Shown here: positions 1-64,000 of the stretch, in pieces
Layout: every line of letters begins with the position of its first letter
How positions within the stretch are numbered: the first letter of the stretch is position 1
Assembly (NCBI GenBank): GCA_017848855.1
Contig: JAFIHF010000022.1
Span: forward strand, 62,001-126,000
Length of the DNA: 64,000 bases
From: Rhodanobacter denitrificans
GTDB lineage: Bacteria > Pseudomonadota > Gammaproteobacteria > Xanthomonadales > Rhodanobacteraceae
Reading direction: 5' to 3'
Made by a program: the position numbers and the translations under genes
The notes under the pieces: generated by a model
Told to the model about the DNA's origin: nothing
What the model saw: only the letters and a program-made list of their open reading frames with translations
Databases searched by the model: none

Positions 1-473
1 TGACCGAGTTCATCACCGGCGTGGACCTGGTGCGCGAGCAGCTCTTGATCGCCGGCGGCGAGAAACTGTCGATCAGGCAGGAAGACATCCGCTTCAGCGG
101 CCACGCGATCGAGTGCCGCATCAACGCCGAGGACCCGGACACCTTCCTGCCCTGCCCCGGCACGGTGAAGCGCTTCGAGGCGCCGGGCGGTCCCGGCGTG
201 CGCGTGGATACGCACCTGTACGACGGCTACCGCATCCCGCCGAACTACGACTCGATGATCGGCAAGCTGATCGTTTACGGCCCCGACCGCGCCACCGCGA
301 TCGCGCGCATGCGCCTTGCGCTCGCCGAGACGGTGATCGAGGGCGTGAAGTGCAACATCCCGCTGCAGCAGCGCATCATGGCCGACGTGGGCTTCCAGCA
401 CGGTGGCCAGAACATCCACTACCTCGAGAAGCGGATGGCGGAGCAGAAGGAAAAAGCTGCGACCGGGCATTGA
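1..473 (+). CDS. accC: biotin carboxylase subunit of acetyl-CoA carboxylase, C-terminal part
   Basis: Only the last 156 codons are inside the window; the reading frame is open from base 3 and its start lies upstream. The protein carboxylates the biotin on AccB using ATP and bicarbonate, the first step of fatty-acid synthesis. The visible part is the end of the ATP-grasp region and the biotin-carboxylase C-terminal domain, including the family-typical stretches [25 protein letters not shown] and [11 protein letters not shown]. It is followed in the same direction by prmA, the usual Xanthomonadales order, though about 250 bp of repeats separate them. Family assignment is very secure. Confidence 0.95.
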
Positions 474-486
474 TGTGGATCTTCTT

Positions 487-522
487 CCTCTCCCCCGCCG
501 GGGGAGAGGATTGAGGTGAGGG
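487..522. repeat. CTCTCCC/GGGAGAG palindromic repeat with GTGAGGGG tail
   Basis: A C-rich/G-rich hairpin (CCTCTCCCCC, short loop, GGGGGAGAGG) followed by a purine tail ending GTGAGGGG. The same unit recurs at 4786-4816 and 9369-9419, and in inverted orientation at 674-714. It lies directly downstream of accC and could act as a transcript-end hairpin. Confidence 0.7.
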
Positions 523-599
523 GCGGGTGCTCGCGACAGTCTCGACCGGAACCCGCGCATGCACTTCACCGCCAGAGACCCCGCACGCGACTGCTCGAG

Positions 600-656
600 G
601 TAGGTCGGGCTTCAGCCCGACACACCACAAGGATGTCGGGATGAATCCCGACCTAC
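600..656. repeat. REP pair (GTAGGTCGGG type)
   Basis: Two inverted GTAGGTCGGG...CCCGAC units face each other: 600-621 (stem GTCGGGCTTCAGCCCGAC) and 635-656, whose reverse complement also starts GTAGGTCGGG. This is the layout of a REP doublet of the type common in Pseudomonas and Xanthomonadales. It lies between accC and prmA. Confidence 0.75.
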
Positions 657-673
657 GAAGATCACCGCAAGCT

Positions 674-714
674 CTCCTCAACCCAACCCTCCCCCCCGAC
701 AAGGGAGAGGGAGT
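674..714. repeat. CTCTCCC/GGGAGAG repeat, inverted copy
   Basis: Reverse-oriented copy of the repeat at 487-522: CCTCAACCCAACCCTCCC, then GGGAGAGGGAG. Together the two copies bracket the REP pair at 600-656, so the whole 487-714 gap is repeat sequence and I see no gene in it. Confidence 0.65.
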
Positions 715-726
715 GAAGCCGACGCC

Positions 727-1626
727 ATGCCCTTCCTCGAACTCTCGCTCACCGCCCGCCTCGAACAGCAGCCTCGCGTGGAAGAAGCGCTGGAGGATCT
801 CGGCGCGCTGTCGATCACGCTGCGCGACGCAGACGCCGAGACGCCGGACGAACAGGCGATCTTCGAGCCGGGCGTGGGCGAGCTGCCGCTGTGGCCGACG
901 ATCACGCTGAATGCGTTGTTCGACGAACACGCCGACCGCCGCGGCCTCGCTGCTGCGCTGGGTGAACTGCTGCCGTGGCTGGAACCCGACCAGCTGGACT
1001 TCCGCGTGGTGGAGGACCAGGACTGGGAGCGTGTGTGGATGGACCAGTACCAGCCGATGGCGTTCGGCCGGCGGCTGTGGATCTACCCGTGGAACATCGA
1101 GCCGCCGGCGGACGACGAGCGCGTGGTGGTGCGCCTCGATCCCGGCCTCGCCTTCGGCAGCGGCACGCATCCCACCACCGCGCTGTGCCTGCAGTGGCTG
1201 GACGGCCTCGAGCTCGCCGGCAAGTCGGTGATCGACTACGGCTGCGGCTCGGGCATCCTCGCGATCGCCGCGCTCAAGCTCGGCGCCGCCAGCGCGGTCG
1301 GCGTGGACAACGATCCGCAGGCGCTGATCGCTTCGCGCGACAACGCCGAGCGCAACGGCGTGGCCGAACGCCTCGCGCTGTTCCTGCCCGAGGACCACGA
1401 CAGCGAACCCGCCGACGTGTTCGTCGCGAACATCCTCGCCGGCCCGCTCGGCGAACTGGCGCCGACCTTCGCCGCGGCGGCAAAGCCCGGTGCGCCGTTC
1501 GCGATCTCCGGCATCCTCGACGGCCAGCAGGACGAACTGCTGCAGCGCTACGCCAAGTGGTTCGACGCGCTGTGCGTGGACATGCAGGACGGCTGGGTAC
1601 GCATCAGCGGACGGCGGCGCGGCTGA
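727..1626 (+). CDS. prmA: ribosomal protein L11 methyltransferase
   Basis: A 299-residue SAM-dependent methyltransferase that trimethylates ribosomal protein L11 in the cytoplasm. The N-terminal part (about 1-115) matches the L11-recognition domain starting MPFLELSLT. The C-terminal Rossmann domain shows the SAM-binding motif DYGCGSGILAIAALKLGA (about 171-188), the acidic ribose-binding VDND, and the family motif NILAGPL near 237. Length is close to the E. coli enzyme (293). The ATG follows a purine-rich stretch (GGGAGAGGGAGTG) formed by the end of the upstream repeat, so the repeat may supply its ribosome binding site. It is co-oriented with the DUF3426 gene, fis and purH. Confidence 0.95.
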   Translation: MPFLELSLTARLEQQPRVEEALEDLGALSITLRDADAETPDEQAIFEPGVGELPLWPTITLNALFDEHADRRGLAAALGELLPWLEPDQLDFRVVEDQDWERVWMDQYQPMAFGRRLWIYPWNIEPPADDERVVVRLDPGLAFGSGTHPTTALCLQWLDGLELAGKSVIDYGCGSGILAIAALKLGAASAVGVDNDPQALIASRDNAERNGVAERLALFLPEDHDSEPADVFVANILAGPLGELAPTFAAAAKPGAPFAISGILDGQQDELLQRYAKWFDALCVDMQDGWVRISGRRRG

Positions 1627-1669
1627 GCGCGCCTGCTAAGCTTGCGGGAAGTCTCCCGTCGCGTCCCGC

Positions 1670-2527
1670 ATGTACACGCAATGCCCCGAATGCCTGTCCG
1701 TGTTCTCGCTCGGCGCGCAAGCGCTGGTGCAGGCGCACGGCTACGTGATCTGCGGGCACTGCGACGCCGGCTTCGACAGCCTCGCCACGCTCAGCGAACA
1801 GCTGCCGCCCGAGCCGTTCGAGCAACTGCCGGTGAACGAGCAGGCGCTGGTGCCGCCGCGCATCGAGCTGGTGGTGTATCGCCCGCAGCCGCCGGCGCCC
1901 GAACCCGCGGTGGTGGCGGAAGCGGCGGCGCCGGCCGCGCCGGCACAAGAGGATTTCTCGCAACTGGTGTTCGCGCCGCGCTTCGCGAAGAACACGCGCC
2001 AGCGCAAGCCGCCGCGGCGCGAGCGCAAGCGCCGCACGCGCCGCGACGCCGGCGACCGGCCGCGGCGCTGGCCGTGGGTGCTGGTATGCAGCCTGCTCGC
2101 GCTCGGGCTCGCGGCCCAGCTGGCGTGGATCGGCCGCGACAACCTGGTCCGCGCGCCGCTGCCCGGCAACTGGCTGCGCAGCCTCTGCGACAACATCGGC
2201 TGCCGCCTGCCGCTGGTCGCCGCGCCGAAACAGTTGCGCCTGCTCGCCAGCAACGTCGAGGCCCATCCCAACGCCGCGCACGCGCTGATGATCAGCCTCA
2301 GCCTGCGCAACGAGGCCGCGTTCGCGCAGCCCTGGCCGGTGGTGGTGGTCACGCTGGAGGATGCGCAGGGCCGCCGGCTGACGATGCGCCGCCTGCTGCC
2401 CGGCGATTACCTGGACGACCCCGCCGTGCTGCGCCGCGGCCTCGCGCCGGGCGCCACCACCGCGCTGCTGCTGGAAGTGCAGGATCCCGGCGAACAGGCG
2501 GTCGCCTACGAGTTCGGTTTCGAGTAG
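1670..2527 (+). CDS. zinc-ribbon DUF3426 membrane protein
   Basis: A 285-residue protein of the DUF3426 family. The N-terminus is an MJ0042-type zinc finger with two CxxC pairs (CPEC at about residues 5-8, CGHC at about 28-31). A Pro/Ala/Glu-rich linker and a very basic stretch follow, then one hydrophobic helix near residues 136-155 (WPWVLVCSLLALGLAAQLAW), then a C-terminal domain with the family's FAQPWPVVVVTLEDAQGR region. The topology suggests a cytoplasmic zinc ribbon and a periplasmic C-terminal domain. The molecular role is not established. Its place between prmA and fis is conserved in Xanthomonadales. Confidence 0.85.
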   Translation: MYTQCPECLSVFSLGAQALVQAHGYVICGHCDAGFDSLATLSEQLPPEPFEQLPVNEQALVPPRIELVVYRPQPPAPEPAVVAEAAAPAAPAQEDFSQLVFAPRFAKNTRQRKPPRRERKRRTRRDAGDRPRRWPWVLVCSLLALGLAAQLAWIGRDNLVRAPLPGNWLRSLCDNIGCRLPLVAAPKQLRLLASNVEAHPNAAHALMISLSLRNEAAFAQPWPVVVVTLEDAQGRRLTMRRLLPGDYLDDPAVLRRGLAPGATTALLLEVQDPGEQAVAYEFGFE

Positions 2528-2757
2528 CGCAATGCATGCCTCGCGCCACGGAGCGCGTCGCACGCGACGGAAAATGCAAGTACCTCATCGCACTTTTCGA
2601 ACGCACACAGCACTTAAAATTCGCGGCCCGCGCGGGTAGACTCCATCCTTCCGCACATCGCCAACCGGCGTGCACGGAAGAACCGCCGACGCGGTCGCGG
2701 AAGAAAAACACAAGCAGCGGCCCAAGCAGCCGCGCAAGACACACAGAGGGATGGTCA

Positions 2758-3039
2758 GTGAATGCCGTGAGATCGCCAGCCACCGAGGCCACTCGTCCGG
2801 TCGCGTCGCAGAGTGCGCTGGGCGAATGCGTCAGCCGCACCGTGCGCCGCTACCTCGCCGACCTCGGCGACGCCGACTGCGGCGAAGGCCTGCACGCGCT
2901 GGTGATCCGCGAGGTGGAAGGCCCGCTGCTGCGCGAAGTGCTGGCGTTCCACGACGGCAACCAGAGCCGCGCCGCGGTGGCGCTGGGCATCAATCGCGCC
3001 ACGCTGCGCAAGAAGCTGGCCGCGCACGGCCTGCTGTAA
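2758..3039 (+). CDS. fis: DNA-binding protein Fis
   Basis: A 93-residue nucleoid protein that bends DNA and modulates transcription, including rRNA promoters. The C-terminal half is the Fis helix-turn-helix (NQSRAAVALGINRATLRKKL, about residues 69-88), preceded by the dimer helices with EVEGPLLREVLAFHDGN. The frame is open far upstream, so the start was chosen by family length and signal: GTG at 2758 has AGAGGGA about 8 nt upstream; GTG at 2767 would give 90 residues. E. coli Fis is 98. A stem-loop lies just after the stop codon. Confidence 0.9.
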   Translation: MNAVRSPATEATRPVASQSALGECVSRTVRRYLADLGDADCGEGLHALVIREVEGPLLREVLAFHDGNQSRAAVALGINRATLRKKLAAHGLL

Positions 3040-3052
3040 TCGCACGCTTTTG

Positions 3053-3072
3053 TCGTTTGGCCGTCCAAACGA
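3053..3072 (+). terminator. stem-loop after fis
   Basis: Perfect 8-bp inverted repeat TCGTTTGG / CCAAACGA with a 4-nt loop, starting 13 nt after the fis stop codon. It has no run of T residues behind it, so termination strength is uncertain. A purH promoter begins right after it, which fits a boundary between two units. Confidence 0.55.
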
Positions 3073-3093
3073 CGGCCACGCCCCGGACTCGGC

Positions 3094-3099
3094 TATAAT
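3094..3099 (+). promoter_or_regulatory. candidate -10 box of the purH promoter
   Basis: A perfect TATAAT lies 27 bp before the purH start codon in otherwise very GC-rich DNA. The hexamer 17 bp upstream (about 3071-3076, GACGGC) is a poor -35 match, so the assignment rests on the -10 box and its position between the fis stem-loop and purH. Confidence 0.45.
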
Positions 3100-3126
3100 C
3101 GCCGGCTTTCCCGCCTGGAAGCCGCC

Positions 3127-4737
3127 ATGTCCGCCCCCGCTGTCGTCCCCGTCCGCCGCGCCCTGCTCAGCGTTTCCGACAAGACCGGCCTGATCGAGCT
3201 GGGTCGCCGGCTCGCCGTGCGCGGCGTGGAACTGCTCTCCACCGGCGGCAGCGCCAAGGCGCTGCGCGAGGCCGGCATCGCGGTGAAGGACGTCAGCGAG
3301 CTCACCGGCTTTCCCGAGATCATGGACGGCCGCGTCAAGACCCTGCATCCGAAGGTGCACGGCGGTCTGCTCGGCCGGCGCGGCACCGACGACGCGGTGA
3401 TGGCCGAGCTCGGCATCCAGCCGATCGACCTGCTGGTGCTGAACCTCTACCCGTTCGAGGCCACGGTCGCAAAGCCGGATTGCACGCTGGAACAGGCGAT
3501 CGAGAACATCGACATCGGCGGCCCGGCGATGCTGCGCTCGGCGGCGAAGAACTGGAACGACGTGGGCGTGCTGACTTCGCCCGACCAGTACGAAAGCGCG
3601 CTGGCCGAGATCGAGCAGCACGGCGGCCTCTCGCGCGCCACGCGTTTCAAGCTTGCGGTCGAAGCATTCAACAACGTCTCGAACTACGACGGCGCGATCA
3701 GCGACTACTTGAGCGGCCTCCAGCTCGACGCGGCGCACGAGGCCATCGCCGGCCACGAAACCTTCCCCGCGCAGGCCAACGGCCGCTTCGTGAAGCTGAT
3801 GGATCTGCGCTACGGCGAGAACCCGCACCAGAGCGCCGCGTTCTACCGCGACCTGTATCCGGCGCCCGGCACGCTCGCCACCTTCAAGCAATTGCAGGGC
3901 AAGGAACTCTCGTTCAACAACATCGCCGACGCCGACGCCGCGTGGGAATGCGTGCGCAGCTTCGTCAAGCCGGCCTGCGTGATCGTGAAGCACGCCAACC
4001 CCTGCGGCGTGGCGGTGAGCCTGGACGGCATCGGCAAGGCCTACGACCTCGCCTACCAGACCGACCCCACTTCGGCCTTCGGCGGCATCATCGCGTTCAA
4101 CCGCGAAGTCGACGGCGCCACCGCGCAGGCGATCGTGTCGCGCCAGTTCGTCGAAGTGGTGCTGGCGCCCGCGTACAGCGACGAGGCACTGAAGGCGTTC
4201 GCGAAGAAGGGCAACGTGCGCGTGCTGGAAATCCCGGTGCCGCCCGGCACCGATCTCGTCGCCGCGCACCCGGGCAACAACGTCAAGCGCGTGGGCTCGG
4301 GCCTATTGATCCAGACCGCCGACACCGGCATGGTCAAGGCGGCCGATCTCAAGGTGGTGACCAAGCTGGCGCCCACGCCGGCGCAGATCGACGACCTGAT
4401 CTTCGCGTGGAAGGTGGCGAAGTTCGTGAAGTCCAACGCCATCGTCTACGCCAGGGATCGCCAGACCATCGGCATCGGCGCCGGCCAGATGAGCCGCGTC
4501 TACAGCGCGAAGATCGCCGGCATCAAGGCCGCCGACGAGAAGCTCGAAGTGCGCGGCTCGGTGATGGCCAGCGACGCGTTCTTCCCGTTCCGCGACGGCA
4601 TCGACGCGGCGGCGGCCGCCGGCATCAGCGCGGTGATCCAGCCCGGCGGCTCGATGCGCGACGCCGAGGTGATCGCCGCCGCCGACGAGCACGGCATGGC
4701 GATGGTGTTTACGGGGATGCGGCACTTCAGGCACTAA
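3127..4737 (+). CDS. purH: bifunctional AICAR formyltransferase / IMP cyclohydrolase
   Basis: A 536-residue cytoplasmic enzyme for the last two steps of IMP synthesis. The N-terminal IMP cyclohydrolase (MGS-like) domain spans about residues 1-190 ([38 protein letters not shown]). The rest is the AICAR transformylase with the catalytic motif KHANPCG (about residues 288-294), RYGENPHQ, and the C-terminal FFPFRDGID. Length matches the family (E. coli 529). It has its own TATAAT and follows fis in the same direction; the next gene is on the opposite strand. Confidence 0.97.
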
Positions 4738-4785
4738 CAGTGCCTGAAATAAATCTGGTACTCCGCCATTGCTTTGCTCCCTCTC

Positions 4786-4816
4786 CCCTCCGGGGAGAGG
4801 GCCGGGGTGAGGGGCC
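4786..4816. repeat. CTCTCCC/GGGAGAG palindromic repeat
   Basis: CCCTCTCCCC, short loop, GGGGAGAGGG, then the tail CCGGGGTGAGGGG. Same family as at 487 and 9369. It lies between the converging purH and the BASS-family gene, where it could act as a bidirectional transcript-end hairpin. Confidence 0.7.
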
Positions 4817-4831
4817 AAGCTTGCCTCAAAC

Positions 4832-5842
4832 TCAATCCGCCGGCGCCACATCCCCCGCATCCACCGCCAGCGTCTCGCCCCGTCGCGCATAGCGCCGCGC
4901 CAGCACCGCGCACACCATCAGCTGGATCTGGTGGAACAGCATCAGCGGCAGCACGATCATGCCCAGCGGATGGCCGGCGAACAGCACCTTGGCCATCGGC
5001 ACGCCGCTGGCGAGGCTCTTCTTGGAACCGCAGAACACGATGGTGATCTCGTCTTCCTTGCCGAAGCCCAGCGCCCGCGCGCCGTGGCTGGTGGCCAGCA
5101 GGGCCAGCGCCAGCAAGGCCGCGCAGACCAGCACCAAGCCGCCCAGCGCCGGCAGCGGCAGCTGCCGCCACAGGCCTTCGAGCACCGAGGCGCTGAACGC
5201 GGTGTAGACCACCAGCAGGATCGAACCCTGGTCCACCACACCCACCAGCGGGCGATGCCGCTGCACCCAGCCGCCGATCCAGCGCTGCGCCACCTGCCCC
5301 GCCACGAACGGCAGCAGCAGCAAGCCCACGATCTCGCCCAGCGCATGCCAGGACATGCCGTTGCCGCCATGCGACTCCAGCAGCAGGCCCACCCACAGCG
5401 GCGTGATGACGATGCCGAGCAGGCTGGAGGCCGAGGCCGCGCACACCGCGGTGGAAACATTGCCGCGCGCGATCGAGGTGAACGCGATCGAGGACTGCAC
5501 CGTGGACGGCAGCGTACACAGGAACAGCACGCCCAGGTACAGGTCCGGCGTCACCAGCGGCGCCAGCAGCGGGCGCAGCGCCCAGCCCATCAGCGGAAAC
5601 AGCACGAAGGTGCTGGCGAGCACGGTGAGGTGCAGCCGCCAGTGGGTGAGCCCGGCCAGCACCGCCTGCCGCGACAGCTTGGCGCCGTGCAGGAAGAACA
5701 GCAGCATGATCGCCACGTCGGTGAGCCGGCCGAACGCGATGGCCCACGCGCCGCGGCAAGGCAGCACACTGGACAGCAGCACGGTGAGCAGCAGCGCGCC
5801 GGTGAAGCGGTCGGGCAGGAAGCGGCGGAACATGCGTGGCAT
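4832..5842 (-). CDS. bile acid:sodium symporter family (SBF-like) transporter
   Basis: A 336-residue inner-membrane protein with about ten hydrophobic helices, resembling the SBF-like CPA family (YfeH type) of the bile-acid:sodium symporter superfamily. Recognisable parts are LTDVAIMLLFFLHGAKLS early on, the central LPSTVQSSIAFTSIARGN motif, FCGSKKSLASGVPMAKVLF and the final helix around PLMLFHQIQLMV. The start is ATG at 5842 (MPRMFRRFL); ATG at 5833 is equally possible. The natural substrate cannot be read from sequence. It stands alone on the minus strand, converging on purH. Confidence 0.85.
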   Translation of the reverse strand: MPRMFRRFLPDRFTGALLLTVLLSSVLPCRGAWAIAFGRLTDVAIMLLFFLHGAKLSRQAVLAGLTHWRLHLTVLASTFVLFPLMGWALRPLLAPLVTPDLYLGVLFLCTLPSTVQSSIAFTSIARGNVSTAVCAASASSLLGIVITPLWVGLLLESHGGNGMSWHALGEIVGLLLLPFVAGQVAQRWIGGWVQRHRPLVGVVDQGSILLVVYTAFSASVLEGLWRQLPLPALGGLVLVCAALLALALLATSHGARALGFGKEDEITIVFCGSKKSLASGVPMAKVLFAGHPLGMIVLPLMLFHQIQLMVCAVLARRYARRGETLAVDAGDVAPAD

Positions 5843-5923
5843 CGGCAACGGGGAACGCGTATTGCAGCGACGCCGCCGCGGCAACGCAAGCCCGACGCTG
5901 TATGCGGACGCGCCGAGCGGGGC

Positions 5924-6454
5924 TCAGTGGCCCTGCGAAGTGCTGCTGGACGCAGCCGGCTTGCTGCCGCCCCACTCCAGGATCTTGTACATCACCGGGC
6001 GCACCGGCGGTGCGCCGTTGGTGGCATGCATCGTGCCGTTGCTGTCCACCATGTAGGTGTAGGACAGGCCGTTCTTCTGCGTCACCACCACCATGTAGAC
6101 GCGGCCGCCGCGGCGGTATTCCTGGTACACCGCATCGCCCTCGGTATGCACGGTGACGTCGTCCGCCGGCGACTCGCCCTTGACCGTCTGCGGCGCGCCC
6201 TTGTCGCCCGGCATCGCCGGCAGCGGGATCGGCTTGCCCGGCACCGGCGTGGCGGTGACCGTGGCGGGCGTGCTGCCGCTGGTGCTCGCCGGCGCCGGCT
6301 TCGCGGGCGGCGCCACCGCCTGCGCGCCCGGATCGTGCATGCCCGGCGGCGGCGGCACCGGCGCGAACTTCGGCGGCTGCGCGCTGGTGGACTGCGCGTG
6401 CGCCGGCAGCGCGGCGAAGACGGCGAGGGCAAGCAGGCTGGCGGCGTATTTCAT
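5924..6454 (-). CDS. DUF2782 exported protein
   Basis: A 176-residue protein with a signal peptide (MKYAASLLALAVFAALPAHA, cleavage predicted after AHA), a Pro-rich low-complexity stretch of about 90 residues, and a C-terminal DUF2782 domain of about 60 residues ending near MYKILEWGG. Function is unknown. It sits divergently beside polA, as DUF2782 genes commonly do in Xanthomonadaceae. Start ATG 6454 is preferred over an upstream in-frame codon because it opens the signal peptide. The last residues are Ser/Thr-rich and not conserved-looking. Confidence 0.75.
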   Translation of the reverse strand: MKYAASLLALAVFAALPAHAQSTSAQPPKFAPVPPPPGMHDPGAQAVAPPAKPAPASTSGSTPATVTATPVPGKPIPLPAMPGDKGAPQTVKGESPADDVTVHTEGDAVYQEYRRGGRVYMVVVTQKNGLSYTYMVDSNGTMHATNGAPPVRPVMYKILEWGGSKPAASSSTSQGH

Positions 6455-6534
6455 GGCGACGACCTCGTTGGGGAACCGAAGCATAGCAGCGCGCCGGCCG
6501 CCTACCCGTGAACCGCGCCGTGCGAGAATGCCGC

Positions 6535-9336
6535 ATGGCGAAGCTCATCCTGATCGACGGTTCCTCCTACCTGTACCGCGCCTTCCACGCGCTGCCGCCG
6601 CTGTCCAACGCGCAGGGCGAGCCCACCGGCGCGCTGTTCGGCGTGGTCAACATGCTGCGCGCCACGCTGAAGGCGAAGCCCGACTACCTCGCCTTCGTCA
6701 GCGACGCCTCCGGCCCCACCTTCCGCGACGCGATGTACGAGCACTACAAGGCGAACCGCCCGCCGATGCCGGACGACCTGCGCGCGCAGATCGAGCCGAT
6801 GCTGGCGATCGTGGCCGCGCTGGGCTTCCCGATCCTGCGCGTGCCGGGCGTGGAGGCCGACGACGTGATCGGCACGCTCGCCGTGCAGGCGCAGCACGCC
6901 GGCATCGAGGTGGAGATCTCCACCGGCGACAAGGACATGGCCCAGCTGGTCGGTCCCGGCATCACCCTGGTCAATACCATGACCAATACCACCATGGACC
7001 GCGCCGGGGTGATGGAAAAATTCGGCGTGCCGCCCGAGCGCATCGTCGACTACCTCACCCTGGTCGGCGACACGGTGGACAACGTGCCCGGCGTACCCAA
7101 GTGCGGCCCCAAGACCGCGGCGAAATGGCTGGCCGAATACGGCTCGCTGGACGGCGTGATCGCGAACGCGGCCCAGGTCGGCGGCAAGATCGGCGAAAGC
7201 CTGCGCGAAGCGCTGCCGCAGCTGCCGCTGTCGCGCGAACTGGTGACGATCAAGACCGACGTGGCGCTGGACCTCGGCCCCGCCGACCTCGCGCAACGCA
7301 CGCCCGATACCGAAACGCTGCGCGAGCTGTACACGCGCTACGAGTTCAAGGCGGCGCTGAAGGAACTCGAAGAGCCGGGACTCGGGACCCGGGACTCCGT
7401 GAAGCCGGGACTCGGGACTCGGGACTCGGGACTCGGGAAAAGCCAAGACCAAAGTCAAAGCCGAAGCCAAGGCGCGGAGTCCACGCCCGCCACGGACCGC
7501 TCTGCCGAGTCCCGAGTCTCGAGTCCCGAGTCCCGCTACGAGTTGGTCACCACGCAAGCGCAACTCGACGCCTGGCTGGAAAAACTCCGTACCGCCCCGC
7601 TGATCGCCTTCGATACCGAAACCACGGCGCTCGATCCGATGCAGGCCGATATCGTGGGCCTCAGCCTCGCAGTGGAACCGGGCCAGGCCTGCTACGTCCC
7701 GCTGGCGCACGACTACCCCGGCGCTCCCGCGCAGCTGTCGCGCGACGCGGTGCTCGCCGCGCTCAAGCCCATCTTCGAGGACGCGAGCCGGCCCAAGCTG
7801 GGCCAGCACGCGAAGTACGACATCAACATCCTGTCGCACTACGGCATCCGGGTGGCGGGCGTCGCCCACGACACCATGCTGGAATCCTACGTGTGGAACG
7901 CCACCGCCACGCGCCACGACATGGATTCGCTGGCGAAGCGCTACCTCGGCTACGACACCGTGAAGTACGAGGAGGTGGCCGGCAAGGGCGCGAAGCAGAT
8001 CCCGTTCTCGCAGGTGGACCTGGACACCGCCTGCCGCTACGCCGCCGAGGACGCCGACGTCACCCTGCGCCTGCACCACGCGCTGTGGCCGCAGCTGGAA
8101 AGCGTGCCCAGCCTGCGTTCGGTGTACGAGAACATCGAGATCCCGCTGGTGCCCGTGCTGGCTGGCATGGAGCAGCGCGGCGTGCTGATCGACGTGGACG
8201 AGCTGCGCCGGCAAAGCCAGCAGCTCGGCAAGCGCATGCTGGAACTGCAGCAGCAGGCGTACACGGAAGCCGGGCGCGAATTCAACCTCGACTCGCCCAA
8301 GCAGCTGCAGGCGATCCTGTTCGACGAACTGGGCCTGCCCGCGAAACTCAAGACGCCCACCGGCCAGCCCTCGACGAACGAGGAGGCGCTGGAAGCGATC
8401 GCCGACGCGCATGCGCTGCCGAAGCTGATCCTCGACTACCGCGGTCTCGCCAAGCTGCGCTCCACCTATACCGACAAGCTGGCCGGCACGGTGAACCCCC
8501 GCACCGGCCGCGTGCACACCAGCTACCACCAGGGCGCGGTGGCCACCGGGCGCATCTCCTCCACCGACCCGAACCTGCAGAACATCCCGGTACGCACCGA
8601 GGAAGGCCGGCGCATCCGCCAGGCCTTCATCGCGCCGCCGGGATGGAAGGTGATGGCAGCGGACTACTCGCAGATCGAGCTGCGCATCATGGCCCACCTC
8701 TCCGGCGACGAGGGCCTGCTGAAGGCCTTCCACGAAGGCGGCGACGTGCACCGCGCCACCGCCGCCGAAGTGTTCGGCCTCAAGCCCGAGGAAGTGAGCG
8801 CGAACCAGCGCCGCGCCGCCAAGGCGATCAACTTCGGCCTGATGTACGGCATGAGCGCGTTCGGCCTCGCCCGCCAGCTCGGCATCGACCGCGGCGAGGC
8901 CGGCGACTACATCGCGCGCTATTTCGCCCGCTACCCCGGCGTGCACGCCTTCATGGAAGCCACCCGCGAACGGGCGCACCGCGACGGCTACGTGGAAACG
9001 ATCTTCGGCCGCCGCCTGTACCTGGAGAACCTGCAGTCGCGCAACCAGGCCCATCGCGCCGGCGCCGAGCGCGCCGCGGTGAACGCGCCGATGCAGGGCA
9101 GCGCCGCCGACATCATCAAGCGCGCGATGATCGCCGTGGCCGCCTGGCTCAAGAGCCGCGACGACGACGCCCACATGCTGATGCAGGTACACGACGAACT
9201 GGTGTTCGAGGTGCGCGCCGACGCGGTGGACGCAGTGCGCGAAGGCGTGCGCGAACGCATGCAGGGCGCCGCGGAACTGGCCGTGCCGCTGATCGTCGAC
9301 GTGGGCGTGGGCGCGAACTGGGACGAGGCGCATTGA
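6535..9336 (+). CDS. polA: DNA polymerase I
   Basis: A 933-residue repair and Okazaki-processing polymerase. The N-terminal 5'-nuclease (about 1-280) has EADDVIGTLA and STGDKDMAQLV. The 3'-5' exonuclease keeps its catalytic motifs (AFDTETTAL, GQHAKYDINIL, YAAEDADVTL), so proofreading is probably intact. The polymerase shows motif A (DYSQIELRIMAHLS), the O-helix (RRAAKAINFGLMYG) and motif C (QVHDELVFE). The start ATG 6535 opens MAKLILIDGSS, the family N-terminus; a GTG at 6508 is in frame but less likely. Residues 281-334 are a palindromic heptamer insertion between the nuclease and exonuclease domains, separately listed. Confidence 0.97.
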   Translation: MAKLILIDGSSYLYRAFHALPPLSNAQGEPTGALFGVVNMLRATLKAKPDYLAFVSDASGPTFRDAMYEHYKANRPPMPDDLRAQIEPMLAIVAALGFPILRVPGVEADDVIGTLAVQAQHAGIEVEISTGDKDMAQLVGPGITLVNTMTNTTMDRAGVMEKFGVPPERIVDYLTLVGDTVDNVPGVPKCGPKTAAKWLAEYGSLDGVIANAAQVGGKIGESLREALPQLPLSRELVTIKTDVALDLGPADLAQRTPDTETLRELYTRYEFKAALKELEEPGLGTRDSVKPGLGTRDSGLGKSQDQSQSRSQGAESTPATDRSAESRVSSPESRYELVTTQAQLDAWLEKLRTAPLIAFDTETTALDPMQADIVGLSLAVEPGQACYVPLAHDYPGAPAQLSRDAVLAALKPIFEDASRPKLGQHAKYDINILSHYGIRVAGVAHDTMLESYVWNATATRHDMDSLAKRYLGYDTVKYEEVAGKGAKQIPFSQVDLDTACRYAAEDADVTLRLHHALWPQLESVPSLRSVYENIEIPLVPVLAGMEQRGVLIDVDELRRQSQQLGKRMLELQQQAYTEAGREFNLDSPKQLQAILFDELGLPAKLKTPTGQPSTNEEALEAIADAHALPKLILDYRGLAKLRSTYTDKLAGTVNPRTGRVHTSYHQGAVATGRISSTDPNLQNIPVRTEEGRRIRQAFIAPPGWKVMAADYSQIELRIMAHLSGDEGLLKAFHEGGDVHRATAAEVFGLKPEEVSANQRRAAKAINFGLMYGMSAFGLARQLGIDRGEAGDYIARYFARYPGVHAFMEATRERAHRDGYVETIFGRRLYLENLQSRNQAHRAGAERAAVNAPMQGSAADIIKRAMIAVAAWLKSRDDDAHMLMQVHDELVFEVRADAVDAVREGVRERMQGAAELAVPLIVDVGVGANWDEAH
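7375..7535 (+). repeat. in-frame heptamer (GGGACTC) palindromic element in polA
   Basis: A 161-bp insertion whose left arm is made of GGGACTC repeats and whose right arm is the reverse complement (CGAGTCC repeats), separated by a centre of about 65 nt. It encodes GLGTRDSVKPGLGTRDSGLG ... AESRVSSPESR in the polA frame, in the linker between the 5'-nuclease and 3'-5' exonuclease domains. Two further copies are in uvrD. It has no transposase and no stop codon. Confidence 0.9.
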
Positions 9337-9368
9337 GCCCCTTCAACGCCCCGAGCAGACTCGAAGCC

Positions 9369-9419
9369 CTTCCCCCTCTCCCCCGGGCTTGCCCGGGGGA
9401 GAGGGCCGGGGTGAGGGGG
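9369..9419. repeat. CTCTCCC/GGGAGAG palindromic repeat after polA
   Basis: Long stem: CCCTCTCCCCCGGG, loop CTTG, CCCGGGGGAGAGGG, then CCGGGGTGAGGGGG. It is the longest-stemmed member of this repeat family in the window. It begins about 30 bp after the polA stop codon and may end the polA transcript. Confidence 0.7.
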
Positions 9420-9487
9420 CTGCCGTTGCTTTTCCGTGAAATGAACCGATCCTGACTTTTTTTCGCGCCGCTTGTAGAACTTTTCCG

Positions 9488-9635
9488 GATTCGCGCGTTC
9501 TCACTCATCGGATGCACGCAACGGCATCCACGGCTGCTCACCTCCCTGGACAGCCACCCGGACGCGGAACCTCTCCCCTGGGTTTCCGCCTCCCCGGCCC
9601 CGAAGGCGCCCCCTAGCCTTCGGGGCCATTTTTTT
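9488..9635 (+). ncRNA. candidate small RNA downstream of polA
   Basis: There is no credible ORF here. A possible promoter is CTGACT (9453-9458), 17-bp spacer, TAGAAC (9476-9481), giving a start near 9488. The 3' end is a textbook terminator at 9596-9635, so the RNA would be about 148 nt. It carries repeated pyrimidine motifs that could pair with Shine-Dalgarno sequences (CACCTCCC at 9539-9546, ACCTCTCCCC at 9569-9578, CCTCCCC at 9589-9595). Spot 42 in enterobacteria and ErsA in Pseudomonas occupy the same position after polA; homology to either is not claimed. Confidence 0.55.
9596..9635 (+). terminator. strong rho-independent terminator
   Basis: Perfect 12-bp stem GGCCCCGAAGGC / GCCTTCGGGGCC with an 8-nt loop, followed by A and seven T residues. 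No protein gene ends close upstream (polA stops 260 bp earlier), so it most likely terminates the candidate small RNA. Confidence 0.9.
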
Positions 9636-9647
9636 GTGCGGTTCATC

Positions 9648-9704
9648 TGTGCGCTCGTCCACGAGCGCGAAGATCAAACGGGCGGCCATCCATGGCCGCA
9701 CTGT
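9648..9704. repeat. dual-hairpin repeat, copy 1
   Basis: A 57-bp unit with two palindromes: GCGCTCGTCCACGAGCGC, then AAGATCAAACG, then GCGGCCATCCATGGCCGC. Nearly identical units lie at 20110-20167 and, diverged, at 20173-20231. Copies 1 and 2 begin within about 15 bp after a rho-independent terminator. Confidence 0.8.
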
Positions 9705-9746
9705 TCAATCGGCGCGCCATGACGCTGCAGGGCGGGTGCGGCGGCC

Positions 9747-10397
9747 TCAGCCGCCGTCGTTGTCGGATGCCTCGACGGCCGTGGATTTGGCGGACACGTA
9801 GGCAAACACGTTCGGGTCCGTGCACACGCCCAGCACGGTAGCGGACTCGCAGCCCGGCGCCAGCACGTAGGCGTGCCCCATGTTCGCGTCGATGTACAGC
9901 GATTCGCCCACCCCGAGCACGACTGGCGCATAGAACTCGCAGTGGACCTCGACCCGGCCACTGAGCACGTAGAACCATTCCTCGCCGGCGTGGCGCGCCA
10001 TCGGACCGAACTCCTCGATGCTCCGGGCCAGCACCTCGGTCACGGTCGGGACCATCGCCTTGCGCCGCAGATCGTGGTTGAGGAAGCGGTGTTCGTAGGT
10101 GCGCGTGCGCACGGCCACCGCGTCGCCGGCATGGCCGATGCTCCGGCGCGCGGTGACCGCGGCCGGCATCTGCGCGGGTTCCGTGGGCGAGAACAGTTCG
10201 AACACGCCGATGCCCAGGCGTTCGCACAACTGTGCCAGCCGATCGTAGCCCAGCGTGAGCTGCCCGTTCTCGACCTTGGACAGGGTCGACAAGGGGATGT
10301 CCAGACATTGGCTCATCTCGCGCAGCGTCCACTGCCGCTCCGTCCGGAGCTTGCGCAGGGCGTGGCCGAGGTTGGGCGTTTGCGAGGTCGTGGTCAT
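9747..10397 (-). CDS. XRE-family regulator with C-terminal cupin
   Basis: A 216-residue DNA-binding protein. Residues about 9-65 form an XRE helix-turn-helix (LRKLRTERQWTLREMSQCLD then PLSTLSKVENGQLTLGYDRL). The C-terminal half is a cupin barrel with GEEWFYVLSGRVEVH and GESLYIDANMGHAYV. This architecture is typical of regulators that sense a small ligand (PuuR/SinR-like HTH-cupin). The start ATG 10397 opens MTTTSQTPN just before the HTH; earlier in-frame codons give an uncharacteristic Arg/Pro-rich leader. It is divergent from the autotransporter gene across an AT-rich gap, so control of that gene is possible but unproven. Confidence 0.85.
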   Translation of the reverse strand: MTTTSQTPNLGHALRKLRTERQWTLREMSQCLDIPLSTLSKVENGQLTLGYDRLAQLCERLGIGVFELFSPTEPAQMPAAVTARRSIGHAGDAVAVRTRTYEHRFLNHDLRRKAMVPTVTEVLARSIEEFGPMARHAGEEWFYVLSGRVEVHCEFYAPVVLGVGESLYIDANMGHAYVLAPGCESATVLGVCTDPNVFAYVSAKSTAVEASDNDGG

Positions 10398-10852
10398 GAC
10401 GGCGGACGGGCAGCGGCGGCGCTGTTTCGGATGGGAGAAATATTTGCACGGGCCGCGCGGGCAAGCAGCGGAGGCCCCGCGGCCCGCGGGGCTGTCGACA
10501 GGATTATGGCGCAAGGCGCAAGGCTCGGTCCTCGCCGGAACGAGCCCGTTCCAACCGATCGGCGAGCAACAAGCCGTTCATTTTCGGCGCGTTTCAAACA
10601 ACGTGTTGGATAAATTTCATGAACTTGCGCAACAACATTGCGTTGAATCGACTGCAGCAGACCGCAACGAAGTTTTTTCCGCACCCCCACTATTTCTTAT
10701 TGACAAGCCGGTCATCCTCCCTTCATCTTTCTGATTCGAGAAATTTCATCGAATTTTCTCTGAACTGACGCATTCGGCCGCTTAGGGGAAGGGGCGACGC
10801 GCTCCGGCCGCTTTTCTCTCCAGGGAAACCTGGATCATTCAATGGGGATCAC
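10398..10852. promoter_or_regulatory. AT-rich intergenic region between XRE-cupin gene and autotransporter
   Basis: A 455-bp gap without a credible gene. Bases about 10570-10770 are markedly AT-richer than the rest of the window. They contain a perfect inverted repeat CAACGTGTTG (10599-10608) and a TTGACA hexamer (10700-10705), but no good -10 box at the right spacing. Probable control region for the divergent genes; the actual start points cannot be called. Confidence 0.4.
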
Positions 10853-13800
10853 ATGAGCACAACGAAGTACGTGGGTGGGTCGAGCATGTCCCACCAGACG
10901 CGTGACATCGAGGTCGCGCCCGTCACCCGCGCGGTGCGCGCAGCGCTGGCGATCTCGGTCGCGGCGCTGGCGCTGGGCGGCCCGGCAGTGGCCGGCACGG
11001 CGCCGAACAACGCTCCCGCCCAGGTGGCGACGCAATCGGGCGCGCTCACCGGGCTCGACGCCTACCCCGTCGACCTGACCCTGGTCCAGTCCGGCGGCAT
11101 CCCCAGCAGCGTGATCGCGAGCCCGATCACGACCCTCAATATGGTCCAGTCCGGCGACATCACCTACACCAACGCGGGCACGATTGCGGTGTCCACCACC
11201 GGTGCCTACAACGCCAACGCCATCTACGCCGAATCGACCGACGGCGGCAACGTCAGCGTCGACAACCAGGCCACCGGCGTGCTGACGGCGAACGCGGAGT
11301 ACGGCAACGCGATCGGCATCTTCGGCTACACCGTCGGCGGCAACGTCAGTGAACACAACGCCGGCGCGATCACGACGACCTCGACCAACGGCTTGGCGGA
11401 CGGCATCTTCGCTTCGGGCGGCAAAGTGGACGTCACCACCGACGCGGGCAGCAGCATCAGCGCGACCGGCTTCAACTGGGCGGCAGGCATCGAGGCGCAG
11501 GGCGACGACCTGACCACGGTGAACAACGCCGGCGACATCACGGCCACGGCGAACGTCAGCACCGACAGCAAGGCGTTCGGCATCTACACCACCGGCGGCG
11601 CGGACGGCATCAGCGTGGCCAACAGCGGCACCATCCACGCGAGCGGCGCCTACGCCACCGGCATCTACGCCTACGACGCGACCAGCGGCCACGTCACGAT
11701 CACCAACAGCGGCAACATGCAGATAGCGTCGCCGTACTTCGCCACCGGCATCCAGGTGGTCAGCGGCGGCGACGGCGCGGTGGTGACCGTGAACAACTCC
11801 GGCGACCTGTACGCGGGCGTGGGCGGCACCTATTTCAGCTCGGTCGGCATCCAGGCGGTGGCGACCGGCGCCGGCAGTTCGGTCAGCGTCGACAACAGCG
11901 GCACCGCCATTGCCTCGAACGCAGGCCAAAACGGCCGGTCGACCGGCATCCTGGCCTCGGCCACGGGCGACGCGAGCGTCGACAACAGCGGCAAGGTGAT
12001 CTCGAACCATGGCGACGGCATCGAGGCGCTGGCATTCACCGGCAATGCGAGCGTGACCAACAGCGGCTACGTGGCCGCAGCCGCCACGGCGATCACGGCG
12101 GCCTCGCAGGGGGGCACGGCTACGGTGGTCAACACCGGCACCGTGCGCGCCCTGGGCGCCCAGGTCACCGGCATCCGCGCCGGCGGCGGCTATGGCGCGA
12201 GCGTGGACAACAGCGGTTCGATCCAGGTCGCTCCGGCCAAGTACGGCATGGGCGTGTACGCGAGCGCGGGCACCGGCGACGCGGCGGTGACCAACTCGGG
12301 CTCGATGACGCTGCAGGGCATGCACATCTACGGCGCGATCGGCAAAGCCAGCGTGGGCAACGTGGCGATGGCCAATTCGGGCGCGGTGACGATGCAGGCC
12401 AAGTACGGCTACGGCGTGCTGGGCATCTCCAGCCAGGGCGACGTGGCGATCAGCAACGCGGCCACGGGCACGATCGACATCAAAGGCAAGTACAACAGCG
12501 ACAGCCAAATCTATCAGTCGGTCGCTGGCATCGGTGTATTCGGCAGCACGACGCAGGGCGACGTGACGATCGACAACGCCGGCAGCGTGTCGGTGGACGC
12601 CTCCGGCGGTGGCAAGAAGGCGGTCGGCGTGTTCGCCCGCTCCCGCGACGGCAGCGTGGCGGTGAACAACAGCGGCACCGTGTACGTAGCGGCGTACTAC
12701 GCCGCGCAGGCGGTGGTCGCGCAGGCGACGGGCGACGCGACGGTGGACAACAGCGGCGCGATCACCGTGGTGGGGGTCGGCGGCTACGGCCACGGCCACG
12801 CGACCGGCGTGCTGGCCACCGCGACCGGCACCGCCACGATCCACAACAGCGGCACGATCACCGCGACCGCGGACTATGGCATTGCCATCGGCATCAGCAC
12901 CACGCCCGACACGCTGACTGCGCAGGTGGACAACAGCGGGCAGATCAACACGTCCAGCTTCTACTACGGCATCGGCATCAAGGCCGGCGGCGGCACGGTC
13001 GGCGTGACCAACAGCGGTTCGATCGCCGTCGAGTCGAGAAGCGGCATCGGCGTCGAGGCCACGGCCGCGACCGGCAACGCCACGGTCGCCAACAGCGGCT
13101 CGATCCTCGCCAACGACGGCACCACGCACGTTTACGGCGACTATTACGGTGCCACCGCGGTTTCCGCCGCGGCAGCCTACGGCACCGCGCTGGTGAGCAA
13201 CAGCGGCAGCATCACCGCGACCGCGGCGACCGGCACGGCCATCGGCGTGCAGACCATGGCCAGCACCCTGGACGCGCAGGTGGCCAATGCCGCCGGCGGC
13301 ACGATCAGCGCCAGCGGCGTGCAGGCGATCGGCGTGCTCGGCGAAGGCACCACCCTGGCGGTGACCAACGCCGGCCAGATCGCCGCCGTCACCAGCGATT
13401 CCGCCGGCCAGGCGACCGGCGTGTGGGCGAAGTCCAGCGGCGACGCGACGATCGGCAACAGCGGTTCGATCGCCGCCACCGGCGTCGATGCCGCCACCGC
13501 GCTGGCCCTGGATGCCGGCGGCGTATCGACCCTGAACAACAGCGGCAGCATCGCCGCGACCGCGCCGTACGGCACGGCCATCGGCGTCCACAGCACGGCG
13601 GCCACGCAGGCGGCGCAGCTGACGAATGCCGCCGGCGGCACGATCGGCGCCAGCGGCGTGCAGGCGACCGGCCTGCTCGGCGAAGGCGCCGCCACCGTGA
13701 CGGTGGCCAACGCCGGCCAGATCGCCGCCACCGCCGTCGATGCCGCCACCGCGCTGGCCTTGAATACCGGCGGCGCATCGACCCTGAACAACGGCGGCAG

Positions 13801-15847
13801 CATCGCCGCGACCGCGCCGACCGGCACGGCCATCGGCGTCCACAGCATGGCGGGCGCGCAGGCAGTGCAGCTGGCGAATGCCGCCAACGGCACGATCGGC
13901 GCCAGCGGCGTGCAGGCGACCGGCGTGCTCGGCGAAGGCGCCACCCTGACGGTGGCCAACGCCGGCCACATCACCGCCACCAGCAGCGATGCCGCCGGCC
14001 AGGCAACCGGCCTGTGGGTGAAGTCCAGCGGCGACGCCGCGATCAACAACAGCGGCTCGATCACCGCCACCGGCGTCGATACCGCCACCGCAGTGGCCCT
14101 GAACGCCGGCGGCGTGTCGACGCTGAACAACAGCGGCGTGATCCGTTCGTATGCCAGCCCGGAAGGCAGCATCGCCGTGTCCGGCGGCGACGGGGTGGAA
14201 AACATCGTCAACAGCGGCAAGATCTACGGTGCGCTGGTGCTCGGCGGCGGTGCCGACAGCTTCACCAACGCCAGCCACGGCCTGTGGGACGTGCGCAGCC
14301 ACAGCACCGACTTCGGCGCCGGCAACGACGTCGTCAGCAACCAGGCCGGCGGCACCATCCGGCTCGCCGATTCGGCCATCCGCCTGGGCAGCGGCAACAA
14401 CGCGTTCACCAACGCCGGCACGATCAAGGTCGTGGGCAACAGCCTGATCGACATGGGCACCGGTCCGGGCGGCGCCACGCCGGTGCCGGCGATGAACACC
14501 GCGCAGGTGCCGGCGCTGAACGCCACGCCGATGATCAACAACGGCGTGATCGACTTCCTCGACGGCGCCACCAACGATGCCCTGACCATCCACGGCGACT
14601 TCGGCGGCAACGGCACCCTGAACATCGACCTGAACCTGCGCAACGGCACCAGCGACATGCTCCGCATCGACGGCAACGTCGTCGCCGGCACGGTGCAGCA
14701 CGTGAACATGCCGTTCACCGGCATCCCGACCTCGGGCGCCACGGTGCCGGCGCAGTTCGCCAGCGTGGCGGGCACCTCCACCGCCGACCAGTTCGTCGCC
14801 GGCCGGTTGACGGGCTACTCGCCCAACAACTTCGTGAACCTCGGCATCGGCATCACCAGCAAGATCGACCCCAGCAACGCCACCGCCGACGCGTTCTACG
14901 CACAGATCGCCGTCACCGGCCTGAGCGACGCCGGCACGCTGGCCGCGTCGGCCGGCCAGAGCGCGCAGAGCCTGATGGCCTCGCAGATCGGCACCTGGCG
15001 CCAGCGCATGGGCGTGGTCCCGGCCCAAGCCGGCCCGGGCGGCGTGAGCCCGTGGGTGCGTCGCTACTACGACAACCGCGACGTCAAGCTCGCGCACACG
15101 GCCAACTTCGGCAGCGGCGGCAACTTCGCCTACGAGCAGACCAACGCCGGCACCGAGCTGGGCCTGGACGTCGCGCCGATGGCCGGCATCAACCTGGGCA
15201 TGATGCTGGCCGACAACAAGGCCGAGCAGCGCCTGACCGGTGCCGGCGCCGGCAGCAGCCGCATGGACGGCCACACGGTCGGCCTGTACGGCACCTTCAC
15301 CTCGGCGAAGGGTTATTACGTCGACCTGTCGTATCGCACCATGGGCTTCAAGTCCAGGCTGCGTTCGCCGATGGCGAGCGAGCAGCTCCTGCTCGGCCGG
15401 GCCAACGCGCTCAACGTCGAGGCCGGCTACGACTGGACGTTCGGCAACGGCCTGGTGCTGGAACCGCAGCTGCAGTACACCCGCACCACGGTCGACGGCA
15501 TGGGCCCGCTGCAGGCCGTGGACAGCACCTTCCGCCTGCAGGGCTCGCGCTGGGAGACCTCGCGCATCGGCCTGGCCGCGCTGAAGCAGGTCAGCTCGGC
15601 GTACGGCTGGATCTGGACCCCGTACGGTGCGCTCAGCCTGGTGCACGTGGCCGGCAACCGCAGCACCTACGCGATCAACGACACCCTGTTCGGCAGCACC
15701 AGCAGCAACGGCGACAGCGCCATGGCGGAACTGGGCCTGGGCGTGCGTCGCAACAACCTGTCGGTGACCGCGGGCGTGAACTGGGTCAACGGTGGCGCCA
15801 CGCAGGGCCAGGTGGGCGGCCAGGTGGTGCTGCGCTACGGGTTCTGA
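10853..15847 (+). CDS. large type V autotransporter with repetitive beta-helix passenger
   Basis: A 1664-residue outer-membrane/surface protein. It has an extended N-terminal signal region ending near GGPAVAG (about residues 25-49); an in-frame ATG at 10886 would give a shorter version. The passenger (about 50-1390) is built of short repeats of the type VDNSG-S/T-I and VTNSGSI, expected to stack as a beta-helix. Residues about 1395-1664 form an autotransporter beta-barrel ending in QVVLRYGF with the terminal aromatic residue. Residues about 785-1095 contain near-identical long blocks (SGVQATGVLGEG, SGDAAINNSGS), evidence of recent internal duplication. Likely an adhesin, by family. It is monocistronic, followed by a GC-rich hairpin. 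Confidence 0.9.
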   Translation: MSTTKYVGGSSMSHQTRDIEVAPVTRAVRAALAISVAALALGGPAVAGTAPNNAPAQVATQSGALTGLDAYPVDLTLVQSGGIPSSVIASPITTLNMVQSGDITYTNAGTIAVSTTGAYNANAIYAESTDGGNVSVDNQATGVLTANAEYGNAIGIFGYTVGGNVSEHNAGAITTTSTNGLADGIFASGGKVDVTTDAGSSISATGFNWAAGIEAQGDDLTTVNNAGDITATANVSTDSKAFGIYTTGGADGISVANSGTIHASGAYATGIYAYDATSGHVTITNSGNMQIASPYFATGIQVVSGGDGAVVTVNNSGDLYAGVGGTYFSSVGIQAVATGAGSSVSVDNSGTAIASNAGQNGRSTGILASATGDASVDNSGKVISNHGDGIEALAFTGNASVTNSGYVAAAATAITAASQGGTATVVNTGTVRALGAQVTGIRAGGGYGASVDNSGSIQVAPAKYGMGVYASAGTGDAAVTNSGSMTLQGMHIYGAIGKASVGNVAMANSGAVTMQAKYGYGVLGISSQGDVAISNAATGTIDIKGKYNSDSQIYQSVAGIGVFGSTTQGDVTIDNAGSVSVDASGGGKKAVGVFARSRDGSVAVNNSGTVYVAAYYAAQAVVAQATGDATVDNSGAITVVGVGGYGHGHATGVLATATGTATIHNSGTITATADYGIAIGISTTPDTLTAQVDNSGQINTSSFYYGIGIKAGGGTVGVTNSGSIAVESRSGIGVEATAATGNATVANSGSILANDGTTHVYGDYYGATAVSAAAAYGTALVSNSGSITATAATGTAIGVQTMASTLDAQVANAAGGTISASGVQAIGVLGEGTTLAVTNAGQIAAVTSDSAGQATGVWAKSSGDATIGNSGSIAATGVDAATALALDAGGVSTLNNSGSIAATAPYGTAIGVHSTAATQAAQLTNAAGGTIGASGVQATGLLGEGAATVTVANAGQIAATAVDAATALALNTGGASTLNNGGSIAATAPTGTAIGVHSMAGAQAVQLANAANGTIGASGVQATGVLGEGATLTVANAGHITATSSDAAGQATGLWVKSSGDAAINNSGSITATGVDTATAVALNAGGVSTLNNSGVIRSYASPEGSIAVSGGDGVENIVNSGKIYGALVLGGGADSFTNASHGLWDVRSHSTDFGAGNDVVSNQAGGTIRLADSAIRLGSGNNAFTNAGTIKVVGNSLIDMGTGPGGATPVPAMNTAQVPALNATPMINNGVIDFLDGATNDALTIHGDFGGNGTLNIDLNLRNGTSDMLRIDGNVVAGTVQHVNMPFTGIPTSGATVPAQFASVAGTSTADQFVAGRLTGYSPNNFVNLGIGITSKIDPSNATADAFYAQIAVTGLSDAGTLAASAGQSAQSLMASQIGTWRQRMGVVPAQAGPGGVSPWVRRYYDNRDVKLAHTANFGSGGNFAYEQTNAGTELGLDVAPMAGINLGMMLADNKAEQRLTGAGAGSSRMDGHTVGLYGTFTSAKGYYVDLSYRTMGFKSRLRSPMASEQLLLGRANALNVEAGYDWTFGNGLVLEPQLQYTRTTVDGMGPLQAVDSTFRLQGSRWETSRIGLAALKQVSSAYGWIWTPYGALSLVHVAGNRSTYAINDTLFGSTSSNGDSAMAELGLGVRRNNLSVTAGVNWVNGGATQGQVGGQVVLRYGF

Positions 15848-15859
15848 CGCAAGCGACAG

Positions 15860-15884
15860 CCGGGGCGCCCGCGTGGCGCCCCGG
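15860..15884 (+). terminator. GC-rich hairpin after the autotransporter
   Basis: Perfect 10-bp stem CCGGGGCGCC / GGCGCCCCGG with a 5-nt loop, 12 nt after the stop codon. It has no T-run, so it may be a pausing or mRNA-end structure rather than a full intrinsic terminator. Confidence 0.5.
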
Positions 15885-16018
15885 TGCAGGTGCAACAGGC
15901 AACAACGACACGGCCGCGCGGGCGATCGACGCGCGGTTTACCCAAGCCCTCCATGGCGGGCTGTGACCCGGATAGAAGCAGGCCGGTCCACTGGTCGCCA
16001 GGAGCAGGAGCGATCCCC

Positions 16019-17233
16019 ATGAACAACCAGCAGGGCAACAACGCGGACGCCGCCGGCGCCGCCGACATCCAGGAAGCCAGCGACAAGGCGCAATTGGAAA
16101 CCGGGTTGGACACGGTCGGCGCCGACGCGCCGGCGCCAGCCCCCGCCGCCGCACCGCAGGCACCGCTCGACCTCACCCAGCTCAGGTGCGAGAAATCGTG
16201 CTCGCGCGGCCTCGCCGGCTGGCTGGCGAGCAACAAGCTGTCGCTGGCGATCTCCTCCTACCAGTCCGGCCGCGTGTACCTGGTCGGCAGCGACAAGCAG
16301 GGCCGGGTGTCGTTCTTCGAACGCATCTTCGAGCGCGCGATGGGCATCGTCGGCAATGCCCAGCGCATCTACCTGGGCGGGCTGTACCAGCTGTGGCGTT
16401 TCGAGAACGTACTGCGCTCCAACGAGATCATCCACGGCCAGTTCGACAAGTGCTACGTGCCGCGCAACGCGCAGACCATCGGCGACGTGGACATCCACGA
16501 GCTGGGCATCTGCAGCAACGGCAAGGTGGTGTTCGTCAACACCAAGTATTCGTGCCTGGCCGAGCTGAGCCAGACGCACAGCTTCAAGGCGATCTGGAAG
16601 CCGAAGTTCATCAGCAAGCTGGCGCCGGAAGACCGCTGCCACCTCAACGGCCTGGCGATGGTCGACGGCAAGCCCAAGTACGTCACCGCGGTGTGCAAGA
16701 GCGACGCGGTCGACGGCTGGCGCGACCGGCGCCGCGACGGTGGCGTGGTCATCGACGTGGAGACCGACGAGATCGTGTGCGAAGGCCTGTCGATGCCGCA
16801 TTCGCCGCGCTGGGCGGGCGGCAAGCTGTGGGTGCTCAACGCCGGCAGCGGCCACCTGGGCTGGGTCGACTTCGCGACGAAGAAGTTCGTGCCGCTGGCC
16901 TTCGTGCCGGGCTTCGCCCGCGGCCTGTCGATCATCGGCAACATCGCCGCGGTCGGCCTGTCCAAGCCGCGCAACCAGCGTTTCGAGGGCCTGCAGCTCG
17001 ACGACGAGCTGCGCCAGCGCGACGCCGAACCGTGGTGCGGCGTGCAGATCATCTCGCTCACCAACGGCGACGTGATGAACTGGATCCGCTTCGACGGCGA
17101 CGTCACCGAGCTGTTCGACATCAGCTTCCTGCCCAACGTGCGCAACCCGATGATGATCGGCCTGCGCACGCCGGAGATCCGCGACCTGATCACGTTCGAA
17201 TCCGAGATCGCGAAGGAGGCCGTCGCGCCATGA
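16019..17233 (+). CDS. TIGR03032 family protein
   Basis: A 404-residue protein matching the TIGR03032 (DUF4915) family of unknown function. The first 75 residues are Ala/Pro-rich and probably disordered. The remainder reads as a beta-propeller-like domain, with family-typical GGLYQLWRFEN, DVDIHELG, FVNTKYSCLAEL, CHLNGLAMVDGKPKYVTAV, GLSMPHSPRW and LWVLNAGSGHLG. There is no signal peptide. The start ATG 16019 has AGGAGCAGGAG just upstream. Its stop codon overlaps the next start (ATGA), and that gene overlaps the following one the same way, so the three are translationally coupled. Biochemical role unknown. Confidence 0.8.
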   Translation: MNNQQGNNADAAGAADIQEASDKAQLETGLDTVGADAPAPAPAAAPQAPLDLTQLRCEKSCSRGLAGWLASNKLSLAISSYQSGRVYLVGSDKQGRVSFFERIFERAMGIVGNAQRIYLGGLYQLWRFENVLRSNEIIHGQFDKCYVPRNAQTIGDVDIHELGICSNGKVVFVNTKYSCLAELSQTHSFKAIWKPKFISKLAPEDRCHLNGLAMVDGKPKYVTAVCKSDAVDGWRDRRRDGGVVIDVETDEIVCEGLSMPHSPRWAGGKLWVLNAGSGHLGWVDFATKKFVPLAFVPGFARGLSIIGNIAAVGLSKPRNQRFEGLQLDDELRQRDAEPWCGVQIISLTNGDVMNWIRFDGDVTELFDISFLPNVRNPMMIGLRTPEIRDLITFESEIAKEAVAP

Positions 17234-17697
17234 GCATCCGCCAGCTTTGCCTGCGGACTGCCGCCGCGGCCGGCCTGGCGCTGGCGGGGGCCGCCCTTGC
17301 GCAGACGGCGCCGCCGAAAGCGGGCCCGGCCGCACCCGCCGCGATCATGCCCGAGCCGGTGCCGCCGATGGTCGACGCCACCTTCGCCGCCTGGGACACG
17401 GACCACAACGGCGTGCTGTCGCTGCAGGAGTTCCGCGCCGGCTGGCTGCGGCTGCGCACCCGGACCGCGCGCGAGCTGCGCCTGCAACGCCAGTTCCAGG
17501 CGATGGACACCAACCACGACGGCTTCATCGACGCGGCCGAATACGCCCACCTGCTGCTGATCAAGCGCGCGGGCAAGTCGGCGCCCCCGCTGTCGGCATT
17601 CGACGCGAACAAGGACGGCAAGCTGAACTTCGCCGAATACACCGATCTGGTGAACCGCCTGGCGCCCGCGCCGCAGGTACCGGGAGGCCAGCCATGA
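17230..17697 (+). CDS. exported EF-hand protein
   Basis: A 155-residue protein with a signal peptide (LCLRTAAAAGLALAGAALAQ, cleavage near residue 26). It has three EF-hand calcium loops: DTDHNGVLSLQE (about 57-68), DTNHDGFIDAAE (about 95-106) and DANKDGKLNFAE (about 126-137). Each has acidic residues at loop positions 1, 3, 5 and 12 or close equivalents, so calcium binding in the periplasm is likely. Translation is coupled on both sides by ATGA overlaps. I know of no established function for such proteins next to TIGR03032 genes. Confidence 0.8.
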   Translation: MSIRQLCLRTAAAAGLALAGAALAQTAPPKAGPAAPAAIMPEPVPPMVDATFAAWDTDHNGVLSLQEFRAGWLRLRTRTARELRLQRQFQAMDTNHDGFIDAAEYAHLLLIKRAGKSAPPLSAFDANKDGKLNFAEYTDLVNRLAPAPQVPGGQP

Positions 17698-18251
17698 AGC
17701 GCGAACGCCCCCCGGTGACCTTCGACATCGTGCCGGTGTGGAAGCAGGTGACGCCCGAGCTCGCGGCGGAACTGGTCGAATTCTGGATCCAGCAGCGCGC
17801 GATCGGCGATCCGGCCCGCGCACGGGCACGCGCCGGCGAAGCCGTGTGCGTCGCCCGCGACGCCGACGGCGCGATCTGCGCGGTCGCCACTGCGGTCATC
17901 CGCGTGCTGCCGCGGCTGCTGCAACCGATGTACTACTACCGCCTGTTCCTCGCCAAGAGCGTGCGCGGCCGCGCCCTGATGCCGGTGTTCTACAACCGCT
18001 GCCGCGAGGTGCTGCAGGCCTACAACGCCGCGCTGCCCACGCCCGAAAGCCTGGGCATCTTCATCGAGATCGAAAACCGCTACCTCAACAGTTACTTCAA
18101 CCGCGCATGCGTGGTCGAGGCGGGCTCGGACTCGATCTTCATCGGTTACTCGCCGCGCGGCCTGCAGCTGCGGGTGACCTACTTCGAGGGCGCCAGGCTG
18201 CTGCCACCGGTGTGGCCGTCACGACCAGGGGAGGGCCGCGCCGGCACGTGA
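17694..18251 (+). CDS. unknown protein, possibly GNAT-like acetyltransferase
   Basis: A 185-residue soluble protein that I do not recognise. The pattern of a strand with GEAVCVARDADGAICAVATA, followed by LFLAKSVRGRALMPVFYNR and later IFIEIENRYLNSYFNRACV, resembles the strand-helix order of a GNAT acetyltransferase (acceptor strand, acetyl-CoA loop, late Asn/Tyr helix), but the canonical Q/RxxGxG/A loop is not clear. It is the last gene of the coupled TIGR03032 operon, so it probably works on the same substrate or structure. Assignment is tentative. Confidence 0.55.
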   Translation: MKRERPPVTFDIVPVWKQVTPELAAELVEFWIQQRAIGDPARARARAGEAVCVARDADGAICAVATAVIRVLPRLLQPMYYYRLFLAKSVRGRALMPVFYNRCREVLQAYNAALPTPESLGIFIEIENRYLNSYFNRACVVEAGSDSIFIGYSPRGLQLRVTYFEGARLLPPVWPSRPGEGRAGT

Positions 18252-18368
18252 TCCGGTTTCCAGCAATTCCGCCGATGGTCGGGAGGGTCATTGGCTGCAT
18301 GCCGTAACCAGGGAAGTTTTGCGCCCCGGCGTATCCGGGGGAAAGCCACATCAATCGGGGACACCTCA

Positions 18369-20018
18369 ATGCAATTCCAGTCTCGCCTGCTGACCGCCGC
18401 CATCGTTTCCGCGCTGGCCGCTTCCGCCACCGTCCATGCCGCTGCCGCCGCTGTCCAAGCCACGCCACAGCGCCTCGCCGCGGCGGCCGTCCGCGCCCAG
18501 AGCCTGCTCAACGGCCCGGCCGCCGCGAGCGTGCACCGCGCCGGTGCCGACGCTTTCGTCGCCCGCGACACCATCGTCGACGCCAACGGCACCGAGCACG
18601 TGCGTCTCGAACGCACCTACCACGGCCTGCCGGTGATCGGCGGCGACTTCGTGCTGCATACGCGCAACGGCCAGGCCCAGGCGGTCAGCCAGACGCTGAA
18701 GACCATCGCGCGCCCGAGCCTGGTGCCAACCCTCAGCCGCGATGCCGCCATCGTCGAAGCCGGCAACCAGTTCGGCCCCGACTTCGCCGGCCTGCCGACC
18801 GCGCGCCTGGTGGTGTATGCGCGCGGCGCCGCGCCGGTGCTGGCTTACGAGGTGAGCTTCAGCGGCACCAGGAAGGACCAGACGCCGACCGACATGCACT
18901 ACTTCGTGGACGCCAGCAACGGCCGGATCCTCGAACACTACGACACCATCGAGACCGCGCTCCCCGGCCCGGACCAGCGCGGCTGCACCGCCCCGACCCC
19001 GGCCGTCGGCACCGGCAAGACCCTGCTGCTGGGCGACGAGACGATCAACATCGTCAAATGCGGCCTCCAGTACCAGATGGTGGACACCACCCGCGGCGGC
19101 GGCAAGACCACCAACATGGGCATGACCACGCTGGGCATGGGCACGCTGGTGACCGGCACCAGCGACATCTTCGGCACCAACCTCAACAACACCCCCTCCA
19201 CCGTCGCCGCCGACGCCAACGTGGGCGTGGCCGCGACCTGGGACTACTACAAGAACGTCCACGGCCGCAACGGCATCGCCAACGACGGCCGCGGCGCGCT
19301 CAGCCGCGTCCACTTCGGCGTGTTCTACGCGAACGCGTTCTGGAACGACGCCTGCTTCTGCATGACCTTCGGCGACGGCGACGGCGGCACGCTGAACCCG
19401 CTGGTCGCGCTGGACATCGCCGGCCACGAGATGTCGCACGGCGTCATGGCGCGCACCGCCAACCTCACCTACAGCGGCGAGTCCGGCGGCCTGAACGAGG
19501 CCAACTCCGACATCTTCGGCACCATGGTCGAGTTCTACGTCAACAGCAGCAAGAACCCGCCCAACTACATGATCGGCGAGAAGGTGTACAAGGATAATCC
19601 GGACGGCACCAAGGCCCTGCGCTACATGTTCAAGCCGAGCCTGGACAAGAAGTCGCCGGACTGCTACTCCGCCGACATCGGCAACCTCGACGTGCACTTC
19701 AGCTCGGGCGTGGCCAACCACTTCTACTACCTGCTGGCCGAGGGCGCGGTGGTCCCGGACGGTTTCGGCGCGGGCACGTGGGCCAACCTGACCCCGGCCT
19801 CGCTGGTGTGCAACGGCAACACCGCGATCACCGGCATCGGCCGCGACAAGGCCGAACGGATCTGGTACCGCGCGATCACCACGTACATGACCTCCAGCAC
19901 CAATTACGCCGGTGCGCGTGCGGCCACGCTGAGCGCGGCGGCCGACCTGTACGGCGGCATCGGTTCGCCGACCTACAATACCGTCGCGGCGGCGTGGTCG
20001 GCGGTCAACGTCAACTGA
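18369..20018 (+). CDS. secreted M4 (thermolysin-like) zinc metallopeptidase
   Basis: A 549-residue preproenzyme. It has a signal peptide (about 1-25, MQFQSRLLTAAIVSALAASA), an FTP/PepSY propeptide (about 30-200) with YHGLPVIGGDFVLH, then the catalytic domain. The zinc site is HEMSH (HExxH, near residue 354) with the third ligand in GGLNEANSDIFG (ExxxSD), and a downstream HFSSGVANHFYYLLAEG corresponds to the active-site His region. Length and order match the elastase/vibriolysin type, expected to be exported by type II secretion. It is a single gene ended by a strong terminator. Confidence 0.93.
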   Translation: MQFQSRLLTAAIVSALAASATVHAAAAAVQATPQRLAAAAVRAQSLLNGPAAASVHRAGADAFVARDTIVDANGTEHVRLERTYHGLPVIGGDFVLHTRNGQAQAVSQTLKTIARPSLVPTLSRDAAIVEAGNQFGPDFAGLPTARLVVYARGAAPVLAYEVSFSGTRKDQTPTDMHYFVDASNGRILEHYDTIETALPGPDQRGCTAPTPAVGTGKTLLLGDETINIVKCGLQYQMVDTTRGGGKTTNMGMTTLGMGTLVTGTSDIFGTNLNNTPSTVAADANVGVAATWDYYKNVHGRNGIANDGRGALSRVHFGVFYANAFWNDACFCMTFGDGDGGTLNPLVALDIAGHEMSHGVMARTANLTYSGESGGLNEANSDIFGTMVEFYVNSSKNPPNYMIGEKVYKDNPDGTKALRYMFKPSLDKKSPDCYSADIGNLDVHFSSGVANHFYYLLAEGAVVPDGFGAGTWANLTPASLVCNGNTAITGIGRDKAERIWYRAITTYMTSSTNYAGARAATLSAAADLYGGIGSPTYNTVAAAWSAVNVN

Positions 20019-20080
20019 CGCCCGCGCTGCCGCGGCCGCGCTCCGGCTGAAACCGGGCCTCGCCGCGGCGGCGATGCACG

Positions 20081-20110
20081 ATGCCCGCAACGCAGGTTGC
20101 GGGCATTTTT
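20081..20110 (+). terminator. rho-independent terminator after the M4 peptidase
   Basis: Stem ATGCCCGCAAC / GTTGCGGGCAT (11 bp), loop GCAG, then five T residues. It lies 62 bp after the peptidase stop codon. Confidence 0.85.
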
Positions 20111-20167
20111 GTGCGCTCGTCCGTGAGCGCGAAGATCAAACGGGCGGCCATCCATGGCCGCACTGTT
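20110..20167. repeat. dual-hairpin repeat, copy 2
   Basis: Near-identical to 9648-9704: GCGCTCGTCCGTGAGCGC then GCGGCCATCCATGGCCGC. The first stem differs by compensating changes (CCACGAGC versus CCGTGAGC). It starts exactly at the end of a terminator T-run, as copy 1 nearly does. Confidence 0.8.
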
Positions 20168-20172
20168 GAACT

Positions 20173-20231
20173 TGTGCGCTCGTCCGTGAGCGCAGTACAA
20201 GGCCAGAAGGCGACCATCCGTGGCCGCACTT
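20173..20231. repeat. dual-hairpin repeat, copy 3 (diverged)
   Basis: Tandem to copy 2 after a 5-bp spacer. The first palindrome is intact (GCGCTCGTCCGTGAGCGC), the middle differs (AGTACAAGGCCAGAAG), and the second palindrome has mismatches (CGACCATCCGTGGCCGC). Confidence 0.7.
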
Positions 20232-20293
20232 TCAAATAAAGCTACTGACCAGCGCCGCTATACTTCAAGCTGGCTCCCGCAACGGATGAACCC

Positions 20294-20512
20294 ATGCGCC
20301 TCGTCCTGATCCTCGTCGGCCTCGCCCTGCTCGTCGCGGGGCTGTGGGTGGTGTTCGGCCACGCCAGCTACCGGACCACCGACACCCTGGTGCAGCTCGG
20401 TTCGGCCAAGCTCACCGCCACCCACGAGCAGGCCTTCCCGCAATGGCTGGGCATCGCCGGCATCGCGGTGGGTGCGCTGCTGGCTGCCGCAGGCCTGTTC
20501 CGCAGGCGCTGA
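20294..20512 (+). CDS. small two-helix membrane protein (DUF3185-like)
   Basis: A 72-residue protein with one hydrophobic helix at residues 1-22 (MRLVLILVGLALLVAGLWVV) and another at about 50-68, joined by a polar segment, and ending in Arg residues. Size and layout resemble DUF3185 small membrane proteins; the similarity is by architecture only. The uvrD start is 17 nt after the stop codon, so the two may be co-transcribed. Function unknown. Confidence 0.65.
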   Translation: MRLVLILVGLALLVAGLWVVFGHASYRTTDTLVQLGSAKLTATHEQAFPQWLGIAGIAVGALLAAAGLFRRR

Positions 20513-20529
20513 ACGCTACAATGGGTGCG

Positions 20530-23034
20530 ATGGATGTCTCGCACCTGATCGACTCGCTCAACGACGCGCAACGCGAAGCCGTCTGCGCCCCGCCCGGCCA
20601 CTACCTCGTCCTCGCCGGCGCCGGCTCCGGCAAGACCCGCGTGCTCACCCACCGCATCGGCTGGCTGATGCAGATGGAGCGCGTGCCGCCGTGGGCGATC
20701 CTCGCCGTCACCTTCACCAACAAGGCCGCCGGCGAGATGCGCGCGCGGCTGGAGTCGCTGATCCCCGGCGGCACGCAAGGCCTCACCGTGGGCACCTTCC
20801 ACGGCATCGCCCACCGCCTGCTGCGCCGGCACTGGCGCGAGGCCGGCCTGCCGGAAGGCTTCCAGATCCTCGACGCCGACGACCAGCAGCGGCTGGTGAA
20901 GCGCGTGATCGCGGGGCTGGGGCTGGACGAGGCGCGCTATCCGTTCCGCCAGGCCACCTGGACGATCAACGGCTGGAAGGACGAGGGCAAGCGCCCCGAC
21001 GCGATCGAACACCGCGACCATCCCGTCACCGCGACGCTGGTGCGCATCTACCGCGGCTATGAGGAAGCCTGCCAGCGCGCCGGCCTGGTCGACTTCGCCG
21101 AGCTGCTGCTGCGCGCGCACGAGCTGTGGCTGAAGAACCCGGCGGTGCTGGAGCATTACCAGAACCGCTGGCGGCACCTGCTGATCGACGAGTTCCAGGA
21201 CACCAATGCGTTGCAGTACGCGTGGATCAGAGTGCTGGCCGGGCCAGATGGCCGAAATTCATGGCCCCATGAAACCGGGACTCGGGACTCCGTGAAGCCG
21301 GGACTCGGGACTCGGGACTCGGGACTCGGGAAAAGCCAAAGCACGGAGTCCGCACTCGCCACAGACCGCTCTGCCGAGTCCCGAGTCCCGAGTCCCGAGT
21401 CCCGCCAAGCAAACCCCGCACAAGTCTTCGCGGTGGGCGACGACGACCAGAGCATCTACGGCTGGCGCGGCGCGCGGGTGGAGAACATGCAGCAGTTCCT
21501 CAAGGACTTCCCCGGCGCGCGCACGATCAAGCTGGAGCAGAACTACCGCTCCACCGCCACCATCCTGAAGGCCGCGAACCAGGTGATCGCGCGCAACGGC
21601 GGCCGCCTCGGCAAGGAACTGTGGACGGCCGGCGGCGAGGGCGAGCGCATCGCGCTGTACGCCGCCTACAACGAGCAGGACGAAGCGCGCTTCGTCATCG
21701 AGCGCATCCGCGAGTACATCGCCGAGCACGGCCACGCGCGCGACTGCGCGATCCTCTACCGCTCCAACGCGCAGTCGCGCAACTTCGAGGAACAGCTCAC
21801 CCAGCGCAAGCTGCCCTACCGCGTCTACGGCGGCCAGCGCTTCTTCGAGCGCGCCGAGATCAAGGACGCGCTGGCCTACCTGCGCCTCACCGCGAACCGC
21901 CACGACGACGCCTCGTTCGAGCGCGCCGTGAACACGCCCGCGCGCGGCATCGGCGAGCGCACGCTGGACGTGCTGCGCCGCCGCGCCCGCGGCGACCGCA
22001 GCTCGCTGTGGGAAGCCGCACTGGCCGAGCTCGCCGGCGGCGAACTGGCGGGCCGGGCGAAGAATGCGGTGAAGGGTTTCCTCGCGCTGATCGACGGGAT
22101 GGCGCACAGCTTTGCGGGACTCGGGACTCGGGATTCCGTGAAGCCGGGACTCGGGACTCGGGACTCGGGACTCGGGAAAGGCCAGAGCCAAAGCACGGAG
22201 TCCGCACCCGCTTCGGATCGCTCTACCGAGTCCCGAGTCCCGAGTCCCGAGTCCCGGTCTTTAGAACCCGAGTCCCGGCTTCCTCTCGCCGAACAGATCG
22301 ACCACGTCCTCACCCACACCGGCCTGCGCGACCACTACGAGAAGGATTCGCGCGGCAACGGCGAGGCGCGCATCGAGAACCTCGACGAGCTGGTCAACGT
22401 GGCCAGCCGCTTCGAGCGCACGCAGGAGGACATCGACGCCGGTCTCGACGAACTGTCCGCCTTCCTCTCGCACGCCGCGCTGGAAGCGGGCGAAAGCCAG
22501 GGCGAGGCCTGGGACGACTGCGTGCAGCTGATGACGCTGCACTCGGCCAAGGGGCTGGAGTTTCCGCTGGTATTCCTGGTCGGGCTGGAGGAAGGCCTGT
22601 TCCCCAGCCAGCGCAGCACCGAGGACGAAGGCCGGCTGGAAGAGGAACGCCGGCTCGCCTACGTGGGCATCACCCGCGCGCGCGAACGGCTCGTGATCAG
22701 CTACGCCGAGTCGCGCCGCATGCACGGCACCGAGATGCTGGCGCGCCCCTCGCGCTTCCTCGCCGAGATCCCCGCCGCGCTGGTCGACGAAGTGCGCCCG
22801 CGCGTGCAGGTGAGCCGTCCGCTCTACGGCGGCGCCGGCCGCCATGCCGATGGCGCCTCGCTGCAGGAAGACCTGCCGGTCAAACTCGGCCAGCGCGTCA
22901 GCCACCCCAGCTTCGGCGAAGGCGTGGTGGTCAGCGCCGAAGGCAGCGGCGCGCACACCCGGCTGCAGGTGAATTTCGAAGGTGCCGGCAGCAAGTGGCT
23001 GGTGGCGGCGTACGCCAACCTCACGCCGCTGTAA
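20530..23034 (+). CDS. uvrD: DNA helicase II (UvrD) with two in-frame repeat insertions
   Basis: An 834-residue superfamily-1A 3'-5' helicase for excision and mismatch repair. Motif I is GAGSGKTR, motif Ia FTNKAAGEM, motif II IDEFQDTN, motif III GDDDQSIYGWRGA, motif IV EQNYRS, motif V LHSAKGLEFPLVF, motif VI RRLAYVGITRA. The start ATG 20530 gives MDVSHLIDSLN, as in E. coli; an ATG at 20521 is in frame. The protein is about 110 residues longer than E. coli UvrD (720) because of two heptamer palindromes: residues about 249-292 between motifs II and III, and about 529-583 in the 2B region. All motifs are present. Confidence 0.95.
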   Translation: MDVSHLIDSLNDAQREAVCAPPGHYLVLAGAGSGKTRVLTHRIGWLMQMERVPPWAILAVTFTNKAAGEMRARLESLIPGGTQGLTVGTFHGIAHRLLRRHWREAGLPEGFQILDADDQQRLVKRVIAGLGLDEARYPFRQATWTINGWKDEGKRPDAIEHRDHPVTATLVRIYRGYEEACQRAGLVDFAELLLRAHELWLKNPAVLEHYQNRWRHLLIDEFQDTNALQYAWIRVLAGPDGRNSWPHETGTRDSVKPGLGTRDSGLGKSQSTESALATDRSAESRVPSPESRQANPAQVFAVGDDDQSIYGWRGARVENMQQFLKDFPGARTIKLEQNYRSTATILKAANQVIARNGGRLGKELWTAGGEGERIALYAAYNEQDEARFVIERIREYIAEHGHARDCAILYRSNAQSRNFEEQLTQRKLPYRVYGGQRFFERAEIKDALAYLRLTANRHDDASFERAVNTPARGIGERTLDVLRRRARGDRSSLWEAALAELAGGELAGRAKNAVKGFLALIDGMAHSFAGLGTRDSVKPGLGTRDSGLGKGQSQSTESAPASDRSTESRVPSPESRSLEPESRLPLAEQIDHVLTHTGLRDHYEKDSRGNGEARIENLDELVNVASRFERTQEDIDAGLDELSAFLSHAALEAGESQGEAWDDCVQLMTLHSAKGLEFPLVFLVGLEEGLFPSQRSTEDEGRLEEERRLAYVGITRARERLVISYAESRRMHGTEMLARPSRFLAEIPAALVDEVRPRVQVSRPLYGGAGRHADGASLQEDLPVKLGQRVSHPSFGEGVVVSAEGSGAHTRLQVNFEGAGSKWLVAAYANLTPL
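21275..21404 (+). repeat. in-frame heptamer palindromic element, uvrD copy 1
   Basis: A 130-bp element: GGGACTC repeats, a centre with AAAGCCAAAGCACGGAGTCC, then GAGTCCC repeats. It encodes GTRDSVKPGLGTRDSGLGKS ... AESRVPSPESR. It lies in the loop between helicase motifs II (DEFQDTN) and III (GDDDQS), where E. coli UvrD has only a few residues. Same orientation as the polA copy. Confidence 0.9.
22115..22278 (+). repeat. in-frame heptamer palindromic element, uvrD copy 2
   Basis: A 164-bp element of the same family, encoding GLGTRDSVKPGLGTRDSGLG ... TESRVPSPESR plus a short extra tail SLEPESR. It sits just before EQIDHVLTHTGLRDHY, in the 2B-domain part of UvrD. It has the same frame and orientation as the other two copies. 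Confidence 0.9.
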
Positions 23035-23216
23035 CTCGTGCCGGCTCCACGCAACCGCCGGGCGGCAGATACCGGAAAACGCCCATCGTTTCCGCCGCTG
23101 CCGGCCGCGCCGGCCTGGACGGCCAAACCCGCCGGCCAGCCCTTGCCATGGCGCCGGATTGCGGGGAGGATGCTGGCAACCGCGCCTTCCTGCGCCGTAG
23201 CCGAGAGGAGGACCGC

Positions 23217-24275
23217 ATGGATGTCGTGATCGTCGACGACCAGCCCTCCGCACGCACGATGCTGCGGCATATCGTGCAAGGCATCGGGCCGCAGCTCGTC
23301 GTGCACGACTTCGGCACTCCGCAGGCGGCGCTGGACTGGTGCGAGGACAACCGGCCCGACCTGCTGCTGCTCGACTACCGCATGCCGGAGATGGACGGGC
23401 TGGAGCTGGCCAAGGCCTTCCGCAAGCCGCTGCGCAACCGCGACGTGCCGATCGTGCTGGTCACGGTGGTGGGCGACGAGCCGGTGCGGCAGGCGGCGCT
23501 GGATGCGGGGGTGATCGATTTCCTGGTCAAGCCGGTCCACCCGCGCGAGCTGCGCGCGCGCTGCCGCAACCTGCTGCAGCTGCGCCAGCAGTCGGAGTCG
23601 ATCAAGCAGCGCTCGCTGTCGCTGGAGCAGCGGCTGCTGGCCAGCATGCACGAGGTCGAAGAGCGCGAGCGCGAAACGCTGTCGCGGCTGGCGCGGGCGA
23701 TCGAGCTGCGCGACGCCGGCACCAGCGCCTACCTCGAGCGCATGTCGCACATCGCCGGGCTGATCGCGGAGGGCCTCGGGCTGCCGGAGGACCAGGTGCG
23801 CACGATCGAGCTGGCGGCGCCGCTGCACGACATCGGCAAGATCGCGATCCCCGACGCGATCCTGATGAAGCCCGGCCCGCTGGACGCGGAGGAGCGCCTG
23901 CGCATGCAGCAGCATCCGCGCATCGGCTACCAGCTGCTGCAGGACAGCCAGAACCGCTTCATCCAGGCCGGCGCGCAGATCGCGCTGCGCCATCACGAGC
24001 ACTGGAACGGCAAGGGCTATCCGGACGGCTTGGCCGGCGAAGAAATTCCGATCGAGGCGCGGGTGACCACCGTGGCCGACGTGCTCGATGCCTTGCTGTC
24101 GCCGCGCCCGTACAAGGAGCCGTGGAGCATCGGGCGCGCGCTCGAGTTCATCGGCTCGCAAAGCGGCGCGATGCTGGACCCGGCCTGCGTGCGCGCGCTG
24201 ATGGACAACCTGCCGCAGCTGCACGACATCTGCGAACGCTATTCCCATGTTCCGCTCCATCGCGACCCGCGTTGA
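23217..24275 (+). CDS. rpfG: RpfG-like response regulator with HD-GYP c-di-GMP phosphodiesterase domain
   Basis: A 352-residue cytoplasmic protein. The receiver domain is residues 1-125, with acidic pair VDDQ, phospho-acceptor in [13 protein letters not shown] and Lys in LVKPVHP. The HD-GYP domain is about residues 150-345, with [11 protein letters not shown] and [14 protein letters not shown]. In Xanthomonas RpfG degrades cyclic di-GMP when phosphorylated by RpfC in response to the DSF signal. Family, gene order (overlapping rpfC) and adjacent rpfF support the name. The start ATG 23217 is preceded by GAGAGGAGGACC, a strong ribosome binding site. It overlaps rpfC by 29 nt. Confidence 0.92.
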
Positions 24276-26472
24276 GCGCATGCGCGCGGCACTGGCCCGG
24301 CTGCGCCTGCGGCTGCACGGCCGCGCGGACAGCGAGCACGCGCAGGTGTTCGTGCGCATCGCGATCACCCTGCTGTTCTCCCTCTACCTCGGCTGGAAAG
24401 TCGGCTGGGGCAACGACACCCCGGCGCTGTTCTCGGCCTGGCTGATCCTGCTCGGGGAGCTGGGCCTGTCGATCGGCCTGCTGGTCGCGATCCTCGTGGC
24501 GCCGCAGCCGTCGCCGCTGCGGCGCTGGCTGGGGATGCTGGCCGACTACGCGGCGATCGGCGGGGTCATGGCCCTGCAGGGCGAGTCGGCCTCGCCGCTG
24601 TACGCGGTGTACCTGTGGGTGACGATCGGCAACGGCATGCGCTACGGGCCGAGCTACCTGTACGCCTCCACGGCGCTGGCCGCGCTGTCGTTCGCGGCGG
24701 TGATGACGTCCACGCCCTACTGGCTGCAGAACGAATACCTGGCGTGGGGCCTGCTGCTGGGCCTGGTCGCGGTGCCGCTGTACTTCGCCGCCCTGCTCAA
24801 GGCGCTGACCGCCGCGATCGAGGAAGCCCGCCGCGCGAACCTGGCCAAGAGCCGCTTCCTCGCCAACATGAGCCACGAGTTCCGCACGCCGCTGAACGGG
24901 CTGTCGGGCATGTCGGAACTGCTGGCGAGCACCCGGCTGGATGCGGAGCAGCGCGGCTACCTGGAAACCATCCAGGCCGCCAGCCGCTCGCTGCTGGCGC
25001 TGGTGGAGGACGTGCTGGACATCTCGGCGATCGAGGCCGGCAAGCTGCGGCTGAAGCAGGAAAGCTTCGACCTGAACGAGCTGCTGGAGCAGATCAACCT
25101 GATGCTGCGCCCCGAGGCGCGTTCGAAGCGGCTGGACTACGCAGTGACGATGCTGCCGGGGGTGCCGGCGCACCTGCGCGGCGACGCCCAGCACCTGCAG
25201 CAGGTGCTGGTGAACCTGCTGAGCAACGCGATCAAGTTCACCGCCTCGGGCGAAGTCCACCTGACGGTGGCGAAATCGGGCACGGCCGCGGCCGGCGCAT
25301 CGCAGGTGCGCCTGCGTTTCACGGTGACGGATACCGGCATCGGCATTCCCGCCTCGGCGCGCGCAAGGCTGTTCGAGGCCTTCGAGCAGGTCGACAACAG
25401 CCTGGCCCGCAAGCACCAGGGCAGCGGGCTGGGCACCACGATCGCCAAGGGTCTGACCGAGGCCATGGGCGGATCGATCGGGTTCGAAAGCCACGAGAAC
25501 GTGGGCAGCAGCTTCTGGGTCGAGCTGCCGTTCGAGCTCGCCGCCGGGTCCGTGCCCGCAGCCGGCGGCAGCGCATCGCCGGCCGCGGACCTCCGCATGG
25601 CGCCGGCGCCGCCGAGCGCGCACAACATCATCGCCTTCACCGATCCGTTCTCGCGCCATCGCGCGCGGATCAAGTCGGCACACGTCCTCGTCGCCGACGA
25701 CCATGCCGCCAACCGCCTGCTGCTGCAGGGCATCTTGCAGAAGGCCGGGCACCGGGTGATGACGGTGGACGACGGCGAAGTCGCGCTCGATGCGCTGGCG
25801 GGCGGCGGCTTCGAGCTGGCGCTGCTGGACCTGCACATGCCGTCGCTGAGCGGCATCGACCTGCTGCGTCAGCTGCGCGTGCTGGAAGCGGGCTCGCGCA
25901 CCCGCACCCCGGTGGTGATCATCAGCGCCGACGCCACCCCCGAAGCGGCGCAGACCTGCCGCAACGCAGGCGCGCGCGCATTCATCACCAAGCCCTTCGC
26001 CGCCGCAAGACTGCTCGATGCCATCGCGGCGATCCTGAGCGGCGGCGACGGCGAGGAACAAGCCAGCCCGCCACCGGTCGCGCATGCCTCCTCCGCGGAA
26101 GTGCTGGACCCGTCGGTGCTGGACGAACTCGCATCGCTGGGGATGGGCAAGACCTTCGAAGCCGACTTCGTCGGCCAGTGCATTGCCGACGCCAGGATGG
26201 CGCTGGCCAAGATGCGCCAGACCGGGGCGGAGGGCGACTGGGAACAGTTCCGCGACCATGCCCATGCCATGAAGGGCATCGCCGGCAATCTCGGCCTGGT
26301 GCAGTGCGCCGGCTTGAGCGGCGCGCTGATGCGGATGACCGCGTTCGAGCTGGAACGCGACTGGCGGCGCCATTGCGAAAGCCTGGCCCAGCGCCTGCAC
26401 GACGGCGAACAGGCGCTGCAGGCGCGCGGGAGCTGGACACCCGCGCGCGAGGACCATCCGCAGCAGTCATGA
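24247..26472 (+). CDS. rpfC: RpfC-like hybrid sensor histidine kinase (DSF receptor)
   Basis: A 741-residue inner-membrane kinase. The N-terminal region (about 38-190) has about five hydrophobic helices, the DSF-sensing layout of RpfC. Then come HisKA with the H-box [10 protein letters not shown] (about residue 214), HATPase ([28 protein letters not shown]), a receiver ([27 protein letters not shown]), and a C-terminal HPt domain with [11 protein letters not shown] (about residue 676). This order and length match Xanthomonas RpfC (726 residues). It is translated from inside the end of rpfG. Its stop codon directly abuts the stop of convergent rpfF with no bases between them. Confidence 0.92.
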
Positions 26473-27369
26473 TCAGGCCTGCGCGGCAGCCGGTTCGCCG
26501 TGCCGGCGGTACTGCGCGCGCACCAGCCGCTCCATCGTCCGCAGCGACTTCTCGCCGAGCTGCAGCGCGGTATCCACCCAGACCTCGGTGATCGCCATCA
26601 TCTCCTCCAGCGTCACCGGCTGCGCCAGCGCCCGCACCCGGTGCATGGCCATGCGCGCGTGCGGAATGCGGCGGTTGCCGCGGATCACCTCCTCCACCGC
26701 CTGCACGCCCTGCCCGCGCGGGGCCAGCACATCCACCAGCCCCATCTTGTACAGCTCTTCGCTGGACAAGACGTCGCCGCTCAACATCAGCTGCTCGGCC
26801 CGATGCGGCGGGATGCGCTTGCACAGGAAGGAATAGGCGCCCATCCCCGGGAACAGGTCGAACAGCACCTCCGGCAAGCCCATGCCGACGCCCTCCTCCG
26901 CCACGATGGTGTGGCAGCTCAGCGCGACCTCGAAACCGCCGCCCAGGGCATCGCCCTGCACCAGCGCGATGCTGTGCGCGCCGGCGTCGAGCCCGGCATG
27001 GAACGCGTGCACCCCGCGCACGCATTGCCGGGCATAGCCCAGCAGGGCGGGACGGTTCTGGCGGCGGATCGCCTCGCAGAAATACTCGAGGTCTCCGCCG
27101 AGGTTGAACGCATCGCAGTCCGAGGCGAGCACCATGTGGCGCAGCCCGGTTTCGCCCAGCTTGCGCTCGCGGCGTAGGCGGTCGCCCAGCACGTCCTGGT
27201 ACTGCAGGATGTCGGCCACCAGTGCCGGCTTGAAGCAGGCGCGGCCGGGCGCGGCGGCCAGGTCGGCGTGCATGTGGCACCAATGCACGGAGGCGTCGGC
27301 GCTCTCGCTGACGCGCAGGGTGGAATAGCGGGGGACAGAAGCAAGCTTCTCCAGGATCGCGGTAGCCAT
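26473..27369 (-). CDS. rpfF: RpfF-like DSF synthase (crotonase fold)
   Basis: A 298-residue enoyl-CoA hydratase/isomerase-family protein, close in length to Xanthomonas RpfF (289), which makes the cis-2-unsaturated fatty-acid signal DSF. Oxyanion-hole and catalytic regions are visible: [19 protein letters not shown], then [16 protein letters not shown] and [19 protein letters not shown]. The Glu residues in GGGFE and LPEVLF correspond to the two catalytic glutamates of RpfF. The start ATG 27369 opens MATAILEKL; in-frame codons further upstream encode no conserved sequence. It converges on rpfC. No rpfB (long-chain acyl-CoA ligase) is present upstream; a HigBA and defence-like locus lies there instead. 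Confidence 0.92.
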
Positions 27370-27757
27370 GGTCGCTCCAGACGGGTGATGCCAGCCCGGG
27401 CCCCGTGGCCGGCGGGACACGGAGGGGTACGTCGAGAGAGAGGCCCGAAGGCCTCTATGCACCCAAACGCCTGGGAGTGCAAGGAAAAATCCGATCCCGG
27501 GAACTGCGCACTCCGGATGGGAGGGAAGCGGCAAATCCGCCATGCCTTGGCTGCCGAGACCTTCCGATGCCGAGCACGCGTTCCCCGCCGAACGGGTCCG
27601 GACTGCCCTGCTCAGCAGTCGCGGCATCCCATGCTCGGCGCACCCTCTGCCACGGCGGTACTGGCACCGATTGCATCACCGACCGGCCCGACAGCCACCC
27701 GCACCACGCCAGCCCCTCCCGGCAGTCGCCATCACGGCTGAGGCGAACCATGACGAA
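27370..27757. other. rpfF leader/promoter region without a gene
   Basis: A gap between divergent rpfF and higB. It contains a 7-bp stem-loop AGAGGCC-CGAA-GGCCTCT at 27439-27456, 70-87 bp upstream of the rpfF start, which would lie in the rpfF 5' leader if transcription starts farther out. No convincing -10/-35 pair for rpfF was found by eye. Short open frames here look like background. Confidence 0.4.
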
Positions 27758-27786
27758 TTGCGTCATATGTCGAAAGACGTTATGGT
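27758..27786 (+). promoter_or_regulatory. higBA promoter with overlapping operator
   Basis: TTGCGT (27758-27763), 17-bp spacer, TATGGT (27781-27786), a fair sigma-70 promoter. An imperfect inverted repeat CATATGTC / GACGTTATG (27764-27784) fills the spacer and overlaps the -10 box, a natural place for an autorepressing HigA dimer. The predicted start of transcription falls on or next to the higB ATG at 27793, so higB may be leaderless. Confidence 0.55.
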
Positions 27787-27792
27787 CTGCGC

Positions 27793-28074
27793 ATGATCCG
27801 GAGCTTTGCAGACAAGGAAGCGCAAAAAATCTGGACCGGCACGCCGTCCCGGCGCCTGCCCATGGATATCCAGCCGGTCGCGCGCCGCAAGCTGCGCATG
27901 CTCAACAACGCCTCGACGCTTAACGATCTGCGCATTCCACCGGCCAATCGCCTCGAAGCATTGAAGGGCGACCGCAAAGGCTGGCACAGCCTGCGCATCA
28001 ACGATCAGTGGCGCATCTGCTTCCACTGGACGGACGGCGATGCCCACGACGTGGAAATCGTCGATTACCACTGA
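27793..28074 (+). CDS. higB: HigB-family toxin (RelE superfamily)
   Basis: A 93-residue basic protein of the HigB/GraT killer family, which cleaves mRNA on the ribosome. Family-typical sequence runs from MIRSFADKEAQKIW through LRIPPANRLEALKGDRKGWH to SLRINDQWRICFHW. The gene order is toxin first, then antitoxin, as in higBA. No room exists for a leader between the promoter and ATG. The antitoxin starts 16 nt after the stop codon. Confidence 0.9.
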   Translation: MIRSFADKEAQKIWTGTPSRRLPMDIQPVARRKLRMLNNASTLNDLRIPPANRLEALKGDRKGWHSLRINDQWRICFHWTDGDAHDVEIVDYH

Positions 28075-28090
28075 AACACCGGAGTCGGCT

Positions 28091-28381
28091 ATGAAGACCC
28101 TGCCCAACATCCACCCCGGCGAAGTATTGCTGGAGGAGTTCCTGCTGCCGCTGGGCATCAGCCAGAACGCGCTGGCCCGCGCTGCCAAGGTTCCGCCGCG
28201 CCGCATCAACGAAATCGTGCTCGGCAAGCGTGGCATCAGCGCCGATACCGCCGTGCGGCTTGCCGCCGCCCTCGGTACCAGCGAGCGCTTCTGGCTGGGT
28301 CTGCAAGCCGACTACGATCTGGAAGAAGCGCATCGGACGTTGGGCAAGGACGCTGAACGGATCGAACGGATTGCCGCCTGA
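28091..28381 (+). CDS. higA: HigA-family antitoxin (XRE helix-turn-helix)
   Basis: A 96-residue DNA-binding antitoxin. It has the classic HigA opening IHPGEVLLEEFLLPLGISQN, HTH with ALARAAKVPPRRINEIVLGK, then RGISADTAVRLAAALGTSER and FWLGLQADYDL. The start ATG 28091 is the family start. It should neutralise HigB and repress the operon through the inverted repeat upstream. The NACHT-nuclease gene starts 65 nt after its stop codon without an evident terminator between, so read-through into that gene is likely. Confidence 0.9.
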   Translation: MKTLPNIHPGEVLLEEFLLPLGISQNALARAAKVPPRRINEIVLGKRGISADTAVRLAAALGTSERFWLGLQADYDLEEAHRTLGKDAERIERIAA

Positions 28382-28446
28382 CGCCCCAACACAACATTCC
28401 CGCACCATTCGCCGGACAGGCTCGGATACAGCCACGCACAACTCAG

Positions 28447-31400
28447 ATGAGTACCGACATCGCGCCGTACCCCAGCCTGGAACGGATTCTCTGGTACGAA
28501 GCCGGCGGCAAGCCGAGCGAGCGCATCTCGCTGCGACAAACCGAACTGCTCCGTCGCACGGAGCCCCTGATCGTCCTCGGCGAAGCCGGCATGGGGAAAT
28601 CTCATTTGCTGCGATGGCTGGGAAGCCAGGACGACTACGCGCTCTGTAGCGCGCGACAACTGATCAACAGCCCCGCACCCGGGCGATGCCTCGGCGATGC
28701 CCACATCCTCGTCATAGATGCGCTCGATGAACTCGCCGCGCAGAAGGATGGCGATGCCGTCGATCTGGTGCTGCGCAAGCTCGGCGAACTGGATTATCCG
28801 CGATTCGTTCTCGCATGCCGAGTCGCCGACTGGCGCAGCGCCACGGGCTGCGAGGGCATCCGCGAACAATACGACGAACGTCCGACCGAGCTCCATCTGG
28901 AAGCACTAACCTGCGAAGACATCAACGCGTTCCTTGATGCACTGCTCGCACCTAGCGCATCCGAAAAAGTGGTCGCACATTTCGAGAAGCTCGGGCTAGG
29001 CGGCCTGCTCGGCAATCCGCAGACGCTCATACTCGTCGGCGACGTCGCACGAACCGGCGAGCTGCCGCAAAGCCGACACGAACTGTTCGAAAAAGCGGTC
29101 GAGCTGATGCGCCGCGAAGAAAACCCGCTACACCGCGAAACCGGTGCCGACCGGCAACCCACCGAAGCTGCGGGACTCGACGCTGCCGGCGCCGCCTTTG
29201 CCGCCTTGATACTCACGGGTCGCGAGGCGGTGGCACGCGCGGCGTATGCGGATGACATACCGCTGCAGGAGATCGCCGCGTTACCGGGCGGCGCAAGCAT
29301 CCAGACCATGCTCGGCACGCGATTGTTTTGCGCCGTCAGTGCCAACCGCTTCAGCTACTGGCACCGCAGCATCGGCGAGTTCCTCGGTGCACGCTGGTTG
29401 GCCAGACAGGCAAATACGCCGCGCAAACGCAGGCGCCTGCTGGCACTCATGCGCAGCCACGGGCTCGTGCCGGCCAACCTGCGTGGCATTCATGCCATGC
29501 TGGCGCATGATCCCAACCTGGCACCGTCCATCATCGAATCCGACTCACTGGGTCTCGTCGAATACGGCGATACCGACACTCTTTCCCTGCCGCAGGCGCG
29601 TCAACTCCTCGCCGCGCTCAAGCGCGAAGCGGCAAATAACCCTCATCACCATGCGTGGCAACTGAAAACGTCGAAGGGCCTGTTCCATCCCGAATTGATC
29701 GACGAGATCCGCGCCGGGATCATTTCGCCGCAAACCCCGTTCTGGCTACGCCAGCACCTGATCCGCTCCGCGCAGGGAACCGGGGCCATTGCGGCATTGC
29801 ACGACGATTTCCGGCACATGCTGACCGACGCCACTGTTCCCCTCCGGCTTCGCATGGCGCTGGTCGACACGGCGCCCGACCTGTTCGAGGACGACGCATG
29901 GCGCGAGATCATGAGCATGCAGCGCCAAGCGAGCGATGCCGATGCGACACGTCTGGCGTTGCATATCCTCGACGTGGTCGGCCATCGGCTTGTAGACGAT
30001 GCCGGCATCGCCGAGCTGGTCATTGCCGATGCCACTGCCGATGAAAGAGTCATTGGCAACCTGTTCCTACTCGAACGGCACCTGCCGGCGGACCGACTCG
30101 ACGGCGTACTGGATTCGCTGGCAGCGAAGGCACGCGCACTTGGCAAACCACACGAGCGACGCGGCGATCACGAGCTGACAGGCTTTACTTATGCGCTACT
30201 CGCCCGCCGACTGGAGGACGCCACCGCCACGGCGTCGCAACTGTGGGCCTGGCTGGAACCGTTCGAAGCCGATGCAGGCTATCGCAGCGACGAACGTGAG
30301 CGTGTTGCTATCCACCTCCGCGACAACGACTCGCTGAGATACGAGATTCAACGACTCGTCTTGCTGGACAACGAAGATGGCGGCAACATCTGGCAGCGTA
30401 GCTTTCACCTCGCGCGCTGTTTGCCCGCCATGGATCCGTCATCCGACGATGTCGTGGCCCTGCTGCAGTCGCTGCACGCAAGCTATCCCAACGACTCGCG
30501 CTGGCGCGAGCTGACGATGCTCCACGGACACGATGCCTCGGTGCGTGCAGCGGCCATGCCGTTCGCGACCGGCAATCTCGAATCGCTGGCTTGGCTGGAC
30601 ACACTGGCCAACCCACCGGAGCCCGAGTGGAAACGCGAGCATGACGAACGTGTGCGCGTACGAAATGAGGAGAAGGCGACCAAACGGGAGGCGCAACGCG
30701 CCGACTACCTTGCCCATATCGACGAAGTGCGTGCCGGGAAGTCTGGCGCCATCCTCGGCCCGGCAGAGGCCTATCTCAGACTCTTCAGGGATATCGACAA
30801 AGACTTGCCACCACACCGGCGTATCGCAACATGGCTGAGTGAGGAAGTTGCAGCAGCAGCCCATGTCGGCTTCGAGGCTTTCCTGCAGGCAATGCCGGCC
30901 GAGCAAACCGCGGCCGATATCGTCAAGGCGCTTTGCGAAGGCAAATCTCTGCGCGTAGCAAGCATCATTGTGGCCGCCCTGGCCGAGCGCGTACGCAACG
31001 ACATCGGTTTGGGCGACCTGCCAGATGAATGCATGCTGGCCGGCTTTTTCGCGCTGCACGACGGCATGCTCGCGCGACAAGCCGGCCTGGATTCCCTCGA
31101 AATCGTGGTCGAATCCGAAATCAGGTGCCGCGGGCTGTACGAGCAGGCCATGCGCCAGTACTGCGAACCGCAGCTCCGCGCCGGCCGCGATTACTGCAGC
31201 GGCCTCGATGGCTTGATGGGTAGCGACGCCGATGCCGAGCTCGCGACCCGGCTGGCGCTGGACTGGCTCGATGCGTTCGAAGAGCTTTCACCCGCCATAC
31301 GGCAGGCGCTGGTTTCCCGCGTTGTCCATTCGCCTGAGGCGGCGGCGCTGCATGGCTATCTGGATCGGCATGCGGAAACGACCGACGAGGCGCACCGGCT

Positions 31401-32391
31401 GCTGCTGGATGCCTGCGACCTGCTGGTGGACTTCGACCGCAGCAGCGCGTGGCTGGCTCAAACTACCATCGCCCCGGAGCTCCTGTGGCAGATCCGCGAC
31501 CTGACCCAACACAACGAAGCACGCCGCTGGCAACACGCCGTGCTCAATGTCCAGACGATGGCATGGATCTTCGCCGCGTTCCGCACACCGTGGCCTATGG
31601 CATATCACCCGACAGGCGGTTGGTCAGGAGACCAAAATCCATGGGACGCCAGCGAGTACCTCATGTCGCTGCTGCGCCGCCTGGCTACGGATCACGGCGA
31701 GCCCGCCAGGGACGCCCTGCAAGGCTTGCTGCAAGCACCCCATGACGACTACAGCGACATGATCGCCTCGCTACTCGCAGAACAGGTCCGGATGCGCGCC
31801 GAAGCTGGCTACCTGCCACCCACGCTCCAAGCTATCGATGCGGCCCTGCGTGACACGGCGCCGGTCGACATCGACGACCTGCAGGCCGTGATGCTCGACG
31901 AGCTCGCCGTTGTCCAAGCCAAGATCGAGAGCGACGACGCCGAATCGTGGCGCGGCTTCTACGCCGGCGATACGCCCTGTGCGGAAGAACCCTGTCGCGA
32001 TCATCTCCTCGGTCTACTACGCCAAGGCGGCAGCGGCCTGCGATTCGCCCCGGAAACCCATGTCGCGGCCGACAAGGAAGTGGACATCACCTGCAGCAGC
32101 GGCACCTTGCTCCTACCCATCGAGGTCAAGGGCCAATGGCACCGCGACCTCTGGCACGCCGCCGATACCCAGCTTGACCGCCTCTATGCCAGCGACTGGC
32201 GGGCGGAACGACGCGGCATCTATCTGGTGCTGTGGTTCGGTGAGAAGAAGCCACTGACCCGCCCGGATCGCGGCAAACCGATCCCACGAACCCCCGCCGA
32301 ACTGCAAGAAGCCCTGACGGCAAGCAGCCAAGCCGCGCGCGACAGTCGCGTCGCCGTCGTCGTACTGGACGTGTCGCACGCGCAGATATAG
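28447..32391 (+). CDS. large NACHT-like STAND ATPase with C-terminal PD-(D/E)XK nuclease motif; putative defence protein
   Basis: A 1314-residue protein. The P-loop is GEAGMGKS (residues 45-52) and Walker B is ILVIDALDEL (87-96), the NACHT-type form. A sensor-like region LACRVADWR follows, then about 1000 residues of helical, repeat-like sequence suited to target sensing. Near the C-terminus are E1211-V-D1213, then L-P-I-E1226-V-K1228, the signature of a PD-(D/E)XK nuclease (Mrr-like family), followed by an Arg/Trp-rich end. Such proteins are anti-phage sensors that trigger DNA damage or abortive infection; here the nuclease is C-terminal. Composition is visibly AT-richer than flanking genes, suggesting acquisition. 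The role is inferred, not shown. Confidence 0.75.
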   Translation: MSTDIAPYPSLERILWYEAGGKPSERISLRQTELLRRTEPLIVLGEAGMGKSHLLRWLGSQDDYALCSARQLINSPAPGRCLGDAHILVIDALDELAAQKDGDAVDLVLRKLGELDYPRFVLACRVADWRSATGCEGIREQYDERPTELHLEALTCEDINAFLDALLAPSASEKVVAHFEKLGLGGLLGNPQTLILVGDVARTGELPQSRHELFEKAVELMRREENPLHRETGADRQPTEAAGLDAAGAAFAALILTGREAVARAAYADDIPLQEIAALPGGASIQTMLGTRLFCAVSANRFSYWHRSIGEFLGARWLARQANTPRKRRRLLALMRSHGLVPANLRGIHAMLAHDPNLAPSIIESDSLGLVEYGDTDTLSLPQARQLLAALKREAANNPHHHAWQLKTSKGLFHPELIDEIRAGIISPQTPFWLRQHLIRSAQGTGAIAALHDDFRHMLTDATVPLRLRMALVDTAPDLFEDDAWREIMSMQRQASDADATRLALHILDVVGHRLVDDAGIAELVIADATADERVIGNLFLLERHLPADRLDGVLDSLAAKARALGKPHERRGDHELTGFTYALLARRLEDATATASQLWAWLEPFEADAGYRSDERERVAIHLRDNDSLRYEIQRLVLLDNEDGGNIWQRSFHLARCLPAMDPSSDDVVALLQSLHASYPNDSRWRELTMLHGHDASVRAAAMPFATGNLESLAWLDTLANPPEPEWKREHDERVRVRNEEKATKREAQRADYLAHIDEVRAGKSGAILGPAEAYLRLFRDIDKDLPPHRRIATWLSEEVAAAAHVGFEAFLQAMPAEQTAADIVKALCEGKSLRVASIIVAALAERVRNDIGLGDLPDECMLAGFFALHDGMLARQAGLDSLEIVVESEIRCRGLYEQAMRQYCEPQLRAGRDYCSGLDGLMGSDADAELATRLALDWLDAFEELSPAIRQALVSRVVHSPEAAALHGYLDRHAETTDEAHRLLLDACDLLVDFDRSSAWLAQTTIAPELLWQIRDLTQHNEARRWQHAVLNVQTMAWIFAAFRTPWPMAYHPTGGWSGDQNPWDASEYLMSLLRRLATDHGEPARDALQGLLQAPHDDYSDMIASLLAEQVRMRAEAGYLPPTLQAIDAALRDTAPVDIDDLQAVMLDELAVVQAKIESDDAESWRGFYAGDTPCAEEPCRDHLLGLLRQGGSGLRFAPETHVAADKEVDITCSSGTLLLPIEVKGQWHRDLWHAADTQLDRLYASDWRAERRGIYLVLWFGEKKPLTRPDRGKPIPRTPAELQEALTASSQAARDSRVAVVVLDVSHAQI

Positions 32392-32419
32392 GCCAAAGAC
32401 CAGTGCAACCCCGGATCAG

Positions 32420-33673
32420 CTACCCCCGCAACCGCGGCACCCCGTGTTCGTCGCGCTCTTCCACCGCAATGGCGCTGGTGTCGATCACGCCGCGGGTCTG
32501 GCTGGGAGACTGCCGCACGGTTTCGCCGCGCGCCATGGCGAGCGCGTTGCGGTAGCAGCGTTGCGCTTCGTCGGCGTGGCATTGGCCGGCATGGGCGTCG
32601 CCCAGCGCTTCCCACGCGCCGCTGCCCGCTTGCAGCGCCAGCGCGCGTTCGAGGTATTGGCGGGCCTTGCCCCACAGTTTCGCGCGCACGCAGATGCGGC
32701 CGGTGGCGAGCAGCAGCGCGGGGTCGTTGGGGTGGTCGGCGAGCCAGCCTTCGGTGCGGCGCAGGCGGGCGTCGAGGTCGCCGCCGGCGAGCACGCCGTA
32801 GGTTTCCACCAGCTCGGACGACCACTCGCGGCGCAGCGCGGATTCGAGTTCGTCCATCGCCGGCAGCACCAGGCCGAAGCCGGCGGCGCGGCGCGCGTAA
32901 GCGTCGATCGCGACGGGGGCGCGGCGCTGGGTCTTGGGCAATTGCGACCACAGCGTGTTGAGCGCGGCGCCGTCGGGCGCGGCGTCGAGCGCGGCGACCA
33001 GCACCTTCGCTTCGAGCGCGGCGTAGCCGCGCGTGCCCAACGCGCCGCTCTTCTGCAGCGGTTCCAGTGCGGCGAGCGCGCGGCGGGTGTCGCCCGCGGC
33101 CAGCGCGGAGAGCGCCAGTTCGCGCCAGCCGCCGGGCGGCAGCGCGGCCTTGTCGGCGTCGGGCGCGAGCAGGGCCAGCGCCTCGGCGGCCTTGCCGTCG
33201 CGGCGCAGCACGCGGGCGCGCAGCACGCGCGCGGCCTGCGGCGCGGCCTGCGAGGCTTCGGCGAGGATTTCCAGCGCGCGGCCGTGTTCGCCGCGACGCG
33301 AGGCGGCCTCGGCGGAGGCCAGCAGTGCGGGGCCGCGCAGCGCGTCCAGCCGCGAGGCGCGGTTCAAGTCGCGCTCGGCGTCGCCGTGGCGGCCTTCCAT
33401 CAGCGCGACCAGACCCTCGGCCAGGCGCTGCCGGCTGAGCCGGCGATGCCGCCGCGACAGCGCGCCGAACGGCCAGCGCAGCAAGCGCCACGCCGCGGTC
33501 AGCACGGCCCAGGCGACGAGCAGGATGACCACCGCCGCGACCACCGTGGTCTGCACCTGCCAGCCGCGCAGGCGCACCATCACGTAACCGGGGTCGACCG
33601 CCACCCAGTGCCAGCCGAACGCGGCCAGCGCGGCGGCGATCGCCAGCAGCAGGATCCAGCGCCACAGGCTCAT
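32420..33673 (-). CDS. hemY: heme biosynthesis protein HemY
   Basis: A 417-residue inner-membrane protein with TPR-like repeats, of the HemY family found with hemX and hemD. Two hydrophobic helices lie at about residues 3-21 and 42-62. The rest is Ala/Leu-rich helical repeats (for example HGRALEILAEASQAAPQAAR, LLATGRICVRAKLWGKARQY). Its precise function in tetrapyrrole metabolism is unsettled; it is not the protoporphyrinogen oxidase also called HemY in Gram-positives. Its start overlaps the hemX stop (ATGA). It converges on the NACHT gene with 28 bp between stops. Confidence 0.88.
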   Translation of the reverse strand: MSLWRWILLLAIAAALAAFGWHWVAVDPGYVMVRLRGWQVQTTVVAAVVILLVAWAVLTAAWRLLRWPFGALSRRHRRLSRQRLAEGLVALMEGRHGDAERDLNRASRLDALRGPALLASAEAASRRGEHGRALEILAEASQAAPQAARVLRARVLRRDGKAAEALALLAPDADKAALPPGGWRELALSALAAGDTRRALAALEPLQKSGALGTRGYAALEAKVLVAALDAAPDGAALNTLWSQLPKTQRRAPVAIDAYARRAAGFGLVLPAMDELESALRREWSSELVETYGVLAGGDLDARLRRTEGWLADHPNDPALLLATGRICVRAKLWGKARQYLERALALQAGSGAWEALGDAHAGQCHADEAQRCYRNALAMARGETVRQSPSQTRGVIDTSAIAVEERDEHGVPRLRG

Positions 33674-34758
33674 CGCACGCCCCCCTTCGCCGGCGCGGCG
33701 GTGCTGGCCGCGGGCGCGGGGCTGTTGGACAGCGCATGCACCGCGCGCAGGTTGCGCAGTTCGGCCAGCGACGCGCCGAGCTGCACCGGCGTGTTGCGCG
33801 GCACGGCGGCGATCAGCTGCCTGATCGTGGCGCGCGCCGCGCGCACGGCGTCGGCGCCGTCATCGAACTGGCCGGCCAGCCCGGCATCGGCGCGCTGCAG
33901 CGCCGCGGCATAGGCGGCCGGGTCGTGCGCAAGCAAGGCGGCCTGCGCCTGGGCGAGATCCAGCGAAGCCAGCTCGCGCGCGAAGCGCGCATCGGCCATC
34001 GCCAGCGGCGCGCCGTTGTCGCGGCGCACGCTGACGACGCCGCCCAGCGCGCGCGTGATGCGCGACCACGCGCCGGGCGACGGCGCCGCCGCGGCCGCGG
34101 CCGTGTCCAGCGGTTTCAACGGCAGCGTGGCCAGTTCGCCGCGCAGCGCGGTGAGCTTGGCCAGCGCCTCGGCCTGGTCTTCCGGCTGGGTGGCCAGCAG
34201 CGCGTGGCGCTCCACCTCCACGCTCTGCTGCAAGGCGCCGAACGCGCCGTCGGTCACCGAGGCCAGCGTCTGCGACGCCAGCGCATAGGCGGCCGCGGCG
34301 CCCTGCGGATCGTGGAACAGTTCGTAGCGGGCCTTGCCCATGCGCAACAGCGACTCGGTTTCGTCGAGCAGGGCCGTGTCGCGCGACGACAGCGTGGTCT
34401 CGGAGAGTTTGCCCACCGCTTCTTCCAGCTGGCGCAGGCGGTCGCCGTTCGACTGCTGCGCGGCCTGCAGGCTGCGCTCGAGCTGGTCGGCGGCATCCAG
34501 CCGCTGCGCAAGGCTGGCGCTGCCGCCTTTCAGGCTGTCCAGCTTGTTCTCCAGCGCGCCGACGCGGTTGAGCAGGTCCGTCGTGCTCAGCATGGCGGCA
34601 TCGACGCCGGTTTTCTGCTGCCACTGGCGCCAGCCCACGTAGCCGGCCGCGAGCAGGGCCAACAGAGCCAGCAACAAAGCCAGCGCGATGCTGCCGCCGC
34701 GCGGCGCGGGCTTCGCGGCGGGCGACGTGGAAGAGGATGCGGGATCGTGTTCGTTCAT
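33670..34758 (-). CDS. hemX: HemX membrane protein (uroporphyrinogen-III C-methyltransferase-like)
   Basis: A 362-residue single-pass inner-membrane protein of the HemX family, often mislabelled as a methyltransferase. It has an N-terminal Ser/Pro/Ala-rich cytoplasmic part, a transmembrane helix near residues 24-45 (IALALLLALLALLAAGYVGW), then a coiled-coil-rich region (LLNRVGALENKLDSLKGG, QRLDAADQLERSLQAAQQ). It lacks the SAM-binding motifs of a true methyltransferase. Downstream of hemD by 53 bp and overlapping hemY, it forms the middle of a hemDXY operon. Confidence 0.88.
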   Translation of the reverse strand: MNEHDPASSSTSPAAKPAPRGGSIALALLLALLALLAAGYVGWRQWQQKTGVDAAMLSTTDLLNRVGALENKLDSLKGGSASLAQRLDAADQLERSLQAAQQSNGDRLRQLEEAVGKLSETTLSSRDTALLDETESLLRMGKARYELFHDPQGAAAAYALASQTLASVTDGAFGALQQSVEVERHALLATQPEDQAEALAKLTALRGELATLPLKPLDTAAAAAAPSPGAWSRITRALGGVVSVRRDNGAPLAMADARFARELASLDLAQAQAALLAHDPAAYAAALQRADAGLAGQFDDGADAVRAARATIRQLIAAVPRNTPVQLGASLAELRNLRAVHALSNSPAPAASTAAPAKGGVR

Positions 34759-34811
34759 GCCCGCATGCTAACAGGCGGGCCGCGCCGCGGTCGTTGCCGA
34801 CCCGTGAACCT

Positions 34812-35570
34812 TCAGCGACGCGACGCCGCAGCGAGCATGTGCGCAGCGAGCGCGGATTCGGCCTGCACGATGCGCGTGAAACCCGCCGCACGCGCCGCCT
34901 GCGCCAGGCGCTCGCTGCTGACCACCGCCACCGCCGCGCACAGACGCGCCCATGCCGGCGCGGGCAGCAGGCCCGCCAGGTTCTGCAGCGCCTCGGCGCT
35001 GGAGAGCAGCACGCGCGCCGAACGCGGCAGCGCCTGCAGCGCGTCGAGGTGGCGGCGATCCAGCCGCGGCGGCACGCGGCGATACACCTGCAGCTCGCGC
35101 AGCTGCGCGCCGCGCGCGGCCAGCTGTGCGCGCAGCACGCCGCGGCCGCCGGGCGCGCCGATCAGCGCCACGTGCTGGCCGCGCAGGTTCTGCGCGGCGG
35201 GCAGATCGAGCAGACCTTCGCTGTCCTGCCGCGACGGCGCCTGCGCCTCCACGCCATGTCGGCGCAGCGCCTGCGCCGTACCCTGCCCCACCGCCAGCAC
35301 CGTGCTGCGGGTGCGCAGGGGCGCCAGCGCGGCGGCGAAACGCACCGCGGCGGGGCTGGTGAACACCAGCACGTCGCCGGCCAGCGCGGCGCGCAGCTGC
35401 GCGCGCATGGCCGCGTCGTCCGCCGCGCCGCGCAGCGACAGCCCCGGCAGCAAGCACGGCACGCCGCCGCTGGTGCGCACGCGGCGCGCCAGCGCGGCCG
35501 CGGTGCCGGCGGGCCGGGTGATCACCACCACCCTGCCGCGCAGCGGCTTTCCAGTCTCCGGATCGTGCAT
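34812..35570 (-). CDS. hemD: uroporphyrinogen-III synthase
   Basis: A 252-residue cytoplasmic enzyme that closes hydroxymethylbilane to uroporphyrinogen III. It has the weakly conserved bilobed HemD fold, recognisable by VVVITRPAGTAAALARRV at the start, DVLVFTSPAAVRFAAAL (about residues 67-83), VLAVGQGTAQALRRHGV and the second-lobe VLLSSAEALQNLAGLL. First gene of hemDXY. The expected hemC is not in the window. Upstream is a kilobase-long repeat element rather than a gene. Confidence 0.9.
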   Translation of the reverse strand: MHDPETGKPLRGRVVVITRPAGTAAALARRVRTSGGVPCLLPGLSLRGAADDAAMRAQLRAALAGDVLVFTSPAAVRFAAALAPLRTRSTVLAVGQGTAQALRRHGVEAQAPSRQDSEGLLDLPAAQNLRGQHVALIGAPGGRGVLRAQLAARGAQLRELQVYRRVPPRLDRRHLDALQALPRSARVLLSSAEALQNLAGLLPAPAWARLCAAVAVVSSERLAQAARAAGFTRIVQAESALAAHMLAAASRR

Positions 35571-35694
35571 GGCCTTCCAACGGTTTGCGTGGCGATGGCG
35601 AGCGCCCGCCTGCCGATGCAGGCGGACCAGCGGAGGGTACAGGCAAACCAGGCGTGCGCGTCCCTGAGGGAGGTCCGATCAATCCGGCTTCCCG

Positions 35695-36700
35695 CTCGTC
35701 ATTCCTGCGAGGCGCTTTTCAACAGCCGAAGGCTGGTCAAGCACACTGGTGTCCGGAATATTTCGCGGGTGATCTGCTCCCCTCTCCCTCCGGGACGGGG
35801 GCTCGCGAGAACCATTCGATTCCGCACGTTGGCTCGCCTGCGGCGGGTTTTCGCTCGGGTGCTTTCGCAAGCGACAAAGCGGTTTCGGTCGCCTGCCGGC
35901 GCCCGAGTCACTTCTCTTTGCTGGCCCACGCCACCGCAGGAGCGGTGGCGAACGGCGCAGCCGGCCCGAAGGGCGGAGGGCAGGATGCCCGGAGTCAAGA
36001 GAAGTAACCAAGAGAAATGGCCTGGTTCAATCCGCCGACCCTACAAGCCCGCTGTGTCGAGGGGATTGGACCAACGTTCGTCGACACGTCACCCTACAGC
36101 GGCCACTCCGCGACGTATCTGGAAACTGAGGAACGCAACGCTCGTCGCCCCAGCGAAAGCTGGGGCCCAGTGCCTTTGCTTTGCTCTTGCAGTGCTTTGG
36201 CTCTGGCCTTTGCTTCTGCGCGCAGGAGCGCGCTGCTTTTCCCGGGGCCCCTCGGCGACGGTGAGGCGGGGACGATCAGGCCGCGCAGCGGGCGTTGCCA
36301 GGGAGGGCAACGCCTTTTCGCGCGGGCAGGAGCCCGCTCGAAAAGCCCGGCCCCGACTCACGGACTTTCCGTCCATGGATGGACGGAAAGCGGCGCCGCG
36401 GGGTGTCGTTTCTCTTTGGTGACTTTCTCTTTGGACAAGCAAAGAGAAAGTCACTCGGGCCGCGGCAGCGGCTCGAAACCGCTTTGAATCTGGCGAAGAC
36501 GGAAAGCAGAGCCCCTCTCCCGGAGAGAGAGAGGAATTCACCAACCAGCACCTTCCCGAATGCGAGTCGCTCGGCTTCGTCGTTCAAGGCGAAAGCCTGC
36601 GGTGCCTGGAGCCTGCAAACTGGAGCATCGAATATGCTGGACACCAGTGCGCTTGACCGGCCCTGCGGCCGTTGAAAAGCGCCTCGCAGGAATGACGAGC
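35695..36700. mobile_element. about 1-kb non-coding repeat element with 72-bp terminal inverted repeats (copy 1)
   Basis: The left end 35695-35767 and right end 36629-36700 are inverted repeats, identical over GCTCGTCATTCCTGCGAGGC and similar for about 72 bp. A second, shorter copy is at 59983-60860 in the same orientation. The inside holds several palindromes, for example sequence around AAGAGAAGTAACCAAGAGAA and CCGTCCATGGATGGACGG. There is no transposase or credible protein: open frames inside are compositional and not conserved in shape between copies. It looks like a MITE or composite of palindromic repeats typical of Xanthomonadales. It occupies the gap between hemD and the nar operon. 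Confidence 0.75.
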
Positions 36701-36721
36701 AGGTAGCCCGCGTACGCCGGG

Positions 36722-37438
36722 CTACTGCACCAGCGGCGAGGCGACCGCTTCCAGCTCCACCCCTTCCAGTTCGGCCTGCCCCGCCAGCACGCGCACGTAC
36801 TGGCCCAGGGCCTTGCGTTCGGCGGCGGCGCGCAGCTCGCGCGCCACCCGACCGGCCACCGCCTCGAACGGCAGCTGCTCGCCGGGGATGCGCCGGTCCA
36901 CCGCCACGATGTGGAAACCGTAGCGGGTGTTCACCAGCTTCGGCAGCACGCCGGTCGCGTTGCCTTCGAAGATCGCCTGCTCGAACTCGGGCACGCTGGC
37001 GCCGCGCGCGAGCTGGCCGAGCTGGCCGCCCTGCGCGCCGGAGGGACAGTTGGATTTCTCCCGCGCGCGCGCCTCGAACAGCTCCGGCTGCTCACGCAAT
37101 TCCTGCAGCATCGCCTCGGCCAGCGCGCGGATCGCCGGCACCGGCGCACCGGGCGTGACCTGGAACAGGATGTGCCGCGCGTGCACCAGTTCGCCGCTGC
37201 GGTAGCGTTCGGGATGGGCGTCGTAGTAGCGGCGGCACTCCGCCGGCGTGGGCTCGGGCACCGGCACTTCGCGCGCCAGCAGCTGCTCGATCGCCTCGGC
37301 GCCGGCCTGCTCGTCGGCGTCCGCGGCCAGCAGTTGCAGTTCCCGCGCGCGCTGGCGCAGCAGTTCGTGCACCGCGGCCAGTTCGTCGCTGGGCCAGGCT
37401 TCGGTATCCACTGCCACGCCGTTGACGCGCACGCTCAC
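36722..37438 (-). CDS. parvulin-type peptidyl-prolyl isomerase of the nar operon
   Basis: A 238-residue protein with a PpiC/parvulin domain at about residues 92-200 (ELVHARHILFQVTPG, GGQLGQLARGASVPEFEQAI, TRYGFHIVAVDRRIPGE). There is no signal peptide, so unlike SurA it should be cytoplasmic, resembling the NifM-like type. It is the last gene of the nar operon, GTG start overlapping the narI stop (GTGA). Parvulins at this place are known in Pseudomonas nar operons and are presumed to help fold the nitrate reductase. The start was chosen from the overlap. Confidence 0.85.
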   Translation of the reverse strand: MSVRVNGVAVDTEAWPSDELAAVHELLRQRARELQLLAADADEQAGAEAIEQLLAREVPVPEPTPAECRRYYDAHPERYRSGELVHARHILFQVTPGAPVPAIRALAEAMLQELREQPELFEARAREKSNCPSGAQGGQLGQLARGASVPEFEQAIFEGNATGVLPKLVNTRYGFHIVAVDRRIPGEQLPFEAVAGRVARELRAAAERKALGQYVRVLAGQAELEGVELEAVASPLVQ

Positions 37439-38142
37439 GAGTGCACCGCCCGCTTGCGCGTGCGCACCAGCTGGTAGGGCCGGAACAGGTAGGCGAGGCT
37501 GCCCACGCCGCTCCAGATATGCACCATGCGGGTGAACGGCGAGACCAGGAAGATGGTGAAGCCGAGCAGGATGTGCAGCTGGTACACCCACGGCGTGCCC
37601 TGCAGGATCGCCGCGTTGTCGCCGTGGAACAGCACCACGCCCTGCACGTAGGCCACCAGCCGCTCGAACATCGCGCCGTCCATGTGCTGCGCCGACATCG
37701 GCACCGTGGCCACGCCCAGCAGCAGCTGGAACCACAGCATCACCACGATGCTGATGTCCCACTTGCGGCTGTTGCGGCGCACGCGCGGGTCGCCGATGCG
37801 GCGCCAGATCAAGAGGCTCAGGCCGATGATCGCCACCACGCCGGCCGGGCCGCCCACCGCCATCGCCAGCAGCTGGTGCTGGCCCGGGCTCATCAGCCAC
37901 AGCACCAGCGACTCGGGCATCAGGAAGCCGGCGAAGTGGCCCAGCACCACCACCAGCACGCCGTAGTGGAACAGGTTGGAGCCCCAGCGCAGCGTCTGCG
38001 CGCGCAGCACCTGCGAGGAGTCGCTCTTCCACGAGTAGGGCTCGCGGTCGTAGCGGATCAGGCTGCCCAGCAGCAGCACGGCGAGGCAGATGTACGGGTA
38101 GATGCCGAACAGGAACTGGTTCCAGGCGGGGGACAGGGTCAT
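37435..38142 (-). CDS. narI: respiratory nitrate reductase gamma subunit (cytochrome b)
   Basis: A 235-residue inner-membrane diheme cytochrome b that takes electrons from quinol and anchors NarGH. Five hydrophobic helices are visible. The heme-ligand His residues lie in SNLFHYGVLVVVLGHFAGF (helix II) and later in YQLHILLGFTIFLVSPFTRM and VHIWSG. The start ATG 38142 has AGGAG about 9 nt upstream; a GTG at 38151 is in frame. It follows narJ by 34 bp and overlaps the parvulin gene. Confidence 0.95.
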   Translation of the reverse strand: MTLSPAWNQFLFGIYPYICLAVLLLGSLIRYDREPYSWKSDSSQVLRAQTLRWGSNLFHYGVLVVVLGHFAGFLMPESLVLWLMSPGQHQLLAMAVGGPAGVVAIIGLSLLIWRRIGDPRVRRNSRKWDISIVVMLWFQLLLGVATVPMSAQHMDGAMFERLVAYVQGVVLFHGDNAAILQGTPWVYQLHILLGFTIFLVSPFTRMVHIWSGVGSLAYLFRPYQLVRTRKRAVHS

Positions 38143-38176
38143 GGCGGGCACTCCTGGACGGAAGCGGGATCGGTGG

Positions 38177-38794
38177 TCATGGCGCGGCCTCGGCGGGCCG
38201 CTCGAAGGCGGGGCGCTCTTCCCAGCTCGCGTCGAGATCCTCGGGCGGCGGCACCGGCGTGTGCGGGTCGAGTCCCTCCTCCCCGGCCAGCGCCAGCAAG
38301 GCGGCGGGCACCGCGGCGTAGCGGCTGCCGCGATGGGCCAGTGCGTTGCCCAGCTTGCGCAGCACGTGGGCGCACTCGCCCAGCAATTCGGGCGTCTCGG
38401 CCGGCTCGCAGCAGCTCAGGTATTCCAGCAGCACCGGCAGGTGGTCGGGCAGTTCGTGGCCGCTTTGTGCCAGCCCGATCCGCGCGTAGCGCTCGCGCAG
38501 CTCCAGCATCGCCGCGCCGCGCTCGCGGCCGTCGCCGTGCACGTGCTCGAACAGGTTGAGCGAGGTGGAGCGGCCGCGGTCGAACAGGTCGACGTAGCGC
38601 GCCTCGGCGTCGAGCTGCTCGCCCTGCCCCAGCTCGGCGGCCAGGGCCAGCAGCTCGTCGCGGCGCGCGGCGTCGAGGCCGCGCGCGGCGCGCAGGGCCT
38701 CGGCGATCTCGGGCAGCGCGGCGCGCAGTTCCTCGTCCGGGTAGGCGAGCAGCGCGGCCAGTGCGCGCAGGGTGGTGGCGTGTTCGCTCGTCAT
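38177..38794 (-). CDS. narJ: nitrate reductase assembly chaperone
   Basis: A 205-residue cytoplasmic chaperone that binds NarG and is needed for molybdenum cofactor insertion and membrane attachment. Family-typical parts are LRALAALLAYPDEELRAALP (N-terminal), YVDLFDRGRSTSLNLFEHVH (about residues 67-86), and DHLPVLLEYLS (about 118). The length is close to that of other NarJ proteins. The start ATG overlaps the narH stop by one base (TGATG). Confidence 0.94.
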   Translation of the reverse strand: MTSEHATTLRALAALLAYPDEELRAALPEIAEALRAARGLDAARRDELLALAAELGQGEQLDAEARYVDLFDRGRSTSLNLFEHVHGDGRERGAAMLELRERYARIGLAQSGHELPDHLPVLLEYLSCCEPAETPELLGECAHVLRKLGNALAHRGSRYAAVPAALLALAGEEGLDPHTPVPPPEDLDASWEERPAFERPAEAAP

Positions 38795-40335
38795 CAGGTG
38801 CCGTCGTCGATCATGCGGATGGGGATGACCTTGCGCCGGCCCATCTTGCCGCCGAACAGGCCGGCCTTGGCGTCGATGCCGTCGCAGCCGTTGCCGAAGG
38901 TGAAGCCGCAGCCGCCGCGCAGCTGGTAGGCGTTCTCGGCCTCTTCGCGGTGCGCGGTGGGGATCACGAAGCGGTCCTCGTAGTTCGCGATCGCGAGGTA
39001 GCGGTGCATGGCCTCGGCGCCGGCCTCGTCGAGGCCGACCGCAGCTAGCATGGCCGGGTCCTGCGGCGCGCCGAGCTGGCGCGCGCGGAACCAGGCGCGC
39101 ATCGCCAGCATGCGCTTGAGCGCGCCGGCCACCGGCGCCTCGTTGCCGGCGGTGAGCAGGTTCGCGAGGTAGCGCACCGGGATGCGCAAGGAATCCACGT
39201 CGGGCAGGCCGTGCTCGGTGCTGTCGATCGCGCCCGCGTTCGCGTGCGCCTGGATCGGCGACAGCGGCGGCACGTACCACACCATCGGCAGGGTGCGGTA
39301 TTCGGGATGCAGCGGGAACGCGATCTTCCACTCCACCGCCATCTTGTACGTGGGCGAGTTCTTCGCCGATTCGATCCACTCGGCCGACACGCCGTCGGCC
39401 AGCGCCTGGCGCTGCACTTCCGGATCGTTCGGGTCGAGGAAGACGTCGAGCTGGGCCTGGTAGAGGTCGTGCGGGTTCTCGACGGCGGCGGCCGCGCCGA
39501 TGCGGTCGGCGTCGTACAGCAGCACGCCGAGGTAGCGGATGCGGCCCACGCAGGTTTCCGAGCACACGGTGGGCAGGCCGGCCTCGATGCGCGGGTAGCA
39601 GAACGTGCACTTCTCCGCCTTGCCGCTGGTCCAGTTGTAGTAGATCTTCTTGTACGGGCAGCCGGACACGCACATGCGCCAGCCGCGGCACTTGTCCTGG
39701 TCGATCAGGACGATGCCGTCCTCCTCGCGCTTGTAGATCGAGCCGGACGGGCACGAGGCCACGCAGCTGGGGTTGAGGCAGTGCTCGCACAGCCGCGGCA
39801 GGTACATCATGAAGGTGTTTTCGAACTGGCCGTAGATGTCCTTCTGCACGGCCTCGAAGTTGTAGTCGGCGCTGCGCTTGTCGAATTCGCCGCCGAGGAT
39901 CTCCTCCCAGTTCGGGCCCCACTCCACCTTGTCCATGGTGCGGCCGGAGATCAGCGAGATCGGCCGCGCCACCGGCGCGGTGGGCAGTTCCGGCGCGGTC
40001 TGCAGGTTCTCGTAGTCGAAGGTGAACGGCTCGTAGTAGTCGTCGATCTGCGGCATCGCCGGGTTGGAAAACAGCTTCGCCAGCACCGCGAAGCGGCCGC
40101 CCTGCTTCGGCACCAGCTTGCCGTTCGGCTTGCGCGTCCAGCCGCCCTTCCAGCGCTCCTGGTTCTCCCAGTCCTTGGGGTAGCCGATGCCGGGCTTGGT
40201 CTCCACGTTGTTGAACCACGCGTATTCCATGCCCTTGCGCGAGGTCCACACGTTCTTGCAGGTGACCGAACAGGTGTGGCAGCCGATGCACTTGTCGAGG
40301 TTCAGCACCATCGCGATCTGTGCGCGAACTTTCAT
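38794..40335 (-). CDS. narH: respiratory nitrate reductase beta subunit (Fe-S)
   Basis: A 513-residue cytoplasmic electron-transfer subunit (E. coli 512). Four ferredoxin-like cysteine clusters are visible: CIGCHTCSVTC (about residues 16-26), CEHCLNPSCVASCPSG (about 184-199), CRGWRMCVSGCP (about 217-228) and CTFC. The Trp in place of a Cys in CRGWRMC marks the [3Fe-4S] cluster, as in E. coli NarH. The start ATG 40335 opens MKVRAQIAMVLNLDKC, the family N-terminus. It starts 11 bp after the narG stop. Confidence 0.96.
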   Translation of the reverse strand: MKVRAQIAMVLNLDKCIGCHTCSVTCKNVWTSRKGMEYAWFNNVETKPGIGYPKDWENQERWKGGWTRKPNGKLVPKQGGRFAVLAKLFSNPAMPQIDDYYEPFTFDYENLQTAPELPTAPVARPISLISGRTMDKVEWGPNWEEILGGEFDKRSADYNFEAVQKDIYGQFENTFMMYLPRLCEHCLNPSCVASCPSGSIYKREEDGIVLIDQDKCRGWRMCVSGCPYKKIYYNWTSGKAEKCTFCYPRIEAGLPTVCSETCVGRIRYLGVLLYDADRIGAAAAVENPHDLYQAQLDVFLDPNDPEVQRQALADGVSAEWIESAKNSPTYKMAVEWKIAFPLHPEYRTLPMVWYVPPLSPIQAHANAGAIDSTEHGLPDVDSLRIPVRYLANLLTAGNEAPVAGALKRMLAMRAWFRARQLGAPQDPAMLAAVGLDEAGAEAMHRYLAIANYEDRFVIPTAHREEAENAYQLRGGCGFTFGNGCDGIDAKAGLFGGKMGRRKVIPIRMIDDGT

Positions 40336-40346
40336 GGATCCGCTCC

Positions 40347-43300
40347 TCACGCCAGCTTCGTGTTGAGTTCTTCTTCGCGCGCCTGGTGCTGCACGCGGTC
40401 CATCCAGTCCACCTTGGCCAGCTTGCGCACGATCACGAACTCGTCGCGGTTGGAACCCACGGTGCCGTAGTAGTTGAAGCCCCAGCTGAGCTGCGCGTAG
40501 CCGCCCACCATGTGGGTGGGCTTGAGCACGGTGCGTGTCATCGAGTTGTGGATGCCGCCGCGCATGCCGGTGACTTCCGAGCCGGGCACGTTCACGATCT
40601 TCTCCTGCGCGTGGTACATCAGGCACATGCCTTCCTTCACGCGCTGGCTCACCACCGCGCGCGCGGTGAGCGCGCCGTTCGCGTTGAACATCTCGATCCA
40701 GTCGTTGTCGACGATGCCGGCCTGCTTCGCGTCGGTTTCGGAGAGCCACACGATCGGCCCGCCGCGCGACAGCGTGAGCATGATGAGGTTGTCGGTGTAG
40801 GTGCTGTGGATGCCCCACTTCTGGTGCGGGGTGATGAAGTTCAGCACCACCTCGGGGTGGCCGTTGCCCTTCTTGCCGACCAGCGGCGCCACCGTGCGGG
40901 TGTCGATCGGCGGGCGGTACAGCGCGAAGCCCTCGCCGAAATCGCGCAGCCAGGCGTGGTCCTGGTAGAACTGCTGGCGGCCGGAGATCGTGCGCCACGG
41001 GATCAGCTCGTTGACGTTGGTCCAGCCCGCGTTGTAGCTGACGTGCTCGCTCTCGATGCCGCTCCAGGTGGGCGAGGAGATGATCTTGCGCGGCTGCGCC
41101 TGGACGTCGCGGTAGCGGATCTTCTCGTCCTCGCGCGGCCGCGCGAGGTGGGTGTGGTCGCGGCCGGTGATCTTGGACAGCGCGGCCCAAGCCTTCACCG
41201 CCACCTCGCCGTTGGTCTCGGGCGCGAGGTAGAGGATGGTTTCGGCCGCGTCGATGTCGCTGGCGATGCGCGGCCGCCCCTTGGCCGGGCCGTCCGCCAC
41301 CGTGTAGTTGAGCGCGGCCAGCCCCTGCACCTCATGCTCGGTGTTCCAGGCGATGCCCTTGCCGCCGTTGCCGAGCTTGTCCATCAGCGGGCCGAGCGCG
41401 GTGTAGCGCGCATAGGTGGCCGGGTAGTCGCGTTCCACCACCGCGATGTTCGAGGCGGTGACGCCCGGGACCAGCTCGCACTCGCCCTTCTTCCAGTCGC
41501 GCGGCTCGAACGGCTGGGCCAGTTCGGCCGGCGTGTCGTGCATGATCGGCGTGAGCACCACGTCCTTTTCCACGCCGAGCTTGCCGACGCTGAGCTCGGA
41601 GAACTTCTTCGCCACTGCCTTGAAGATCTCCCAGTCGCTCTTCGACTCGAACACCGGGTCCACCGCCGCGGAGAGCGGGTGGATGAACGGGTGCATGTCC
41701 GAGGTGTTGAGGTCGTTCTTCTCGTACCAGGAGGCGGTGGGCAGCACCACGTCCGAATACAGGCCGGAGGTGGACATGCGGAAGTCCAGCGTCACCACCA
41801 GGTCGAGCTTGCCCTCGGGCGCGGGCTCGCGCCACACCACTTCCTCGGGCTTCTCGCGCCCTTCCTCGCCCAGGTCCTTGCCTTGCAGGCCGCAACGGGT
41901 GCCGAGGAAGTGCTTGAGGAAATACTCGTGGCCCTTGCCGGAGGAGCCGAACAGGTTGGAGCGCCAGATGAACAGGTTGCGCGGGAAGTTCGCCGGGTTG
42001 TCCGGGTCTTCGCTGGCCATCGCCAGCGCGCCGGATTTCAGGCCCTCGACCACGTAGTCCCTGACCTCCTTGCCCGCGGCCGCGGCGTCGCGCACCACCT
42101 CCAGCGGGTTGCGGTTGAGCTGCGGCGCGGTGGGCGTCCAGCCCATGCGCTGGGCGCGCACGTTGCAGTCGATCAGGCTGCGGCCGTGGCGCTTCACATC
42201 GGCCAGCGGCGAGAGCAGTTCGCCCACGTCGAGCTTCTCGTAGCGCCACTGGTCGGAGTGCACGTAGAAGAACGTGGTGCCGGCCATCTGCCGCGGCGGA
42301 CGCACCCAGTCCAGCGCGAAGGCCAGCGCGGTCCAGCCGGTCTGCGGGCGCAGCTTCTCCTGGCCCACGTAGTGCGACCAGCCGCCGCCGGAGACGCCCA
42401 CCGTGCCGCACAGCATAAGGAAGTTGATGATGCTGCGGTAGTTCATGTCCTGGTGGTACCAGTGGTTCATGCCCGCGCCGATGATCACCATCGAGCGGCC
42501 GCGGGTCTTCTCCGCGTTGTCGGCGAAACCGCGCGCCACCGCGATCGCGTGCTTCGCGGGCACGCCGGTGATCGCCTCCTGCCAGGCCGGGGTGTAGGCC
42601 AGGTTGTCCTCGTAGCCCTTGGCGCAATCGCCGCCCAGGCCGCGATCCACGCCGTAGTGCGCGCACAGCAGGTCGAACGCGGTGGCCACCATCACCTCGC
42701 CGTCTTTCGTGGCGAGCTTGCGCGCCGGCACGTTGCGCAGCAGCACGTCGCCGCCCTGCGCGTTGTGCGGGAAATTGGGATGCTCGGTGCCGCCGAAGTA
42801 CGGGAAGGCCACCGCGCAGACCTCGTCGCGGCGGTCGATCTGGGTCAGCGCGAGGTGGATCTCGCGGCCGTCGCCGGTCTTCTGCTCCAGGTTCCACTTG
42901 CCGTGGTCTGGGCTGTCCTGGCCCGGCCAGCGGAAGCCGATCGAGCCCTGCGGCACCACCGGCGCGCCGTCGGCATCGAAGCCCACGGTCTTCCACTCGG
43001 CGTGGCCGGGGCTGCCCAGCGCGCCGTCGAAATCGCTGGCGCGCAGGTAGCGGTCGGGTACCCAGCGCGCGCCGTCCTTGCGCAGCGTCACCAGCAGCGG
43101 CAGGTCGGTGTAGCGGCGGCAGTAGTCCTGGAAGTACTCGACATGGCGGTCGACGAAGAACTCCTTGAGGATCACGTGGCCGATCGCCATCGCCAGCGCG
43201 GCATCGGTGCCCTGCTTCGGATGCAGCCACAGGTCGGAGAGCTTGGCGACCTCGGAATAGTCCGGCGTCACCGCGACGATCTGGGTGCCGTTGTAGCGCG

Positions 43301-44105
43301 CCTCGACGAAGAAGTGCGCGTCGGGCGTGCGCGTCTGCGGCACGTTCGAGCCCCAGGCGACGATGTAGCCGGAGTTGTACCAGTCGGCCGACTCGGGCAC
43401 GTCGGTCTGCTCGCCCCAGGTCTGCGGGCTGGAGGGCGGCAGGTCGCAGTACCAGTCGTAGAACGACAGCAGGGTGCCGCCGATCAGGCTGAGGTAGCGC
43501 GCGCCGGAGGCGTAGGACACCATCGACATCGCCGGGATCGGCGAGAAGCCCACCACCCGGTCCGGCCCCTGCGTCTTCACCGTGTGCACGTTCGCGGCGG
43601 CGACCAGCTCCAGCGCCTCGTCCCACTTCACGCGCACGAAGCCGCCGAGGCCGCGGCTGGCCTTGTAGTCCTTCATCGCCGGGTCGGCCATCAGCGCGGC
43701 CCACGCCTCCACCGGCGCCATGATCTGGCGCAGCTTGCGCCAGTGCTTGAGCAGCCGGCCGCGGATCATCGGGTACTTCAGCCGGTTCGCGCTGTACAGG
43801 TACCAGGAATACGAGGCGCCGCGCGAGCAGCCGCGCGGCTCGTGGTTGGGCATGCCCGGGCGGGTGCGCGGGTAGTCGGTGTACTGGGTTTCCCAGGTCA
43901 CCACGCCCTGCTTGACGTGGATCTTCCAGCTGCACGAGCCGGTGCAGTTCACGCCGTGGGTGGAACGCACCACCTTGTCGTGCGACCAGCGGTTGCGGTA
44001 GCCGTCCTCCCACTGCCGCGCCTCGCTGCGCACCTCGCCCCAGCCTTCGGAGAACGATACGCGCGGACGGGAGAAGTAGCGCAGGCGTTCCAGGAAATGA
44101 CCCAT
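40347..44105 (-). CDS. narG: respiratory nitrate reductase alpha subunit (molybdopterin)
   Basis: A 1252-residue catalytic subunit (E. coli 1247) of the DMSO reductase family, carrying bis-MGD and an [4Fe-4S] cluster. The cluster is bound by the His-Cys set in THGVNCTGSCSWKIHVKQG (about residues 49-67) and the later NHEPRGCSRGASYSWY. The Mo ligand Asp lies in the conserved ADWYNSGYIVAWGSN region (near residue 223). There is no twin-arginine signal, so it is the cytoplasmic NarG type and not periplasmic Nap. It lies 15 bp after narK and first in the narGHJI group. Confidence 0.97.
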   Translation of the reverse strand: MGHFLERLRYFSRPRVSFSEGWGEVRSEARQWEDGYRNRWSHDKVVRSTHGVNCTGSCSWKIHVKQGVVTWETQYTDYPRTRPGMPNHEPRGCSRGASYSWYLYSANRLKYPMIRGRLLKHWRKLRQIMAPVEAWAALMADPAMKDYKASRGLGGFVRVKWDEALELVAAANVHTVKTQGPDRVVGFSPIPAMSMVSYASGARYLSLIGGTLLSFYDWYCDLPPSSPQTWGEQTDVPESADWYNSGYIVAWGSNVPQTRTPDAHFFVEARYNGTQIVAVTPDYSEVAKLSDLWLHPKQGTDAALAMAIGHVILKEFFVDRHVEYFQDYCRRYTDLPLLVTLRKDGARWVPDRYLRASDFDGALGSPGHAEWKTVGFDADGAPVVPQGSIGFRWPGQDSPDHGKWNLEQKTGDGREIHLALTQIDRRDEVCAVAFPYFGGTEHPNFPHNAQGGDVLLRNVPARKLATKDGEVMVATAFDLLCAHYGVDRGLGGDCAKGYEDNLAYTPAWQEAITGVPAKHAIAVARGFADNAEKTRGRSMVIIGAGMNHWYHQDMNYRSIINFLMLCGTVGVSGGGWSHYVGQEKLRPQTGWTALAFALDWVRPPRQMAGTTFFYVHSDQWRYEKLDVGELLSPLADVKRHGRSLIDCNVRAQRMGWTPTAPQLNRNPLEVVRDAAAAGKEVRDYVVEGLKSGALAMASEDPDNPANFPRNLFIWRSNLFGSSGKGHEYFLKHFLGTRCGLQGKDLGEEGREKPEEVVWREPAPEGKLDLVVTLDFRMSTSGLYSDVVLPTASWYEKNDLNTSDMHPFIHPLSAAVDPVFESKSDWEIFKAVAKKFSELSVGKLGVEKDVVLTPIMHDTPAELAQPFEPRDWKKGECELVPGVTASNIAVVERDYPATYARYTALGPLMDKLGNGGKGIAWNTEHEVQGLAALNYTVADGPAKGRPRIASDIDAAETILYLAPETNGEVAVKAWAALSKITGRDHTHLARPREDEKIRYRDVQAQPRKIISSPTWSGIESEHVSYNAGWTNVNELIPWRTISGRQQFYQDHAWLRDFGEGFALYRPPIDTRTVAPLVGKKGNGHPEVVLNFITPHQKWGIHSTYTDNLIMLTLSRGGPIVWLSETDAKQAGIVDNDWIEMFNANGALTARAVVSQRVKEGMCLMYHAQEKIVNVPGSEVTGMRGGIHNSMTRTVLKPTHMVGGYAQLSWGFNYYGTVGSNRDEFVIVRKLAKVDWMDRVQHQAREEELNTKLA

Positions 44106-44120
44106 GGCGGCAACCTCGGC

Positions 44121-45371
44121 TCAGGTTCGGATTTTGGAAGAAGCATCGACGCGACCGTGGAAATCCACCTGCCGCACTTCGGTGAAGAAGATCAGGATCA
44201 GCGCCACGATCACCACGCCGTACAGCAGCATGAAGGCGCTGGAACGGATGCCCAGCCAGTCCAGCAGCGCGCCCCAGATGATCGGCAGCAGGAAGCCGCC
44301 GAGGCCGCCGGCCAGGCCCACGATGCCGGTGACCACGCCCAGGTTGTCGGCGAAATCGTCGCCCAGGTACTTGAAGGTGGAGGCCATGCCGAAGGCCAGC
44401 GACACACCCAGCACGAACAGCAGCGGCACGAACAGCCACAGGCCCAGGCCGATGTCGAAGCTGGCCGGGCCGCGGATGGTGTGCACGGTCAGCTGGGTCT
44501 GCGGGTAGGAGAGCAGGAACAGCATCACCGAGGCCACCCACAGCACCCACCAGGTGGTGGCGTGCGCGCCGAACCGGTCGGACAGCGCGCCGCCCAGCGC
44601 GCGCAGCACGCCGGCCGGCAGCGAGAAGCAGGCGGCCAGCGCCGCCGCCGTGCCGATCGCCACGCCGTATTCGCCGATGAAGTACTGCGGCATCCACAGC
44701 GACAGCGCGGTGAAGCCGCCGAAGGTCAGCGAGTAGTACTGGCAGTATTTCCACACCCGCGGATCGCGCAGCACGCGCAGCTGCGCGCCCATGCCCGGCG
44801 CCTTGCCGCCCTTGCCCACGCCGGGGTCGGGCGCCGACAGCAGCCAGAACAGCGCGGCGGTGACCAGCAGCGCCACCGCGTAGACGTGCGGCACCGCACG
44901 CCAGCCGTAGTGGCTCACCAGCGCCGGCGCCACGAACAGGTTCAGCGCCGCGCCCGAAGTGCCGGCGCCGAACACGCCCATCGCGAAGCCGCGCCGCGAG
45001 GCGGGGAAGAAGCGCGCCACGTAGGGCGTGCCCACCGCGAACGAGGCGCCCACCGAGCCCAGCACCAGGCCCACCAGCAGGAACTGCCACAACTGGCCGG
45101 CGTAGCCCACCAGCCAGACCGGCACGGCCGCGGCCAGCAGCAGGATCGTCATCACGATGCGGCCGCCGAAACGGTCGGTCCAGATGCCCAGCGGCAGGCG
45201 CAGGATCGCGCCGGTGAGCACCGGCGTGGCGGTGAGCAGGCCGAACTCGGTGGCGTTCAGCCCCAGCTCCTTGCGGATCGGGATGCCGATCACGCCGAAC
45301 ATCATCCACACCGCGAAGCACACCACGAACGCGAACGTGCTCGCGAACAACACCCGGTAGGCGACACCCAT
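44121..45371 (-). CDS. narK: nitrate/nitrite transporter NarK
   Basis: A 416-residue major-facilitator protein with about 12 helices. Nitrate-signature-like motifs are present: GVFGAGTSGAALNLFVAPAL and GVVTGIVGLAGGLGGFLLPI, plus the NarK opening MMFGVIGIPIRKELGLNATE. Size and sequence suit the proton-coupled NarK1/NasA-type importer that brings nitrate to NarG; a nitrite exchanger role cannot be excluded. The start ATG 45371 has GGAGG 8 nt upstream; the GTG at 45386 would place this signal inside the gene. First gene of narKGHJI, behind an FNR-like box. Confidence 0.93.
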   Translation of the reverse strand: MGVAYRVLFASTFAFVVCFAVWMMFGVIGIPIRKELGLNATEFGLLTATPVLTGAILRLPLGIWTDRFGGRIVMTILLLAAAVPVWLVGYAGQLWQFLLVGLVLGSVGASFAVGTPYVARFFPASRRGFAMGVFGAGTSGAALNLFVAPALVSHYGWRAVPHVYAVALLVTAALFWLLSAPDPGVGKGGKAPGMGAQLRVLRDPRVWKYCQYYSLTFGGFTALSLWMPQYFIGEYGVAIGTAAALAACFSLPAGVLRALGGALSDRFGAHATTWWVLWVASVMLFLLSYPQTQLTVHTIRGPASFDIGLGLWLFVPLLFVLGVSLAFGMASTFKYLGDDFADNLGVVTGIVGLAGGLGGFLLPIIWGALLDWLGIRSSAFMLLYGVVIVALILIFFTEVRQVDFHGRVDASSKIRT

Positions 45372-45451
45372 GGCGCGGGCCTCCACTGGCTGGCGGGTCG
45401 ACTGTCGACACGGTCGGCGGCCACCCTACAGGGATGCGGTGCTCCGAATCC

Positions 45452-45465
45452 TTGTCCCCGATCAA
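45452..45465 (-). promoter_or_regulatory. FNR/Anr-like box of the nar operon
   Basis: On the minus strand TTGATCGGGGACAA matches TTGAT-N4-ATCAA at 8 of 10 informative positions. Its centre is about 42 bp upstream of the start point expected from a downstream TAGGGT box (minus strand, 45423-45428). That is the class II FNR geometry. It lies between modC and narK, so narK-narI could be switched on by oxygen limitation independently of the mod/moa genes. Confidence 0.55.
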
Positions 45466-45553
45466 GTGCGGAGCATCTTCCCCCGCGCCGCGTTCCGAAA
45501 CGACCTCGCCCACCATTGCCGACGCCACGTAAAATCGAAGTGACGGCGAAGTC

Positions 45554-46534
45554 TCAGGCCGGCCAGCAGCGGATCGCCGCCGGCGGCAGGCTTAAACGCA
45601 CGGTCGCCGCCGCATCGCTGGATGGCAGCCCGGCCCACAGCCGCGCCTGCCCGCAGCGCAGGCCCAGATAGCGGCCGTGCGCACTCGACTGCCGCAGTTC
45701 CACGCTGGCCTCGATGGCGTCGGCTGGCGCGGCGCCCGCGTCGTGCAACACCACCGCTTCGGGCGCGATATGCCAGTCCACGCGCGCGCCGTCGGGCAGC
45801 GGCGTGCGCACCGGCAGCGACACGCCCGCCTCCAGCCATAGCAGATGCTGCGCATCCGCCGCTCCCTCCAGCTTTCCGCGGAACACGTTGCGCAGACCCA
45901 GCAACCGCGCCACCGCGGCGCTGGCCGGTTGCGCATGCACCTCGGCCGGCGTGCCCGCCTGCACGATGCGGCGCTGGTGCAGCAGCACCAGCCGATCCGC
46001 CACCGCGGCCAGCGCGGGGTCGTGGCTCACCGCCAGCGCGGGGATGCCGGCCGCGTGCACTTCGGCGATCAGTTCGGCCAGCACGTCGTCGCGGGTGACG
46101 GGATCGAGCGCCGAGGTGGGTTCGTCCAGCAGCAGCAGCTGCGGCTTGCGCGCCAGCGCGCGGGCCAGCGCCACGCGCTGCTGCTGGCCGCCGGAGAGCT
46201 GTGCGGGCAGGCGCTCGGCCAGTTCGGCCAGCCCCACGCGTTCCAGCCATTGCAGCGCCTCGTCGCGGCGGCGCGGGCCGGCCAGCGCAAAGGCCACGTT
46301 CTGCCACGCGTTCAAGTGCGGGAACAGCGCATGCCCCTGCGGCAGGTAGCCCACCGCGCGATGCTGCGGCGGCAGGCCGTCGAACGGTTCGCCCTGCGCG
46401 GGGATCAGGCCGGCGATGGCGCGCAAGAGCAGCGACTTGCCCTCGCCGCTCGCGCCCAAGAGCACGGTGAAGCCTTCCACGTCGAAACCCGCGGCGAGCG
46501 CGATGGGCCGTGCGATGCGGTAGTCCACGCGCAT
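45554..46534 (-). CDS. modC: molybdate/tungstate ABC transporter ATPase
   Basis: A 326-residue ATPase. Walker A is [11 protein letters not shown] (a Glu where most have Gly), followed by the Q-loop [12 protein letters not shown], signature [15 protein letters not shown], Walker [14 protein letters not shown] and H-loop VSHDP. Residues about 230-326 form a C-terminal regulatory (TOBE/MOP-like) region. It overlaps modB by one base. It energises import of the oxyanion needed for the molybdenum cofactor of NarG. Confidence 0.9.
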
Positions 46535-47292
46535 CAGGCCAGCCTCCGGCGCACCGCCAGCCCCAGCGCGAGCGGCAGCGGCAAGGCGACCAGGAAGAAC
46601 ACCCACAGCAGCGGATACACGGCGGCGAGGCCGATGTCCTGCAGGTTCGTCCACAGCTTCACCGGGATGCCCTGCGGGTAATAGGCCACGATCAGCACCA
46701 CGCCGAACTCGCCCAGCGCGCGCACCCAGGCCAGCGCCACCGCGGCGGCGAGGCCCAGCTTCGCCAGCGGCAGGCTGACCCGGAAGAAGCAGCGCGCGGG
46801 CGAGTGGCCCAGCGTCAGCGCGATCTGCTCCAGCTCGCGCGGCACGCCCTCGAACGCGGCGCGCGCGGCCAGCACGTAGTACGGCAGCGCGGCGTAGAAC
46901 TGCGCCATCACGAAGGCCGGCGCGGAGTTGGTGAGCGCCAGCCCCGCGCGCTCCAGCAGGCTGCCGGCCGGGCCGTAGGGGCCGTACATGGTGGCGAGCA
47001 GCAGGCCCATCGCCAGCGGCGGCGTGAGCAGGGCCAGCAGCAGCAGCGCGTCGATCAGCCATTGCCCGCGCACGCGATGGCGCGCCAGCCACCACGCCAG
47101 CGGCGTGCCCAGCGCCACGATCAGGCCCAGCGCGACGAGGCTCAGGCCCAGCGACACCGCCACCGCACCGCCGTCGCCGTGGGCGAAGCCGAAGTGCCGC
47201 CAGTCGGTGGCCAGCACCAGCCCCGCAAACGGCGCGGCCAGCAGCAGCAGGGCGAACGCGGCGAGGCCGGCGACGAGGCGCGGACGACTCAC
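46534..47292 (-). CDS. modB: molybdate/tungstate ABC transporter permease
   Basis: A 252-residue inner-membrane permease with about six helices and the binding-protein-dependent transport loop ([20 protein letters not shown], about residues 153-172), which contacts ModC. The GTG start at 47292 overlaps the upstream stop codon (GTGA) and opens [20 protein letters not shown]. Its position between the binding protein and ATPase supports the assignment. Confidence 0.9.
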
Positions 47293-48290
47293 AGCGCCTC
47301 GCCGTGCGGCGGGTCGTAGCCGCGTTCGCGCAGCGCCTGCTGGCCCGCCGCGCCCTGCAGCAACTCCACGAACGCGCGCCCCAGCGCCGGCTTTGCCGCG
47401 TTCGCCGGTACCGCGGCGTAGAACACCAGCGGCTGCGCCTCCACTTTCTTGCCGCCGGGCAGGACGAAGCCGGCTTTCGCGTACCAGTCCGCCTGCATCG
47501 CCGGCTGCGCGAGGTCGATCTCGGCGGGCAGGGCTATGGTGGGCAAGTGATGCGAGAACGCCGCGCTGGCGTAGCCGAGGGTGGCGTCGATCTGGCCCGC
47601 CTCCAGCCGCGACATCAGCGAGGTTTCGGCAAATATCTGCTTGGGGTTTTGCGGCTCGCCCGCGATCTCCTCCAGCAGCTTCGGCTGGCGGTAGTAGCGC
47701 GCCGCGAGTTGCAGGGTGAGCAGCGCGTTCGCGCCCTGCGGATCGACGGCGGGATCGGTGCGGCCCAGGCGCAGGCCCGGTTCGCGCAGCACGTCGTACC
47801 ACGCCTTCCTGCCCGCGGCAGCGGCCTTGAAGTCGGCGGCGAAACGGCTCTTCGGGCTGTAGACCACCACCATGCGCGTGCTGGCCACCGGCACGGCCTG
47901 CGTTATGAGGCCCGCCTTTTTCAGCACCTGCATCGGCCCCGGCGTGATGGCGACGAAGGCGTCGGCGACGAGCTGCTTGCCGGCGATCAGCCGCGCCAGC
48001 GCATACGAGCCCTGGCCGATGCCTTGGTACTGCGCGCCATGTGCCTTGGCGAAGGCGGGGCCGAGGTCACGATCCATCACCACGCCCATCGAACCGGCGT
48101 AGGCCACGCGCACGACGGGCGTGTCGGCGGCCTGGGCGACAAAGGCACACAACAGCAGGGCAAGCGCGACCAGCAAGCGGCAAGGCTTCAAGCCGCTGCA
48201 GGAGCGCACCCTGTGCGCGACGAGGCCCTTCGCGAAGGGCGACCATCGCGCACAGGGTGCGCTCCTACCGGTAAACCGCGGCATGCTCAT
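47289..48290 (-). CDS. modA: molybdate/tungstate-binding protein (WtpA/ModA-like) with palindrome in its leader
   Basis: A 333-residue periplasmic solute-binding protein. The mature part starts near [12 protein letters not shown] and has [20 protein letters not shown] and [20 protein letters not shown], the latter closer to tungstate-binding WtpA than to E. coli ModA. The hydrophobic export core is [20 protein letters not shown], at about residues 40-59, far from the start. The first 33 residues include a 67-bp palindromic repeat read in frame. ATG 48290 overlaps the upstream stop (ATGA), which supports it; a TTG at 48191 would give a conventional signal peptide directly. Confidence 0.85.
48200..48266. 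repeat. 67-bp palindromic repeat inside modA
   Basis: Perfect 21-bp outer arms (plus strand AGGAGCGCACCCTGTGCGCG + A, and its reverse complement at 48246-48266) enclose an inner palindrome GCCCTTCGCGAAGGGC. It resembles the GTAGGAGCGCACCTTGTGCG type of REP sequences found in Pseudomonas and Xanthomonadales. It lies within the translated N-terminal part of modA, between the coupled start codon and the signal-peptide core. Confidence 0.85.
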
Positions 48291-48613
48291 GCCCTGCCCT
48301 TCTTGATGCGGCGCGCGCTGTCGCGCACGTCCACGTCGAAGGTCAGGTCGAGGCCCGCCAGCGCGAACTCCAGCCCGTCGCGGCTGGGCAGGCGCGCGGC
48401 CAGCGCGCGCACGTCTTCGCCGGCCAGCGCCACGCGCCAGCCGTCGTCCGCCCGCTGCCAGCCATGCGCGGCGGCAAGCACCACCTGCTGGCGCTCGAGG
48501 CGGCCATCGGGCCAGCGCGTGGCGTTCTCCACCACCTCGCCGGCCAGCAGCCGCGCCAGCTCGGCCTCGTCGATGCGCAGGCGCAGCGACTGTTGCTGTT
48601 GTTGCACTCTCAT
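48287..48613 (-). CDS. unknown 108-residue protein in the moa-mod operon
   Basis: A 108-residue acidic-basic soluble protein, MRVQQQQQSLRLRIDEAELA at the start, then RWPDGRLERQQVVLAAAHGW and LEFALAGLDLTFDVDVRDSA. No signal peptide, helices or metal motif. I do not recognise the family. Both ends overlap neighbours by ATGA junctions (mobA upstream, modA downstream), so it is a true, translationally coupled gene and probably serves molybdenum metabolism. Confidence 0.7.
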   Translation of the reverse strand: MRVQQQQQSLRLRIDEAELARLLAGEVVENATRWPDGRLERQQVVLAAAHGWQRADDGWRVALAGEDVRALAARLPSRDGLEFALAGLDLTFDVDVRDSARRIKKGRA

Positions 48614-49182
48614 CGGGCCACCTCGTTCCAGCGTTCGGGCGTATTGCAGTCCACCAGTTGCGCCGCCTCCTCGTGCGACAAGGCGAGTTCCTCGCCATCC
48701 AGCGCCGCCTGCAGGGCACGCAGCGAACGCGCGCGCGGCTCGGCGGCCTGCGCCAGCGCCTGCAGCGATGCGCGGCTGGCGGCATCCAGGCGCAGGCGCC
48801 ACGGCAGCACGTGGCCGGCGAAACACAGGCTGCGCGCCTCCGGGCTCTCCTCGCACAGGCGCCGCAGCAGCGCGCCGGAAAGCCGCGGCATGTCCACCGG
48901 GATCACCAGCAGCTCGGCCTCGCCCGCCACGCCCGCCGCCACGCTGGCGAGGCCACTCACCGGGCCGAGCTGCGGCGTCAGGTCGGCCACGCCGTGGTAG
49001 TCGGGGCGCGGGCCGCTCACGCGCAGCTCGTCCACGCCGGCCGCGCGCAACGTGTCGAGCTGATGTTCGATCAGCGGCCGGCCATGCCAGTCCAGCAGCG
49101 CCTTGTCGCGGCCCATGCGGCTGGACTGGCCGCCGGCCAGCAGCACGCCGATGCAGGGGCGCTGCTCAGTGACCGTGGCCAT
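48610..49182 (-). CDS. mobA: molybdenum cofactor guanylyltransferase
   Basis: A 190-residue cytoplasmic nucleotidyltransferase that joins GMP to molybdopterin to form the MGD cofactor used by NarG. The nucleotide-binding opening GVLLAGGQSSRMGRDKALL (residues 12-30) is the family signature, with GPVSGLASVAAG and the metal-binding VIPVDMPRLS. Its start overlaps moaE by 17 bp and its stop overlaps the next gene by ATGA. Confidence 0.92.
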   Translation of the reverse strand: MATVTEQRPCIGVLLAGGQSSRMGRDKALLDWHGRPLIEHQLDTLRAAGVDELRVSGPRPDYHGVADLTPQLGPVSGLASVAAGVAGEAELLVIPVDMPRLSGALLRRLCEESPEARSLCFAGHVLPWRLRLDAASRASLQALAQAAEPRARSLRALQAALDGEELALSHEEAAQLVDCNTPERWNEVAR

Positions 49183-49654
49183 GGGCGGCGTGGGTGTGGG
49201 CGCGGTCTTCCTCGCACAGCGAGCAGCCTTCGCTCCAGGCGCTGTCGCCGTCCACGTAGTGCTCCTGCTTCCAGATCGGCGCCTCGTGCTTCACCGCCTC
49301 GATGGCGAGCCGGCAAGCGCGGAACGCCTCGTCGCGATGCGGCGTGCCGGCGGCCACCACCACGGCGATGTCGCCGATCGCGAGCCGGCCCTTGGCGTGC
49401 GCGATCCACAGCTTCAGCGGCGCGCCCACTTCCATCAGTGCGCGCTCGCCGATGGCGCGGAATCGGTTGAGCGCCAGCGGCACGAACAGGTCGTAGCTGA
49501 TGCCGGTGACGCTGCGCCCCACGTTGTGGTCGCGCACGCGGCCGATGAAGCTGGCGATACCACCGAAGCGCGGGTCGGCCACGAACTCCAGCGCCGCGGC
49601 CACATCCAGCGCGCCCTCGCCGCGTTCCACCACCGCCACGTGCAAACCGTCCAT
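49166..49654 (-). CDS. moaE: molybdopterin synthase catalytic subunit
   Basis: A 162-residue protein that with MoaD transfers sulfur to cPMP. Family motifs include IASFIGRVRDHNVGRSVTGI, the conserved PHRDEAFRACRLAIEAVKHE and PIWKQEHYVDGDSAW near the active site (Lys residues in VKHEAPIWKQE). The C-terminus is His-rich (HTHAAHGHGH), which is unusual and might bind metal. The start ATG 49654 has GGAGG 5 nt upstream; a GTG at 49666 is in frame but would include that signal. Confidence 0.93.
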   Translation of the reverse strand: MDGLHVAVVERGEGALDVAAALEFVADPRFGGIASFIGRVRDHNVGRSVTGISYDLFVPLALNRFRAIGERALMEVGAPLKLWIAHAKGRLAIGDIAVVVAAGTPHRDEAFRACRLAIEAVKHEAPIWKQEHYVDGDSAWSEGCSLCEEDRAHTHAAHGHGH

Positions 49655-49655
49655 C

Positions 49656-49916
49656 TCAGCCTCCACTCACCGGCGGCAGCACGGCCAGCGCCACGCCCTC
49701 GGGCACGGGCCGATGGTTGTGCAGGATTTCCTCGTCGGTGGCGAACGCGCAGCGGCGCACGAGTCCCGCGGAGACCAGCGGCGCATGCGCGGCCAGATGC
49801 GTGACCAGCAATTCGCGCAGCTCGGCGATGGTGCTGCCCGCGGGCACCTCCAGCTCCACCGCGCCGCTGGCGTCGGCCTCGCGCAATGCGCCGAACAGGG
49901 CAATCCGCGTCTTCAT
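49656..49916 (-). CDS. moaD: molybdopterin synthase sulfur carrier subunit
   Basis: An 86-residue ubiquitin-fold protein ending in VSGG; the Gly-Gly tail is adenylated and turned into the thiocarboxylate that donates sulfur with MoaE. It starts MKTRIALFGALREA and has a typical VPAGSTIAELRELL segment. It overlaps moeA (ATGA) and is one base from moaE. Confidence 0.92.
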   Translation of the reverse strand: MKTRIALFGALREADASGAVELEVPAGSTIAELRELLVTHLAAHAPLVSAGLVRRCAFATDEEILHNHRPVPEGVALAVLPPVSGG

Positions 49917-51166
49917 GCTGCGCTCCCGCCGAAATCCGGACTGTGCAGATGATCGAGGCCGTAGACCTCGACCGGTTCGCCCGCCGTGAGCGCATTCGCC
50001 TCCACGGGAATCACCGCCCACGCATTGGCCTGCGCCAACGAGCGGATGCGGTAGGACTCCTGACCTTCCAGCACCTGCGCGGCGAGACGGCCCTGCGCAT
50101 CCATCGCCACGCGCGCCTTGAGGTGGAAGCGCAGGCGCGGCTTCTTCGCGTAGTCGGCGGCCAGCGGCACGCGCCACGGCACCTCGCGCGGCAGGCCCAG
50201 CAGCGCGCGCAGCGCGGGCTCGACGAAGAAGCGCAACCCTACCGCCACCGCGATGGGGTTGCCCGGCAGGCCGAAGAACAGCGTGCCGTCGGGCAGGCGC
50301 GCGAACAGCAGCGGCTTGCCGGGGCGGATCGCCAGCTTGTGGAAGATCGCCGTGGCGCCGAGCCGCGCCAGCGCCTCGGGCACGAAGTCGTAGCGGCCCA
50401 TCGACACCGCGCCGGTGGAGATCACGAGACGCGCGCCGGCGGCGCGGGCGCGGGCGAACGCGGCGAGGAAGGCGTCCACCTCGTCGCCCACGGTTTCGCG
50501 ATGCACCAGCTCGGCGCCCGCGCGCGGCAAGGCGACGGCGAGATACGGCCCGTTGGAATTGCGGATCTGCCCCGGCGTGAGCGCGGCGCCGGCCTCGTCC
50601 ACCAGCTCGCGGCCGGTGCACAGCACCGCCACGTGCGGCCGCGCGGCCACACGCACGCGCGCCACGCCCAGCGCGGCGAGCAGCATCAGGTGATTGGGCG
50701 CGAGCAGCGTGCCGGCGGCAAGCACGGCCGCGCCCTGCGCCACGTCGGAGCCGGCGCGGCGCAGGTTGTCGCCCGCCGCCACCGCGGCCTTGAGGCGTAC
50801 CCGCGGCGGCGCGTCCAGGCGATCGGTCTGCTCGACGGGAATCACGCGGTCGAGGCCATCGGGCAGGCGCGCGCCGGTCATGATTTCCCAGGCGCCGTGC
50901 CGCGCGCGGCGGGCGCCGTCGCCCGCGGCCTGCTCGCCTTCGATGATCCACTCGCTGCCGGCCGGCAAGGGCTCGGCGCCGCCGGCGAGCGCGTAGCCGT
51001 CCATCGCCGAGTTGTCGAACGGCGGCAGCGCCTCGGGCGCGATCACCGCTGCGGCGAGCACGCGGCCCATCGCCTCATCCAGCGCGCAATCCTCGGCGGG
51101 CAGCGCCGCGCATTCGGCGAGGATCAGCCGCAGCGCGGCTTCGGGGTCGAGCAGCTCGTGGCTCAT
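49913..51166 (-). CDS. moeA: molybdopterin molybdenumtransferase
   Basis: A 417-residue cytoplasmic enzyme that inserts molybdate into adenylated molybdopterin. Visible motifs are PPFDNSAMDGYALAG (about residues 50-64), the MoCF-fold ISTGAVSMGRYDFV region (about 251-264; family form TGGVSVG), KLAIRPGKPLLFARL and FFGLPGNPIAVAV. Length is that of E. coli MoeA (411). It overlaps moaCB and moaD by ATGA on both sides. Confidence 0.95.
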   Translation of the reverse strand: MSHELLDPEAALRLILAECAALPAEDCALDEAMGRVLAAAVIAPEALPPFDNSAMDGYALAGGAEPLPAGSEWIIEGEQAAGDGARRARHGAWEIMTGARLPDGLDRVIPVEQTDRLDAPPRVRLKAAVAAGDNLRRAGSDVAQGAAVLAAGTLLAPNHLMLLAALGVARVRVAARPHVAVLCTGRELVDEAGAALTPGQIRNSNGPYLAVALPRAGAELVHRETVGDEVDAFLAAFARARAAGARLVISTGAVSMGRYDFVPEALARLGATAIFHKLAIRPGKPLLFARLPDGTLFFGLPGNPIAVAVGLRFFVEPALRALLGLPREVPWRVPLAADYAKKPRLRFHLKARVAMDAQGRLAAQVLEGQESYRIRSLAQANAWAVIPVEANALTAGEPVEVYGLDHLHSPDFGGSAA

Positions 51167-52161
51167 GCGTGGCCCTCGCCGGCGGCCATCGCCAGCGCAT
51201 GCGCGAGGATGGGCGCGAGGATCTCCATGCCCTGCGCCACCGCCTTCGCGCTGCCGGGCAGCGCGATCGCGAGCATGCCGCCCACCAGCACCGCCTCGGC
51301 GCGGCTCAGCCACGCGAGCACGGTGTGCTGGCTGCTCTCGGCGCGGAACAGCTCGCCGATGCCGGGCACGCGACGGTCGGCAGCCAGCGCCAGCGCCTCG
51401 GGCGTGACGTCGCGCGGCGACAGGCCGGTGCCGCCGGTGCACAGCGCGAGGCGAATTCCCGCCGCAGCGAGTTCGCGCAGGCGCGCGGCCAGCGGCGCGG
51501 CCTCGTCGGCGCGCAGTTCGGCGGGGCCGAGCTCGGCGCCCAGCGCGCGCAGGCGTTCCACCAGCAGCGGGCCGGAAAGATCCTCGTAATCGCCACGGCT
51601 GGCGCGGTCGCTGAGCGTGACCACGGCGGCGGGCACGCCGTCGAGCCTGGGCAAGGCGCGCGGGCGATAGTGCGCGCGTTCCTCGTCGGTCATGCCGTCG
51701 GGATGGAACCACAATCCCTTCTTGCCGCCCTCCTTGAACAGCAACCGCACGTTGCCGATGGCGAGCGCAGGCTCCACCGGCTTGGTGAGGTCGTAGAGCG
51801 TGAGCAGGGCCGCGCTGGCGCCGGCCAGCGCTTCCATCTCCACCCCGGTGCGGGCGATGGCGGCGGCCTCGCAGTAGACGCGGATCGCGCGCCGCTCCGG
51901 CACCGGCACGCAGCGCAGCTCGGCGTATTCCAGCGCCAGCGGATGGCACAGCGGCATCAGTTGCGCGGCGTTTTTCGCGCCCTGCAGGCCGGCCACCTCG
52001 GCCATGCCCATGGCGTCACCCTTGGGCAGGCGGCGCTCCACGATGGCCTCGAACGCGCTGCCGGCAGCGAGCTCGCCCACCGCCACGGCGCGGCGCGCGG
52101 TGATGCGTTTGTGGCGCACGTCGGCCATGTGGAAAGACGCGCTGTTGCCGCGCTCGTGCAT
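51163..52161 (-). CDS. moaCB: MoaC-MoaB fusion: cPMP synthase / molybdopterin adenylyltransferase
   Basis: A 332-residue fusion. Residues about 1-155 are MoaC (cyclic pyranopterin monophosphate synthase): HMADVRHKRITARRAVA, KNAAQLMPLCHPLALEYAEL, TGVEMEALAGASAALLTLYD. Residues about 175-332 are MoaB/Mog-like: VVTLSDRASRGDYEDLSGPL, LCTGGTGLSPRDVTPEA, LPGSAKAV. The frame is continuous across the joint. Bifunctional MoaCB proteins are known in other bacteria. It starts 3 bp after the moaA stop. Confidence 0.93.
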   Translation of the reverse strand: MHERGNSASFHMADVRHKRITARRAVAVGELAAGSAFEAIVERRLPKGDAMGMAEVAGLQGAKNAAQLMPLCHPLALEYAELRCVPVPERRAIRVYCEAAAIARTGVEMEALAGASAALLTLYDLTKPVEPALAIGNVRLLFKEGGKKGLWFHPDGMTDEERAHYRPRALPRLDGVPAAVVTLSDRASRGDYEDLSGPLLVERLRALGAELGPAELRADEAAPLAARLRELAAAGIRLALCTGGTGLSPRDVTPEALALAADRRVPGIGELFRAESSQHTVLAWLSRAEAVLVGGMLAIALPGSAKAVAQGMEILAPILAHALAMAAGEGHA

Positions 52162-52164
52162 GGA

Positions 52165-53145
52165 TCAACCTCCGGTGGATGCGAGATGGGGCGTGATGCC
52201 GGTGCGCCCCTGGTGCAGGAAATGGCCCTGCTCCTTGCGGCCGATCTGGCCGCCGATGGCGTGTACCAGCTCTTCGAGCTGGTCGTCGCGCGCAAGGAAC
52301 CGGCGCAGCGGGATGCCGAACTCGCCGAACAGGCACAGCCGCAGGTCGCCGGTGGCGGTGACGCGCAGGCGGTTGCAGCCGGCGCAGAAGTCCTTGGAAT
52401 ACGGCGCGATGATACCGATGCGGCCGGCGTAGTCGGGGTGGGCGTATTCGCGCGCCGGGCCGGCATCGGGCGCGCGCGGCAACGCCTGCCAGCCCTGTTC
52501 GCGGATCGCATCCTCCAGCGTCTCGGCGCGCACGTGGTGGTCGCGGAAGAACGCGAGGTTGTCGCCGGTCTGCATCAGCTCGATGAAACGCACGCCCACC
52601 GCATGCTCGCGCAGGTAATCCAGCCAGCGCGGCAGTTCGCGGTCGTTGACGCCGCGCAGCAGCACGGCGTTGAGCTTGGTGGGCAGGCCAGCGCCCAGCG
52701 CCATCTCCACACCGTGCAGGATGTCGTCGAGGCGGTCGTGGCCGGTGATGCGCGCGAACGCCGCACGGTCGAGGCTGTCCACGCTGACGTTGATCGCGTT
52801 CAACCCCGCGTCCATCCACTCGTGCAGGCGCCTGGACAGCAGCGTGCCGTTGGTGGTCATGGCGAGTTTCTGCACGCTGGGCACGGCGGATGCGGCGCGC
52901 AGCACGTCGGCGAGGTCGCGGCGCACGCTGGGCTCGCCGCCGGTGATGCGCAGCTTGTGCATGCCCAGCTCGGCGAAGCCGCGCAGCAGGCGCGTGATTT
53001 CATCGAGCGACAGCGGGCCGGCCGTGCCCGCCTCGGCCTCGTAGCCGTGCGGCAGGCAGTAGCTGCAACGGAAGTTGCAGGCGGGAATGATCGACAGCCG
53101 CAGGTACGGAAAGCGGCGACCGTAGCGATCGGCCAGCGGGGTCAT
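52165..53145 (-). CDS. moaA: GTP 3',8-cyclase
   Basis: A 326-residue radical-SAM enzyme, the first step of molybdenum cofactor synthesis. The N-terminal cluster is CNFRCSYC (residues 23-30), followed by ITGGEPSVRRDL. The second cluster is CAGCNRLRVTATGDLRLC (CxxC-x13-C). The protein ends in Gly-Gly, a feature important for catalysis. It is the first gene of a ten-gene minus-strand group running moaA to modC. A structured, likely regulatory leader precedes it. Confidence 0.95.
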   Translation of the reverse strand: MTPLADRYGRRFPYLRLSIIPACNFRCSYCLPHGYEAEAGTAGPLSLDEITRLLRGFAELGMHKLRITGGEPSVRRDLADVLRAASAVPSVQKLAMTTNGTLLSRRLHEWMDAGLNAINVSVDSLDRAAFARITGHDRLDDILHGVEMALGAGLPTKLNAVLLRGVNDRELPRWLDYLREHAVGVRFIELMQTGDNLAFFRDHHVRAETLEDAIREQGWQALPRAPDAGPAREYAHPDYAGRIGIIAPYSKDFCAGCNRLRVTATGDLRLCLFGEFGIPLRRFLARDDQLEELVHAIGGQIGRKEQGHFLHQGRTGITPHLASTGG

Positions 53146-53149
53146 GCGT

Positions 53150-53290
53150 TTTCGCTCCTTTCCAATGTCGGGAGGCGAACGCGTTTCCCCGTTCGCCCGG
53201 TGATCCGGAGATCACGGACGCAGCGCCATGCTCCCGAAGGAACGAAGGCCCTGCGCCTCGGAGTTGCGGTTCCGATTGTGGCCCCGCTGC
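53150..53290 (-). promoter_or_regulatory. structured moaA leader, candidate molybdenum-cofactor riboswitch
   Basis: On the minus strand the 140 nt before moaA fold into clear hairpins: GTGATC-TCCG-GATCAC (53200-53215) and CGGGCGAACG ... CGTTCGCCTCCCG (53168-53200), plus an outer region around GAGGCGCAGGGCC and GGCGCTGCG. The GGAAAGGAG ribosome binding site follows directly (about 53153-53163). The position in front of moaA and dense pairing fit the Moco RNA motif known upstream of moaA in many gammaproteobacteria. The match was judged by eye only. Confidence 0.55.
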
Positions 53291-53542
53291 CGCGGCCTGT
53301 CGATGGCCGCTGTCGCCGCAAGAGCCAGCCCGCGTCGTCGCTCATCCTGTCGCCGCGATCCTTCGCACGACCTTTACGCAAGAAATTTCATCGTTGCCGC
53401 GCCAGGCAGCAGCGCCTATCTTCGCGGCTTGTGCGCGCCCGGGTGACTGCGACAACGGGTGCCGGGCGCGGGGCTCGTCTCTCGCCGGGTTCGAGCGGCC
53501 AGCCGCTTGCAGAACGATGCGCGAGGAGAGTGCGGGTCCGCC

Positions 53543-55057
53543 ATGCTGGTCTTGCCGTTTGCCCGAGTGCCCGTGGCGCGAGCCCTGCGCCGTGCCCTGC
53601 CGATGGCCGCGACGCTGCTGCTCGCCGCCTGCGCGGTGGGGCCGGATTTCAGGACGCCGGCGCCGCCGGCCGTCGACCGCTACACGCCCCGCCCCGTCGC
53701 GACGACGGCGGCCACGCCGCGGCTGGCAGGCGGCGCGGCTCAACGATTCGAAACGGGCGCGGACATCCCCGGCGACTGGTGGACGCTGTTCCATTCCGCG
53801 CCGCTGAACGCCCTGATCGCGCAGGCGCTGGCACACAACCATGATTTGAAGGCCGCGCAGGCGGCGTTGCGCGTGGCGCACGAGAACAGGCTGGCGCAGC
53901 GCGGAGCGTTCCTGCCCAGCGTGTCGGCGAGTTTCTCGGCCAGCCACCAGCGCCAGTCGACCCTGCTCGCGCCGGTGCCGAACTATCCGGTGGTGCCGAG
54001 CGAGTTCCAGTACAACCTCTACACGCCGCAGCTCTCGATCTCCTACACGCCCGACGTGTTCGGCGGCGCGCGGCGCGCGTCCGAGTCGCTCCAGGCGCAG
54101 GAGCAGGCCGCGCGTTTCCAGATGATCGCGACCTGGAACACGCTGGCGTCGAACGTGGCGGTGGCGGCGATCCAGCTGGCCGCGCTGCAGGCGCAGGTCG
54201 AGGCCACGCGGCAGTCCGTGGATGTCGGCACGAAGATGCTGGAGATCCTGCGCTACCAGTACGCCAAGGGCTACGCGAGCCGGGTCGACCTCGCCGCGCA
54301 GGAAGCGCAACTGGCGCAGACCCGCGCCGCGCTGCCGCCGCTGCAGAAGCAGCTGGCGCAGCAGCGCGACCAGCTCGCGGTGCTGACCGGCCGCTTCCCC
54401 TCGCAGGCGCAAGAGCCGCGCTTCACGCTGGCCAGCCTGCACCTGCCCGAAGAGTTGCCGCTGAGCCTGCCCTCGGCCCTGGTGGAACAGCGCCCCGACA
54501 TCCGCCAGGCGCAAGCCAACCTGCATGCCGCCAGCGCCGCGGTCGGCGTGGCCACCGCCGCGCGGCTGCCCAGCCTCACGCTCAGCGCCGATACCGGCAG
54601 CACCGCGCTGGAGTTCTCCAAGCTGTTCACCGGCGGCACCGGTTTCTGGGACGTGGCGGCCGGCATCACCGCGCCGATCTTCGAGGGCGGCAGCCTGCGG
54701 CACCAGCAGCGCGCGGCGAAGGCGGCCTACGACGAGGCCTCCGAGCAATACCGCGGTACCGTGCTGGTGGCGTTCCAGAACGTGGCCGACACGCTGGCCG
54801 CGCTGGAACAGGACGCGAAGGCGCTGCAGGCGGCGGCCGCCGCCGAGCAGGCCGCGAAGCTGACGCTGGATCTCACCCGGCGCCAGCTCGAGGACGGCTA
54901 CGCCGGCCGGCTGCAATGGCTCACCGCCGAACAGGCCTGGCAGCAGGCACGGATCGCCCTCGTGCAGGCCCAGGCCAACCGCTACGCCGACACCGCCGCG
55001 CTGTACCAGGCGCTGGGCGGCGGCTGGTGGCACCACAACGATCTCGCCAAGCCGTGA
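53543..55057 (+). CDS. outer-membrane efflux lipoprotein (TolC/NodT family)
   Basis: A 504-residue OMF-type channel of a tripartite RND pump. It has a lipoprotein signal ending in the lipobox LLAAC (Cys near residue 33), followed by AVGPDF, typical of NodT/CusC-like lipoproteins. Two OEP repeats follow, with long coiled helices (IAQALAHNHDLKAAQAALRV; LDLTRRQLEDGYAGRLQWLT). PALVEQRPDIRQAQANL-like sequence marks the second repeat. The adaptor starts 2 nt downstream and the pump overlaps that, forming one operon. Confidence 0.9.
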   Translation: MLVLPFARVPVARALRRALPMAATLLLAACAVGPDFRTPAPPAVDRYTPRPVATTAATPRLAGGAAQRFETGADIPGDWWTLFHSAPLNALIAQALAHNHDLKAAQAALRVAHENRLAQRGAFLPSVSASFSASHQRQSTLLAPVPNYPVVPSEFQYNLYTPQLSISYTPDVFGGARRASESLQAQEQAARFQMIATWNTLASNVAVAAIQLAALQAQVEATRQSVDVGTKMLEILRYQYAKGYASRVDLAAQEAQLAQTRAALPPLQKQLAQQRDQLAVLTGRFPSQAQEPRFTLASLHLPEELPLSLPSALVEQRPDIRQAQANLHAASAAVGVATAARLPSLTLSADTGSTALEFSKLFTGGTGFWDVAAGITAPIFEGGSLRHQQRAAKAAYDEASEQYRGTVLVAFQNVADTLAALEQDAKALQAAAAAEQAAKLTLDLTRRQLEDGYAGRLQWLTAEQAWQQARIALVQAQANRYADTAALYQALGGGWWHHNDLAKP

Positions 55058-55059
55058 CG

Positions 55060-56205
55060 ATGAACATGCCCTTCCCCGTTTTGTTCCGCCACGGCGCGCT
55101 CGTGCTGGCCGTGGCCGCGCTCGCCGCCTGCTCGGCCGGCGCGGACGCGCCCGCCCCCGCGGCCGGCACGCCGCACAACGTCACGCTCACCGCGGCGCAG
55201 CAGCAGAGCATCCAGCTCTACACTGTCGCGCCGTCCGCGTTCCATCGCGTGGTCGACACCACCGGCATCGTGGATTACGACCAGAACCGTGCCACCGCGG
55301 TGCTGGCGCCGTTCTCCGGCCCGGTGACCAAGGTGCTGGCGAGCCTGGGCGAGAAGGTGAAGCAGGGCCAGCCGCTGGCGACCGTGGCCTCGCCCGATTT
55401 CGCCGCGGCGCTGGACGGCTACCGCAAGGCGCTGGCGGCCGCGCGCGCCGCCGCCAAGGTGGCCGCCACCGACAGCGACCTCTACGCCCACCATGCGATC
55501 TCCGCGCGCGAGAACGCGCAGGCGCAGTCCGACGCGGTCGGCACGCAGTCCGACAGCGACGCCGCGCGGCAGGCGCTGCTGGCGCTGCACGTCGATCCGC
55601 AAGTGGTGAAGGCCGTCGAGCAAGGCCGCCCGGTGGCGAACGTGCCGGCGGTGATCCGCGCGCCGGTGGCGGGCACCGTGGTGCAGCGCGCGATCGCGCC
55701 CGGCCAGTTGCTGCAGGCGGGCAGCACGGCCTGCTTCACCGTGGCCGACCTCTCGCAGGTGTGGGTGATGGCGCAGCTGTTCGGCAGCGATCTCGCCGCG
55801 GTGCAGCCGGGCGATCGCGCCGAGGTGGAGATCGGCGGCGGCCAGACCCTGCCCGGCCAGGTCGCCAACGTGGCGCCGGAGGTCGATCCCGACACCCGCT
55901 CGGTGGCCGCTCGCGTGGTGGTGGACAACCGCGGCGGCCTGCTGAAGAAGCAGATGTACGTGCGCGTGCATATCCAGTCGGCCGCGGCGGCGAGCGGCCT
56001 GCTGGTGCCGGTGGGTGCGGTGCTGCGCGACGACGAGAACCTGCCCTTCGTCTATGTGCAGGAGGCCGACGGCAGCTACGCGCGCCGCCCGGTGACGCTG
56101 GGCGCACGCACGGGCGACCGCTACCTGATCGCCGACGGCCTCAAGGCCGGCGACAAGGTGGTGAGCGCGGGCGGCATCTTCGTGCGCTTCATCCAGACCC
56201 AATGA
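55060..56205 (+). CDS. RND efflux periplasmic adaptor (membrane fusion protein)
   Basis: A 381-residue lipoprotein adaptor: lipobox LAAC (Cys near residue 23) after a hydrophobic signal. The biotinyl-lipoyl-like parts are VLAPFSGPVTKVLASLGEKV and VIRAPVAGTVVQRAIAPGQL, flanking a short helical hairpin. Then come beta-barrel and membrane-proximal domains (LVPVGAVLRDDENLPFVYVQ). It is CzcB/CusB-like in layout, without an obvious His-rich metal-binding N-terminus. The stop overlaps the pump start (ATGA). Confidence 0.9.
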   Translation: MNMPFPVLFRHGALVLAVAALAACSAGADAPAPAAGTPHNVTLTAAQQQSIQLYTVAPSAFHRVVDTTGIVDYDQNRATAVLAPFSGPVTKVLASLGEKVKQGQPLATVASPDFAAALDGYRKALAAARAAAKVAATDSDLYAHHAISARENAQAQSDAVGTQSDSDAARQALLALHVDPQVVKAVEQGRPVANVPAVIRAPVAGTVVQRAIAPGQLLQAGSTACFTVADLSQVWVMAQLFGSDLAAVQPGDRAEVEIGGGQTLPGQVANVAPEVDPDTRSVAARVVVDNRGGLLKKQMYVRVHIQSAAAASGLLVPVGAVLRDDENLPFVYVQEADGSYARRPVTLGARTGDRYLIADGLKAGDKVVSAGGIFVRFIQTQ

Positions 56206-59200
56206 ACGAGCTCACGCCGCCACCCGGAGCGCGCCCGGCCTCGCTCATCAACCGCGTCGTGGCGTTCGCGCTGGAGCAGCGCCTGCTGATCGTGCTGCTC
56301 ACCGCGATCGTGGCCGGCGCCGGCATCTGGGCGCTGAAGCGCCTGCCGATGGATGCCTACCCCGATCTCTCGCCGCCGATGGTGGAGATCATCACGCAGT
56401 GGCCGGGCCATTCCGCCGAGGAGGTGGAGCGCCTCATCACGGTGCCGGTCGAGCTGGGCATGAACGGCATCCCGAACCTGTCGGTGAAGCGTTCGATCTC
56501 GCTGTACGGCCTCTCCGACGTCACCCTCACCTTCAACGACGGCACCGACAACTACTGGGCGCGCCAGCGCGTGTTCAATCGCCTCCCCGGCATCGCCCTG
56601 CCCGGCGGCGTGGCGCCCTCGCTGTCGCCGCTGTCCTCGCCGTCGGGGCTGATCTACCGCTACGTGCTGCAGAGCACCGACCGCTCGCCGATGGAGCTGA
56701 AGACGCTGCAGGACTGGGTGATCGCGCCGCAGTACCGCTCGGTGCCCGGCGTGGCCGACGACTCCGCCTTCGGCGGCGGCAACATGCAGTACCAGGTGCT
56801 GCTCGATCCCGCCAAGATCGCCGCGCAAGGCCTGTCGGTGGCCCAGGTGCAGGCGGCGATCGCGGCGAACAACGGCAACGCCGGCGGCGGCTTCTACACC
56901 CAGGGCGGGCAGTTCTACTACGTGCGCGGGCTGGGCCGGATCAAGACGCTGGAGGACATCGGCCACATCGTGCTGGCCGTGCACAACGGCACGCCGGTGC
57001 TGGTGCAGGACGTGGGCAAGGTGCAGATCGGCATCGCGCCGCGCCTCGGCGAGTTCGGCTACATGGGCCAGGACGACGCGGTGGAAGGCGTGATCCTGAT
57101 GCTCACCGGGCAGAAGACCCAGGACGTGCTCAAGCGGGTGGAGGCGAAGACGCGGGAACTCAACGCGCACGTGCTGCCGCCGGACGTGAAGATCCACCCG
57201 TTCTACGACCTCAGCGACCTGATCGTGCAGACCACCCACGTGGTCGAACGCAACCTGCTGCTCGGCATGGCGCTGGTGGTGCTGGTGCTGATCTTCTTCC
57301 TCTACGACGTGCGCGCCGGCCTGATCGTGGCGGTGACGATACCGCTGGCGCTGCTGTTCGCCTTCGTCTGCATCCAGCTGCAGGGCGCCTCGGCCAACCT
57401 GCTCTCCATCGGCGCGGTGGATTTCGGCATCCTCGTGGATGGCGCGATCTTCATGGTCGAGAACATCTTCCGCGAACTGGCGAAGCGGCACGGCAGCGAC
57501 TACGACATCCGTGACGTGATCCGCAGCGCGGCCTCGGAAGTGGATCGCCCGCTGGTCTACGCGGTGGCGGTGATCGTGGCGAGCTTCCTGCCGATCTACG
57601 TGCTCAGCGGGCCGTCCGGCACGCTGTTCAAGCCGATGGCCGACACCATGATCTTCGCCCTGGTCGGCTCGCTCTTGGTCACGCTGACCCTGCTGCCGGT
57701 ACTGTGCGCGCTGTTCATGCGCAAGGGCGTGCGCGAGCGGCGCAACGCGGCGTTCGAATGGCTGCAGGCGCGCTACGCCGCGTGGCTGGACCGCTGCACC
57801 GCGCGGCGCTGGCGCACCGTGGCGATCCCCGCGATCCTGCTTGCGCTTTCGCTGCTGCTGGTGCCGCGCATCGGCGCCGAGTTCATGCCGCACCTGGACG
57901 AAGGCGCGCTGTGGGTGCGCGCCACCCTGCCCTACACCATCTCCTACGAGGAGTCGGCGCGGATCACGCCGAAGATCCGCGCGATCCTGCGCTCGTTCCC
58001 GGTGGTGACCACGGTGACCTCCGAACTGGGCCGGCCCGACGACGGCACCGACTCCACCGGCTTCTTCAACGTGGAGTTCTTCGTGGGCCTGAAGCCGTAT
58101 GCCGAATGGGGCGGCCAGTACAAGGACAAGCAGGCGCTGATCGCCGCGATCGACCGCAAGCTGCAGGCCTTCCCCGGCATCGCCTTCAACTACACCCAGC
58201 CGGCCGAGGACGCGGTGGACGAGGCCGAGACCGGCCTCAAGAGCTCGCTGGCGGTGAAGGTCTACGGCCCCGACCTGAAGACGCTGCAGGACAAGGGCAA
58301 GGCGATCAAGCAGGCGATGCAGCAGGTGCGCGGCATCACCGACGTGACCCTGGTGCACGAGCTGGGCCAGCCCAACCTCGCGATCAGCATCGACCGCGCC
58401 GCGATCGCGCGCTACGGCCTCAACGTGGCCGACGTCAACGGCATGATCGAGGCCGCCATCGGCGGCGACGTGGCGACCCAGGTCGTGCAGGGCGAGAAGC
58501 AGTTCGACCTGGTGGTGCGGCTCGAACGTCCATACCGCGACAACCCGCAGGCGATCGGCGACATCCCGCTGCTCACGCCCGGCGGCCAGCAGGTGCCGCT
58601 GAAGGAACTGGCCGGGATCAAGGTGGAGAACGGCGCCTCCTTCATCTACCGCGAGGACAATTCGCGCTACATCGGCGTGCAGTTCGCGGTCAGCGGGCGC
58701 GACCTCGCCAGCACGGTGGGCGACGCGATCAAACAGGTGGCGCAGAAGGTGAAGCTGCCGCAGGGCTACCGGCTGGACTGGGGCGGCGAGTACAAGGAAT
58801 ACACCGCCTCGCGCGCGCAGATGAACGTGATCCTGCCGCTCACCCTGCTGGCGATCTTCGGCCTGCTGTTCGTGCTGTACGGCAACTTCAAGTTCCCGTT
58901 CATCACCGTGCTGGGCGTGCTGCTCAGCTCGCCGGTCGGCGCGATCTTCGCGCTGTGGGCCACCGGCACCGCGTTCTCGGTGTCCTCCGGCATCGGCTTC
59001 ATCGTGCTGTTCGGCGTCTCGGTGCTGACCTCGGTGGTCTACATCTCCTGCGCCAACGAACTGCGCCTGGGCGGCATGGGCATCGCCGAGGCGACGCGCC
59101 AGGCCGCGATGCTGCGCCTGCGCCCGATCACGATGACCGCGCTGGTGGCCGCGCTGGGCCTGCTGCCCGCGGCGATCGCCACCGGCGTGGGCACCGATTC

Positions 59201-59321
59201 GCAGCGGCCGTTCGCGCTGGTGATCGTGGCCGGTATGCTCTCGCGCCTCTTGATCGGCGTGTTCCTGATGCCGGTGCTGTACGGCCTGGTGGCGCGCGCG
59301 GACGACCGCCTGCAGGTGTAG
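56202..59321 (+). CDS. heavy-metal RND efflux pump (CzcA/CusA family)
   Basis: A 1039-residue inner-membrane proton-driven pump with 12 helices and two large periplasmic loops. It belongs to the heavy-metal (HME) group: it has MDAYPDLSPPMVEIITQWPG and TM4 carries GAVDFGILVDGAIFMVEN, with the Asp-Asp-Glu set typical of CzcA/CnrA-type divalent-cation pumps rather than the monovalent CusA form. The exact metal (Co, Zn, Cd, Ni) cannot be fixed from this. The C-terminal half has ALGLLPAAIATGVGTDSQRP. It converges on tadA with 9 bp between stops. No metal sensor gene is adjacent. Confidence 0.92.
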   Translation: MNELTPPPGARPASLINRVVAFALEQRLLIVLLTAIVAGAGIWALKRLPMDAYPDLSPPMVEIITQWPGHSAEEVERLITVPVELGMNGIPNLSVKRSISLYGLSDVTLTFNDGTDNYWARQRVFNRLPGIALPGGVAPSLSPLSSPSGLIYRYVLQSTDRSPMELKTLQDWVIAPQYRSVPGVADDSAFGGGNMQYQVLLDPAKIAAQGLSVAQVQAAIAANNGNAGGGFYTQGGQFYYVRGLGRIKTLEDIGHIVLAVHNGTPVLVQDVGKVQIGIAPRLGEFGYMGQDDAVEGVILMLTGQKTQDVLKRVEAKTRELNAHVLPPDVKIHPFYDLSDLIVQTTHVVERNLLLGMALVVLVLIFFLYDVRAGLIVAVTIPLALLFAFVCIQLQGASANLLSIGAVDFGILVDGAIFMVENIFRELAKRHGSDYDIRDVIRSAASEVDRPLVYAVAVIVASFLPIYVLSGPSGTLFKPMADTMIFALVGSLLVTLTLLPVLCALFMRKGVRERRNAAFEWLQARYAAWLDRCTARRWRTVAIPAILLALSLLLVPRIGAEFMPHLDEGALWVRATLPYTISYEESARITPKIRAILRSFPVVTTVTSELGRPDDGTDSTGFFNVEFFVGLKPYAEWGGQYKDKQALIAAIDRKLQAFPGIAFNYTQPAEDAVDEAETGLKSSLAVKVYGPDLKTLQDKGKAIKQAMQQVRGITDVTLVHELGQPNLAISIDRAAIARYGLNVADVNGMIEAAIGGDVATQVVQGEKQFDLVVRLERPYRDNPQAIGDIPLLTPGGQQVPLKELAGIKVENGASFIYREDNSRYIGVQFAVSGRDLASTVGDAIKQVAQKVKLPQGYRLDWGGEYKEYTASRAQMNVILPLTLLAIFGLLFVLYGNFKFPFITVLGVLLSSPVGAIFALWATGTAFSVSSGIGFIVLFGVSVLTSVVYISCANELRLGGMGIAEATRQAAMLRLRPITMTALVAALGLLPAAIATGVGTDSQRPFALVIVAGMLSRLLIGVFLMPVLYGLVARADDRLQV

Positions 59322-59330
59322 CGGCCCGCC

Positions 59331-59828
<498 letters not shown>

Positions 59829-59833
59829 TCATG

Positions 59834-59860
59834 CGAAAGCCGGCGGAGCGCCGGCTTTCG
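59834..59860 (-). promoter_or_regulatory. perfect hairpin in the tadA leader
   Basis: CGAAAGCCGGCG / CGCCGGCTTTCG with a 3-nt loop, 24-50 bp upstream of the tadA start. No T-run follows on either strand. It may be a leader structure or a small palindromic repeat. Confidence 0.5.
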
Positions 59861-59982
59861 TGGCGGAGCATGGGGCGGTAACGCGGACCCGGCCATCTTA
59901 CCCGCACGGCGGCGCCGCCAGATACCCGAGCGTCGGGAACATATCGGGCACGGGCGCCGAATCGAAGGAATGCTCCGATTTT

Positions 59983-60860
59983 GCTCGTCATCCCGGCGAG
60001 GCGCTTTTCAACAGCCGAAGGCTGGTCGAGCTCACTGCTGTCCGGAATATTTCGCCGGTGATCTGTTCCCCTCTCCCTCCGGGACGGGTGCTCGCGAGAA
60101 CCATTCGATTCCGCACCTTGGCTCGCCTGCGACGGGTTTTCGCTCGGGTGCTTTCGCAAGTTTCAAAGCGGTTTCGGTCGCCTGCCGGCGCCCGAGTTAC
60201 TTCTCTTTGCTGGCCCAAAGAGAAGTAACCAAGAGAAATGGCCTGGTTCAATCCGCCGACCCTACAAGCTCGCCATGTCGAGGGGGTTGGATCAACGTTC
60301 ATCGACACGTCGCCCTACAGCGGCCACCCCGCGACGTATCTGGAAACTGAGGGGCCGAATCTTGCAGCGCATCGCTCTGCTTTGGCTTTGGCTTTGGCTT
60401 TGGCTGTTGCTTCTGCGCGCTGGGAGCGCGCTGCTTTTCCCGGGGGCCCCTCGGCGGCGGTGAGGCGGGGACGAGGAGGCCGCGCAGCGGGCGAGGCCAT
60501 GGATGGACTCGCCTTTTCGCGCGGGCAGGAGCCCGCTCGAAAAGCCCGGCCCCGCCTCACGGACTTTCCGTCCATGAATGGACGGAAAGCGTCGCCGCGG
60601 GGTGTCGTTTTCTCTTGGCTACTTCTCTTTTGGACAAGCAAAAGAGAAGTAGTTCGGGCGCCGGCAGGCGCGCGAAACCGCTTTGTCGCTCGCGATAACG
60701 CAGAAGCAAGAGCCCCACCCCAACCCTCTCCCGAAGGGAGAGGAATTCACCAATCAGCACCTTCCCGAATTCGAGTCGCTCGGCTTCGTCGTTCAAAGCG
60801 AGAGCCTGCGGTACTTGGAGCCTGCAAACTGGAACATCGAATATTCCGGACACCAGTGAG
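59983..60860. mobile_element. non-coding repeat element, copy 2
   Basis: Second copy of the element at 35695-36700, same orientation. The left end matches from GCTCGTCATCCCGGCGAGGC on, continuing through TCCGGAATATTTCGCCGGTG. The right end keeps only the inner part of the inverted repeat (CGAATATTCCGGACACCAGT), then diverges, so its outer 40-50 bp are missing. Inside is a perfect palindrome TTACTTCTCTTTG ... CAAAGAGAAGTAA. The whole tadA to ABC-permease gap (59811-60897) is this element plus flanks; I see no protein gene in it. Confidence 0.72.
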
Positions 60861-60897
60861 CGAAAGCCGGGAGCAGTGCCTGTGGGCCGTCGCCCGC

Positions 60898-62052
60898 TCA
60901 GGAAAACTGCCGACGGAAGCGCGCCAGCCCGGCGCCGAACGCGAGCGCGCCGAGCAGCGTCATCGCCAGCAGCGGCGGCGCCAGTTCGGCCAGCGTCATG
61001 CCCTTGAGCAGCACGCCGAAGCCGGCGTCGATGTAGTAGTGCATCGGCGACACCGCCATCAGCGCGCGCACCGGCGGCGCCAGCGCCTCGGGCGGCGTCC
61101 ACATGCCGGACAGGAACATCATCGGCGCCAGCACCATGATCGCGAGCATGCCGACCTGCGCCATGTTGCGCGCAATGGTCGCCAGCAGCAGGCCGATGCC
61201 GGAGGTGGTGAACACGTACAGCGCGCTGATCGCGTAGAACAGCGGCAGGCTGCCGCGGATCGGCACGTCGAACACGCCGCGCAGCACCACCGCGAGCGCC
61301 AGCGTGACGCCGGCCAGGATCACCAGGGTCATCGCCAGCACCTTGGGCAGCAGGATCTCCAGCGGGCGCAGCGGCGACACCAGCAGCTGCTCGATCGTGC
61401 CGCGCTCCTTCTCGCGCACCGCGGCCACCGCCGGCAGGATGATCGCGAACACGGTGACCAGCATCAGCAGCTCGGCGATGCCCATGAACCACGCCTCGTT
61501 CTGGTTCGGGTTGAACAGCGCGCGCTGGGCGTTGTCCACGCGCGGCAGGCCCGCGCCGGCACCAGCCGCGGCCAGCCGCGCGGCGCTCTGTTCGAGGTTG
61601 TAGCGGCCGACGATCTCGGCCGCGTGGCTGCCGGCGAGCAGGCCGAGCACGCTGTTGCTGCTGTCGACCAGGTACTGCACGTCGGCCGGCCGGCCGGCGC
61701 CGAGGTCGGCCTGGAAGCGCGGCGGGATCTGCATCACCACCATGCTGCGGCCGGTGTCGAGCTGCCGCTGCGCGGCGCGCGGGTCGGCCGGCGCCGGCAC
61801 GCGCCGGAACTGCGGCGGCTGGAAGCGGCTGGCCAGCTCGCGCGAGGCCTGGCTCATGTCCTGGTCCATCACCGCGATGGTCGCGTTGTGCAGCGAGAAG
61901 CTCAGGCCCGAGCCGGCCAGGTAGATGTCGACCGTGAACACGTACAGCAGGAACAGGATCAGCACGCGGTCGCGCCAGAGCTGCAGCAGCTCCTTGCGCA
62001 CCAGTTCGAGGCCGCGGCCGAGCACGCCGCGCCAGCCGAGCACCGGGTTCAT
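60898..62052 (-). CDS. ABC-2 type exporter permease (YhhJ/YbhR-like)
   Basis: A 384-residue inner-membrane permease. One helix is near the N-terminus (DRVLILFLLYVFTVDIYLAG), then a periplasmic domain of about 130 residues, then five helices starting at LLMLVTVFAIILPAVAAVRE. The family motif REKERGTIEQLLVSPLRPLE follows the second helix. The start ATG 62052 overlaps the upstream permease stop (ATGA). With its paralogue and the ATPase it forms a YbhFSR/RbbA-like exporter; substrate unknown. Confidence 0.88.
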   Translation of the reverse strand: MNPVLGWRGVLGRGLELVRKELLQLWRDRVLILFLLYVFTVDIYLAGSGLSFSLHNATIAVMDQDMSQASRELASRFQPPQFRRVPAPADPRAAQRQLDTGRSMVVMQIPPRFQADLGAGRPADVQYLVDSSNSVLGLLAGSHAAEIVGRYNLEQSAARLAAAGAGAGLPRVDNAQRALFNPNQNEAWFMGIAELLMLVTVFAIILPAVAAVREKERGTIEQLLVSPLRPLEILLPKVLAMTLVILAGVTLALAVVLRGVFDVPIRGSLPLFYAISALYVFTTSGIGLLLATIARNMAQVGMLAIMVLAPMMFLSGMWTPPEALAPPVRALMAVSPMHYYIDAGFGVLLKGMTLAELAPPLLAMTLLGALAFGAGLARFRRQFS

Positions 62053-63203
62053 GCGCGCGGCCTCTTGGAGAACAGCAGGTAGCCCACCGTCATCAGCAGC
62101 GCCGCGTAGGCCGCCAGCACCAGCAGGTTCGGCCACAGCACCGGCCAGCCGACGCCCTTCAGGAACGAGCCGGTGGCGACCTGCGCGTAGTACATCGCCG
62201 GCAGCAGGTGGGCGACGCCGGCGGCGGCCGGCGACAGCGATTCGATCGGGATGATCGCGCCCGAATACAGCGCGGCGGGGACCACGGTGACGATCGCCAC
62301 CACCACCATCGCCGCGGTCTGCGTGCGCACCAGCACCGAGATGACCAGGCCGATGCCGGTGGTGCACGCCACGTACATCGCGGTGGCCAGCGCGAAGCAC
62401 AGCGGATCGCCCTTGAACGGCGCGCCGAACAGCCAGCGCGCCAGCCCGAACAGCAGCAGCGCGTTGAACAGCGAGATGGCGACGTAGGGCAGCAGCTTGC
62501 CGACCAGGAACTCGGCCTTGCTGACGGTGGAGGCGTAGATGTTGAAGATCGAGCCGCCCTCCTTCTCGCGCACCACGCCGAGCACGGTCAGGAACGGCGG
62601 CGCGATCATCAGGATCACCATGATCAGCTTCGGCGCCATCGACCACACGCTGCGCAGCGGCTGGTTGTAGAGGTTGCGCGTCTCCAGCCGCACCGGCTGC
62701 GCCAGCGCGGCGAGGCTGCGCTCGTCGGCGCCGGTGGCGGCGCGCGCGCGCTCCAGCGCGAGGTCCGCGGAAGCCTGCGCGTTGATCGCCAGCACGTAGC
62801 CGCGCATCGTCATCGCGCGCACCGGGAAGGTGCCGTCGATCACCGTCTGCACGCGCGCGGCGCGCCCGGCGCCGAGGTCGCGGCCGAAGCCGGGCGGGAT
62901 CACCAGCACCGCGCGCAGCGCGTTGGCGGCGATCAGGCGGTCGATCGCGCCTTCGTCGGCGAGGCGGCCGCGGAAGTCGAAGTAGCGCGAATCGCTGAAG
63001 CGGGCGCTGTAGTCGCGCGAGGCGGGCGTGTCGTCGTGGTCGACCACCGCGAACGGGATGTGCTCCACGTCCAGCGACAGGCCGTAGCCGAACAGCAGCA
63101 TCAGCACCATCGGCACCAGCAGGCACAGCGCCATGAACAGCCGGTCGCGGCGGATCTCCAGCCACTCCTTGCGCGCGACCACCAGCGTGCGGCCGGCCTT
63201 CAT
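62049..63203 (-). CDS. ABC-2 type exporter permease, paralogue
   Basis: A 384-residue permease of the same layout as its neighbour: helix LFMALCLLVPMVLMLLFGYG, periplasmic domain, then helices from LIMVILMIAPPFLTVLGVVR with the motif REKEGGSIFNIYASTVSKAE. The two permeases have equal length and are likely a tandem duplication forming a heterodimeric channel. Its start overlaps the ATPase stop and its stop overlaps the next permease (ATGA on both sides). Confidence 0.88.
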   Translation of the reverse strand: MKAGRTLVVARKEWLEIRRDRLFMALCLLVPMVLMLLFGYGLSLDVEHIPFAVVDHDDTPASRDYSARFSDSRYFDFRGRLADEGAIDRLIAANALRAVLVIPPGFGRDLGAGRAARVQTVIDGTFPVRAMTMRGYVLAINAQASADLALERARAATGADERSLAALAQPVRLETRNLYNQPLRSVWSMAPKLIMVILMIAPPFLTVLGVVREKEGGSIFNIYASTVSKAEFLVGKLLPYVAISLFNALLLFGLARWLFGAPFKGDPLCFALATAMYVACTTGIGLVISVLVRTQTAAMVVVAIVTVVPAALYSGAIIPIESLSPAAAGVAHLLPAMYYAQVATGSFLKGVGWPVLWPNLLVLAAYAALLMTVGYLLFSKRPRA

Positions 63204-64000
63204 CGCGCCGCCTCCCGCTCGAGTTCGAGCACGCGCTCGACGAACACGTCCTCCATGCTCAGCGGCCGGCGCTGCGGCGGCCCGGCCGCGATGCCGAGCG
63301 GCGCGAGCGCGACGGCGACGCGCGCCGCCAGCGTCGCGCCGTCCGGGTCGAGCAGGTGCACGCTGGTGCCGTACAGGCTGGCGTCGGCGAAGCCGGCGTC
63401 GCGCAGCGCCTCGACGGCCGCCTGCGGCGCGCTGGTGTCGAACGCCCACAGCGCGCCGCGGCGCGCGCCGAGCTCGGCCTTGAGCTGCTCCGGGCTGGCG
63501 TCGGCCACCACGCGCCCGGCGTACATCAGGCTGATGTGGTCGCACTGCTCGGCCTCGCTCATGTAGTGCGTGGTGATCAGCAGCGCCACGCCCTCGGCGC
63601 GCGCGAGGTGGAACAGGATGTCCCAGAAGCGGCGCCGGCCGACCGGGTCGACGCCGGAGGTCGGCTCGTCGAGGAACACCACCTCCGGCTCGTGCACCAG
63701 CGCGCAGGCCAGCGCCAGGCGCTGGCGCCGGCCCATCGGCAGGTCGCCGGCGAGCATGTCCTCGATGCCCTGGATGTCGCACAGGCGCAGCAGCTCGTGC
63801 ACGCGCGCCGCGCGCCGCGCGCGCGGCACGCCGTAGATCGCGGCGAACAGGCGCAGGTTCTCGCGCACGCTCAGGTCCAGGTACAGCGAGAACGCCTGCG
63901 ACATGTAGCCGATGCGGCGCTTGATCTGCCCCGGCGCGCGCAGCATGTCGGCGCCGGCCACGCTGCCGCTGCCGGCGGTGGGCGGCTGGATGCCGTTGAG
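63200..64000 (-). CDS. ABC exporter ATPase, partial
   Basis: The last 266 codons of an ATP-binding subunit; the frame stays open to the window edge, so the start lies beyond 64000. Visible are the Q-loop region YMSQAFSLYLDLSVRENLRL, the signature position as LPMGRRQRLALACAL (degenerate from LSGGQ), Walker B VVFLDEPTSGVDP and the H-loop TTHYMSEAE. The C-terminal extension ends PLSMEDVFVERVLELE. Upstream residues NGIQPPTAGSGSV suggest the Walker A lies just outside. It may be the second half of a tandem ATPase of the YbhF/RbbA type. Confidence 0.88.
   Translation of the reverse strand, partial: LNGIQPPTAGSGSVAGADMLRAPGQIKRRIGYMSQAFSLYLDLSVRENLRLFAAIYGVPRARRAARVHELLRLCDIQGIEDMLAGDLPMGRRQRLALACALVHEPEVVFLDEPTSGVDPVGRRRFWDILFHLARAEGVALLITTHYMSEAEQCDHISLMYAGRVVADASPEQLKAELGARRGALWAFDTSAPQAAVEALRDAGFADASLYGTSVHLLDPDGATLAARVAVALAPLGIAAGPPQRRPLSMEDVFVERVLELEREAAR

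Follow-up and report, generated by a model that had tools for sequence, protein, structure and literature searches.

REP/BIME dimers are moved by RAYT transposases. Rickettsia palindromic elements lie in frame in genes, as reported by Ogata and colleagues in 2000. The available text of PMC3767692 places these elements at solvent-exposed positions and describes different element groups at one site across species; its authors thought it likelier that RPE-4, 6 and 7 descend from one ancestor, but left hot spots possible. Intragenic GTAG/CGTC REPs were surveyed in BMC Genomics 2013 (PMC3733652) as in-frame palindromic repeats, over half of them in dimers or groups, and their hosts included the genes for UvrD helicase and DNA polymerase I. 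As far as the accessible parts of that survey go, flexible linkers or loops were suggested as their location, and recB of two Xanthomonas species carried different REPs at approximately the same site; in other repair genes the sites differed. Small repeats carrying open frames within genes are also reported for enterobacterial small mobile sequences (PMC2759123) and for a mollicute palindromic repeat coding sequence (PMC2996958). For Xanthomonas and Nostoc, G-rich heptamers of the form GGGAATC/GGGNATC were reported (Rehm et al. 2015, PMC4692102), described in the available sections as preferring four units, as forming many convergent pairs and as being dispersed genome-wide, mostly outside genes.

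The window analysed here, a stretch of 64,000 nucleotides from Rhodanobacter denitrificans, contains three copies of an element built from the heptamer GGGACTC, one in polA and two in a helicase gene. These copies were compared with the arms dispersed in the genome and with the corresponding linkers of relatives.

The elements and the distribution of their arms

The gene for DNA polymerase I, polA (6535..9336, forward strand; Pfam 5_3_exonuc_N, 5_3_exonuc, DNA_pol_A_exo1 and DNA_pol_A), was listed as an open reading frame from 6508, and its start was set at the conserved position 6535. A palindromic GGGACTC element of about 158 bp (7377..7535, forward strand) forms residues about 280-333 of the interdomain linker. 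It begins with a short accessory array, GGGACTC GGGACCC GGGACTC (7377..7397, forward strand), followed by CGTGAAGCC. The G-rich arm (7407..7434, forward strand) consists of four exact GGGACTC units, then GGGAAAAGCC, and is separated by a core, or loop, of 72 bases (7435..7506, forward strand) from the inverted arm of four GAGTCCC units, one of them GAGTCTC (7507..7534, reverse strand). With up to two mismatches, 23 matches to GGGACTCGGGACTC were obtained in the window, compared to a mean of 0.67 in shuffled sequences. The Rfam scan of the window yielded no family at the polA element; its sole match was a molybdenum riboswitch. The element is flanked by two Pfam domains, the C-terminal domain of the 5'-3' exonuclease, which extends to residue 258, and the 3'-5' exonuclease domain, which begins at 334. 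A polA model from 20 sequences had a mean pLDDT of 82.9 for the protein and values below 50 at residues 280-328, and the linker is thus predicted to be disordered.

The two further copies are in a gene for a UvrD/PcrA-type helicase (20530..23034, forward strand; Pfam UvrD-helicase, UvrD_C and PcrA_UvrD_tudor). The second copy occupies helicase site 1 between LIDEFQDTN and VFAVGDDDQ (21277..21403, forward strand), the third helicase site 2, located 5' of PLAEQIDHVL (22116..22255, forward strand). They are 79 and 81% identical to the polA copy, and the core and the upstream array are common to all three. An earlier note on this DNA had described a palindromic GGGACTC element in frame inside a domain linker of polA and three copies translated in the same frame. 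All of this was confirmed: units, core and inverted units lie within the open frame of polA and between its Pfam domains, and by eye the three copies read (L)GTRDS... and ...ESRV(P/S)SPESR in the frame of their gene.

In the genome of 3.49 Mb, the exact 14-mer of two units occurred 312 times, the same letters in reversed order 0 times. The arms were counted in a census of 65 clusters from the window and 40 genome stretches; one known place (C73:62961-63007) was left out and 40 of the 87 similarity candidates were scored, hence the census is a lower bound. Exactly four units were present in 68 of its 103 arms, and the base before the array was C in 98% of 102 arms. The consensus 3' of the array was GG.AAAGC, with frequencies of 0.52-0.71 at the last five positions. 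The longest arrays elsewhere in the genome had up to 12 units; GGGATTC and GGGAATC were unit variants in relatives. Thirty-two clusters were pairs, and 33 had arrays on one strand only. Neighbouring arrays on opposite strands 31-250 bp apart were convergent in 32 of 32 cases; at a distance of 251-500 bp, two were convergent and two divergent. The cores were unlike between most pairs, and four pairs on one contig had another core in common.

A cluster was assigned to a gene by a strict test, which required one open frame and a coding-like sequence on both sides. Eleven of the 64 evaluable clusters (of 65) were inside one reading frame, compared to 1685 of 3000 random positions (56%) drawn from the window only (binomial p 1.6e-10). 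The copies in purL and mpl failed this test, but lie within genes according to family matches, giving 13 of 65 clusters in genes. NCBIfam names assigned to host genes were argE, metH, purL, valS, purM, icmF (two arms), mpl, sucB and nadE. Single arms inside genes were observed in both orientations. The GGGACTC repeat is mainly found outside genes, and the surviving hosts are varied housekeeping genes. A preference for DNA repair genes was considered and rejected, as the host genes found in the genome of the window are mostly not repair genes. The statement that all copies are inside genes applies to the three copies of the window and does not extend to the genome. The earlier note had named a majority of copies between genes and in random orientation as evidence against its reading; as to location, this is largely what the 11 of 64 clusters inside a frame amount to.

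Repeat classes in the linkers of relatives

The polA linker was compared in the best 30 loci from 61 genomes and a further 80 loci; merging of identical C-terminal parts reduced these 110 to 94 distinct genes. Four repeat classes were distinguished: the heptamer, the CCCTCTCCC type, and two classes of REP-like doublets, R1 with GTAGGAGCGCACCCTGTGCGCGA and R2 with GTGGGAGCGACTTCAGTCGCGA. The labels were none for 57 genes, R1 for 18, CCCTCTCCC type for 11, R2 for six and heptamer for two. Strictly, 56 of the 94 linkers matched none of the four classes, L201 with one weak CCCTCTCCC match being labelled none as well; L161 fitted two classes and was counted as R1. Classes were called with mismatches allowed, and at this setting 1880 codon-shuffled linkers gave 73 CCCTCTCCC, 11 R1 and five R2 calls. 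By eye, likely decayed remains are visible in some linkers labelled none, e.g., in L180, L208 and L084. Near-perfect inverted repeats were present in each repeat class of the polA linker (80 loci, nine missed by the pattern but included in the class counts). Two of the other classes are dispersed, high-copy repeats as well: in a search of 41 genomes, R1 was detected in 10, with at most 157 matches per genome (157 in the genome of the window), and the CCCTCTCCC palindrome in 19, with 88 in the genome of the window. In other species, the R1 class often begins with GTAG.

A quick LG+G4 tree of polA was built with the linker left out; 29 of its 91 forks are open, and the branches and forks termed starred here passed one support measure. 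On this tree 25 class changes were needed, compared to 34.7 for shuffled labels, therefore the pattern is partly one of inheritance. Starred branches alone forced at least nine changes for R1, at least four each for the CCCTCTCCC type and R2, and at least two for the heptamer. Sister pairs at starred forks carried unlike classes: R2 in L152 and CCCTCTCCC in L155, R1 in L074 and CCCTCTCCC in L168, R1 in L149 and CCCTCTCCC in L167. The second polA with a heptamer element (G031) belongs to another genus of the family, and its core is unlike that of the window. Nearest to the polA of the window on the tree is L062 (94% over 876 columns), the C-terminal part of which is identical to that of L131 (Rhodanobacter sp. 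C06). The 18 R1 copies have by eye a single register, GAHPVR ... RAQGAL or decayed forms of it, although another forward frame of the R1 arm is also open, which is not expected from independent random insertions. This register may stem from a smaller number of insertions combined with ectopic conversion, or from selection acting on the peptide.

For the helicase, 19 of the 61 genomes matched at the cut-off, and one locus per genome was compared. Site 1 contained, by eye, heptamer arrays in four of the 19 loci; 15 were empty, with few residues at the insert position. The units at the filled sites were GGGACTC in the window, GGGATTC in G014 and GGGAATC-like in G023 and G005. Together with the 56 of 94 distinct polA linkers that match no repeat class, the empty loci show that empty sites exist. 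Site 2 had by eye a heptamer repeat in three of the 19 loci, a repeat of the CCCTCTCCC/GGGAGAGGG type in 10, another G-rich repeat in one and no clear repeat in five. Comparisons of IcmF and sucB covered 14 of 18 and 12 of 16 matching genomes, respectively. The IcmF linker 5' of VDRTLLLLRQRYN carried by eye at least four kinds of repeats across relatives and was short in others (14 loci). IcmF site 2, again by eye, had a heptamer array in the genome of the window; in G006 the site held a GGGAACG-like run, and G007 and G010 had a different inverted repeat there. Length gains in the icmF linkers were small in net terms. Judged from these alignments, helicase site 2 and the IcmF linkers behave like the polA linker, with unrelated repeats at one site. 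In sucB, two arms lie in two linkers around a small middle domain (12 loci), with host sequence between them that is also found at the same place in relatives. Linker 1 with its arm has 20 residues, equal to that of G011, and shows no net length change; the sucB linkers vary in length among relatives. Host coding sequence between the arms and an unchanged length of linker 1 are not predicted by a simple insertion.

Possible causes of the site use

The elements in polA and in the helicase gene belong to a dispersed G-rich heptamer repeat, the basic unit of which is the arm, usually four GGGACTC units followed by GG.AAAGC, present singly or as a convergent pair around a variable core. Arms would spread genome-wide by some mechanism, and selection would then purge most of the copies in genes. 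Survival would be limited to copies that preserve the frame within a disordered linker or loop, e.g., the polA linker and the two helicase sites. Such sites would be permissive for many stop-free palindromic repeats, and unrelated families could come to occupy them across species. In combination, a dispersed heptamer repeat, purging in genes and permissive disordered linkers probably explain the elements. Several unrelated families were observed at these places, therefore the cause lies most likely in the site and not in the repeat. Tolerance of disordered linkers is the simplest cause of the site use, and we infer that tolerance makes the hot spot, rather than a benefit or a target at the DNA level; the recurrence of four families at few sites could also be due to a benefit or such a target. 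The pattern suggests that some protein linkers are safe landing sites for unrelated mobile repeats. A further reading takes a few linkers and loops, including those of polA, the UvrD-type helicase and IcmF, as standing landing pads, in which unrelated palindromic repeats are gained, exchanged and lost at a high rate with the protein remaining intact, and the repair-enzyme preference reported earlier as a real effect on repair. This reading is improbable; if it were true, polymerase I of sister species would differ notably by the selfish repeat it carries.

Arms might spread by an error of replication, in which synthesis stalls at an array and the nascent strand moves over to another one, near or distant, copies this array with its tail, and returns. 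Such template switching is compatible with permissive linkers and would give convergent pairs and replacement without a change in length. The convergent geometry within 250 bp, the location of the tail inside the pair, the length-neutral replacement in sucB linker 1 and the small net gains in icmF are consistent with it, and the related GGGAATC repeats are reported to form quadruplexes in vitro (PMC4692102). However, linker length in sucB differs between relatives in any case, and of the four neighbours at 251-500 bp half are convergent and half divergent. We assign a low probability to this route.

The inserts may instead be useful. At the border between 5' nuclease and Klenow part, the polA mRNA would form a very stable hairpin that pauses translation, or allows the parts to be made or cut apart, and different repeats would serve this one purpose, each being a hairpin. 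The RNA of the polA element folded with -104.8 kcal/mol, compared to a mean of -71.05 kcal/mol for shuffled sequences (z -7.74). The insert site is a domain border, every repeat class of the polA linker has near-perfect inverted repeats, and the 2013 survey (PMC3733652) lists several species whose DNA repair genes carry REPs, those for UvrD and DNA polymerase I included. Yet the dispersed families are all palindromic, so neutrality predicts hairpins as well; the 56 of 94 polA linkers without a repeat class are presumably functional, and hosts in the genome of the window are mostly not repair genes. A benefit of the hairpin is unlikely.

A conventional transposon-like miniature element, in which the arrays are terminal inverted repeats and a transposase moves the whole piece, appears quite unlikely. 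In its favour, the same core and upstream array recur in all three copies of the window, every opposite-strand neighbour up to 250 bp away points inwards, and a further core is common to four pairs on one contig. Against this stand the unlike cores of most pairs, the frequency of single-array clusters (33 of 65) and the sucB arms, which bracket host sequence found at the same place in relatives. No clear target-site duplication was seen when filled and empty loci of helicase site 1 were compared by eye. The genome contains two Y1-transposase matches, one of them short with an internal stop, and neither is near GGGACTC; RAYT was thus rejected as the mover of the arrays. A search for an autonomous partner element, limited to the Y1-transposase family in the genome of the window, found none.

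The earlier note had presented the heptamer as specialised for gene entry, its array reading alike and stop-free in every frame. The property is true for the bare array, and each of the three copies in the window keeps the frame of its gene. It does not hold for the two complete polA linkers with heptamer elements, which are open in four of six frames in the window and in two of six in G031. Moreover, 2296 of 2688 heptamers with five G/C (85%), and half of all heptamers, give arrays that are stop-free in six frames, the arrays are depleted in genes, and the same sites are used by other families, the arms of which are open in five of six frames in the polA linker. Frame neutrality was consequently rejected as the cause, and specialisation for gene entry, which the number of equally stop-free heptamers and the scarcity of arrays in genes largely refute, is very improbable. 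The array is also not neutral in unit number, because gain or loss of one unit shifts the frame. That the polA and helicase arrays act as switches, a one-unit slippage of 7 bp turning repair on or off in a few cells, would fit this arithmetic and the arrays of up to 12 units elsewhere in the genome, but is hardly credible with coding arms that are short, mostly of four units, in the one genome of the species.

Comparison with known systems

The class of the repeat is already known from Xanthomonas, as are REPs that lie in frame in the genes for UvrD and DNA polymerase I of other bacteria, and varied elements at one Rickettsia site. The heptamers described here share with those of Rehm et al. 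(PMC4692102) the tandem GGGANTC form, the four units (68 of 103 arms), the convergent pairs (32 of 32) and the excess outside genes. They differ in the unit, which is GGGACTC here and GGGATTC and GGGAATC in relatives, and in the tail GG.AAAGC, which was not met in the available text of PMC4692102. The share in genes, 11 of 64 clusters by the strict test, compares with 7-11% of repeats given there by another method, and in its accessible sections that study does not treat the heptamers as peptide-coding inserts.

Convergent pairs are also a feature of REP/BIME dimers, and the R1 and R2 inserts of polA resemble REPs. Unlike the REP/RAYT system, the heptamer arms are tandem arrays preceded by C (98%) and not a GTAG-tagged single hairpin, and neither Y1-transposase locus of the genome contains GGGACTC. 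Compared to the intragenic GTAG/CGTC REPs, as presented in the available parts of PMC3733652, other repeats and other species are involved, and here unrelated families recur at one site of a given gene. As to miniature inverted-repeat elements, two groups of pairs have cores in common, but the sucB arms enclose host sequence. In the literature searched (titles and the beginnings of abstracts, with few subscription journals), heptamer arrays as coding inserts and repeats of the polA linker across relatives were not found. As far as searched, these coding inserts and the turnover of unrelated families at fixed sites in polA, the helicase and IcmF are new.

In-frame repeats supply conserved enzymes with new peptide, and their positions mark, as a natural map, the places at which housekeeping enzymes accept tens of additional residues. 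The parallel to Rickettsia palindromic elements drawn in the earlier note is a fair one: a dispersed palindromic repeat lies in frame in protein genes and adds a peptide to the proteins, with relatives lacking it; the resemblance is one of kind only. In contrast to the Rickettsia case as far as it is set out in the available text of PMC3767692, the families here are without evident common sequence, and relatives with empty sites exist. The choice between a hot spot and one old insertion was left open for Rickettsia; in this clade it can be measured, and the hot spot is favoured because close relatives carry families of no evident similarity at identical protein sites, and empty sites occur alongside.

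Heptamer arrays in the genome and within sucB

The pattern GGGANTC x3 GG has 208 matches in the genome of the window, whereas 14 further genomes from its genus have 0-25 each; this excess could reflect either a recent burst in the window's genome or a loss in the others. Within sucB (E2 component; locus L125, G000 contig C61:292300-298500), both linkers flanking the small middle domain hold heptamer arms. These arms are convergent and host sequence stands between them; linker 1 has no net length change.

Heptamer pairs and a pseudopilin-like signal

Locus L097 (G000 contig C10:19000-26700) contains a stretch of about 2.7 kb in which four heptamer pairs occur, their cores resembling one another. 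In two open frames of this locus the element directly precedes the pseudopilin-like signal KQSGFTLLEM, and one of the two frames is matched by NCBIfam to GspG. Due to this position just before the signal, the element may lengthen the leader peptide.

Other repeats and features

By eye, a single IcmF linker was seen to hold several unrelated dispersed repeats that differ by relative (loci L240-L253), including the kinds GTCATCCCGGC..GCCGGGATCC and CTTCGACTC..GCTACGCTCAG-like. The window itself carries a molybdenum/tungsten cofactor riboswitch on the minus strand (53139-53275; Rfam RF01055, 70.2 bits) and a large repetitive open frame (10853-15847), which looks autotransporter-like by eye and contains an 81-base (12275-12461) and a 252-base tandem repeat (13468-13996). 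Elsewhere in the genome, a RAYT-like gene for a Y1-type transposase (locus L239, contig C69, around 12298-12606) is surrounded by GTGGGTCGGGATTCATCCCGA / GTCGGGCTTCAGCCCGAC repeats, and a doublet of the REP-like palindromic class R1 is located ~1.4 kb from it, at about 3192-3267 of the locus.
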